From: a virus
Length of the DNA stretch: 35,819 nucleotides
Direction: 5' to 3' (one strand)
Virus record (IMG/VR): IMGVR_UViG_3300042504_001043
Location: 1 to 35,819 of that record
Part shown: one piece after another, positions 1-35,819 of the stretch
How the letters are laid out: each line of letters starts with the position of its first letter
How positions within the stretch are numbered: position 1 is the first letter of the stretch
The notes under the pieces: model-generated
Told to the model about the DNA's origin: nothing
The model's input: only the letters and a program-made list of their open reading frames with translations
Database searches by the model: none
Position numbers and translations under genes: made by a program

Positions 1-49
1 TACACTCGATCTCGCCCTGGTAGTGGCTCGGGTTGATCGCGTCCTTCAT
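1..49 (-). CDS. DUF3310-like protein, N-terminal fragment (cut by window edge)
   Basis: The ATG at 49-47 overlaps the TGA of the upstream metallophosphoesterase gene (ATGA). The 16 visible residues read MKDAINPSHYQGEIEC, and the N-P-S-H-Y...I-E-C core is the N-terminal signature of the DUF3310 family. That family is found in many phages, is sometimes labelled a nucleotide kinase, and has no firmly established function. Only this N-terminus lies in the window, so length and completeness cannot be judged. The call rests on a short but distinctive motif plus the coupled position at the end of the late array. Confidence 0.6.
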   Translation of the reverse strand, partial: MKDAINPSHYQGEIEC

Positions 50-1242
50 GCCGCCCTCGGGATGGTGATCCATTCGGTCTTCGATGTGGTCGTGCCGCGT
101 TGCACATAGACCGGCATTCGGAACGTGATGCCGTGTTGTGGGTGCGTGATCCAGAGCGCCTGTTGAGCGGGCTCATAGTCGAAGTTGTTCGCGTCGGCGT
201 ATTCGTCATAGCCTTTGAGCGAGCCATTTACGATAAAGCGACTCATGTGAATGTATTGATGCCAATGCCCGAGAAGCATGACGTCGAAGCTCTTGTCAGT
301 CTGGACGTTTCGCGCGCGTTTCTTTTTGTCGCCGCGCGAGATCGGACCGAGCGCGCCGATCATGCCATCGCCGCCCCTAAACTGATCGCCGTGCGTGAGT
401 AGGTATCGCGTCCCGAAGATCTTGTAGTAGGCGTCCGGCCCTTCCGGGATCAGAAACGTCACGCGGCGATCGGCCTCGAAGACTTTCGCGAGCATCTGGT
501 ACAGGAGCCAGTCGAAGTTCGTGTGGTTGCGACGCTTTGCTCGAGGCTTGCGGCTCGTGCGCCCGTGGTTGCCGGTGACGCAGGGAACGAACACCGCACC
601 GAACTCGTCCGCTAGGGTGCGGATGCACCAGGACAGGACACCGACGAGCTCGATCAGCGCGGGCATCGTCGGCATCTCGTTCGTCTCGGATAGCTCCTCG
701 TGAATATCTCCGCTTAAAAGGTCACCGGCCAGGATAAAAACGACGCCTGGATACTTGCCGCCCTGGATATGTTTTCGCAGGAGCTCGATCGCGACCGTGA
801 TGAAGGTGCGCGCTCGATCCTTTGCGATCTCGACGTTGTATTCGTTCACGCCTCCGATCTCGGCGGGACGGACGACCTCGCCGAAGTGCCAGTCGCTCGC
901 GAACAGCGTCGGAACGCCTGCGAACTCTGACACCGGCCTCGAGGGTTTCGTAAGCCAGGACGGAGGGTCGACGGATGCGCGCGAGAGCTTGAAGATCTCA
1001 TCGCGAACGACTGCGTCGTTCAGCATCTTGCCCTCGAGATCTTTGATGTGAGCTCGAGCGGCGCGAAGCTGCTCCTCGAGGGTGTGCGGACGTTGCTCCG
1101 CTCCTTCGATTTTGTCGACGTGCAGACGGATCGTGCCGGAGTTCACTCCGAGAGCGAGAGCCGTCTGTCGCAAGTTGCGGCCGTTTTTTAGCCAGGCTGC
1201 GTGAACAGCCACCGAGTCGAGGTTCTTCTTTGCGGTTGTCAT
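46..1242 (-). CDS. Calcineurin-like metallophosphoesterase with N-terminal HTH region
   Basis: Predicted two-metal phosphoesterase of 398 residues. The metal-ligand blocks of the calcineurin-like fold appear in order: D117-x-H119, G-D174, G-N225-H226, T-H284-G-D and G-H326-x-H328. Residues about 14-42 resemble a small helix-turn-helix of the kind found at the start of phage terminase-like and resolvase-like proteins, followed by a helical stretch to about residue 85. This suggests a DNA-targeting module fused to the enzyme. The substrate is unknown; phage relatives are usually annotated as putative DNA repair or recombination exonuclease-like proteins. It is coupled by ATGA overlaps to the HExxH gene upstream and to the DUF3310 gene downstream. 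The fold is clear, the biological role is not. Confidence 0.85.
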   Translation of the reverse strand: MTTAKKNLDSVAVHAAWLKNGRNLRQTALALGVNSGTIRLHVDKIEGAEQRPHTLEEQLRAARAHIKDLEGKMLNDAVVRDEIFKLSRASVDPPSWLTKPSRPVSEFAGVPTLFASDWHFGEVVRPAEIGGVNEYNVEIAKDRARTFITVAIELLRKHIQGGKYPGVVFILAGDLLSGDIHEELSETNEMPTMPALIELVGVLSWCIRTLADEFGAVFVPCVTGNHGRTSRKPRAKRRNHTNFDWLLYQMLAKVFEADRRVTFLIPEGPDAYYKIFGTRYLLTHGDQFRGGDGMIGALGPISRGDKKKRARNVQTDKSFDVMLLGHWHQYIHMSRFIVNGSLKGYDEYADANNFDYEPAQQALWITHPQHGITFRMPVYVQRGTTTSKTEWITIPRAA

Positions 1243-1535
1243 TCTGTTTTAAAAGTCGTGAGCGCTTGTTGTAAGAGCGCGCCCAGGTTGTCGACGAACG
1301 CCTCGTCGTGAGAGAGATCGTGGTTCATCATGTCCAGGAGTGCGTGACACAGCTCGTGACAGAAGGTCGCCTGGAGCTGCGTCTCGATCGGATCTGCTAG
1401 GAGGTCGATGCGGAGCTTGTCGGGTATCCAGATTCCGACGTTGCCCTTGCCGTGACGCCATTTCGAGCGCGGAATGACGCGGACCTTGATCGTGTGACCG
1501 AGGAGCTGGAACTCCTTCGGGATGCCGGTCGCCAC
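1239..1535 (-). CDS. Small HExxH metallopeptidase-like protein
   Basis: A protein of about 98 residues if it starts at GTG 1535, which lies 5 nt after the TAA of the holin-like gene. An ATG at 1592 in the same frame would give 117 residues but would overlap that gene by 53 nt and add an Arg-rich, unconserved-looking head, so I prefer the GTG. The sequence C-H-E-L-C-H is a zinc-binding HExxH motif, followed about 13 residues later by H-D-E-A-F, which could supply a third ligand. This spacing recalls ImmA/IrrE-type and other minimal phage metallopeptidases. The substrate is unknown. It sits between lysis genes and the metallophosphoesterase, so a late role is inferred. Confidence 0.65.
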   Translation of the reverse strand: MATGIPKEFQLLGHTIKVRVIPRSKWRHGKGNVGIWIPDKLRIDLLADPIETQLQATFCHELCHALLDMMNHDLSHDEAFVDNLGALLQQALTTFKTE

Positions 1536-1539
1536 TAGG

Positions 1540-1767
1540 TTACCGATGCGGGAGCGGTGTCGTCGTAATCGCCCGGAGCGCCAGGTTCGCAATCGACCCG
1601 ACGAGCAGAATAGCCGCGGCGACCTGGGCGCCGAATAGCGTCGTCAGGTGAGCGCCGGAGAGCTCGAGGCCTCCCAGGACGGCGAGCGCGACATTGATCC
1701 AGACCGTCCGTGAGCGAATCGCCCCGCGGAGCCAGTCAAGCGACGTGATCTGCGACTCTTCGGTCAT
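1540..1767 (-). CDS. Small membrane protein, probable holin
   Basis: A 75-residue protein with a charged N-terminal stretch (about residues 1-20) and two hydrophobic segments (about 23-38 and 45-64), ending in a short basic tail. Size, two candidate membrane spans and position directly after the amidase gene fit a class II-type holin, which would form inner-membrane lesions and let the endolysin reach the cell wall. Its start overlaps the end of the amidase gene by 32 nt, a tight coupling common in lysis cassettes. Holins are too divergent for certain recognition by eye. An alternative is an antiholin or another small membrane protein. Confidence 0.6.
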   Translation of the reverse strand: MTEESQITSLDWLRGAIRSRTVWINVALAVLGGLELSGAHLTTLFGAQVAAAILLVGSIANLALRAITTTPLPHR

Positions 1768-2278
1768 TGGCGAATCTCCGTAGTAGGTTGGAAAGAGCGA
1801 CGCAGCACGTCGGACGAAGAGTCCTGATGCGGTCGGCGTGATAGATGAACTCCGGCTCGAGAATCAGCGACGCGCATCGAGTCGCGCGTAGGAAGTAGAG
1901 CGGCCCCTTCGACTTGTCTGCCTGGTAGAAGCCAGGCTTGAGGCCTCGGTCCGGCGCGAAATAATGCGCGAGCATTGCCTGGACCTCGCGCCCAAGCAGG
2001 AGCCCGCTCGAGCTGCCCGGCATATAGAGCGTCTCGCTGCCCTGCCCTGCGTTCTTCGGGCTCGCGTTGAAATGGATTTCGATCGCGAGGTCACTCGAGG
2101 TCGCCCTGGCATTGATCCATCGGACCTTTGCGCCGAGCTCACCAGGCGGGACGACGGTCGCGTCGGGCATAAGCCGAGAGAGCTCCGTCACCCAGGCCTG
2201 CGCTTCGGTGTGTTCCACGAAGCCGCGCCAGGCCGCGCCAGGTGCGCGCGGATGGTGTCCGGCGGATAGGAAAAGCAT
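1736..2278 (-). CDS. N-acetylmuramoyl-L-alanine amidase (endolysin)
   Basis: A 180-residue Amidase_3-type enzyme predicted to cut the amide bond between N-acetylmuramic acid and L-alanine in peptidoglycan. It begins with the family's S-A-G-H-H-P motif (zinc ligand H8), has an acidic residue near position 22-25, then E-I-H69-F-N-A (second zinc histidine) and L-E141-P-E near the C-terminal part (catalytic glutamate). It is a bare catalytic domain with no signal peptide and no cell-wall-binding domain, so release probably depends on the adjacent holin-like protein. The ATG overlaps the upstream stop (TGATG), giving translational coupling within the lysis cassette. Confidence 0.88.
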   Translation of the reverse strand: MLFLSAGHHPRAPGAAWRGFVEHTEAQAWVTELSRLMPDATVVPPGELGAKVRWINARATSSDLAIEIHFNASPKNAGQGSETLYMPGSSSGLLLGREVQAMLAHYFAPDRGLKPGFYQADKSKGPLYFLRATRCASLILEPEFIYHADRIRTLRPTCCVALSNLLRRFANDRRVADHVA

Positions 2279-2538
2279 CAGCGACGAACGAGAGCTCGGT
2301 CGAGCTTGTCCTCAATCGACTTCAGACGCTCTGTCTGGTTCGCAAGCTGCGCCTCGATGACGGCAATTCGCCGATCGGCCTCCGGCTGGATCTTCACTTG
2401 CTCGACGACGTCTATGCGTTTTGAGATGTTCTCCAGACGCTCCGTCATCTGACCGCCCCAGTACACGAGCGCGATCACGAGGGAAATATCGACCAGGAGA
2501 GATCCCGGCGGCACCTTGAGCTTTGCTGCATCAAACAT
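2278..2538 (-). CDS. Single-span membrane protein with coiled coil, lysis-associated
   Basis: The start is set at ATG 2538 because GAGGAA lies 8 nt upstream; that Shine-Dalgarno sequence is inside the last codons of the tail-tip gene. A GTG 18 nt further upstream is possible. The 86-residue product has one hydrophobic segment (about residues 13-30) followed by two heptad-rich, charged stretches likely to form a coiled coil. It precedes the amidase gene and shares its TGATG junction. Position and architecture suggest an accessory lysis function such as an i-spanin-like or holin/antiholin-like protein, but no family is recognisable with certainty. Confidence 0.6.
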   Translation of the reverse strand: MFDAAKLKVPPGSLLVDISLVIALVYWGGQMTERLENISKRIDVVEQVKIQPEADRRIAVIEAQLANQTERLKSIEDKLDRALVRR

Positions 2539-2542
2539 TGAA

Positions 2543-5500
2543 CTATTCCTCGACACTCACAATGGACACCCTCTGGCTGTTGTTGCCAGAGCTGAACTGA
2601 ATCGACCGCGCCGTGATTGCGGCGCGATAGGTGCGATCCGAAAGGCTCGCGTCGTTGTCGGTGTAACTCGCCGAGCCGCTCATGTTTTGAGTCCAGATTC
2701 GCGCGTAGAGATTGCCCGGATACGGCTCGCTGTCGGTCTCATAAGACCAGCTCCCTGTGACGTTTAGGGTTGCAACCTCGGTCTCTGCTCCGCTGCCGAT
2801 CTTTCGGTAGAGCTTGACCGTGGCCGAGATTGAGCCGCTGTCAGTACCCGTCGATGAGCCCTGCATTTGCGTCCAGTTCCCGCTGTACGCATAGCTGACC
2901 GTGACGACTTTCGGGTCGCCGTTGGTGCCGAACGGACCGACGGTGATCTGTGCAGTCGCCGAGAGGTCGCTTGTCTCGCCGCGGTTTGTAAGAGTGCCCG
3001 CCGAAAGCGTTCCGCCGAAATACGCGGAGCCGTTGGTCTTGAGGTAGTAGGTCGCGTTCGCTTCGGTGCAGCTCGAGAGGCTTGCGAAGTACGGCCCGTA
3101 CCATTCGATAAACTGCGAAGAGCTTCCAAACGGCGCGCCGGTGACCTTCATGTAGGAGCCGGTCGTCGTAATCGTGCGGCCGTTGGTGACGTCGACGCGG
3201 AAGCTGTCCGCGGAGTTGCGGATCGTTCCTGCGGTAAGCGTTCCGATGTTTGCCGTGATGCTCGAGAGGTCGGTGACCGAGATCTTTGCGGCCGTTATTG
3301 AGCCCGCGGAAATCTTGTCGGCGGTGACAGCATTTGCAGCGATGTTCGTCGCCGTGATTGCGTTTGCAGCGATCTTGTCGCCGGTAATTGTCGACGCGGT
3401 GATTTTTTCCGCGGTCACCGCTCCGGCGGCGAGCTTCGCCGTCTCGACCGCTCCAGCGGAAATCTTCGCGGCCGTGACAGCGTTGGCCGCAATCGTGTCG
3501 GCTGTGACCGCCCCGGCTGCGATCTTTGCGGTCTCAATCGCTCCGGCGGAGATCTTTACCGCTGTGATCGCGTTCGCGCCGATCTCGTTCGCGGTTACTG
3601 CTCCGGCGGCGATTTTTGCTGTCTCTATAGCACCGGCTGAAATCTTTCCCGCGGTGATCGCATTGGCGGCGATCTCGTTCGCGGTGACCGCGCCTGCTGC
3701 GAGCTTTGCAGTCGTGACCGCACCCGCCGAGATTTCCGAAGCCGTAACGGCGCCCGCTGCGATGTTCGCTGCGGTGATCGTATCGGCTGCGATCTCGTTG
3801 GCGGTAATTGCACCCGCGGCAATTTTTGCGGTGCTTATTGCGCCGTCTGTGATCTGCGTTCCGACGATCTGCCCGGTGAGCTTTGCCGCTGTGATGGATT
3901 CGATCTGCGAGTTTGTAAGCTGGCCGGTGATTTTCGTCGACGCGATCGCTTCGAGCTGTGCGTTTGTAAGCTGGCCGGTGATCTTTGTAGCTGCAATATC
4001 TTGGAGCTGCGCGTTCGTAAGCTGCCCGGATACCTTCGCCGCCGCGACCGCTTGAATCTGTGCGTCGGAGAGCTGCCCGGTAATTTTCGAGGCGGCGAGC
4101 GCGGAGACTTGCGCGTCCTGAAGCTGCCCGGAAATATCGACCGCTGGGACCGCAGTCGTCCAGCCGGAGGCGGTGTAGCGGTACAGCTTCGAGTCCGTCG
4201 TCAGGAATGCCATCCGGCCGACGAAGAGGTTCGTCGATGGAAGCGAGCTGACGATCTCGTAGCCGATTTTGTTCTTTGAGACAGCGAAGGTCGCGGTGTA
4301 GGTGACGCCGTTATAGACCGCCGACAGAGTCAGAGTCCCGACATCGACCGAGAGCGCCGTGATGCGATAGTAGCCCTTCGGCTGACCGCTGACCGGCGAG
4401 TTCGTTGCAGTATTGATCGAGCCGGTGACACCGGAGCCCGCGGTCGCCGAAAGCGTCGCCGAGGCTGTGACATCGGTCGCTCCCTGGTAAACCTTCAGCG
4501 TACCGTCAGCGCCCGAGAAGTCTGGAACGGTGCCGTCCGCGTAGGCGTTGAGCTGGAAGGAGCTCTTCGAGAGCTGAATGTTGACGGCATCGACACCGTT
4601 CGTCCCGTTGGTGCCGTTGGTGCCGTTGATCCCGTTGGTGCCGTTGTTGCCCTGCCGCGCCTTTGTGACGGAGAACACCTTGTCGATCGAGTAGCTCCCG
4701 GCGTAAGTCGCGCGGAAGGCGACCGAGCCGGTGTCGGCGGACATCGCGCTCACCGAGTACGCGCCGGTCGAGGCGTTGATCGAGGCGGTGACGTTGGTCT
4801 GTCCCAGGATCGAGAACGTGCAGACGTTGGTGACGTCCGTCGTGCCGACAAAAACCTTAAAGTCGCCGACCGCAGTCGCGAAGGAGCTGACAGTCCCGGC
4901 GGAGTCTGCCGGTACGGTGACCGCTTCGTTCGTAAGGTAGCCGACCAGGGTCGGCGGTTTCGCGGCGATTGTCACCGAGCTCGAGGTCGTGTTCGGATAC
5001 CAGTCAGAGCGAACGCGAGCGCGGCGAGTCCTGATCCAGTAGTAGCGCGCGGAGGTGTCGTTCGTAACGTGCTGAAAGTCGGACGCGCGACCGTCGAAGA
5101 TCTTCGTCGCGGTTCCGCGATCGTTCGCGATTGAGGCGTAGAGCTCGACCGAGTCATAGGAGGCGGGATCGTTCGGGAGCGTCCAGGCGATGAGCGCGAA
5201 GCCGTCCTGGGCGCTTGCGGTGAGCGAGCTGATCGCAGGAGGCTTGCTGTCCTGGTCTGCCGTTGCGGTCTCCGGCGCCGGGACGAATTGGATGCGAAGG
5301 CACGAGCCCGCGAGAGATCGCTCGGAGATAACGGCAGGGTCCGCGTAGCCCGCCCACGGGTCGTAGTTGTCGTCGTATCTTTTGAGCCCCTCGTTATCGA
5401 GGAACGTCAGGAAGCCGAGATAGGGCTGCGCGATCGGGACCGCGCCGGTATTTGCGACGAATCGGTTCGTTAGATCCGGCGCAGAAACGGCCGAGCCATC

Positions 5501-7807
5501 GAGGAGCAGGAGCATCGAACCCGGACCGCCCGCGCCACCGGCGCCGGGATAGTATTTGTTCGGGTTAGCGTTGTGCATCGGCGGCATGACCGACGAGTTG
5601 CCGGACAAGTTAATCGTCGCCGACGCGCCGGTAGAGAATCCGCGCGAGACTGTGCAAAGGCCAGCGCCTCCTGCTGCGCCGGTTCCACCGGCTGCGCGAA
5701 AGTCGACCCTGTTGCCGCTGACAATGCTCCCGCCAGGACCGCCGCCTGTACCGCGCAGATCAGTCGGGATTCCGGTCAGAGCGTTTCCCGAGACTTGGAG
5801 CTGGAGGTACGGGAAGCTCGCGTGTTTCCCCTGCGTGACGGGAACCGGGAGCGTGAGGAGCTTCGGGTTGCCTGACTTGTAGGCCGCGTGTGCGTCGATG
5901 CCATCCCAGCCGCGCGAGTTGCCGACGTATCCAGGATTCCCAAGCGTTGAGGTCTGCGGGTTGGTGTCGTCCGCGACGCCTGGCAATCCGCCGCCGGTGC
6001 CGTTGATGGTTCCGTTGATCGTCAGGTAGCCTTTCACGCGGAGCTGCACGTTGCCGCTGATATTGATTGTGCAACCCTGCGGGATCGTGAGGTCGCCGTT
6101 GTGGTACCAGATCGAGGCCGCGGCAGTCATGTCCGCGCCGCCTGCGAGCGAATAAGTTCCGACAGCCATCACGCCTGCGGTGATCGTGGCAACACTCGAG
6201 AGCGGCGTCCCGGTTGCCGTGTAGAACGCATCAGGGAGCGCGGTCGTCGCCGTCGTCGGTGAGAGCGCGGAGGCCGGAGAGGTCGAGCCGAAGAGCTCGA
6301 GCTGCACCTGGCCGGTGCGATGGTTGACGGAGATATTCTGGATCTCGAACGCGCGGTCGATGCTCGAGCCGGTCCCGGAGAAGTCGCGGACGCTCGCGTA
6401 CTTCACGCGGACGACGTCACCGACCTCGAGCTTGTTCAGCGAATGGACGACCGTGACGGACATCCGCTCCGGCGGTGAGGCGTAGCGATCACGCAGAGAA
6501 TCGACAAGCTGAAAGAGCAGCGAGTCGGTCGCCCGTCCGCCGTAAAGTCCCTTGAACTTGAGATCGAGAGGGTCCGCACGGCCGTGAATAGAAACGGACG
6601 TCCCGTCGATCAGCGAGGTCGTGCGGGAGTAGTCGGAGCCGGTCCAGTTCCAGGAGATGCGGAAGACATTGTGGACGTCTTCCATGTCGTGCGTGAGCTC
6701 GCCGACCTGAATCGAGTTCGACTCGTCGAGGGTTGCGACGGTTCCCGCGTCCGATAGAACGCGCGCCGCTCGCTTGAGACCGAGAGCGCCGTCTGCGTAA
6801 ACCGGCATGAACATCCCGAGCAGTCGACAGATCTCCTCCTCGAGGAACTTCTTGCCGTCGGTTTTTTTTAGCCCCTCAAATCGAATGATGACGCCACCGT
6901 TTGCGCCGTCCCATACATCCGCGCCGATGCCGGTGAAGTCGGCGAGACGGATCAAAGACGAACTGATCCCGAGGTGCCAGGTCGACGGGAGGGTGACGTT
7001 GTCACCGTAGAGGGTGCCGGTGAGGATGGCGTAGGCGAGCTTGACGGCCGGGAGCTCGAGGTAGACGTACTCCGTCACCTTCTCGCGACGCGCGGCGGGT
7101 GTTGCAGCGTCGACGTCGTACTTGCTCGCGATCGTTCCCAGGACGCCACGAGTGCATCCGGTAAAGGTTGTCGCAGTCTTGCCGGTGTAGCGGATGACCT
7201 CGTCGCGGATCTTGATGTAGCCGACGGTCGAGTTTGCTGCGTCCGAGTAGCTCGAGCCGTGATACACAGTCGAGAAGCCGCTCGTCGAGCTGACGTAGAC
7301 GGTCGTGTCCGTCGCGCTTAAAGACTGCGCGAGGGTTGTCTCGGCAAGCGAAAAGATATCCTTCTTCGCGGAGCGCTGAACGTCCGCGCAGGAGATCGAG
7401 TAGCGCCCGCGGTCGTAGGCCGCCTGGGTGACCTGTTGCGTTCCGACCATGACGAAGTCGTTGAACGAGAGCCCGGCGTAGCCCAGGTAGAAGCGCACCT
7501 GGCGCTGACGGAGACCGACGTCATCGTTGAGTCGTTCGCGGATCTCTGTTGTGAACTCCGCGCCGACGTCGACGACGGAGAACGACGCGGAGCCGATCTC
7601 GCTGCGGCCCTCGATCGGGTTCAATCGCTGCGAGACGATGGACGGTTCCTGGAGCGCGCCTTGCAGGACGGTTCCAGGCACGTCGGCGATACCGCTGTGC
7701 GAGGTGATGTAGATCGAATCGACGGGGTACTCGATCTTGACTACGAACCGCGGCTCTTTAACCGAGGACGTATTGAGTACGTTGAAGACTTCGCCGTCGG
7801 TACGCAT
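2543..7807 (-). CDS. Tail tip / host-specificity protein fused to long repeat fibre
   Basis: A 1754-residue virion protein. Residues 1 to about 540 look like the phage central tail hub region (λ gpJ-like role), including a β-rich segment and a charged K-K-F-L-E-E-E-I stretch typical of tip proteins. Residues about 560-800 are Gly/Thr/Asn-rich; about 845-950 resemble a fibronectin type III domain; near 1050-1070 there is a short collagen-like G-x-N/G-T-N run. Next come five 17-residue repeats (consensus GQLTNAQLEAIAxTKIT, about 1226-1315) and about eighteen 10-residue repeats (AGAITAxKIA, about 1319-1505), then a β-rich C-terminal domain that probably touches the receptor. It overlaps the upstream tail gene by 1 nt (TGATG-type junction). 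Confidence 0.82.
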   Translation of the reverse strand: MRTDGEVFNVLNTSSVKEPRFVVKIEYPVDSIYITSHSGIADVPGTVLQGALQEPSIVSQRLNPIEGRSEIGSASFSVVDVGAEFTTEIRERLNDDVGLRQRQVRFYLGYAGLSFNDFVMVGTQQVTQAAYDRGRYSISCADVQRSAKKDIFSLAETTLAQSLSATDTTVYVSSTSGFSTVYHGSSYSDAANSTVGYIKIRDEVIRYTGKTATTFTGCTRGVLGTIASKYDVDAATPAARREKVTEYVYLELPAVKLAYAILTGTLYGDNVTLPSTWHLGISSSLIRLADFTGIGADVWDGANGGVIIRFEGLKKTDGKKFLEEEICRLLGMFMPVYADGALGLKRAARVLSDAGTVATLDESNSIQVGELTHDMEDVHNVFRISWNWTGSDYSRTTSLIDGTSVSIHGRADPLDLKFKGLYGGRATDSLLFQLVDSLRDRYASPPERMSVTVVHSLNKLEVGDVVRVKYASVRDFSGTGSSIDRAFEIQNISVNHRTGQVQLELFGSTSPASALSPTTATTALPDAFYTATGTPLSSVATITAGVMAVGTYSLAGGADMTAAASIWYHNGDLTIPQGCTINISGNVQLRVKGYLTINGTINGTGGGLPGVADDTNPQTSTLGNPGYVGNSRGWDGIDAHAAYKSGNPKLLTLPVPVTQGKHASFPYLQLQVSGNALTGIPTDLRGTGGGPGGSIVSGNRVDFRAAGGTGAAGGAGLCTVSRGFSTGASATINLSGNSSVMPPMHNANPNKYYPGAGGAGGPGSMLLLLDGSAVSAPDLTNRFVANTGAVPIAQPYLGFLTFLDNEGLKRYDDNYDPWAGYADPAVISERSLAGSCLRIQFVPAPETATADQDSKPPAISSLTASAQDGFALIAWTLPNDPASYDSVELYASIANDRGTATKIFDGRASDFQHVTNDTSARYYWIRTRRARVRSDWYPNTTSSSVTIAAKPPTLVGYLTNEAVTVPADSAGTVSSFATAVGDFKVFVGTTDVTNVCTFSILGQTNVTASINASTGAYSVSAMSADTGSVAFRATYAGSYSIDKVFSVTKARQGNNGTNGINGTNGTNGTNGVDAVNIQLSKSSFQLNAYADGTVPDFSGADGTLKVYQGATDVTASATLSATAGSGVTGSINTATNSPVSGQPKGYYRITALSVDVGTLTLSAVYNGVTYTATFAVSKNKIGYEIVSSLPSTNLFVGRMAFLTTDSKLYRYTASGWTTAVPAVDISGQLQDAQVSALAASKITGQLSDAQIQAVAAAKVSGQLTNAQLQDIAATKITGQLTNAQLEAIASTKITGQLTNSQIESITAAKLTGQIVGTQITDGAISTAKIAAGAITANEIAADTITAANIAAGAVTASEISAGAVTTAKLAAGAVTANEIAANAITAGKISAGAIETAKIAAGAVTANEIGANAITAVKISAGAIETAKIAAGAVTADTIAANAVTAAKISAGAVETAKLAAGAVTAEKITASTITGDKIAANAITATNIAANAVTADKISAGSITAAKISVTDLSSITANIGTLTAGTIRNSADSFRVDVTNGRTITTTGSYMKVTGAPFGSSSQFIEWYGPYFASLSSCTEANATYYLKTNGSAYFGGTLSAGTLTNRGETSDLSATAQITVGPFGTNGDPKVVTVSYAYSGNWTQMQGSSTGTDSGSISATVKLYRKIGSGAETEVATLNVTGSWSYETDSEPYPGNLYARIWTQNMSGSASYTDNDASLSDRTYRAAITARSIQFSSGNNSQRVSIVSVEE

Positions 7808-8229
7808 CAGGCCTCCTCGAGGTCAAAGGTGACGCGCATCGCATCCTCGCTCGGCGAGCTGCCGGTCCCGTCTAGGCGCTCGAGGGTGTACGTCGGCTGC
7901 ACCCGGCGCGCGGTGTACGTCGTGCCAAGCGACGCGACCGTCCCATACGGGGAGAACGTGACGCTCTCCTGGGCCTCGCATGAGTGCAGGAACTCAAGAA
8001 GCGCGGAGAGCTCGCTCGAGCCCTTGACCAGGACGGACACCGACCAGGTCGTCTTTCCGTAGTAGTACAGCGTCTCGGTTTTATCGGAGAGCGTCCGCTG
8101 AATCTCGGAGCCGACCTTGCGCCCGATCGTAAGACCGGCCTCGACGACGCGGAGGTCTAGCGAATACTGATCGCCGGAGCTATGCCCGGCGATGACGGAA
8201 CGCTTTGCGGTGTAGACGACTGCGGTCAT
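7807..8229 (-). CDS. Minor tail protein (tail tip assembly, unassigned family)
   Basis: A 140-residue, β-strand-rich protein between the tape measure and the tail-tip gene. This is the place occupied in siphoviruses by distal tail and tip assembly proteins such as λ gpM/gpL analogues. It lacks obvious catalytic motifs and has no signal peptide or membrane segment. Its start overlaps the tape measure stop (TAATG), and its stop overlaps the start of the tail-tip gene, so the three are translated together. A role as distal tail protein or as an adaptor to the central fibre is inferred from position only. Confidence 0.6.
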   Translation of the reverse strand: MTAVVYTAKRSVIAGHSSGDQYSLDLRVVEAGLTIGRKVGSEIQRTLSDKTETLYYYGKTTWSVSVLVKGSSELSALLEFLHSCEAQESVTFSPYGTVASLGTTYTARRVQPTYTLERLDGTGSSPSEDAMRVTFDLEEA

Positions 8230-9989
8230 TAGGTGCCCCCGATGAGTCCGGCTTGTCTGCTGTTGCCGTTGATGAAGACGACGTCGCGGTCATTGATCGC
8301 CTCGGAGAGCTGACCGATCAGCCAGTCGGCGGTCTCGCGGCTCGAGAAGACGCTTCCCTGGATGACGACCTGGGCGATCTTTGCCTGCGGCTCCTGCGCC
8401 TGTTGCGCGTTGCCCGCCGGAGCGGTTCGGTTTGCGGTGCTTGCAGTACCGCCCGAGAGCCCGCCCTGCGTGACGCTTGCAGAGCCGCCAGGATTCGTCG
8501 CTTTGATCTTTGCGACCTGGATCGCACCAGCGATCGCGACCTTTGCGGCGGCGGCGAGGTTAGCGGGAAACGGTAATGAGAGCGCTTTGGTGACGCCCTC
8601 TGCCGTGTTGATGACAGCGTTCGCGATTGCGAAAGCCTGCTGAACTTTGAAGAGCGTCGAATTCTGTGCGGCGAGAGTCGTGAAGAGCTCACCGGCGAGC
8701 GAGATGATCGACTGATTTTTTATCTGCTCAAAGTCGAGGAGCTGTAGACCGAACGCCTGCGCGACATCCATGCGGAACATCTCGAGGTCGCTTGCGACCT
8801 GGATGCGCTGCGCGGCGGACGACATATCCAAATTCAACAAATGGTCGTAGTGCTGCTGCTGCAACATCTCGACCATTTGGATATGCGACATCTCCTGTTG
8901 TAGCTCTCGAGCGCGCGCTTCGTTTGACGCTTTCTCGCGCCGCTCGGCGGCGGTAAGCTCCGGCTTCTTTGAAAGATCCGGCACCATAGGCTGCGGGATG
9001 TCGACCGGCACGTCGACCATGACCGGCTCGAACTGCGACTTCGATTTAAGGATGTCGATCTCGCGGCCGACCGCGGCGATCGCTTGCTGGAGCGCGCGCG
9101 GCCCCATGATCACGTTGCCGTTCTCGACGTATCCCAGGTTCAAGAAAAACGGAAGCATCGAGTCGCGCGACTCGCGCAGGATCTCGAGCTTTCGCTCGAG
9201 CTTCTCAAGCTCGCCGCCTCCACCGACCAGGATGCGGAGCGAGCTGATCCATTCATTCGTCGCCTGGAGCACCGGACCGAGGACCACCGAGGCGAGCGCT
9301 GCGAGCTCGATCGCGGTGTTCTTTCCGGCGGTCTTCAGAATGTCGAGCTGATCGCCCAGGGTGTCGACTTTTGCGATCGCTTCCGCAGTAACCGGCCCGC
9401 CGATCGCGGAGAGCTGCGCGTTGATCTCTTCGCTGTTCGTCCCGATCGCGACCAGCGTCGGCACGAGCTCGGCGCCCGACTTCCCGAACAATGCCATCGC
9501 GGCCGTCGTGCGAGCGGCCGGATCTTCGATCGCTGCAATGGCGACAGCGATGGCCTCGAACTGCTTATCTGGCGACAGCGCGAGGATCTGATTCGCGGAG
9601 AGGCCGAGACGATTAAGCGCCTCGGTTGCTTCTTTGGAGCCCTCGCCTGCGGTGATCAGCGCCTTCTGCATACGGCCGACGGCGCCGGAGACATTCTCGA
9701 GCGAGCCGCCAGAGAGCCCGGCTGCAAACTGAAGCCGCTGTAGCGCGTCGATCGAGATCCCGGTCTTGATCGCGGTATCGTTCAGAGCGCTCGCGGCCTG
9801 GAGCGCCTGGTTGATCAGCGCGCCGAACGAAATGCCCGCCGCGACGCCACCGAGGAGCTTGAAGTTGCTCGTCAGTTGGGAGAGGACGCTGTCCGTCCCT
9901 TTGACGTCCTTCTTGACTCGCTCGAGCTCCGAGCGCATTTGCGCGGAGTCCGCCGCCATTTTGACGACTAGGGTGCCTATATCAGCCAT
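8229..9989 (-). CDS. Tail tape measure protein
   Basis: A 586-residue protein with the usual tape-measure N-terminus: a short β-strand, a coiled coil over about residues 10-40, then a hydrophobic Ala/Gly-rich stretch (about 45-75) where membrane-inserting helices of such proteins lie. The middle is helical and charged, with long heptad-type segments, and residues about 440-500 contain another Ala-rich hydrophobic region. It would set tail length by spanning the tail lumen. At about 1.5 Å per helical residue this implies a tail near 90 nm, which is an inference. It follows the G/GT frameshift pair, as in λ and HK97, and overlaps its T reading frame by 8 nt. Confidence 0.9.
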   Translation of the reverse strand: MADIGTLVVKMAADSAQMRSELERVKKDVKGTDSVLSQLTSNFKLLGGVAAGISFGALINQALQAASALNDTAIKTGISIDALQRLQFAAGLSGGSLENVSGAVGRMQKALITAGEGSKEATEALNRLGLSANQILALSPDKQFEAIAVAIAAIEDPAARTTAAMALFGKSGAELVPTLVAIGTNSEEINAQLSAIGGPVTAEAIAKVDTLGDQLDILKTAGKNTAIELAALASVVLGPVLQATNEWISSLRILVGGGGELEKLERKLEILRESRDSMLPFFLNLGYVENGNVIMGPRALQQAIAAVGREIDILKSKSQFEPVMVDVPVDIPQPMVPDLSKKPELTAAERREKASNEARARELQQEMSHIQMVEMLQQQHYDHLLNLDMSSAAQRIQVASDLEMFRMDVAQAFGLQLLDFEQIKNQSIISLAGELFTTLAAQNSTLFKVQQAFAIANAVINTAEGVTKALSLPFPANLAAAAKVAIAGAIQVAKIKATNPGGSASVTQGGLSGGTASTANRTAPAGNAQQAQEPQAKIAQVVIQGSVFSSRETADWLIGQLSEAINDRDVVFINGNSRQAGLIGGT

Positions 9990-10302
9990 GCTTCACCATT
10001 GCTTGCAGAATCGCTCGCTGTTCGGCGACCGATTGCGACTTGGGAGTCGTGTCTTTCTTCGGGATGAAGTCGTCCGGGTTCCAGGCCTTTCCGCCCTTCT
10101 TCGGCCCTGCGGCGTTCGCCGTCGTCGATGCGAGCATTCCCATGCGCCACATCTCGACGTCGTAACCGAAAGGCTCGAGCCCGTAGAACGCGATCCAGTA
10201 AGTGAACTCCGCGGAGCTCATTCGCTCCTGGAGCTCACCCACCGTTGCGCCGAGTTGCGCTGCGAGGCGGAACCACATCTGGAGTTCCGGCTCGCCCGCT
10301 AT
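9982..10302 (-). CDS. Tail assembly chaperone, T domain (reached by -1 frameshift from G)
   Basis: In λ-like phages this is the T part of the gpG-T fusion, which binds the tape measure and recruits tail tube protein. Residues from an internal ATG at 10278 (98 residues) contain the typical M-S-S-A-E-F-x-x-W...Y...P-F-G pattern of the short DUF4035/T-like family. The -1 frame stays open upstream to the slippery A8 run, adding eight residues (IAGEPELQ) and joining in frame to the G protein at its last lysine. The fusion would be 219 residues. The free T domain has no good ribosome site at the internal ATG, which supports synthesis by frameshift only. Confidence 0.82.
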   Translation of the reverse strand: MAGEPELQMWFRLAAQLGATVGELQERMSSAEFTYWIAFYGLEPFGYDVEMWRMGMLASTTANAAGPKKGGKAWNPDDFIPKKDTTPKSQSVAEQRAILQAMVKHG

Positions 10303-10640
10303 TTTTTTTCAGCGTCTCCTACCGCGTTGTCGGTAAGGAGCGACGCCTCGAGGATCGCCTTTGACAGTTGCGAGAGGACCGCGCCGTCGAGCTTGGCGAC
10401 CTCGAGCGGATCGTCGAATAGACGAACGCCCTCGGCATCGCAGAGACCGAGCGAGACGACCTTGTAGTCTGCGAGCGGCTCGCCCCCTTTGGAGGCCTCC
10501 GACGCCCATTGCTGCAAGGTCACGCGCTCGCCGCCCGAGAGCCCGCGGATGTAGAGCTTGACGCCCTGCACCTCGAGCTCACGGACGGAGGCCTTCGAGA
10601 ACGTGCTGCTGATCGTTGCCTTGAGCAGCTCGCGACTCAT
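10299..10640 (-). CDS. Tail assembly chaperone, G protein
   Basis: A 113-residue protein in the position of λ gpG, just after the tail tube gene and just before the tape measure. It starts M-S-R-E-L-L-K and has a compact α/β pattern with the G-L-S-G-G-E-R segment common in tail chaperones of this type. It ends in GCT-GAA-AAA-AAA-TAG: the slippery run is directly followed by the stop, so most ribosomes would end here and a minority would continue into T. Its start shares bases with the end of the tail tube gene, so translation is coupled. Confidence 0.85.
   Translation of the reverse strand: MSRELLKATISSTFSKASVRELEVQGVKLYIRGLSGGERVTLQQWASEASKGGEPLADYKVVSLGLCDAEGVRLFDDPLEVAKLDGAVLSQLSKAILEASLLTDNAVGDAEKK
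10302..10309 (-). promoter_or_regulatory. Programmed -1 ribosomal frameshift site (A8 slippery run)
   Basis: On the minus strand the sequence is GCTGAAAAAAAATAG. Two tandem AAA codons sit directly before the zero-frame TAG. Slipping back one base gives ATA-GCG-GGC-GAG and joins the T frame without any intervening stop. Such A-rich heptamers are a classic slippery type for bacterial and phage -1 shifting. The stop next to the slip site would raise the pausing time. Confidence 0.85.
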
Positions 10641-11062
10641 TACGGGGTCACCGTCGGGAGCGCGGTGATCTCGATCGTCACGTTGGCGACGACTTCGGCA
10701 CCTTCAGCCGTGAAGGCGTCTAGGTCGAACTTCGTCACCAGGCCGGGGAACTGCACCTGGAAGGCGCCAGCATCCGAGAGGATGATCTGGTAGTTGCCCG
10801 AGGTGCCCGCGACGAGCTTCGTCCGCATTGCTTCGTGAGCAGCGATGCTGCCGTCGAAGAGCAGCTTGAGCTCGACGTTCATCGGATCGTGCGAGCCGAT
10901 CATGCGCGTCGGGTAGCTCGAGTCCATCGTGTAGACGTCGACGGTCTTGCGGTTGTAGCCGCTCCACTTGATCTCCTGCACCTGGGCCAGGGTTGAGAAC
11001 ACCTCCGGGGAGGCGGCGTTGCCGACCTTAAAGAGGGTGCCGGTCGAAATACTTGCAGCCAT
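10640..11062 (-). CDS. Major tail (tail tube) protein
   Basis: A 140-residue β-rich protein in the tail tube slot, directly before the G/T chaperone genes. The start is set at ATG 11062 because GGAG lies 8 nt upstream; a GTG at 11071 would add three residues. Alternating hydrophobic strands and the segment G-x-Y-x-R-K-T-V-D-V fit the short tube proteins of the λ gpV N-domain/HK97 gp type. It would polymerise as hexamer rings around the tape measure. Two strong terminator-like hairpins lie immediately upstream and leave no room for a promoter, so expression must come from readthrough or antitermination. Confidence 0.82.
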   Translation of the reverse strand: MAASISTGTLFKVGNAASPEVFSTLAQVQEIKWSGYNRKTVDVYTMDSSYPTRMIGSHDPMNVELKLLFDGSIAAHEAMRTKLVAGTSGNYQIILSDAGAFQVQFPGLVTKFDLDAFTAEGAEVVANVTIEITALPTVTP

Positions 11063-11074
11063 TGTGATCACTCC

Positions 11075-11098
11075 AAAAAAAAGACCGCCGAGGCGGTC
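11075..11098 (-). terminator. Intrinsic terminator, proximal to tail tube gene
   Basis: Minus-strand hairpin GACCGC-CTCG-GCGGTC followed at once by eight T residues. The end of the T run lies only a few bases before the Shine-Dalgarno sequence of the tail tube gene. There is no matching T run on the other side, so it acts on leftward transcription. Together with the next hairpin it forms a tandem pair. Confidence 0.85.
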
Positions 11099-11109
11099 GT
11101 TGTTGAAAG

Positions 11110-11133
11110 AAAAAAAAGGCGCCCGAAGGCGCC
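11110..11133 (-). terminator. Intrinsic terminator, distal (tandem partner)
   Basis: Minus-strand hairpin GGCGCC-TTCG-GGCGCC, with a stable UUCG loop, followed by eight T residues and then CTTTC. It lies 24 bases after the stop of the tail terminator gene and just before the second hairpin. Each hairpin on its own would be expected to stop most transcripts. Confidence 0.85.
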
Positions 11134-11157
11134 GAGGAACATGGAAGCTCTAACCCA

Positions 11158-11544
11158 TCACCGATAAACGAACTCGAAATCTTGCTGAACGACTCGCATC
11201 GTGCGATCGCCCATTGCGTCGGCCTGCTCCTGCTGTTGCGAGAGCCGCGACATGAGGACCGTCACTCCGCTCTGCGTTCCCGACCATCCGTCGAGTCCGC
11301 CGCGAATCGCCTCGACGACCGGCGCGACCTGGGACATCGTCTCGCCGACCGTCTCGATGCGGAGCACCGCACGAAAGAGGAGCGGGTTGTTTCCCAGGGT
11401 GCGAGCCATGCCTTGTCCGCTTGTGCGACTCACAGCGACCGCCGGGAGCGTCGGCTCCTGGACAATGATCTCGCGGTAGACGCGAGACCCGGCGCCGGTG
11501 TTCAGCGCGGAGATCTTCGCGATGATTGCGTTCTCGATGCTCAC
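11158..11544 (-). CDS. Tail completion / terminator protein (DUF3168-like)
   Basis: The start is set at GTG 11544, which overlaps the upstream TGA (GTGA); the longer in-frame extension is an Arg-rich shadow of the upstream gene. The 128-residue product begins S-I-E-N-A-I-I-A-K-I and continues with the α-β pattern and G-x-x-x-R-x-Y of DUF3168/gpU-like tail terminator proteins. These cap the tail tube and bind the head. It follows the HK97 gp10-like gene as in many HK97-type phages. It is the last gene before the tandem terminators. Confidence 0.75.
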   Translation of the reverse strand: MSIENAIIAKISALNTGAGSRVYREIIVQEPTLPAVAVSRTSGQGMARTLGNNPLLFRAVLRIETVGETMSQVAPVVEAIRGGLDGWSGTQSGVTVLMSRLSQQQEQADAMGDRTMRVVQQDFEFVYR

Positions 11545-12062
11545 GGATCGACGAGCCCCTCTGTTTCGGCTGCGCGAGCGCGCAGTCTCTTCTCGATGCG
11601 GGTGATGCCCTGGCGCAAGATGCGCTGAAACTCTGGAAGGATGCCGCTGCGCGTTGCGTCCCAAGCAGGACCGAACCACGGTCTCGCGTTCACGCGACGT
11701 CCGCTCGGACCGCGGACGCGGTGACCAAACTCGACGAGGTGACCGTAGAAGATCCCCTTCCGCTTGCGGTTGTAGTAGACGTTTTGCAGCGCGACAGCGC
11801 GGCGGTCCTTCTTCTTCGGACCGACCTGGACGGCGACGGTCTCGCTGCCCTTCGGTCGCACCGTGACAATTCGCACCGACTCGGCGAGCGCTCCAGATCG
11901 CGAGAAGCTCTCCGCGTTCGCGGTCGCCTGGCGCTCGAGCTTGATCAGCGAGCGTCGCGTTGCTCGAGTGAGGAGTCGCTTTGCGGCCAGAGCATCGAGC
12001 TCAAGCAGTCGCGCCTCGAGCTCCTTCAGTCCCTCGACTTTGATGTCGGTGACGATCGGCAC
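11541..12062 (-). CDS. HK97 gp10-like neck / tail completion protein
   Basis: The start is set at GTG 12062, which shares a base with the stop of the head closure gene (TAGTG); an upstream start in the same frame would overlap that gene. The 173-residue product opens with an I-x-V-x-G-L-K-E-L-E-A-R-L helix, the usual start of the HK97 gp10 family, and later has the R-P-W-F-G-P-A-W-D segment that such proteins carry near the C-terminus. This family links the connector and tail. Its neighbours on both sides fit the same role. Confidence 0.8.
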   Translation of the reverse strand: MPIVTDIKVEGLKELEARLLELDALAAKRLLTRATRRSLIKLERQATANAESFSRSGALAESVRIVTVRPKGSETVAVQVGPKKKDRRAVALQNVYYNRKRKGIFYGHLVEFGHRVRGPSGRRVNARPWFGPAWDATRSGILPEFQRILRQGITRIEKRLRARAAETEGLVDP

Positions 12063-12388
12063 TAGACGAACCTCTCGACGCAAAGGAGCTGGAGCTCGCG
12101 GTTGCGCTCGTCGCGGTTGATCACCGACTGGATGTCGAAGTAACGCGAGCCGAACTTGACGCGATCCTTCGGCGTGAGCGTCACGCCCGAGATCGGACGG
12201 ATGACGATCCGCGTTGAGACCTCGCTCTGCATCTGCGCCGCGGCGAAATACTCGCGGCCGTTGAGCGGTTCGACGGACGCCCAGACCGTACCGAGCGACG
12301 CCCAGGTCGGCGTCTGGTCTCCGTACTGGTCGATCGCGTCGGTCGCCCGTTGGACGGTGACACGATGTCGAAGACGCCCGGCCTGCAC
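12062..12388 (-). CDS. Head closure / head-tail adaptor protein (SPP1 gp16-like)
   Basis: A 108-residue β-barrel-type protein beginning M-Q-A-G-R-L-R-H-R-V-T-V-Q-R, the typical start of phage head-tail joining proteins. It continues with W-A-S-V-E-P-L-N-G-R-E, I-V-I-R and a C-terminal R-Y-F-D-I-Q-S-V-I-N-R-D-E-R, all characteristic of the family. It would close the head after DNA packaging and form part of the neck. The start overlaps the end of the connector gene by one base. Confidence 0.88.
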   Translation of the reverse strand: MQAGRLRHRVTVQRATDAIDQYGDQTPTWASLGTVWASVEPLNGREYFAAAQMQSEVSTRIVIRPISGVTLTPKDRVKFGSRYFDIQSVINRDERNRELQLLCVERFV

Positions 12389-12963
12389 TAGAACACCTTG
12401 AAGGGTGACAGAAGCGCGGTGAACCCGAGCGGAAACTCGGTGACGATCGTGCCGGTGAGCGTCGCTTCGCGGTTCTCGTAGAGGTGCGCGATCATCAGCT
12501 TGATCGCCGCCTTGATCGCTGGCGGCACATCTGTCGGCGCACCGTAGCCTGCGACGTAGCGGATGCGGACGTCGTTGATGTGACCTCGAGAGCTCGGCCA
12601 GGTCTGGTTATAGGCCTGGAAGATCTTCCCAGGTTGCGCGAACGGGCCTGCGTCGTTGACGACCTGGTAGGTGTTCGCTGCGAGCGTCTGGGTGTTGCCC
12701 TGGACGTCGATGTAGATGATCGAGGTCACGCTTACGAGCGGCGCCTTCGGGATCTGAAAATAGAGCGGGAACTGGTCGACCTGGAGTTCCCAGGTCGTAT
12801 TCACTAACGAGCGCCCGGTGTAGGCCTCGGCGTATTCGCGCGCGGCCTTCGTTAGTGCGAAGAGAATCTCGTCGTCCTGGTTGCCGTCGATGCGGCAATG
12901 TGCGCGCGCCTCTTCGACCGTTACCGGCTCACCCGTCGGAGCCGTGATCAGGGTGTGGTTCAT
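12388..12963 (-). CDS. Head-tail connector protein (gp6-like)
   Basis: A 191-residue, mostly helical protein of the phage gp6/φE125 gp8-like connector type. Visible family features are the T-V-E-E-A-R-A-H-C-R-I-D segment with D-D-E-I-L, the helix A-A-R-E-Y-A-E-A-Y-T-G-R, a W-E-L-x-x-D-x-F-P strand and the C-terminal I-K-A-A-I-K-L-M-I-A-H-L-Y-E-N-R-E helix. It would form the ring under the portal. It overlaps the gp77-like gene upstream by 4 nt (ATGA). Confidence 0.87.
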   Translation of the reverse strand: MNHTLITAPTGEPVTVEEARAHCRIDGNQDDEILFALTKAAREYAEAYTGRSLVNTTWELQVDQFPLYFQIPKAPLVSVTSIIYIDVQGNTQTLAANTYQVVNDAGPFAQPGKIFQAYNQTWPSSRGHINDVRIRYVAGYGAPTDVPPAIKAAIKLMIAHLYENREATLTGTIVTEFPLGFTALLSPFKVF

Positions 12964-13235
12964 AGTTGTCGCACCTGTACCAAGACCGAGCGGTCTTCAA
13001 TGCGTCCGCCTGGAGTCGTCACGCGGTTCGTGATGAGGTAGTCCGCTCCGGCGACTCCGCCAGAGAGGAAGGCGCGCGTCACGTTCGCCGTCACTCCCTC
13101 GGAGACGATCGTCAGCGCTGCGGGAACTTCCCAGGCGGAGGTCGTGACCGCGTCCCCGTTTAGCCAGGGATTCCAGTCGACCTCGAAGTCAATCGTCGAG
13201 TTCGGATCTTTCGTGAATGCCGCGATGATCGTCAT
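12960..13235 (-). CDS. Small virion protein, Gp77-like β-domain
   Basis: A 91-residue protein with the pattern K-D-P-N-S-x-x-D-F-x-V-D-W-x-x-W-L-N-G-D, then T-S-A-W-x-V, F-L-S-G-G-x-x-G-x-x-Y and V-T-T-x-x-G-R-x-x-D-R. This Ig-like β pattern recurs in many phages next to connector genes (Gp77-type domain), often as a small decoration or fibre-base protein. Its exact place in the virion is unknown. ATGA overlaps join it to genes on both sides, including the long repeat protein upstream. Confidence 0.7.
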   Translation of the reverse strand: MTIIAAFTKDPNSTIDFEVDWNPWLNGDAVTTSAWEVPAALTIVSEGVTANVTRAFLSGGVAGADYLITNRVTTPGGRIEDRSVLVQVRQL

Positions 13236-14773
13236 GCAGCGATTCTCCTGTTGTTTCGTGAGACCTTGATCGTGCGGCCTTCCGCCTCGACCTCGATCGA
13301 ACTGTCAGCGCCGACCTTGAGCATCGAGCGCTGCGGAATAATTTCGCGGCGATCCTGGAACGGAACCTTCAGCTCGCGCGAGTCCGGCGTGAAGGTGCGA
13401 TTCCGTATCCGTCCGCTGACGGTCGCATCGCCCTCCGCATCGCCGTCGACGGAGCCGCGCCCGACTGCCTGACCTTCGAGCTCGGCCGTGCCGTAGACCA
13501 GGCCCAGGATTGGACCGCGTCCGTAGAGCGTGACGATCGAGCTCGCCTCGCCCGCCGCGTCGCCGACCTGGCGACCGTAGGCCAGGATCGAGGCGCTTGC
13601 GCTCGAGGTGCCGCTGTCGCTGCCGTCGATCAGCGCCTTCGCGCCGATCAATGCCGAATCGACGACCGCCTCACCCGCCGATGCACCGTCAAGCGTTGTC
13701 CGCCCGAGGACACCCGCCTCGATTGAGGCGGTGCTCTCGATCGAGCCTGCGGCGCTTGCGTAGGCCTGGACGTCTGCGCTGACCGTTGCCGAGGTGTTGA
13801 TCGAGCCATCCGCCGGAGCGAATGCCAGGATGACCGCGCTCGTGCTCGAGCTGCCAATCGCCGCGCCCGGTGCGTAGATCTTCCGCTGCCCGGAGCCCTC
13901 GACCGTTGCCAGGCCTTCGGCGGCGCCCGCGCCCTGGGCGGTTGCCAGGATGTCGCCGGACACCGAGCTCGAGGAGCTCGAGGCACCCTCCACCGTCGCG
14001 GTCGCGTAGATGCTCGCTGTCGCTGACGCAGAGCCCGCAGAGGCCGCGTCTGCCAGGCCGTAGGCCAGCACATCGCCCGCGATCGTGCTCGCGCCCTGCG
14101 CCGTCCCGTTAGCCGGGAAGATGCCCTGGATCGCGCCGTCGGCCGTCGAGCTGCCGGACGTTTCGCCGCGGCTCGAGAACCTCGCGGTCCCCGAGGCGGT
14201 TGCGGTTGCCGAACCTTCAGCCTGGCCGGATGCCTGGCCGGTTGCGAACGCATCGCCCGAGACCGACGAGGTGCCCGAGCTCGAGGCGTCGAGCCCGGCG
14301 CGCGCCTGGACGTCGGCCGCGACCGTTGCCGTTCCCGCCGCAGCGCCCTCGCCCTCGAGGCGACCGGAGCCGTCGGCTGTTGCCGTAGAGCTCGAGCTCG
14401 AGGAGGCCGAGATCGGCCCCGACGCGATGACCGCGCCCGCGACCGTTGCAGATCCCGAGGAGCTGCCGCTCCCCGAACCTTCTGCGATAGCAGATCCAGA
14501 AGTTGCGCCGGTTCCAGAGGCGGAGCCGGTCGCCCTGGCGAATGCTCGAGAGGTTGCCGACGTTGTCGACGAACCCGCGGAGCTTGCGATCGGACGACCG
14601 ATCGCGTCGATGTCACCCTGGACGGTTGCCGTTCCGACACTCGCGCCAGGCGAGTAAATCTTCGGACGAAGCGTGCCGGTGACAGTCGCCGACCCTGCGG
14701 CCATGCCGTACAGCGTATCGCCGACGGCATAGCCGAAGAGCCAGTAGTCGCTCTGGACGTATAGGCCGCTCAT
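13232..14773 (-). CDS. Gly/Ala/Ser 20-residue repeat protein with decoration-like C-terminus
   Basis: A 513-residue protein whose start has GGAGG 5 nt upstream. Residues about 23-458 form some 22 imperfect repeats of about 20 residues (approximate consensus x-D-G-x-A-x-G-x-A-T-V-x-A-D-V-x-A-x-G), almost all small or β-forming residues and with hardly any aromatics. This looks like a β-solenoid or extended fibre. The last 55 residues start R-T-F-T-P-D-S-R-E-L-K-V-P and repeat short R-x-I/L-x-V-P-like strands, resembling small phage decoration or head-fibre anchor proteins. It lies between the Gp77-like gene and small virion genes, so a capsid or neck appendage is inferred. No known full-length family is recognised. 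Confidence 0.75.
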   Translation of the reverse strand: MSGLYVQSDYWLFGYAVGDTLYGMAAGSATVTGTLRPKIYSPGASVGTATVQGDIDAIGRPIASSAGSSTTSATSRAFARATGSASGTGATSGSAIAEGSGSGSSSGSATVAGAVIASGPISASSSSSSTATADGSGRLEGEGAAAGTATVAADVQARAGLDASSSGTSSVSGDAFATGQASGQAEGSATATASGTARFSSRGETSGSSTADGAIQGIFPANGTAQGASTIAGDVLAYGLADAASAGSASATASIYATATVEGASSSSSSVSGDILATAQGAGAAEGLATVEGSGQRKIYAPGAAIGSSSTSAVILAFAPADGSINTSATVSADVQAYASAAGSIESTASIEAGVLGRTTLDGASAGEAVVDSALIGAKALIDGSDSGTSSASASILAYGRQVGDAAGEASSIVTLYGRGPILGLVYGTAELEGQAVGRGSVDGDAEGDATVSGRIRNRTFTPDSRELKVPFQDRREIIPQRSMLKVGADSSIEVEAEGRTIKVSRNNRRIAA

Positions 14774-14816
14774 CTAACCTCCGAGCCGGTCTCGAAGTCG
14801 GACGCGGCCTGTTTCA

Positions 14817-14984
14817 TCAAGGAGCCGGATCAGCTCCTTCTGCCTTCGGTGCGAGCTGCGGTTGCGCCTGGCGTTGCAGCTTGTCGATGAGTCCGGCGAC
14901 GACCTCGAAGGGTTGCTTCGCGAGCGATGCCAGGACGACGTTCGCCTCTTCGGCGGTGAGTTCAAACTTCAAGACGTTGTTCAC
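14817..14984 (-). CDS. Small phage protein (55 residues), unknown
   Basis: The start is placed at GTG 14984 because GGAG lies 5 nt upstream; the frame continues upstream without another convincing start. The product reads V-N-N-V-L-K-F-E-L-T-A-E-E-A-N-V-V-L-A and then K-Q-P-F-E-V-V-A-G-L-I-D-K-L-Q-R-Q, a two-helix pattern seen in very small proteins of many phages, followed by a Pro/Ala-rich tail. The function is unknown. It lies between two virion protein genes and may be a scaffold-like or chaperone-like factor, but this is not supported by a motif. Confidence 0.7.
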   Translation of the reverse strand: MNNVLKFELTAEEANVVLASLAKQPFEVVAGLIDKLQRQAQPQLAPKAEGADPAP

Positions 14985-15015
14985 AAGATCTCCGAGTTGT
15001 GGCTTATCAAAAAAA

Positions 15016-15579
15016 TCACGGCGCGCTGTCGACCTCGAACTCGATCGTCGCGGTATCGAGTACAGAGCCGCTCGATGCAAGTCGAATCTCTATTGCTAAC
15101 GATCGGACGACGAAGTTGTTCGTCACGGTCAATGTCCAATCGCGAGTCGTCGAGAGGTTGATCCAAGATCCAGTCGTTCCGCCGACCGATCCGCCCGAAC
15201 CCGACCACGTTGCATAAACCTCAAACAGCGACGCCGACCCCGAGACGAGCCACTCTCCGTTAATTGAAACGAGAGTCCCGTTTATGTTGGTGCGATACGC
15301 GCCGCCGTTACTGTTCAGACGATAAGTCGCTGTCGCCGTTCCACCGCTTCCAGCCGCAGACAGGTTTTGCGCGCTCTGGTTTGAGATCGCGACGCTGGCG
15401 TTCGACTTCCCGTAAAAGCTCGAGAGCGAGATCGCGCCGCTTGCGACTCCGGCCAGCGTTCGCAGCGCCGACTCGTTAAGACTCGAGGTCGCCGTCGCGG
15501 ATCGTCCGAGCTCGAGGTTGATTGAGCGATCGGTCGTCGATCCGCCGATCGAGATCTCGCCGGAAGAGACGAGAGGCAT
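15016..15579 (-). CDS. Phage structural protein with Ser/Gly-rich N-domain
   Basis: A 187-residue protein opening M-P-L-V-S-S-G-E-I-S-I-G-G-S and continuing with S-I-N-L-E-L-G and A-I-S-L-S-S-F-Y-G-K-S. This N-terminal block of about 60 residues recurs at the start of many phage fibre-like or tail-associated proteins. The rest is Ser/Thr/Gly-rich β-strand sequence. Its start overlaps the stop of the upstream gene (TAATG). It is probably a virion appendage protein working with the large fibre and repeat proteins nearby. Confidence 0.65.
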   Translation of the reverse strand: MPLVSSGEISIGGSTTDRSINLELGRSATATSSLNESALRTLAGVASGAISLSSFYGKSNASVAISNQSAQNLSAAGSGGTATATYRLNSNGGAYRTNINGTLVSINGEWLVSGSASLFEVYATWSGSGGSVGGTTGSWINLSTTRDWTLTVTNNFVVRSLAIEIRLASSGSVLDTATIEFEVDSAP

Positions 15580-15941
15580 TAGGCCGCGACGTCAGCCGGT
15601 GCTGCGGGAGCTTCGGGAGCCGGAGCCCAGGGGAGAGGCTTCTGCTCGAGCGCGGCCTTCTCGACTTCCTTCGCGACGACGTAGGCGATGTGCGCCTGGT
15701 ACGGTGCGAGCTGATCTTCCTGCGACCACACCCAGGCCTCGACCTCTGCGGGAGTGAGCTGCGAGAAGTCGACGAAATTCTCGGGAGCCGGATCGCCGAC
15801 GTTGACCGAGAACGGAAGCTCGAAGCTGCACCCGCTGTCGGTGCCCTTGAGCGTGACGTCGACCTCCTTCACTACGTTTTGCAATTCGCCGACGTTGTGA
15901 ACTCGGACTGCGTTAATCTTCAGCGTGTATTCGATAGCCAT
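15579..15941 (-). CDS. DUF7936-like small virion-associated protein
   Basis: A 120-residue protein with a β-rich first half (M-A-I-E-Y-T-L-K-I, then V-V-K-E-V-D-V-T-L-K-G-T-D). A F-V-D-F-S-Q-L-T-P-A-E-V-E-A-W-V-W segment follows, and the tail is Ala/Pro-rich. This arrangement matches a family of small phage proteins often found next to fibres, here assigned tentatively as DUF7936-like. AGGAG 9 nt before the ATG overlaps the stop of the fibre gene, so the two are coupled. The role is unknown; fibre attachment or fibre folding is possible. Confidence 0.6.
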   Translation of the reverse strand: MAIEYTLKINAVRVHNVGELQNVVKEVDVTLKGTDSGCSFELPFSVNVGDPAPENFVDFSQLTPAEVEAWVWSQEDQLAPYQAHIAYVVAKEVEKAALEQKPLPWAPAPEAPAAPADVAA

Positions 15942-15953
15942 GACAAATATCTC

Positions 15954-18900
15954 CTAGTGAATCCGAGCCTGGAGCTCGGCGACTTTGTTCTCGAGTGCGA
16001 CGACCTTCTTCGCGAGCTCAATCGCCGACACCATCGCGGCGTTGCCGTAAGCGACCGAGAGGTCGCCGTTCTCTGCCTCGATGACAGACTCGGGTAAGAC
16101 CTCGCGGAGCGACTGCGCCGAGACGCCCGCCTGGGTGATCTCGACGTCGGTGCGGTCATAGATGCCGCTCTTCACGTTCGCGAGATTGACGAGAAAGCCG
16201 TCGTCTAGCTTTCGCCAGTTGGCCTTTACTCGTTCGTCCGAGTAAGCGGTGACGTTGCCCGCGGCGATTGCGTTGCCTGCACCGTTTACTCGGAAAGCGA
16301 CCGAGTTGCCGTTCGTGTTGAGGACGCGGAAGCCGCGAGTGTCGTCGCCCGTCCCGTAAAACTGAACCTGCATCCAATACTGCGAGCCGCCGTCGTATGA
16401 ACAGCCATACGCCCAGTTAGAGTCCGAGGCAAAGCGAATAAATGACGGCGTGTTGTATGCAGGCCCGCTTATGTTGCCGGTCATATTCCCGCCAGAGAGC
16501 GGGAGCGCGTAGGAGCTGTAGTTCCCGGCGTGAAGGACAACATGATTTGATGTTGTTGCGTAGATGTTTGCGCTTTGAAGATAGGTAGCGCTGTAGCCCT
16601 CGCCTATCTGTAGCTGTGTTCCGTTTGCGTTGCCTTCCATTGCGCGGTAGCTGCCGCCAAAATAAATGCGGTTGTTGCCGCCAGTAAAATATAGCCCGAT
16701 GCCGTTTCCAGAAAGTGTCGCGCTCCCCGTAAGCGTTCCACCGCTCAACGGAAGCGCGTAGCTGCTGTAGTTGCTGCTGTGCAAGACGTCGACGTAGCTA
16801 GAGTAGGCAGAGCCCGAGCCGAAGCTCTGCTGCCAAATACGCATACCAATAGCGTCTTTGCGGAACGTGACAAGATTATCGGCGCCGCCAGATCCGTCCG
16901 TGTATGACCGAAGATGAAGGTAGTCCGCCCAAGGTGCTGTGTTATTGTTTGCCCACGACGTAAAGCCGAATACTGCTCGTCCCGCCGCATCGGAGTTCGG
17001 AGCCTTTATCCGGTGGTCATAAGTCCTTAACCGATCTGCATCTGTAGCAAGCGAGGCGCTTCCTGCGCTGCCGGTTATATTGATTGCCCACGTCCCTGAT
17101 GCTCCGCTGCCTGTCAAGGATGGCGAGTAGCTGTTGTAGTTGCCGCTATGCAGGAATGAGTTATATGCGCCGCCGTTGTAGAAAACCGGGTTGTGTTCGT
17201 ACACCCAAGCCCAGCTTCCGCTGCCGTTATGCAAAAAGATTTTGCTTGAAACCCCAGCATCGCTTCTAGTAAGTCCGAAGCCCCACGGGCTGCTGCTGCT
17301 CGTCGTGAGGTTAAGCGGCTGCGAGCCGCCGCCGTTTATGCTTACAGTTCCGGTGATTGTCCCGCCGCTTAATGGGAGCGCATAGCTGCTGTAGTTTGCG
17401 GCGTGGAGAACTTGATTTCCGCTTTGCTGAAGCGCGACAAGTGAGTTTACGGCGCTGCCGTTGAGCGTCATCCACGGGTTTTCGTACCCCGTCCCGATCC
17501 ATGCCCACGTCAGGCTATCAGCGCTACCTAAAGCGCCGAATCCAGCGCGAGTGGTACCAGCGCTCCCTTTGTAATACGTCCCCATTGACCAGCCGCCAGC
17601 GTTGGCAGTCATCGCAATGAAGCCGCCACCAGTATCGATTTGAATCGGGCGGCTTCCGGTAATCGTCCCACCGCCAATAGGCAGCGCGTAGGAACCGACG
17701 TTACCGGCGTGAAGAATCTGATTGCCCGATGCAGTTACGGTGCCGTTATTGTTGACGACGAAGTTGCTGCCGAGAAGCTGGAGATACTTTCCAGTCCCGC
17801 CACCGTTGTAGACGCCGTACAGGAAGTTGGTGCCGTTGCCGTCGTACAGACGGAATTGGTCGCCTTCGCTCTTTAGCGTGTAAGACCAGTTCGTTGAACT
17901 GCCGATGGAGATTAAACGGTCGGTTCCCTGCGTGAGCGTAATGTTGCCGGTGATGCTGCCGCCGGTTAATGGCAGGGCGTAGCTGCTAAAGTTCCCGGCA
18001 TGGAGAAGCTGACTTCCGCTGATCTGCACCGCCGTCGTCGACGCAAAGTTGACCGTGCTGTCGGCGGTGAAGTCCGAGATGTTTGTCGCGCTAGGCGATG
18101 CGTTGATGAACGTTGTGCCGATAGCAGGCGGGTTGCTTGCCGTGATGTCTCGGTTTGTGGTGACGCGAACGTCGCAGTAGGCGTAGTACTTTACGTCGAC
18201 GAAAACAGGGAGATAGTAGTTGTCTCCGCTGACCAAAACCGGCGCTCCCACGCGGCATTGGAAATTGTTGTCGCCGTTGCCGCTGTACTCGACAAGCTGT
18301 ATGCCGTAGGTGTTGGTGTAGCCCCAGTGAATGACGTACCTCTTCTTTAGACCGCGAGAGTAGTAGCCCTCATATAGCTCGACCTCAAACGGGCCGCTGC
18401 CGCCATTCCAGTCGTTGTAGTCGATGCCAAGACGCGCAATCTCAAACGTCCTTGCCTGCGTACCAGAAGCGGCGAGGTCGTTCCAAAAGAACTGCTTGAT
18501 CGTGCTGACCGGACCAGAGAACGCGGTGCTGTTGTAGCCGTCGAGTAGGTCGGCATCCGCTGCCTTGGCTCCCGATGCAAGCGCACCGATTTCCGCAAGC
18601 GACCACGAGACGTTTGCGCTGCCGTCGACCGACTTGCCGGTGCTGCCAATCGTCAGCGTTCGCGCTGTGCCCCAGTTCGCGGTCGTGATGTTCGCGCTAC
18701 CGTTGAACGATGTGCCGTTGATCGTGCGAGCCGTTGTCAGCGTAGCTGCGCTGCCAGTTGTGTTTTGATTAAGCGTAGGAACATCGCCAGCCGCTAACGT
18801 CGTCGCAGAAGTTACGCGACCCTTTGCGTCGACCGTGACCTTTGTATAGGTGCCAGCCGTCACGCCAGAGTTTGCAAGCGTGGCGGTACCCGTTACGTTT

Positions 18901-20090
18901 GCCGAGCCATTGAATGAGCCGCTCGTCCATGTGACGTCGCCGGTCATCCCAATGGTGCGCCCGGTGGTCAGCGTCGCGGCGCTGCCGGTGGTGTTTTGGT
19001 TGAAGGTCGGCCATGTCTGCCCGGCAGCGAATGTGATCGCTCCGGTCATTGTTCCGCCCGCGAGCGGCAGTTTTGTCGAGTCGGCGACAGTAATGTCTGC
19101 TGTGCCGTTGAAGCTCACGCCGTTGATCGCGCGAGCTGTTTGTAACGCGGTTGCGGTTGCCGCATTACCTGTCGTTGATGCGGACGACCCGGTAATAGAA
19201 ATTCCCCAAGTCCCCGATGCCCCGGTACCAGTTAGCGTTGGCGAATAGCTGTTGTAATTACCGCTATGAAGGAGAACTCGCCACGAGTCCCAGACGTTAT
19301 TTTCTTCCGTGCGAAACCACAGCGTGTTTAGGCGACCGCCTATTTGGACCCCGTATCCCGCAGTTGAGTGCGGAAGGTATATGCCGGAGGTTGTGGTGGT
19401 GCCGTTGTGGTTGTTAGTGCCACCGGAAATGAGAGACGCTTGACCGTTGGTCTTGACGTTCCAGTCGCCAGTAACTGTCGCGCGATTGAGCGGCGTAAAC
19501 CCGAGCGCGGTCGTGACGTTGCCCGAGGTAATCTCACCGCGAATGGTCGCGGAGCTTTTGTTCTCGACGTTGGCAAGGCCGACGTCGCTAGAGGTGAGCG
19601 TGACGGCGCCGGTCCGCCCGGCGACAGAAGTCACCGCGTCGGAGAACGAAAAGACACCAGTTGTCGAGTTATAGGACAGCGAGCCCGACGCGGATACTGA
19701 TGCGCGAGCTCGAGCCTGGGTGAAGTAGAGATTTGTCGATCCTTCAGCGAGCGAGTCGGTCGAACCAGGCGAGGCGCTGATCTCGATGTAGGTCGAGCCA
19801 GTCCATCGGTAGGTTTTATTCGTGTCGATCGTGACGTAGATCTTGCCCGTCTCGCCCGTACCAGGGAGCGACGCAAAGTTCGCGACCTCGACAACATCGT
19901 CCACATAGGACGGAAGCTGCGCGGACGGAACCTTCCCGGCGGCATCGAGGGAGGCGTAGCCATTGGCGACGCCCTTGTTCGATGCGACCTCCTTCTGCCC
20001 GAGCTCGGTATTGAGGCCGGTGAAGTTGGCGTCGACTTCCTGGTGAGTAAGGGCGGCGCCCTTACCCGCGCGAGTGACGATCGTTGCCAC
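15954..20090 (-). CDS. Long tail/side fibre protein with C-terminal S74 chaperone domain
   Basis: A 1378-residue fibre. The N-terminus (M-A-T-I-V-T-R-A-G-K-G-A-A-L-T) and the following A-G-R-T-G-A-V-T-L segment are typical fibre attachment features. The long shaft carries many copies of a S-G-N-Y-x-S-Y-A-L-P-L-S-G-G-T-x-T-G motif. The last about 100 residues form a Peptidase_S74 domain with the S-D-E-R-V-K start, which is an intramolecular chaperone that cuts itself off after trimer folding. The shaft DNA is visibly richer in A/T and lacks the CTCGAG word that is dense elsewhere, so the shaft was probably exchanged. It lies among head genes rather than in the tail module. Confidence 0.88.
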   Translation of the reverse strand: MATIVTRAGKGAALTHQEVDANFTGLNTELGQKEVASNKGVANGYASLDAAGKVPSAQLPSYVDDVVEVANFASLPGTGETGKIYVTIDTNKTYRWTGSTYIEISASPGSTDSLAEGSTNLYFTQARARASVSASGSLSYNSTTGVFSFSDAVTSVAGRTGAVTLTSSDVGLANVENKSSATIRGEITSGNVTTALGFTPLNRATVTGDWNVKTNGQASLISGGTNNHNGTTTTSGIYLPHSTAGYGVQIGGRLNTLWFRTEENNVWDSWRVLLHSGNYNSYSPTLTGTGASGTWGISITGSSASTTGNAATATALQTARAINGVSFNGTADITVADSTKLPLAGGTMTGAITFAAGQTWPTFNQNTTGSAATLTTGRTIGMTGDVTWTSGSFNGSANVTGTATLANSGVTAGTYTKVTVDAKGRVTSATTLAAGDVPTLNQNTTGSAATLTTARTINGTSFNGSANITTANWGTARTLTIGSTGKSVDGSANVSWSLAEIGALASGAKAADADLLDGYNSTAFSGPVSTIKQFFWNDLAASGTQARTFEIARLGIDYNDWNGGSGPFEVELYEGYYSRGLKKRYVIHWGYTNTYGIQLVEYSGNGDNNFQCRVGAPVLVSGDNYYLPVFVDVKYYAYCDVRVTTNRDITASNPPAIGTTFINASPSATNISDFTADSTVNFASTTAVQISGSQLLHAGNFSSYALPLTGGSITGNITLTQGTDRLISIGSSTNWSYTLKSEGDQFRLYDGNGTNFLYGVYNGGGTGKYLQLLGSNFVVNNNGTVTASGNQILHAGNVGSYALPIGGGTITGSRPIQIDTGGGFIAMTANAGGWSMGTYYKGSAGTTRAGFGALGSADSLTWAWIGTGYENPWMTLNGSAVNSLVALQQSGNQVLHAANYSSYALPLSGGTITGTVSINGGGSQPLNLTTSSSSPWGFGLTRSDAGVSSKIFLHNGSGSWAWVYEHNPVFYNGGAYNSFLHSGNYNSYSPSLTGSGASGTWAINITGSAGSASLATDADRLRTYDHRIKAPNSDAAGRAVFGFTSWANNNTAPWADYLHLRSYTDGSGGADNLVTFRKDAIGMRIWQQSFGSGSAYSSYVDVLHSSNYSSYALPLSGGTLTGSATLSGNGIGLYFTGGNNRIYFGGSYRAMEGNANGTQLQIGEGYSATYLQSANIYATTSNHVVLHAGNYSSYALPLSGGNMTGNISGPAYNTPSFIRFASDSNWAYGCSYDGGSQYWMQVQFYGTGDDTRGFRVLNTNGNSVAFRVNGAGNAIAAGNVTAYSDERVKANWRKLDDGFLVNLANVKSGIYDRTDVEITQAGVSAQSLREVLPESVIEAENGDLSVAYGNAAMVSAIELAKKVVALENKVAELQARIH

Positions 20091-20096
20091 GTTCGA

Positions 20097-20528
20097 TTAT
20101 TCCTCGGAGATCGTGAGGGTGCTCGAGGCAAATTCCGGGATGATCAAGTTCGACACAGCGAGCGACGCGGTGAGCGCGCCCTTGTAGAGAATCTTTCCTG
20201 CGCCGCTCGAGGCCGTACCGACCGCGAAGTGGGAGATCGTGTTCGAGCCCCCGGTGCATTGCGGGAAGGTGATCGCTGCGGCGTTCGTGACGGAGTTGTT
20301 CGTCACGGTCCAGCCGCCAGAGGTGCGCGCGACGGCGACTCGAGCGTAGCCGGTGTATGACGCCTCGCTCGTCGTCTGATTGCCCGCCTCGCCAGGATCG
20401 GCGGTGTGCAGCGAGACGAAGAGGTTCGTGTTCGGCGAGCTTGCCGCGTTGTCTGCCAGGTTGGCGATCGCCGTTCCCTGGAAAAACAGCTTCATCAGGT
20501 CATTCTCGAATGTATTGCCCTTGGACAT
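20097..20528 (-). CDS. Gp80-like small phage structural protein
   Basis: A 143-residue protein beginning M-S-K-G-N-T-F-E-N-D-L-M-K-L-F-F-Q-G, with L-F-V-S-L-H-T-A-D-P-G-E-A-G, Y-x-G-Y-A-R-V-A-V and F-A-V-G-T-A-S-S-G-A-G in order. This is the pattern of a widely spread phage domain (Gp80-like) that usually sits beside fibre genes and is thought to be a virion or fibre-associated protein. Here it directly precedes the S74 fibre gene, with 6 nt between them. Its biochemical role is not established. Confidence 0.7.
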   Translation of the reverse strand: MSKGNTFENDLMKLFFQGTAIANLADNAASSPNTNLFVSLHTADPGEAGNQTTSEASYTGYARVAVARTSGGWTVTNNSVTNAAAITFPQCTGGSNTISHFAVGTASSGAGKILYKGALTASLAVSNLIIPEFASSTLTISEE

Positions 20529-20541
20529 TTTTTCTCTCCTG

Positions 20542-21135
20542 TTAGATCACGTCTCGGAGTGCTGCCCGCGGGAAGCATTCAAGCGCCGAGTCGCGTGTTG
20601 CGTTGTAAATCTCGAACTCTGGATGACGTTGCGCCGCCTCGTTAAAGGCGGACGCGAAGACCTGATACGGCGAGCCCTTATTGAGCGCGCCGGGATGATC
20701 GCCGAACCAATGCCGCCTCGAGCCAGACATCTTCATGTCGAAGCCGAGCAGGACGATCGGCGAGCAGCTCGAGAGGGCGGCAATGTTCAATGCCTGGAAT
20801 CCCGAGTTGTCGCCGCGATGTATGCGACCAGGCTCGAGCGAGAAGCCCTGCCGGTCGATGCTCTCGATGTAATGCAGACGCCACCGTCGAGCGGCTCCGG
20901 CGTCCTGCGTTACTCGTAAACCTTTGAAGCTCGGCGCGCCCTGGTGGAGATCCCACCATTCCGGGTCCGCGGCGTAGAGCACGTCGGCCCAGGGTGCGAG
21001 CTTGTAGTTGTCGTTGACGACAATCACCGCCGCGCGATCGCGGCAGTAGTCGACGTCCTGCGCGGTAAGACTAGGCCCGCTCGCGACGACGACGCACGGT
21101 CGTCCCTTGAGTTTCGCGAAACGGTTCCGGCGCAC
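20542..21135 (-). CDS. MAF/DUF115-like protein, putative nucleotide-sugar-binding fold
   Basis: A 197-residue protein with V-V-V-A-S-G-P-S-L near the N-terminus, A-V-I-V-V-N-D-N-Y, D-V-L-Y-A-A-D-P-E-W-W and I-V-L-L-G-F-D-M-K. This order matches the DUF115/MAF-like and glycosyltransferase-42-like Rossmann proteins; phage relatives are sometimes called norphogenetic proteins. The substrate is unknown; sugar transfer to virion proteins or to host surface glycans is possible. The only usable start, GTG 21135, overlaps the preceding gene by 65 nt, which is unusually long for this genome. Confidence 0.65.
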   Translation of the reverse strand: MRRNRFAKLKGRPCVVVASGPSLTAQDVDYCRDRAAVIVVNDNYKLAPWADVLYAADPEWWDLHQGAPSFKGLRVTQDAGAARRWRLHYIESIDRQGFSLEPGRIHRGDNSGFQALNIAALSSCSPIVLLGFDMKMSGSRRHWFGDHPGALNKGSPYQVFASAFNEAAQRHPEFEIYNATRDSALECFPRAALRDVI

Positions 21136-21307
21136 CGCCGAGCGCCTGGGTTTCGGTAGGACCGGGCGCTCCTGCTCGAGCTGCCCATCCGTTAAGAAGC
21201 GCGACGTCTGCGAGTTCGCCCGTGAGCTCGTCGCCGACCTGGTAGTCGCGCGCGTGATATTCGCCGTCCGGGACGCCCCGGAACGGATGCTTGACGATAG
21301 TCTTCAT
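21071..21307 (-). CDS. Small head-module protein (78 residues)
   Basis: Starts at ATG 21307 with M-K-T-I-V-K-H-P-F-R-G-V-P-D-G-E-Y, then D-Y-Q-V-G-D-E-L-T-G-E-L-A-D-V-A. The pattern, a short SH3-like β domain with an acidic linker, is common in small proteins next to phage major capsid genes. The function is unknown; a head-completion or decoration role is inferred from position. A 13-bp hairpin ends 9 nt before the start, and no Shine-Dalgarno sequence is exposed, so this gene may be poorly translated. Confidence 0.7.
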   Translation of the reverse strand: MKTIVKHPFRGVPDGEYHARDYQVGDELTGELADVALLNGWAARAGAPGPTETQALGGAPEPFRETQGTTVRRRRERA

Positions 21308-21315
21308 GCGGAAGA

Positions 21316-21345
21316 CCAGAGCGGGAGGTTGCCCTCCCGCCCTGG
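21316..21345 (-). promoter_or_regulatory. Strong mRNA hairpin between capsid gene and next gene
   Basis: Minus-strand 13-bp stem (CCAGGGCGGGAGG pairs with CCTCCCGCTCTGG, one G-U pair) closed by a GCAA tetraloop. No T-run follows, so it is not a canonical terminator. It more likely acts as a 3' stabiliser of the capsid message or reduces translation of the next gene by hiding the GGAGG inside the stem. Confidence 0.7.
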
Positions 21346-21360
21346 TTGGCTCCTGGCTGA

Positions 21361-22578
21361 TTAGGCCGCGGCGATCTTGAGAACCTTGACCGCCTGGTTG
21401 TCGGTGACCTTGCCACCGACGCGCTTGCGGAAGATCCACTTCACCTGACCCGGCGAGGTGACTTCGTCCATCGTCACGCGAAGGCCGACGAGGTCGACGA
21501 TCGTGTAACCCGCACGGAAGTCGCCGAAGGCGATCGGGAACGCATTCGCGGCCACATCGGCCATGTCCTCGTTCTCGACGACCGCGTAACCGAGCAGGGT
21601 GCTCGGCATTCCAGCCGCAAGGCCCGGCGCCCAGAGGTAGTTCCCCTCGGCGTCCTTGAACTTGCGAACCGACGCGAGGACGCCCTTGTTCATCATGAAC
21701 CGAGCGTTCGCGCGGTAGCCCGCTTTCAGCTTGTGGATCAGGGTGATCAAAGCGTCCGACGGGTTGGAGGCCGCAAAGTCCGCAGCCGCGCCCGAGAGCA
21801 CGAACTGGTGCGAACCAAACGCGAGGCTCGCATCGTCGTTCGCGCTCTTCGTGGCGACCATCAAGCCGGTCGGCTTGTTGGTGCCGTTGCCAGAGGTGAA
21901 TGCAGTCCCTTCCGCCGCAGCAAACGCCAGCGACACCGAGTTCGTCAGCCATCCGGCGACATCGAAGAAGATGTCGTTCAGTGACTCCTCGGAGGCCTTC
22001 GGGTAGGCGTAGAGCGTGCCGAACGTCGGAGCCACTTCGCCGAGCTGCGGCGTGTTGCTCTCCGAGCGCGCGCCGTTCTCACCGGCCCAGGAGGTGCCCG
22101 TACCGAGCGTGTCGACCAGGATCTTGTAATCCGGGCTCGACGCGGTCACTACGTTTGCGACCTGGCGCATCGGCGAGATGTTGTAGAGCTGCGTCACGAT
22201 CGCTCGGGAGATCTCCTCCGGCACGGCATAGCCGCCCGCCGCAGAGCCACCCGAGCCGGTCGTGTAGACGGCCTTCCGCTCGGCGTCCTGGAGAGCAGCG
22301 ATCGCCTTCTGGTCGCGCGGGCTGCGGATGTAGTTCACGAAGGCCGACTTGTGCTCGTCGTCCTTCTTGCCCTCGCCAGCGCCAGCGATCGTGATGCGAC
22401 CGAGCTTGACGTTCACTTCCTCGAGCGACTTCTGAACCTTGGCGAACTCTGCGTCAGCCTTGGCCTCGAACTCCTTGCGCTCGCTGTCCGAACGCTTCTC
22501 GAACACCTCGCGAGCTGAACGCTCGTCGGTGACTACTTTTGCGAGCGCATCGACGGCGCTCTTCACTTCGATTGACAT
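21361..22578 (-). CDS. Major capsid protein, HK97 fold
   Basis: A 405-residue protein. Residues 1-60 are a charged coiled-coil delta domain that acts as a built-in scaffold; residues about 65-110 form a linker where the prohead protease probably cuts. The mature domain begins near G-S-G-G-S-A-A-G-G-Y-A-V-P, followed by Y-N-I-S-P-M-R-Q-V-A-N-V, Y-K-I-L-V-D-T-L-G and W-A-G-E-N, and ends with the P-domain strands. All of this is typical of HK97 gp5. The neighbouring portal and protease genes agree. Cross-linking residues cannot be confirmed by eye. Confidence 0.93.
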   Translation of the reverse strand: MSIEVKSAVDALAKVVTDERSAREVFEKRSDSERKEFEAKADAEFAKVQKSLEEVNVKLGRITIAGAGEGKKDDEHKSAFVNYIRSPRDQKAIAALQDAERKAVYTTGSGGSAAGGYAVPEEISRAIVTQLYNISPMRQVANVVTASSPDYKILVDTLGTGTSWAGENGARSESNTPQLGEVAPTFGTLYAYPKASEESLNDIFFDVAGWLTNSVSLAFAAAEGTAFTSGNGTNKPTGLMVATKSANDDASLAFGSHQFVLSGAAADFAASNPSDALITLIHKLKAGYRANARFMMNKGVLASVRKFKDAEGNYLWAPGLAAGMPSTLLGYAVVENEDMADVAANAFPIAFGDFRAGYTIVDLVGLRVTMDEVTSPGQVKWIFRKRVGGKVTDNQAVKVLKIAAA

Positions 22579-22617
22579 TTTGATTACCTCAAAGAATGAA
22601 TGACTAAATGGTTCCGC

Positions 22618-23274
22618 TCACTTTGACGCGAGCTCCTCGACCGTTCGCTTGATGTGATCGGCGAGGTCGTTCTCTGCTGTGTCCTCGATCTCTGCGTCAC
22701 ACAGAGCCGAGTCACCGAAGCCATGCGCTGTTATTTGCTTGGCTTCTTTGCGAGAGAATCCAGCGTCACGCAGGAACCTCTCGAAATCTTTTGGCGAGCT
22801 GATGTCGCTCGCTTTGACGCCCGTGATCCGGGCCTCGGAATTGGCCGGGAATGTCACCGGCGAAACTTCCCAGAGCTGAACGTCGGTCAGAATTCGCGAG
22901 TCCTGCTCGCGGTCGACCTGGTATGACCGAGTCGTGTATCCGATCGAGAGCCCGGTCAGCGCGCCGAGCTTGATCAGCTCGCGCGCCTCGTTGCCGCGCT
23001 GCGTGTCGGCGAGCTTGCCCTTGACGAAGAGCCCGCGATCGTCCTCGCGCATTTCCGTCCAGACACCGATCGGCTCTTCGGGGTTGTGCTGCCAGAGCAT
23101 CGCAGGCATCCGGCCAGAGGCCTTCGCCTCCTCGAGCGACTTCGCGAACGCGCCAGGCGCGACGATGTCGCTGTAGCTGTCGAGGTTGCCAAAGACCGAG
23201 CCGTAGCCCTCGATCACACCGGAGTCGTCGACCGCCTTAATTTCGGCGACTACCTTCAATCGTTTCGTTTCCAT
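22618..23274 (-). CDS. HK97-type prohead protease
   Basis: The start is set at ATG 23274 because GAGGA lies 8 nt upstream; an ATG at 23289 that overlaps the portal stop (ATGA) is an alternative adding five residues. The 218-residue product has the family core: E-G-Y-G-S-V-F-G-N near 22-30, D-I-V-x-P-G-A-F near 36-43, the catalytic histidine H63 in M-L-W-Q-H, and the catalytic serine S110 in T-G-L-S-I-G-Y. The C-terminal tail is charged and helical, probably a targeting or scaffold extension. It cleaves the delta domain of the capsid protein. Confidence 0.9.
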   Translation of the reverse strand: METKRLKVVAEIKAVDDSGVIEGYGSVFGNLDSYSDIVAPGAFAKSLEEAKASGRMPAMLWQHNPEEPIGVWTEMREDDRGLFVKGKLADTQRGNEARELIKLGALTGLSIGYTTRSYQVDREQDSRILTDVQLWEVSPVTFPANSEARITGVKASDISSPKDFERFLRDAGFSRKEAKQITAHGFGDSALCDAEIEDTAENDLADHIKRTVEELASK

Positions 23275-23285
23275 TTCTTTGATCC

Positions 23286-24509
23286 TCATGCCGCGCCGTT
23301 CGGCGCGACGTCTGAATTCGGCGGCATTCCTGCCGCGGTCATGTTGAGCGGTTGCAGATACACCTCGCCCTCGTCGATCGGGTTCATGTCCTCGAGACGA
23401 CGGACGTCGTTCACCGAGAGCCATCCCCAGTTCCGGCCGATCGCGTAGGCGTCGTAGCGCGACTTCAGATCTCCGCGCAGCAGCGCCTCGGGTGAGAGCT
23501 TCGAGAAGTAGGTGTTCGGCGCCGTGATCAGATCGCGCGAGATCGACTGCTCCCATCGCGTCATCCAGGGACCGATGCAATGCCCGAGGAAGTCGAGCGA
23601 CTGGTGCTCAATGTTTGAGAACGTCGCGCGCGACAGATCACCGATCAGGTGCGGCGGAACGCGGAACAAGCCCGCGATCTCCGAGCGTTGGAACTCTCGC
23701 GTCTGTAGGAACTGCGAGTCGTCGTTCGAGAGCGAGAGCCGCTCGATCGACATCCCCTCCTCGAGGAGCGCCGTCCGTCGAGCGTTGCCGCTTCCGGCGT
23801 AGGCAGAGTTCCAGGTCTCTTTCAGTCGCCCGGCCGCTTCTGCGGAGAGCTTCTGCGGATGCTTTAAGACTACGCCAGGCGTCGCGTCGTTTCGGTAGAA
23901 CCGGCCCGCGTATTCCTGGGTCGCGTAGGCGACACCGATCGAGTCGCGCCCAGACTCGATGACACCGACCGGCTGTACACCGTCGCGCGTTCGATAGCGA
24001 AGCGTGAACACCTCGTCGGCGCGCAAGGCGATCCGGTCGCCGTCCTCACGTTGAAGCTCGTAGACGAGCTGCATATCCGGGAGCTGCTTGATAGTGATGC
24101 GATCCGGGTGAATCGGAATCAGCTCGTCTACGATGTTTGAGGCGCGCGAGCGCCAGTTGATATACGCGAACCCGGCCCCGCGAAGGAGCGCGTGTTCGGT
24201 CAACATTTCGCGGAACTCCTGCGAGGTCTGCCAGGAGTTCGGTCGGTCGTGGAGTAGGATCTGTAGCGGATGCTCCGCGGCGCGCTCCCGACCGCCATCG
24301 GCCCGGCGCCGGTACATATTGAGCGGCATCGAACCGATCGTCTCGGCGATGACGCGGACGCAAGCGTAGACCGCAGCGACGCGCATCGCGGTCTGTTCGT
24401 TGACGTGTACGCCCGAGGCGGAATTCGTGCCCTCGAGGCGCATGATCAAACGGTCGAGCGCGGTCTGTCCTGCGCTCTTCCGTCGCATGATTCGATCTAT
24501 CCAGGACAC
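23286..24509 (-). CDS. Portal protein, HK97 family
   Basis: A 407-residue portal subunit. It begins with a basic M-S-W-I-D-R-I-M-R-R-K and shows the family pattern A-V-Y-A-C-V-R-V-I-A-E-T-I-G-S-M-P-L-N-M-Y near residues 47-66, H-P-L-Q-I-L-L-H-D-R-P-N, then the wing and stem regions, and the R-V-P-P-H-L-I-G-D segment near residue 275. Twelve copies would form the ring through which TerL pumps DNA. It follows the terminase gene with a 10-nt gap and overlaps the protease coding region. Confidence 0.92.
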   Translation of the reverse strand: MSWIDRIMRRKSAGQTALDRLIMRLEGTNSASGVHVNEQTAMRVAAVYACVRVIAETIGSMPLNMYRRRADGGRERAAEHPLQILLHDRPNSWQTSQEFREMLTEHALLRGAGFAYINWRSRASNIVDELIPIHPDRITIKQLPDMQLVYELQREDGDRIALRADEVFTLRYRTRDGVQPVGVIESGRDSIGVAYATQEYAGRFYRNDATPGVVLKHPQKLSAEAAGRLKETWNSAYAGSGNARRTALLEEGMSIERLSLSNDDSQFLQTREFQRSEIAGLFRVPPHLIGDLSRATFSNIEHQSLDFLGHCIGPWMTRWEQSISRDLITAPNTYFSKLSPEALLRGDLKSRYDAYAIGRNWGWLSVNDVRRLEDMNPIDEGEVYLQPLNMTAAGMPPNSDVAPNGAA

Positions 24510-24519
24510 AGAAACCTCG

Positions 24520-26052
24520 TTATATGGTCAGGATGCCGCGCTCTTCGTAGACACTTGGCCCGTCGAGCTTGGGTGCGGCCTTCGCGTAGGCGCCGATCGC
24601 CATTGCGAGAGCGACCATTCCGTCAATGCGGCCGGTCGCCTTTGCTTTGTCGAGTTTGCGATTCCCGGCGGCGTCTCGAGTTGCGACTGCGTTCGCAGCG
24701 CACCAGGTCAGGACGGGGTGTCCGCCGTGATGAATGCGCTCGGCCATCAGTTCGCCCTCGAGCGCGTCAAGCGCCGGAGCCATGTCGCGGTAGCCCTGGC
24801 CGAACTCCACCAGGGGGAGCTCGCGACCGAGCCGCGACAGCTCGGTCTTGAAGACATCCATCCGCCACCGATCGAAGGCGATCGCGGCGACGTCGTAGTC
24901 GTCGCAGAGCTGACAGAGCTGTTCGGCGACGACTGCGTAGTCGACGGACGCGCCCGGCGTCGCGACCAGGTATCCGCGATCTCGCCATACGTCATACGGT
25001 GCCCGGTCCCTCGAGGCCCGGTCGGTCAGTCCCAGGCTCGGCGCGAAGAAGGTCGGCTTCGTGTGCCAGTAGCCGCGGCCGTCCCTGGTAACAGCGACGA
25101 GCGCGGTCAGGTCGTTACGCGCCGAAAGGTCGAGCCCAATATAGACCGAGTTCTCGTAGAACGCGGCCTCGTCCGGGTCGGCGCCGTTGCGTAACCATAT
25201 CGCCCGAGGGACGAACGGCGAGGTCTGATCGACGCGCTGATTCAAGACGAGGTTCCGATAGGAGCTCTCGCGCGACGGCATTCGCTTTGCCGCTGCGGCC
25301 TGCTCTCGGACCTCCGTCGGGTTCAGAAAATCACCGAAGGCGGGATTCGCCGCCCTCATCGCTTCGTCGGAGAACGGGTCCATCGACTCGTCCGCCGAAA
25401 ACATGAAGAGCTTCGTCTTCGGATCGGCGCCGCTCTTCGCGTCGTCGATCAGGACCGACAGGAGATCCGCGTCGGTCGGTGCCTGCGTCGAGATCACTAT
25501 CGAGAGCGGCTCCGCCTGGGCGCCGCTCGCGGTCTCGAGCGCTTCGTATAACTCGCTCCGCGGCCCTTTCACCTGTCCGAGCTCGTCGTGTACGGTGAAC
25601 ACCGGCGAGAGGCCGTAGGCCGTCGAGGCTTCGGCAGAGAGCGCTCTGTAGAGCGTCCCGAGCTCCTGACAGTAGAGCTGCTTCGCTGTGTCTCGTACCG
25701 CGACGACCGCGTTAAGATCCGGCGACATTCGGACGATCTTCGCGGCGAGCGCGAATAGGATCGCCGCCTGGTCGCGACTCTGCGCTGCCGAGAAGAGCTG
25801 CGAGTTCGCTCGAGCTTCCGGTCCGCAGAGGTGCAGAAGTAGCAGGAACGCGGAGAGCGAGGTCTTCCCGTTTTTTCTCCCATACGAAACGATCGCTCGT
25901 CTCGTTGGCGAGTCGTAGATCCCGCGGATGATCTCCTTCTGAAATTCCCGCAGCGCGACAGGTCGCCCGACATGGGCGCCTTCCGGCACCCGACAGGTCG
26001 CCTCGATCCAGGCGATGTTCCGATCGCCTCGAGCTAGGCTCCGAACTCCCAC
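24520..26052 (-). CDS. Terminase large subunit (ATPase and nuclease)
   Basis: The start is set at GTG 26052, inside the last codons of the small subunit gene; the frame continues upstream but the added residues are a shadow of that gene. The 510-residue product has a Walker A G-R-K-N-G-K-T at 58-64, a Walker B-like V-F-T-V-H-D156-E157, an S-T-Q coupling motif near 188-190, and the nuclease-domain start Y-I-G-L-D308. This is the HK97 gp2/Terminase_1 pattern. It cuts concatemers and packages DNA through the portal using ATP. Confidence 0.92.
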   Translation of the reverse strand: MGVRSLARGDRNIAWIEATCRVPEGAHVGRPVALREFQKEIIRGIYDSPTRRAIVSYGRKNGKTSLSAFLLLLHLCGPEARANSQLFSAAQSRDQAAILFALAAKIVRMSPDLNAVVAVRDTAKQLYCQELGTLYRALSAEASTAYGLSPVFTVHDELGQVKGPRSELYEALETASGAQAEPLSIVISTQAPTDADLLSVLIDDAKSGADPKTKLFMFSADESMDPFSDEAMRAANPAFGDFLNPTEVREQAAAAKRMPSRESSYRNLVLNQRVDQTSPFVPRAIWLRNGADPDEAAFYENSVYIGLDLSARNDLTALVAVTRDGRGYWHTKPTFFAPSLGLTDRASRDRAPYDVWRDRGYLVATPGASVDYAVVAEQLCQLCDDYDVAAIAFDRWRMDVFKTELSRLGRELPLVEFGQGYRDMAPALDALEGELMAERIHHGGHPVLTWCAANAVATRDAAGNRKLDKAKATGRIDGMVALAMAIGAYAKAAPKLDGPSVYEERGILTI

Positions 26053-26444
26053 GGTTTCTTCGGAGCCGCGCGATCGCTTGCGGTTGCCGCGGCTCGAGCG
26101 CCGTATCGGCTCTGCTGCGTGAGCCGCATCTTCGTCGCCAGGCTCGCCAGTTGTCCGCCGATCTTCGTCTGTAGGTTGATCAGGCGGTCGTAGTCGTCGA
26201 GGCATTCCGGGCTTACCTCGCGCAGCTTGCGCGATACGCGCCGGGATTCCGCGGCCATCGTGCAGTAGTGCTCGAGGAGCGGAAGGTTGTCGGGACCGAA
26301 CCAGTCCGCAGGCTTCGAGGCGACGATCTCGCGCCAGATCGCGCTCTCGTCGTCCGTAAGGCGATCAGGAGGTGCGACCCTCTCATGGGGTGCGACCCGT
26401 ACCACCGAGAGCCCCTCGGAGCTCTTCCGGCCTCGCTGTAGCAT
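26034..26444 (-). CDS. Terminase small subunit (P27-like family)
   Basis: A 136-residue DNA-recognition subunit. AAGGAT 7-8 nt before the ATG supports this start. The helical pattern P-D-R-L-T-D-D-E-S-A-I-W-R-E-I-V, then D-N-L-P-L-L-E-H-Y-C and L-R-E-V-S-P-E, is typical of P27-type small terminase proteins, which carry a helical core and an HTH-like part. The end is Ala/Arg-rich. Its order after an HNH gene and before TerL is the usual one in HK97-like phages with cohesive ends. Confidence 0.82.
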   Translation of the reverse strand: MLQRGRKSSEGLSVVRVAPHERVAPPDRLTDDESAIWREIVASKPADWFGPDNLPLLEHYCTMAAESRRVSRKLREVSPECLDDYDRLINLQTKIGGQLASLATKMRLTQQSRYGARAAATASDRAAPKKPWEFGA

Positions 26445-26529
26445 TTCAGGAATCCTTGCCGATTAGCACAGAACAGGCACGCGCTCGGTGTCCAAGCATC
26501 GAGCCGCAGAGATTCGATCCCCCCTCCCC
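26445..26529. other. Short intergenic gap before TerS, candidate cos region
   Basis: An 85-bp non-coding gap between the HNH gene and the small terminase gene. It holds a GC-rich C4-T-C4 block (about 26521-26529) next to the end of the HNH gene and no clear promoter. In HK97-like phages cohesive ends lie just upstream of terS, beside HNH genes. No diagnostic repeat was seen, so this is position-based only. Confidence 0.3.
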
Positions 26530-26871
26530 TCACCGGGAAAAATTCCAGGGGTGGCCGGGATCTAGTGGCGAGCCCGAGGTGTCGCATCCCCGCAGGGTTC
26601 CGGTCCGCTCGAGCTCGGCCTTCGCGCCGTTGTGGCAAGCCTCGCAGAGGGGTTGCCAGTTCGTCGCGTCCCAGAAGAGCTTCTCGTCGCCTCGATGTGG
26701 CGTGATGTGATCGACGACCGATGCCGCCGTCACCCTACCGAGTTGCTCGCAGTACACACAGAGCGGATGCGCTGCCAGGTATGCCTGGCGGGCTGTTTTC
26801 CACTTTCGACCGTAGAGTCGGTCGCGGTGTGTTTCCCTCGACCACAGTCGAGGTTGCTGTAGTTTCGTCAT
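26530..26871 (-). CDS. HNH endonuclease
   Basis: A 113-residue nuclease starting at ATG 26871; an ATG at 26931 would overlap the upstream gene. The zinc and catalytic pattern is complete: C38-x-x-C41 near P-L-C-V-Y-C, D54-H55 in V-V-D-H-I-T-P-H, N71-W-Q in the D-A-T-N-W-Q block, and C76-x-x-C79-H80. Phage HNH proteins of this size next to terS work with the terminase to cut cos DNA or stimulate TerL. The Shine-Dalgarno sequence is weak. Confidence 0.88.
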   Translation of the reverse strand: MTKLQQPRLWSRETHRDRLYGRKWKTARQAYLAAHPLCVYCEQLGRVTAASVVDHITPHRGDEKLFWDATNWQPLCEACHNGAKAELERTGTLRGCDTSGSPLDPGHPWNFSR

Positions 26872-26884
26872 GCAAATGTGTACA

Positions 26885-27334
26885 TCAAGCAATTTTCTGT
26901 GACCAGGTATCCGCGACACAGAGCGCGCCATACATCGCCGTCCGAAAGCGACGCAGGAGCGTCTGGTACTGACCTGGGCTCATTCGCAGGCGTCGAGCTC
27001 GAGAGTCGTTCGGTTCGTCTCTCGGCGTGAGGTAGGTGACCTCGACAAGCTGCGCCCAGTTATGACGTCCGCGGCAAAGGTCGGTGACGCACCGCTCGAC
27101 GACGACCACGTCTCGCGGCCATGTCTGGTCCGGGGTGTAGCCGCCTGGTGAGTTGATGCCGAGCACAATCTCTCGCAGGAGCTTGGTGCTGATCGACTCG
27201 CGCGGATAGCCCAGCTCGCCCAGGCGATCTCGAGCAAACCTCGCCCATTGATACATTCGCCAATCGACGAAGGCGGTCACGTCGGTCGCGTTCCTGGGTT
27301 TTCTCTCGTATGCGTCGGCTGCGGCGGTGCTCAC
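26885..27334 (-). CDS. Possible late-gene regulator (Q/ArpU-like), uncertain
   Basis: A 149-residue, mainly helical and basic protein. The C-terminal part (R-L-R-M-S-P-G-Q-Y-Q-T-L-L-R-R-F-R-T-A) resembles a σ-region-4-like helix-turn-helix, as in ArpU- and Q-related regulators. It lies directly after RusA and before HNH/terminase, the place of the late antiterminator or activator in many lambdoid phages. No zinc-finger or other defining motif was seen, so the function is inferred from position and fold only. ATGA-type junctions link it to RusA. Confidence 0.5.
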   Translation of the reverse strand: MSTAAADAYERKPRNATDVTAFVDWRMYQWARFARDRLGELGYPRESISTKLLREIVLGINSPGGYTPDQTWPRDVVVVERCVTDLCRGRHNWAQLVEVTYLTPRDEPNDSRARRLRMSPGQYQTLLRRFRTAMYGALCVADTWSQKIA

Positions 27335-27729
27335 GGTTCCGATCCCCTGCGTGTCGTGAAGGTGGTCTCCGAGGTGTACGGTCGAATGACGACCTCGACC
27401 TTCCCGCCAGGGAAGACCGGACCGCGAATCACGCGGAGGTCGTCGATATTGCTGTCGTCCTCGATCACGCCTGCGGCGACGACGGCATCGAGGAGCGCCT
27501 TCTGTAGGTTGTCGAGGTCTCGCCTGCGTCGGTCCGGCGGATACGCCAGGAGCTCGACCTTGAGCGGTCCGCCGATCTGCTCGACCGGGACGCCCTGGTC
27601 GCTGATAGTCTCGATCGCGGCCTTCCGATACGCGCGACCTCGAGCACCGATCACCATGCGCCCGCGGAAGTTGCGCCAGTAGTGATTCACCGAAGGCGGG
27701 AAAGGTAGCGTGAACTCCAAGGGGATCAC
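27331..27729 (-). CDS. rusA: RusA-like Holliday junction resolvase
   Basis: The start is set at GTG 27729, which overlaps the upstream TGA (GTGA). The 132-residue product has F-P-P-S-V-N-H-Y-W-R near the N-terminus and P-P-D66-R-R-R-R-D71-L-D73-N. These match the catalytic aspartates of E. coli RusA (D70, D72); a third acidic cluster, E90-D91-D92, matches D91. RusA cuts four-way DNA junctions and in phages resolves recombination and replication branches before packaging. The C-terminal tail after about residue 118 is variable. Confidence 0.92.
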   Translation of the reverse strand: MIPLEFTLPFPPSVNHYWRNFRGRMVIGARGRAYRKAAIETISDQGVPVEQIGGPLKVELLAYPPDRRRRDLDNLQKALLDAVVAAGVIEDDSNIDDLRVIRGPVFPGGKVEVVIRPYTSETTFTTRRGSEP

Positions 27730-28313
27730 CTCGTTCCCGTCCTGCGCGTTAATTGCCGGAATTGCGCGTAGGTTGAAATCTGCACGAACAGCTCCGGCCA
27801 CGAGGTCGCCGTGCTGTAGAGCGCCGCGTTCGGGATCTCGAAAGTGTCCGCCTTCATCTCGAACGATGTGCCGTCGTTGCGATGCCTGGTCTGCCCTGCT
27901 GCGTACAGCTTCGCTCGAGCGAGGAACTCGTCCTTCGGTAGCCATCCGCAAACGGTGATCCGATTGCTCGCTCGATTGAACGAGAGGAAAAGGTAAGCGT
28001 CGACGTCGAAGGCGACCTGGCTCGCGATCAAGTTGTTGACGTACTCGAGCTTCGGATCGACCGCGCGCGTCATTGTCTTGACGTCGAACGTCAGGCCAAA
28101 AAGCTCGAAGTCGACGCCGCCGTCGTGTCGGCTGCTCGGTCGCATGAACTTCCGACCGATCGCGAAGTTGATCGTGTTTTGCCCCAGAATCCCGACGAGC
28201 TGCTGCTCGGGTGTTCCGTCGCTTCCGTCTCCGCGGCGCCCGAGGTTCACGCTCGACGCTAACGTCTGCGACTCCTCGAGCACCCTCGGATGAACGTCGA
28301 CGGTAAATGCCAT
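27726..28313 (-). CDS. Putative PD-(D/E)XK nuclease-like protein
   Basis: A 195-residue protein with no family recognised with certainty. Residues about 64-80 read G-G-V-D-F-E-L-F-G-L-T-F-D-V-K-T-M, which fits a D-x(n)-D-x-K active-site core of the restriction-endonuclease fold, preceded by a glutamate and a helix near residues 36-56. The remainder has alternating β and α segments. A structure-specific or restriction-like nuclease is inferred. It is coupled by GTGA to RusA. No signal peptide or membrane segment was seen. Confidence 0.5.
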   Translation of the reverse strand: MAFTVDVHPRVLEESQTLASSVNLGRRGDGSDGTPEQQLVGILGQNTINFAIGRKFMRPSSRHDGGVDFELFGLTFDVKTMTRAVDPKLEYVNNLIASQVAFDVDAYLFLSFNRASNRITVCGWLPKDEFLARAKLYAAGQTRHRNDGTSFEMKADTFEIPNAALYSTATSWPELFVQISTYAQFRQLTRRTGTR

Positions 28314-28316
28314 GCG

Positions 28317-28442
28317 TCAAGTCAGCGCTCGCACGATCCAGGTCGCGACGACCGCGATCGTCCCTACACCGAGGCCCAAGATCGCGCCGACGATAACGAC
28401 TGACGAAAGCCCTGCGACGATTGCCGTTGCTGTTTTGCTCAT
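28317..28442 (-). CDS. Tiny single-span membrane protein (41 residues)
   Basis: This small gene starts at an ATG that overlaps the TGA of the preceding gene (ATGA). The 41-residue product reads M-S-K-T-A-T-A-I-V-A-G and contains one continuous hydrophobic segment (about residues 7-36, rich in V/I/G/A) ending in W-I-V-R-A-L-T. Such miniproteins in phage replication operons are sometimes membrane-active or regulators, but no function is known here. Its coupled start and stop favour a real gene. Confidence 0.6.
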   Translation of the reverse strand: MSKTATAIVAGLSSVVIVGAILGLGVGTIAVVATWIVRALT

Positions 28443-28576
28443 GCCGCCGCCCGTCCTGGTCGCGTCGAGATCAGTCGCGCAAAGCGCTCGAGCTGCTCGA
28501 TCGTGAAGGTGAACTCGCCGTCGACCTCGAGCGCGCCGACCCAGCGCGCAAGGCGCACGATCCTCTCGTTTGTCAT
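28439..28576 (-). CDS. Small hypothetical protein (45 residues)
   Basis: Starts at ATG 28576 with an excellent GGAGGT Shine-Dalgarno sequence 2-3 nt upstream, overlapping the stop of the preceding gene (ATGA). The product (M-T-N-E-R-I-V-R-L-A-R-W-V-G-A-L...F-T-I-E-Q-L-E-R-F-A-R-L-I) is two amphipathic helices. It has no family recognised. Because it is short and tightly packed between coupled genes, it is probably real. Confidence 0.65.
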   Translation of the reverse strand: MTNERIVRLARWVGALEVDGEFTFTIEQLERFARLISTRPGRAAA

Positions 28577-28851
28577 ACCTCCGCCTCGTTTGCTGCGTAG
28601 CCGGTCAGCGACACCACCTTCTCGGTCGCGAGTACGTCTGCGAGCAGTCGAGCCGATTGCTCGGTTCGCTCGGATCGGTAGACGCGCCAGTTCCACCACC
28701 AGCGCGATTTCCCTGCTGGGAGATACTCGACGTTCCAATGAAAGTCGTCGCCCTGGGAAATTCGGACGCGCTGAATCGGGACGATGGTCTGCTGCGTTGT
28801 CGAGAACGGTCTGTCTCGAAGCGTCGTTTTTCCGTTTGTCGATTCGCTCAT
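28573..28851 (-). CDS. Hypothetical protein, Trp/Arg-rich centre (92 residues)
   Basis: A 92-residue protein with a Thr/Gln-rich start, a central S-R-W-W-W-N-W-R-V-Y-R segment with four tryptophans, and an acidic tail (N-E-A-E-V). The aromatic-basic centre could bind nucleic acid, but no known domain is recognised. It is encoded between the SSB-like gene and the tiny membrane-protein genes, in the replication/recombination part of the operon. Function unknown. Confidence 0.6.
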   Translation of the reverse strand: MSESTNGKTTLRDRPFSTTQQTIVPIQRVRISQGDDFHWNVEYLPAGKSRWWWNWRVYRSERTEQSARLLADVLATEKVVSLTGYAANEAEV

Positions 28852-28884
28852 GGGCTGGTTGCCTCGGAAGAGTTACCGATCGGG

Positions 28885-29154
28885 TTAGAACGGGATGTCG
28901 TCGTTGAACTCATCGCGCGGAGGCGGTGACGGTGCCGGTGCCGGTGCGCGTTGTTCGTCTTTCGGTCGAACGGAGAGCGAGAAAAACTTTTCCCCTGCGA
29001 GCTTCGATCCTTCCTTGCCAGTCTTCAGCCATCCCGAGAGCCAATACTCGACGCCGCCGACGTTGATCGAGCCGGAGTAGTCCGGGTGCGTGTCCTTCTC
29101 CTTGCGTTTGTTTTTCGCGAGGAGTCCGCTGTTCGTGTTGTCGTATTGAGGCAT
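28885..29154 (-). CDS. SSB-like small ssDNA-binding protein with acidic tip
   Basis: An 89-residue protein beginning M-P-Q-Y-D-N-T-N-S-G-L-L-A-K-N-K-R-K-E and then H-P-D-Y-S-G-S-I-N-V-G-G-V-E-Y-W-L-S-G-W-L-K. This is a small OB-like pattern found in phage ssDNA-binding-type proteins. A Pro/Ala-rich linker (about 70-80) leads to a final D-D-I-P-F. That ending closely resembles the DDDIPF tip of bacterial SSB, which docks host repair and replication proteins. It is therefore a likely ssDNA-binding or SSB-mimic protein. GGAGA 9 nt before the ATG is its ribosome site. Confidence 0.65.
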   Translation of the reverse strand: MPQYDNTNSGLLAKNKRKEKDTHPDYSGSINVGGVEYWLSGWLKTGKEGSKLAGEKFFSLSVRPKDEQRAPAPAPSPPPRDEFNDDIPF

Positions 29155-29157
29155 CGT

Positions 29158-29394
29158 CTAGGTCTCCGGTGGGTTTAACGGTGTGCGATATAGACGCTGG
29201 AAGAGCGACTGCCAGGTCTCGGCGGGTTTTCCTTTGCGCTTGCCTGCGATCGAGAGCGCGCGCTGCTGCTCGAGGATCGCGGTGCGAATCTTTTCGCGGC
29301 GCTGCTCGGCGGTTGTGATGCCAGAGTCCCAATCGAGCGACATCCCAAGGCGTCGCGCCATCCAGGCTTCGGTGATCAGATCCGCGAGTCTCAC
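29158..29394 (-). CDS. Small hypothetical replication-operon protein (78 residues)
   Basis: Starts at GTG 29394, which overlaps the TGA of the helicase-loader-like gene (GTGA). The 78-residue product is helical and basic, with L-I-T-E-A-W-M-A-R-R-L-G-M and A-E-Q-R-R-E-K-I-R-T-A-I-L. No known family is recognised. The gene order suggests a replication accessory role. The coupled start favours it over the longer Arg/Pro-rich in-frame extension, which is a shadow of the upstream gene. Confidence 0.6.
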   Translation of the reverse strand: MRLADLITEAWMARRLGMSLDWDSGITTAEQRREKIRTAILEQQRALSIAGKRKGKPAETWQSLFQRLYRTPLNPPET

Positions 29395-29885
29395 TTGCCG
29401 ATCGCTTCGATCAGTCCGCGGACCGGGTTGTCCTGCGCGAGCTGCGGGAGTTCCTGGCGCGTCTCCGCGACGTCGGCCAGTTGGTCGTAGTGCGAAGCGA
29501 ACCGCTTCTCCAGGAACGGGAGCGCATCGACGCTCGACCAGGCGATGATCTTCCATCCGCCGAGCGCCTGGACGGCGCGCTCGACTTCGGGAACGGCGGG
29601 CCCGGCGTGATAGGCGCCCGAGCGAACGTGCTGTAGCGCGATGGCCCACGCCTCGCCTGGTGTCATGCGCTGCGCTTTGCGGAGCTGCTGAAAATGCCAG
29701 GGGTTCGGGAAGTATTCCTCGTGGAGCATCAGGTGTTGTGCTGCCGCGCGAAACTCCTCGATCGACCAGGTACTCATCGCTGCGAACCAGAGCTCGAGCG
29801 CTTCCGGCGTGATCTTTCCGCCGGGTTTCATTTCGGCAAGCGAGACCAGGATGCGAGCCATTTCGGCGCGATCACCCGGCTGCAC
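29391..29885 (-). CDS. Replication protein, λ P / helicase-loader-like (putative)
   Basis: A 164-residue helical protein (GTG 29885; an ATG at 29861 is an alternative). The pattern I-T-P-E-A-L-E-L-W-F-A-A-M, W-S-I-E-E-F-R-A-A-A-Q-H-L, F-P-N-P-W-H-F, then G-E-A-W-A-I-A-L and E-V-E-R-A-V-Q-A-L-G-G-W resembles phage proteins placed after O-type initiators, which load the host DnaB helicase. Catalytic motifs are not expected in this type, so the call rests on overall pattern and on its place after the DUF1376 gene. It overlaps that gene by 14 nt. Confidence 0.55.
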   Translation of the reverse strand: MQPGDRAEMARILVSLAEMKPGGKITPEALELWFAAMSTWSIEEFRAAAQHLMLHEEYFPNPWHFQQLRKAQRMTPGEAWAIALQHVRSGAYHAGPAVPEVERAVQALGGWKIIAWSSVDALPFLEKRFASHYDQLADVAETRQELPQLAQDNPVRGLIEAIGK

Positions 29886-30690
29886 TTGCCTTCTCCAGCC
29901 ACGCCTGGGCTGCTGCGATGTTCGTGTCCTGGGCGCGCTTCGCCTTCGTCGGCGGGATCGGCCAGGGTTGCGACCAGGGACGATCGGGATCGCCGAAAAA
30001 TCTCGCCGGGTTCAAGACCATCCGGTTCGTCGCCTGGACGTGAGCGGCGTATCGCTCGACGCCTTCGCGCAGATTCTCCCAGGACGCGCCGAGCTCGAGG
30101 TGCCTGCGGATGTGGTGCTCTGCCGTGATCCAGTCCGTGCGGCCTGCGTGGGGTGGGTATGCGCTCTTGATCGCGTCGAGGTGCTGCCGTTCTTCGCCTT
30201 CGGCGCGCGCGATTTTTGCCACCTCAAGCGAAGAGATTACACATGGGGAGTTAGATGTCGTTGGAGATATAGTCTGGTGTCTGGAGTCTGGTGTCTGGAT
30301 AGGTTGATCGTTCGTTGAACGATTCGTAGCACGAGTCGTGCTCGGCTCGTTGCCCTGGCGGTCAGCTCGTCGTCGCGCTTCTCGTTGCTCGGCGATGCGT
30401 CGATTCGTCTCTCGCTGCTCGTCCGCCTTCGCGATTTCGCGCTGGGCTCTCGAGTTAGTCCACCCACCATCGCCCTGCTCCCAGAATTCCTCGAGGACGC
30501 GCTTCACGGCGTCTCGGTCGAGCTTCGAGACTGCGCCGACGATGCGGCAGAGCTGCGTCATGTCCGGCGGGAGCGGACGCTCGGTCGCGTAGTGATGATC
30601 GAGGAGCGACCTATATGCGCCGCGCTCGGTCAGCGAGAGGTGCCCGGTGTCACGTTGAAAGTCGCCGATGTAGTGCTTGTAGAAGTTCAC
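29872..30690 (-). CDS. Replication initiator with DUF1376 (YdaU-like) domain
   Basis: A 272-residue protein. Residues 1-85 show the DUF1376 pattern: N-F-Y-K-H-Y-I-G-D-F-Q-R-D-T-G-H-L-S-L-T-E-R-G-A-Y, H-H-Y-A-T-E-R-P-L-P, and a W-T-N motif. Proteins of this family are λ O-like initiators. A charged, repetitive linker (about 90-150) follows; its DNA holds the tandem and inverted repeats that may be the origin. The C-terminal helical part (about 155-272) ends W-L-E-K-A-S-A. The N-terminal region follows the Cro-like gene by overlap. Confidence 0.8.
   Translation of the reverse strand: MNFYKHYIGDFQRDTGHLSLTERGAYRSLLDHHYATERPLPPDMTQLCRIVGAVSKLDRDAVKRVLEEFWEQGDGGWTNSRAQREIAKADEQRETNRRIAEQREARRRADRQGNEPSTTRATNRSTNDQPIQTPDSRHQTISPTTSNSPCVISSLEVAKIARAEGEERQHLDAIKSAYPPHAGRTDWITAEHHIRRHLELGASWENLREGVERYAAHVQATNRMVLNPARFFGDPDRPWSQPWPIPPTKAKRAQDTNIAAAQAWLEKASAAG
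30271..30323. repeat. 14-bp tandem repeat plus inverted repeat (candidate origin)
   Basis: AGTCTGGTGTCTGG occurs twice head-to-tail (30271-30284 and 30285-30298), followed 8 bp later by ATCGTTC-GTT-GAACGAT, a perfect inverted repeat (30307-30323). All of it lies inside the initiator gene linker. λ-type origins also lie inside the initiator gene and carry iterons. Only two iteron copies are visible, so this is suggestive. Confidence 0.45.
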
Positions 30691-30944
30691 GCCGCCTCCC
30701 CGACCTGGTTCACGCGGCGTCTAGCTCTCGAGTCGCGGATTACGCGCCAGTCGACATCCGGTCGGAGTTCTTCGACCGTGACGATCCCGTTGCTCTCCCG
30801 CTCGATGTTGATCGCCAGCGATTCCGCGGCCTTTTTGTAGCCGTAGCTCACATTCCGCAGATGGCCTCCCGTCGTTCCGACGCGCTCTGCGAAACGGTCG
30901 CGCTGCCGGAGGGTCATGGTTTGAAGGAACTCTTTGAGTGTCAT
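30687..30944 (-). CDS. Cro-like / YdaS-type HTH repressor
   Basis: An 85-residue DNA-binding protein opposite the CI-like gene. The pattern M-T-L-K-E-F-L-Q-T-M-T, F-A-E-R-V-G-T-T-G-G-H-L-R-N-V-S-Y-G-Y and V-T-V-E-E-L-R-P-D-V-D-W matches the YdaS/Cro-like antirepressor group, in which the helix-turn-helix lies at about residues 15-40. It is the first gene of the leftward early operon. The predicted start point of its promoter (TTGAAC-16-TAATAC) is only about 4 nt before the ATG, so the leader is almost absent. It probably binds the same ACC-N4-GGT operators as CI. Confidence 0.85.
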   Translation of the reverse strand: MTLKEFLQTMTLRQRDRFAERVGTTGGHLRNVSYGYKKAAESLAINIERESNGIVTVEELRPDVDWRVIRDSRARRRVNQVGEAA

Positions 30945-30954
30945 GGCGGCGGAA

Positions 30955-30982
30955 GTATTACCAAATTGGAACTATTGTTCAA
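30955..30982 (-). promoter_or_regulatory. Leftward early promoter (PR-like)
   Basis: Minus strand: -35 TTGAAC (30982-30977), 16-bp spacer, -10 TAATAC (30960-30955). The operator TTACCAAATTGGAA (30958-30971) covers the spacer and -10 box, and a second site lies directly over the -35 end. Repressor binding would block RNA polymerase. It drives cro and the replication-to-late genes. Confidence 0.75.
30958..30971. promoter_or_regulatory. Operator O1 (ACC-N4-GGT-like)
   Basis: TTACCAAATTGGAA, an imperfect member of the palindrome family T-N-ACC-N4-GGT-N-A. It overlaps the -10 box of the leftward early promoter. Binding by CI or Cro is inferred. Confidence 0.65.
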
Positions 30983-30995
30983 TACCACACGGTAA
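30982..30995. promoter_or_regulatory. Operator O2 (ACC-N4-GGT)
   Basis: ATACCACACGGTAA, with TACC and GGTA half-sites. It lies next to the -35 box of the leftward promoter and upstream of the cI -10 box, so it could affect both. Confidence 0.7.
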
Positions 30996-31011
30996 TTCAC
31001 CTATAGGTGAA
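30996..31011. promoter_or_regulatory. Operator O3 (perfect 16-bp palindrome)
   Basis: TTCACCTATAGGTGAA is a perfect palindrome with the same ACC-N4-GGT core. It ends 1 bp before the cI -10 box, so it could mediate autoregulation of the repressor. Confidence 0.75.
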
Positions 31012-31012
31012 C

Positions 31013-31018
31013 GATAAT
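31013..31018 (+). promoter_or_regulatory. cI maintenance promoter -10 box (PRM-like)
   Basis: GATAAT, 6 nt before the ATG at 31025. No good -35 is seen, as expected for a promoter that depends on activation by CI. Transcription would start at or near the A of the ATG, giving a leaderless message as in λ PRM. Confidence 0.6.
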
Positions 31019-31024
31019 GAGACA

Positions 31025-31693
31025 ATGCAAACCGTGGACATCCAGGAAATCAGACGAGAACGCCTTCGGCGCCTTATCAGCGACGAGTACGGCGGAAATA
31101 CTTCGCGTTTTGGGCAGATAGTCGGAAAGAGCCAGAGTCAGCTTTCCGGTACGCTTACATCAAAGAAGGGGTTCGGAGAAAAGCTCGCCCGGCAGATCGA
31201 GGCGGCGGTTGGACTACCTAAAGGATGGCTCGACCGCGTCGACGATGCACAAAACGTCGGAGAAGAAGCGCCGGAGGGATTTGTCGCGGTGAAGAGAGTC
31301 AAAATAAAACTCTCCGCAGGAGTGATCGGCTGGGCGGTGGAATGCCACCAGGACGAAGCCCCGCCCCTGTTTTTCCGCAGGGAATGGTTCGAGTCGCGAG
31401 GCTTTCGGCCCGATCATCTTGTCGCCGTAAAAGTCGAGGGCCGCTCGATGGAGCCAGGCCTCTATGACGGCGACACGATCGTCATCAACAAAGGCGACAC
31501 CGCCATCGTCGATGGCGAGGTCTTCGCCGTGAACTATGAAGGCGAACTTGTAATCAAGCGCCTCCGCCGAGATTCCGGCGAATGGTTTCTTTCGTCCGAT
31601 AACCCGGACAAGCGCCGCTACGGTGACAAGCGATGCGGCGAAGGCGTCGAGATCATCGGGCGCGTCGTTTATAAGAATTCCGAGCGGATTTAG
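31025..31693 (+). CDS. cI: CI-like repressor, HTH plus S24 peptidase domain
   Basis: A 222-residue repressor. The start is ATG 31025; a GTG at 31007 lies inside an operator and is less likely. Residues about 5-70 form a helix-turn-helix region (S-R-F-G-Q-I-V-G-K-S-Q-S-Q-L). The S24 domain has the catalytic Ser141 in G-R-S-M-E-P-G and Lys178 in L-V-I-K-R-L, with an A98-G99 cleavage site as in CI and LexA. RecA-stimulated self-cleavage after DNA damage would induce the prophage. The next gene on the plus strand belongs to the early operon. Confidence 0.92.
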   Translation: MQTVDIQEIRRERLRRLISDEYGGNTSRFGQIVGKSQSQLSGTLTSKKGFGEKLARQIEAAVGLPKGWLDRVDDAQNVGEEAPEGFVAVKRVKIKLSAGVIGWAVECHQDEAPPLFFRREWFESRGFRPDHLVAVKVEGRSMEPGLYDGDTIVINKGDTAIVDGEVFAVNYEGELVIKRLRRDSGEWFLSSDNPDKRRYGDKRCGEGVEIIGRVVYKNSERI

Positions 31694-31756
31694 GTCCGCC
31701 TGGCCTGGTAGCCGTTATCCCGCAATAACCTTTTAGTCAACCATCACCGTCTGTTG
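31694..31756 (+). other. cI 3' region, weak terminator-like hairpin
   Basis: Non-coding stretch of about 60 bp. GTTAT-CCCGCA-ATAAC (31714-31729 area) followed by CTTTT could be a weak terminator of cI transcription. The stem is only 5 bp, so efficiency is doubtful. Confidence 0.35.
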
Positions 31757-31785
31757 TTGACTTAATAAGTACCATCCGGTAATAC
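31757..31785 (+). promoter_or_regulatory. Rightward early promoter (PL-like)
   Basis: TTGACT, exactly 17 bp, TAATAC (31780-31785), a near-consensus σ70 promoter. It should be the strongest in the window. The operator GTACCATCCGGTAA lies over the spacer and -10 box. It drives the recombination/integration operon. Start point about 31792. Confidence 0.85.
31769..31782. promoter_or_regulatory. Operator O4 over the rightward early promoter
   Basis: GTACCATCCGGTAA, core ACC-N4-GGT, positioned over the -10 box exactly as O1 is at the leftward promoter. The same regulator is therefore expected to act at both. Confidence 0.75.
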
Positions 31786-31795
31786 TCCCCAGGAA

Positions 31796-31810
31796 GCCGC
31801 AGTTCGCGGC
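31796..31810 (+). promoter_or_regulatory. Leader hairpin, boxB-sized (5-bp stem, 5-nt loop)
   Basis: GCCGC-AGTTC-GCGGC, starting about 5 nt after the predicted transcription start. Stem and loop sizes equal those of λ/P22 boxB. No convincing boxA was found, so it may instead protect the 5' end of the mRNA. Confidence 0.4.
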
Positions 31811-31829
31811 CTTTGACTTGGGAGTTTAC

Positions 31830-32030
31830 ATGGACACAGCAATCGACGGGATCATCGCGTTTTCGGCCATTTTGGTCGCTTTCGGCGTCCTCGCCGTGTT
31901 CGGCGGGATCGTCGAGTATTTCCTCAATCTGATTGACACGCGCCGACGTAACCGTCGCCGCCGGGAGCTTCTGCCTGGCCCGAACGTCCGCTCGCAGCGC
32001 CGCGGCCGTCAATGGCAGGTGCCGCTGTGA
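31830..32030 (+). CDS. First early-operon protein: one membrane span plus Arg-rich segment
   Basis: A 66-residue protein starting at ATG 31830 with GGGAG nearby. Residues about 6-35 are strongly hydrophobic. Directly after comes D-T-R-R-R-N-R-R-R-R-E-L-L, an arginine-rich motif, then a basic tail. The simplest reading is a membrane protein with a positive-inside anchor, such as a superinfection-exclusion factor. An alternative is an N-like RNA-binding protein, given its place as first gene after the promoter and the nearby boxB-sized hairpin; the hydrophobic half argues against this. Confidence 0.6.
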   Translation: MDTAIDGIIAFSAILVAFGVLAVFGGIVEYFLNLIDTRRRNRRRRELLPGPNVRSQRRGRQWQVPL

Positions 32031-32215
32031 GCTCGGTCGAGTACATCGACCCGCGCGACACTCGAGAAGCTCTCCGTCCCGTTGTCCGCATGGAGCTCGA
32101 TTCGGACGTTCCGCTCGGTGAGCTGATTCGCGCCTTGAGCGCATCGGGCCTCTCGCTCTCGACGTTGCACGGCGGAAGGCAGCTCATCCATCGAGCGCCG
32201 AAGGAGGCCGCATGA
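32027..32215 (+). CDS. Small hypothetical early protein (62 residues)
   Basis: The start is GTG 32027, overlapping the previous TGA (GTGA), with CAGGTG upstream; an ATG at 32012 lacks a ribosome site. The product contains Y-I-D-P-R-D-T-R-E-A-L-R-P-V-V and L-G-E-L-I-R-A-L-S-A-S-G-L-S, a possible small helical DNA- or protein-binding unit. No known family. It directly precedes and overlaps the exonuclease gene. Confidence 0.6.
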   Translation: MSSVEYIDPRDTREALRPVVRMELDSDVPLGELIRALSASGLSLSTLHGGRQLIHRAPKEAA

Positions 32216-32823
32216 TGGAGCAGCGATCGGCGGAATGGTTCGCGGCTCGTCTCGGCTGCGCGACGGCGTCTAAATTTCGAGCGGTCGTTTCGAAGCTCAA
32301 GTCCGGCAAGCCCGCCCAGGCTCGCATCGACTACGCGATTGAGCTTGTGACCGAGCGCTTGAGCGGACAGCCGACTCCGCATTTCACTACCGCGGCGATG
32401 CAGCGCGGTGTGGACCTCGAGCCCGCAGCGCGTATCGAGTACGAATTCAAGAAACGAATCGAGGTGCTCGAGACGGGGTTCTTGCGTCATCCGTCGTTAA
32501 TGACTGGCGCCTCGCCCGACGGTCTTGTCGGTGACGACGGCCTCATCGAGATAAAAGTCCCGACGAGCACAGTTCACGTCGAGACCTGGTTAAACGGAAT
32601 GCCGGACGACCACATCGCCCAGGTGCAGGGTCAGCTCTGGATCACCGGCCGCGCCTGGTGCGACTTCGTCTCATTCGATGACCGCCTGCCGAAAGAGCTC
32701 CAGCTCTACGTTCAGCGCGTCGAGCGCGACGACGTTTTCATCGCGAACCTGGACCTCGAGGTTCGACAGTTTCTCGCCGAGGTCGACGACCTCGAGCGCC
32801 AATTAAGGGAGAAGGCAGCATGA
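32212..32823 (+). CDS. λ Exo / YqaJ-type recombination exonuclease
   Basis: A 203-residue 5'-3' double-strand DNA exonuclease of the PD-(D/E)XK fold. Key features are R-S-A-E-W-F-A-A-R near the start, E70 in G-V-D-L-E, D103 in A-S-P-D-G-L, E113-I-K115 in L-I-E-I-K-V-P, and the Q-V-Q-G-Q-L-W helix. These match λ Exo E85, D119, E129 and K131. It makes 3' single-stranded tails for the annealase encoded next. It is coupled to the small gene upstream and to the annealase gene downstream. Confidence 0.92.
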   Translation: MMEQRSAEWFAARLGCATASKFRAVVSKLKSGKPAQARIDYAIELVTERLSGQPTPHFTTAAMQRGVDLEPAARIEYEFKKRIEVLETGFLRHPSLMTGASPDGLVGDDGLIEIKVPTSTVHVETWLNGMPDDHIAQVQGQLWITGRAWCDFVSFDDRLPKELQLYVQRVERDDVFIANLDLEVRQFLAEVDDLERQLREKAA

Positions 32824-33533
32824 CGACAGCGATTCAATCCGTCAGCGTGACGGACATCGAGAAGATGGCGACGGCGGTCGCAAAGTCCGGGCTCTTCGGA
32901 GTCCGTACACCCGACCAGGCGATGTCTCTGATGCTGATTGCCCAGGCGGAAGGCCTGCACCCGGCGATCGCCGCGCGGGACTATCACATCATCCAGGGTC
33001 GGCCATCCTTGAAAAGCGACGCCCTGCTCGCTCGCTTCCAGGCGAACGGCGGAAAGATCGAGTGGATTGAATACACCGACCAGACGGTCGCCGCGAAGGT
33101 GTCGCACCCGCAAGGCGGGACGGTCGAGATCCGCTGGACGTTCCAGATGGCCGAACGCGCCGGGCTCACGAAAAACGCAACCTGGCGCCAGTACCCGCGA
33201 CAGATGCTTCGCGCTCGAGTGATCTCCGAAGGCGTTCGCGCCGTGTTCCCTGGGGTCGCGGTTGGCGTCTACACCTCCGAGGAGGTCCAGGACATGACGA
33301 TCTCGAGCTCGAGCGCGACGGTCGTCGCCCAGGAGCCGCAGCTCGCCGATCCGGTTCACCTGGTACGCGAGGCACCGGATCTCGAGACGCTGAAGACTCG
33401 CTTCCGCGATTCGGTAGTGCTCGCCAGGAAGTCAAAGGATCGCGAGCTCGAGGAGTCGCTGAACTACGCGAAGGATGCCAGGAAGGCGGAGCTCGAGGCG
33501 ATCGTCGTCGAGCCGCAGGAGGTCGCCGCATGA
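32820..33533 (+). CDS. RecT-like single-strand annealing protein
   Basis: A 237-residue protein coupled to the exonuclease gene by ATGA. The pattern A-M-S-L-M-L-I-A-Q-A-E-G-L-H-P, Y-H-I-I-Q-G-R-P-S-L-K-S-D-A-L-L, and the R-Q-M-L-R-A-R-V-I-S-E-G-V-R-A-V segment is typical of the RecT/phage annealase group. It would anneal the ssDNA tails made by the exonuclease. The charged C-terminal part (from about 185) is variable. Confidence 0.85.
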   Translation: MTTAIQSVSVTDIEKMATAVAKSGLFGVRTPDQAMSLMLIAQAEGLHPAIAARDYHIIQGRPSLKSDALLARFQANGGKIEWIEYTDQTVAAKVSHPQGGTVEIRWTFQMAERAGLTKNATWRQYPRQMLRARVISEGVRAVFPGVAVGVYTSEEVQDMTISSSSATVVAQEPQLADPVHLVREAPDLETLKTRFRDSVVLARKSKDRELEESLNYAKDARKAELEAIVVEPQEVAA

Positions 33534-33712
33534 ACACGGCCCTCGAGAACCTTGTCGCGATGGCCGACCAGGCGAGCTCGCGTCAGCTTGTCGCCGAGGT
33601 CGTTCGCACCGCCTACGCCCTCGGCAAGTTCGACGCGGTCATCGAGTCGACGCTGACCGAGTTGAACGCGCGCCGCAGAGAACTCGAGATGAATCGGGAG
33701 GTGTTGTCGTGA
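33530..33712 (+). CDS. Small helical early protein (60 residues)
   Basis: Starts M-N-T-A-L-E-N-L-V and has an amphipathic helix pattern with a charged end (N-A-R-R-R-E-L-E-M-N). It overlaps both neighbours (ATGA and GTGA) in the recombination operon. No known family was recognised. It could be an accessory factor of the recombination proteins, but this is only inferred from position. Confidence 0.65.
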   Translation: MNTALENLVAMADQASSRQLVAEVVRTAYALGKFDAVIESTLTELNARRRELEMNREVLS

Positions 33713-33933
33713 CCCAAACGGAACAGATTCGCGCCGCGCTTCTCTCTGGAATCGAGCTCACGCCGCTCACAGCGCTCGATCAGTTCGGGTGCTTTCGCCT
33801 GGCCGCTCGAGTTGCAGAGCTGCGCGCCGAAGGTATGGACATCGAGACCGTCACCGAGACCAGGAACGGGAAAAAGTTCGCGCGGTATCGCGTCGCACAG
33901 CCGGTGCTCCCTGGATTCGAGCTCGTCATGTAG
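33709..33933 (+). CDS. Small winged-HTH DNA-binding protein
   Basis: The start is GTG 33709, overlapping the previous stop (GTGA). The 74-residue product fits the small winged-helix domain found in many phages (HTH_39-like): Q-I-R-A-A-L-L-S-G, L-T-P-L-T-A-L-D-Q-F-G-C-F-R-L-A-A-R-V-A-E-L-R, and the wing N-G-K-K-F-A-R-Y-R. It may regulate the early operon or assist integration/excision; direct evidence is lacking. Confidence 0.75.
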   Translation: MTQTEQIRAALLSGIELTPLTALDQFGCFRLAARVAELRAEGMDIETVTETRNGKKFARYRVAQPVLPGFELVM

Positions 33934-34000
33934 TCATCGACGATGCGCGCGTCCCTCCATGCGGAGTCCGGCCCCGTCGCGCAAGCCGGAGAGGTTGAAA

Positions 34001-34186
34001 ATGACCATCGAACTCGACGAGTGGGACAAAGAGTGGGATCGCACATCTCACACCGTCAGCGAATACCAGAGAGAAATTCGCGAAATGCGCGAGCGGCTGA
34101 TTTGGTATGTCGCTCGGATCAGCGCGCTCGAGACAGAAATTCGCGAGATGCGGAACAGCGACGCGCGATGGGTGCAGGAGCCATGA
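34001..34186 (+). CDS. Small coiled-coil protein (61 residues)
   Basis: Starts at ATG 34001 with GAGAGG about 6 nt upstream. The product is very charged, M-T-I-E-L-D-E-W-D-K-E-W-D, with an E-I-R-E-M-R-E-R-L heptad stretch that repeats later as T-E-I-R-E-M-R. It has no known family. A 67-bp gap precedes it; no site was found there. Confidence 0.6.
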   Translation: MTIELDEWDKEWDRTSHTVSEYQREIREMRERLIWYVARISALETEIREMRNSDARWVQEP

Positions 34187-34208
34187 CTTTTAACTTTGAA
34201 GGTGCAAA

Positions 34209-34484
34209 ATGACTAGTCGCGATGAAATTGAAAACGAAGCTGTAGAAAACGCCTACGGTGTGCTGGAGCGGGTTTTTCCGTACATTGCAGAAGAACACAG
34301 GGAGATGCGAAAGACTGCGAATGGTTTATTGGTTTTGGATGCCGTTGCGTATCTTTTCGATGTCATTGAAAAACACGAACCGTCTACCATTATCGCGTTC
34401 AAGCGAGGGTATGACGCCGGAGTCAGAAGACAAAAAGCGGAACAAAAAAAACAAACCGACCACCGCTCGAAGGTTAAGCGGTGA
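34209..34484 (+). CDS. Hypothetical protein, AT-rich island in GC-rich operon
   Basis: A 91-residue, mainly helical protein (M-T-S-R-D-E-I-E-N-E-A-V-E-N-A-Y), with a Lys/Gln-rich end. GAAGGTG precedes the ATG. The coding DNA is clearly richer in A/T than the rest of the operon, uses AAA/GAA where neighbours use AAG/GAG, and has no CTCGAG. This suggests recent acquisition from a different source. Function unknown; small accessory genes in this place are often anti-host or defence-related, but no motif supports that here. Confidence 0.65.
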   Translation: MTSRDEIENEAVENAYGVLERVFPYIAEEHREMRKTANGLLVLDAVAYLFDVIEKHEPSTIIAFKRGYDAGVRRQKAEQKKQTDHRSKVKR

Positions 34485-34717
34485 GCTTGTTCTACTCACA
34501 AATGTCCGACCTCGAGATCGTCGGCCATGTCGTAGTTATTCCAGATGCGAGCGAGTTGTCGCAGGCACTCGCGCTTCGCGTGTGTCGTCTCGTTGAAGAG
34601 CGCGACAAGGCGCAAAGGATAGCCGCCGATCTTCAGCGAAAGCTGCTCTCGTTACAGCTTGGGATCGCCGAAGACAAGCTCGACGCCTATGTCGAGATCG
34701 TGGAGCGCGCGGCATGA
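34481..34717 (+). CDS. Hypothetical protein with coiled coil (78 residues)
   Basis: Starts at GTG 34481, overlapping the previous stop (GTGA); an ATG at 34502 would be an alternative and gives 71 residues. It has a β-strand I-V-G-H-V-V-V-I-P at the start, then a long helix L-A-L-R-V-C-R-L-V-E-E-R-D-K-A-Q-R-I-A-A-D-L-Q. No recognised family. It is coupled to the following tiny gene (ATGA). Confidence 0.6.
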   Translation: MSLFYSQMSDLEIVGHVVVIPDASELSQALALRVCRLVEERDKAQRIAADLQRKLLSLQLGIAEDKLDAYVEIVERAA

Positions 34718-34836
34718 ATCCGGCCCTCCGAGAGCTTGTCGAGCTGCTTGCTCGAGCCGCTTATAACGAGCTCCGGGACGCCCCGCCGCCGCCCCAGGAT
34801 GAGCAGAAGTTGATCGAGAGCCGCCTGTCATCATAA
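34714..34836 (+). CDS. Tiny hypothetical protein (40 residues)
   Basis: Starts at an ATG overlapping the previous TGA (ATGA). The product reads M-N-P-A-L-R-E-L-V-E-L-L-A-R-A-A-Y-N-E-L-R-D-A-P, and ends with a Pro/Gln-rich stretch. This short helical type recurs just before integrases in phages, with no known function. Ten bases separate it from the recombinase start. Confidence 0.6.
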   Translation: MNPALRELVELLARAAYNELRDAPPPPQDEQKLIESRLSS

Positions 34837-34845
34837 GGTGACGCC

Positions 34846-35819
34846 ATGCGCGCCATTATTTACGCCCGATATTCGACCGAACATCAGACTGAATCGACGA
34901 TCCTCGATCAGCTTCGTCGATGCCGCGACTACGCGAAAAATCACGGATTAAAGATCGCCGCCGAGTACACCGACGAGGGTATCTCCGGCGCTGCGCTCGG
35001 GAATCGACCAGGCGTTCAGAAGGCGCTCGCCGAGCTCGAGCGAGGCGATGTTCTCCTGGTCGTCGACACTACGCGCCTGTCGCGTTCCCAGGATCTTGCG
35101 CCGTTGCTGACTAGGCTACGGCATCGAGGCATCCGCGTCGTCGGCGTCCTGGACGGATTCGACTCCGACAGTCGCACGGCCAGGATGCAGGCGGGTCTCT
35201 CGGGGATTATGTCTGAAGAGTTTCGCGCGCAGATTGCCTCGAGAACACACTCGGCGCTCGACATGAGAGCGCGCCAGGGAAAGGCGACGGGCGGGAAGTG
35301 TTACGGGTACTCGAAGGCGGGAGAGATCATCGAGGCGGAGGCCGCGATCGTGCGCGAGGTGTTTGAGCGCGCAGCTCGAGGTGAGGCGATGAAGGCGATC
35401 GTCTGCGATCTGAATCGACGCGGAGTGCCGTCACCTGGCTCGAGCTGGGAGCGAAAGGCTCGCCGATCGGACGGGATGTGGCTCGTCTCGGCGATTCACT
35501 CGATGCTCGGGAACGATCGCTACATCGGCCGGGTTGTGTGGAATCGCTCGATCTGGAAGCGAGACCCAGACACCGGCAAGCGTCAGCGCGTCGAGCGACC
35601 GGAGTCGGAATGGATCGTGACCGAAGGTCCGGCGATCGTTCAGCTCGAGACCTGGGAGAAGGTTCGCGCCCTGGCGACGCCGAGAAAGTTCCACAATGGA
35701 ACGAAAGGTCGCGGTCCGAAGTACATCCTTTCGGGGATTCTGGTTTGCGGGGAATGTGGCGGGAAGTTGGTCGCGACCGGCGCGAACGGTTCCTGGTACT
35801 ACTGCGGCACCCGGCACCA
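34846..35819 (+). CDS. int: Large serine recombinase (integrase), C-terminus cut by window edge
   Basis: The frame is open from ATG 34846 to the window end (324 codons visible). The resolvase/invertase domain has Y-A-R-Y-S10 with the catalytic serine, D-E-G-I-S-G, D-T-T-R-L-S-R-S and S-G-I-M-S-E. The recombinase domain follows (Y-G-Y, A-I-V-R-E-V-F, R-G-V-P-S-P), then the zinc ribbon begins (C-G-E-C-G-G ... Y-Y-C-G). Large serine integrases do attP × attB recombination without supercoiling needs; excision would need a directionality factor. Placed in the early operon rather than next to an attachment site seen here. Confidence 0.92.
   Translation, partial: MRAIIYARYSTEHQTESTILDQLRRCRDYAKNHGLKIAAEYTDEGISGAALGNRPGVQKALAELERGDVLLVVDTTRLSRSQDLAPLLTRLRHRGIRVVGVLDGFDSDSRTARMQAGLSGIMSEEFRAQIASRTHSALDMRARQGKATGGKCYGYSKAGEIIEAEAAIVREVFERAARGEAMKAIVCDLNRRGVPSPGSSWERKARRSDGMWLVSAIHSMLGNDRYIGRVVWNRSIWKRDPDTGKRQRVERPESEWIVTEGPAIVQLETWEKVRALATPRKFHNGTKGRGPKYILSGILVCGECGGKLVATGANGSWYYCGTRH

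Follow-up and report, generated by a model that had tools for sequence, protein, structure and literature searches.

Fibre I of the Ralstonia podophage GP4 reportedly has, according to the paper on the GP4 tail, five dimers of the bead protein gp80 strung together by an elongated rope, with a 15-fold ring of Gp77 holding the fibre; it is also said to touch the edges of the tail vertex. PDB entry 8jou of this phage contains 10 chains of the bead protein and three of the Gp77 collar, and these ten bead and three collar chains agree with the fibre as reported; we take the ten-chain protein to be the fibre bead. In the Anabaena myophage A-1(L), a neck fibre of gp82-gp81-gp80 is attached to a 15-fold gp5 ring, five per virion (PMC10966104). 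Phage LSH1 carries a module of three genes, in which gp35 is a GP4-like bead, gp36 has an Ig fold, and gp34 has a depolymerase domain followed by one that eluded prediction by AlphaFold (PMC13243795).

The window, i.e., the whole stretch of viral DNA analysed here, is a 35.8-kb record with terminase, portal, protease, capsid, connector, closure, and tape-measure genes. Judging from the tape-measure gene, the phage is probably a siphophage. The following features are relevant to the 513-residue protein studied, termed the rope:

12062-12388, minus strand: head closure/head completion protein (Pfam PF05521, E=1.1e-33)
12388-12963, minus strand: gp6-like head-tail connector, directly after the Gp77 gene (Pfam PF05135, E=8e-13)
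12960-13235, minus strand: Gp77 homologue, 91 aa (PF23148, "Podophage GP4 fiber-tail adaptor", Pfam E=2.6e-25; PDB 8jou_D, E=2.5e-6)
13232-14773, minus strand: rope protein, 513 aa, with an N-terminal tip, a 22 x 20-aa repeat, and a C-terminal R-box (based on the ORF, shuffles, 22 loci, and dN/dS)
13235-13402, minus strand: C-terminal R-box, residues 458-513, tandem strands of ~9 residues, RxLxVPxxD (R-box profile, E=4.8e-17); putative collar anchor
13403-14713, minus strand: repeat body, residues 21-457, about 22 x 20 aa (alternation of small and variable residues; dN/dS 0.38; length differences among relatives in multiples of 20 aa)
14669-14773, minus strand: conserved N-terminal tip, residues 1-35 (MSGLYVQSDYWLFGYAVGDTLYG...; dN/dS 0.043; invariant SDYWLFGYAVGDT block)
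15016-15579, minus strand: 187-aa protein between the fibre and rope genes (weak PHROG matches of unknown function only, E at least 0.0046)
15579-15941, minus strand: DUF7936 protein, 120 aa, between the fibre and rope genes (Pfam PF25590, E=5.2e-11)
15954-20090, minus strand: tail fibre, 1378 aa, with a C-terminal endosialidase-type chaperone, Peptidase_S74 (PF13884, E=2.2e-6; PHROG tail-fibre matches)
20097-20528, minus strand: bead homologue, 143 aa (phrog_240, E=1.2e-17; 8jou_a, E=1.3e-7)

As for GP4 fibre I, a homologous collar and a homologous bead are encoded in one cluster, and the string-like protein of the window would fit the "elongated rope" that GP4 is said to possess. GP4 is a podophage, whereas a tape-measure gene is present in the window, whose rope has ~22 repeats, compared to ~11 in GP4-like Burkholderia phages. 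By their description, the A-1(L) fibres are likewise bead chains, with five of them on the 15-fold neck ring of each virion, but their beads link head to tail and there is no rope (PMC10966104). LSH1 shares the bead-like gp35 (PMC13243795).

The genes for rope, Gp77, and connector follow each other with overlaps, the start codon of Gp77 overlapping the stop codon of the rope, and this order is kept in the two distant relatives L022 and L023. The bead gene is located 5.3 kb from the rope gene and is not adjacent to it. Among the nine records of the window's own group, close and distant relatives included, seven encode a bead homologue, and the two without it are fragments. The S74 fibre is a possible adhesin of the rope/collar appendage cluster. 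Directly upstream of the bead gene, a 197-aa protein (20542-21135, minus strand) matches phrog_4603 (alpha-2,3-sialyltransferase, E=3e-44); by its sequence, it may be an enzyme of the glycosyltransferase kind that modifies fibres or host glycans. The 187-aa protein contains an ISLSSFYGKSN motif and a β-rich C-terminus, with no confident family match. It was considered as a bead and dropped, as it matched no bead family and a better bead was found at 20097-20528. Between it and the rope, an ORF of about 65 aa (14814-15011, minus strand; FDKPQLGDLVNNVLKFELTAEEANVVLASLAKQPFEVVAGLIDKLQRQ...) looks helical and has a weak match to phrog_3323. After the tape-measure gene, an ORF of 1754 aa (2543-7807, minus strand) without a Pfam match at E<=1 probably encodes a large tail-tip protein.

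The 20-residue repeat of the rope protein

The rope ORF starts with ATG on the minus strand. The first-pass annotation had described a 22-fold, 20-residue Gly/Ala/Ser repeat with a distinct C-terminus, and this was confirmed. Self-identity was 0.25-0.27 at lags of 20, 40, 60, 80, and 100 residues vs ~0.14-0.17 at 10, 30, 50, and 70. The observed value of 0.267 was reached by none of 2000 shuffles (maximum 0.204), and a second null, with separate shuffling of the even and the odd positions, gave a maximum of 0.220, which is still lower. About 22 units fit the body, with a single slip of one residue near residue 380, and the consensus is roughly x-D-G-A-S-S-G-S-A-T-V-S-G-D-I-L-A-R-A-x.

Residues 1-455 are composed of 21% Ala, 18% Ser, 16% Gly, and 9% Thr. 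Aromatic residues amount to ~4% and charged ones to ~12%; for the latter, the earlier description of almost no aromatic or charged residues was somewhat overstated. Within the repeat register, Gly occupies 53 even and 17 odd positions, and the odd ones lie nearly all past the slip; Thr, Asp, and Gln are mostly found at odd positions. This even/odd pattern is a β-strand-like alternation. The last ~56 residues are unlike the body and consist of tandem R-x-L-x-V-P-x-x-D strands of ~9 residues each.

Twenty-two loci related to the rope were found in IMG/VR metagenomic viruses. Most are 79-100% identical to it and open over the full length, and 19 of the 22 have kept exactly 513 aa. The distant copies in L022 (373 aa) and L023 (517 aa) show 38-42% identity overall and contain the invariant SDYWLFGYAVGDT block of the tip as well. 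The L022 rope is shorter by 140 aa, i.e., 7 x 20 or seven repeats. The dN/dS was 0.34 over the whole rope, with 0.04 for residues 1-35, 0.38 for the body, and 0.22 for the C-terminus; the neighbouring Gp77 gene (0.05) and the rope tip are under the strongest purifying selection. All parts have a ratio below 1, so that the rope is a real gene with constrained ends and repeats drifting within their pattern. In several repeat columns, Gly/Ala positions were conserved at 0.95-0.98 compared to 0.80-0.91 for their neighbours.

The whole protein gave no match in Pfam or PHROG (E<=1), in the PDB, or in isolated phages, and the C-terminus alone yielded only a chance match among phages (E=9). No relatives were found in the 84,980 bacterial and archaeal genomes scanned. 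The earlier remark that no full-length homologue is recognised holds by sequence for 50,697 isolated phage records, but not for metagenomic viruses, where homologues are present.

R-box proteins beside Gp77

With Gp77 as bait, 80 viral loci and, in addition, isolated phages were compared. The proteins next to Gp77 share a C-terminal row of tandem strands of ~9 residues, R-x-F-x-V-x-A-E-x, referred to as the R-box. Their bodies are usually unrelated in sequence, and the R-box is the only part common to all of them. Repeats of 20 residues were found, rich in Ala/Ser/Val/Thr (L085-L099, L104), Gly/Ser (L089), or Leu/Ala (L064, L075); other R-box proteins have repeats of 22 to 24 residues (L100, L110, L115, Mae-JY22) or a lectin-like domain in place of the repeat (L065-L073, L083).

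The R-box profile, which was built partly from Gp77-neighbour proteins that it then matched, hit 51 of 4548 ORFs in about 20 dissimilar clusters. Forty-three of these lie <=120 nt from Gp77, and the remaining eight are at most 1.7 kb away from it on its strand. A model made from four sequences alone found 32 ORFs, 25 adjacent to Gp77 and the other seven within 1.7 kb. A profile comparison of two rope groups aligned the C-termini alone (21% probability). PDB searches revealed neither an R-box nor a rope chain.

At the end opposite the R-box, Laminin_G_3 was detected in L083 (E=3.9e-17) and below threshold in L066, and Gly_rich_2 in L117 (E=7.8e-15). These domains are typical of distal tips, so the R-box is likely the anchor and the other end distal. 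The first-pass view of a fibre-like β-repeat protein fixed by its C-terminus near the neck thereby gains comparative support from an R-box that lies opposite lectin- and depolymerase-like domains; fixation to the capsid does not. In two loci (L091, 3017-3193; L114, 1695-1871), the R-box occurs as a free 59-aa ORF beside Gp77, a putative anchor separate from any repeat body. Gordonia phage Moosehead gp28 (L045, 5273-6778) appears permuted, with an R-box-like N-terminal segment (assigned by eye) followed by Ala/Gly repeats and, at the C-terminus, a domain known from a family of minor tail proteins.

In GP4-like Burkholderia phages, these elements occur together with a bead. The bead of BcepMigl is virtually the 8jou_a protein (E=2.5e-59), and the genes run from bead gp29 through repeat protein gp28 and pectin-lyase spike gp27 to Gp77 gp26. 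BcepIL02 and JC1 have the order bead, repeat protein, Gp77; their repeat proteins (BcepIL02 gp56, JC1 gp54) show ~20-aa repeats and an R-box-like end and lie next to the collar gene. BcepIL02 gp56 and BcepMigl gp28 belong to phrog_19041 ("virion structural protein"), to which JC1 gp54 was assigned by position and sequence. These proteins resemble the window rope in their ~20-aa repeats, their C-terminal R-box, their place next or next but one to Gp77, and the preceding bead gene, but their repeat bodies have no detectable similarity to it, and this PHROG does not match the window protein. By analogy, the gene between bead and collar in GP4-like phages is a natural candidate for the fibre-I rope of GP4. 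Virion proteomics of JC1 found bead gp53 and collar gp55, and rope gp54 is not listed (PMC9144972, Table 6); it may be missing from the virions or present in few copies. JC1 gp54 has ~11 repeats (by eye) vs 10 bead chains in 8jou; BcepMigl gp28 has only ~7.

The WGH49683-WGH49681 module of Alishewanella phage Slicko01, related to that of LSH1 (PMC13243795), was also compared to the window. WGH49683 (L136, 8570-14101), annotated as hypothetical, has 1844 aa with repeated depolymerase-like domains and ends in a period-20 region of ~750 aa; a small protein and then a phrog_240 bead follow downstream. Neither an R-box nor a Gp77 match was detectable in Slicko01. A 20-residue rope and a phrog_240 bead are all that it has in common with the window, whose protein is without the depolymerase-like domains.

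Proposed beads and shaft, and alternative readings

From sequence and gene order, we consider the rope to be, on balance, the string of a collar side fibre that is anchored at Gp77 by its R-box and probably carries beads. The R-box, a row of short R-x-V strands, would dock onto the Gp77 ring around the head-tail connector, the 20-residue β repeats would form an extended shaft, and the distal end would be the conserved N-terminal tip with its SDYWLFGYAVGDT block. The shaft would probably be dressed with the phrog_240 beads encoded at 20097-20528, as in GP4 fibre I on its Gp77 collar, and the constant period of 20 residues may be the footprint of one bead subunit. Since relatives carry distal lectin-, glycine-rich-, or depolymerase-like domains, the fibre would most likely expose a tip that binds the host surface, a role perhaps played here by the adjacent S74 fibre.

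The beads are the part of this reading on which it differs from the least unlikely of three alternatives, a bead-free collar fibre in which the repeats fold as a β-solenoid or a trimeric β-fibre, giving a stiff shaft on Gp77, with phrog_240 elsewhere in the virion. A strict β alternation over ~420 residues is consistent with such a shaft, and so are the AlphaFold models of the window rope (mean pLDDT 45.6) and the L104 rope (48.8), which are all-β with two strands per 20-residue unit, both being too uncertain for use; Foldseek of the window model vs BFVD gave no convincing match. Ropes of period 19-24 also occur where the record has no phrog_240 match. Counting against beads on the rope, no phrog_240 was found to go with the 20-aa rope of L079, and phrog_240 beads are encoded beside proteins without a clear repeat (L065-L073). 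Against a bead-free fibre, bead and collar co-occur in most lineages with a 20-aa rope, and GP4 provides a precedent with bead and collar chains in one model. Among records of 20 kb or more, phrog_240 accompanied period 20 in seven of eight cases vs three of 10 without period 20 (Fisher p=0.023), an association that is suggestive only, with lineages chosen post hoc, rough automated period calls (L074, L123, L124), and negatives that may be fragments. Co-occurrence alone is weak, since phrog_240 is a common family that carries the annotation "head protein".

An appendage of the capsid or head vertex, i.e., a decoration protein or head fibre that lies along the capsid and reaches the portal vertex at one end, is improbable. 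The filing of both phrog_19041 and phrog_240 under "head and packaging" and the contact of GP4 fibre I with the tail-vertex edges, as reported, would suit it. However, the "decoration-type" C-terminal domain proposed in the first pass found no support, since no decoration family matched in Pfam or PHROG at E<=1, and the genomic partner of R-box proteins was the collar/connector block in every lineage examined, the Gp77 collar in the window. A disordered entropic spacer, in which a silk-like and flexible linker lacks a defined fold and only sets the adhesin apart from the virion, would explain the low pLDDT throughout, the low-complexity composition, and the relaxed dN/dS of the body, but is the least probable of the three given the exact periodicity and parity, the higher conservation of Gly/Ala positions than of their neighbours, and the unchanged length in 19 relatives.

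A putative class of collar fibres

Collar and bead are already known from GP4. The R-box rope class, its ~20 unrelated bodies, and a rope of 22 repeats in a probable siphophage appear to be new in the literature searched. The sequence comparisons suggest that R-box ropes on a Gp77 ring are widespread and unrecognised as one class. More tentatively than the collar fibre of the window itself, we propose a single modular class, in which a swappable distal adhesin, a rope with a period set by the beads (19-24, mostly 20), and an R-box inserted into the Gp77 ring are combined. The sequence of the rope could diverge entirely under a constant period, R-box, and ring, and the GP4 fibre-I rope would be a member encoded between bead and collar.

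If this is true, a repeat, an R-box, and Gp77, often with phrog_240, would serve as a gene-level signature for host-contacting fibres, most of which currently carry labels such as hypothetical or minor tail protein. A candidate gene would be named for the GP4 fibre rope, and the low-confidence repetitive domain left unexplained by the LSH1 authors (PMC13243795) would be accounted for. The R-box/Gp77 pair would represent a simple docking module, and the fibre would suggest a natural system in which bead proteins may measure out a repeat string.
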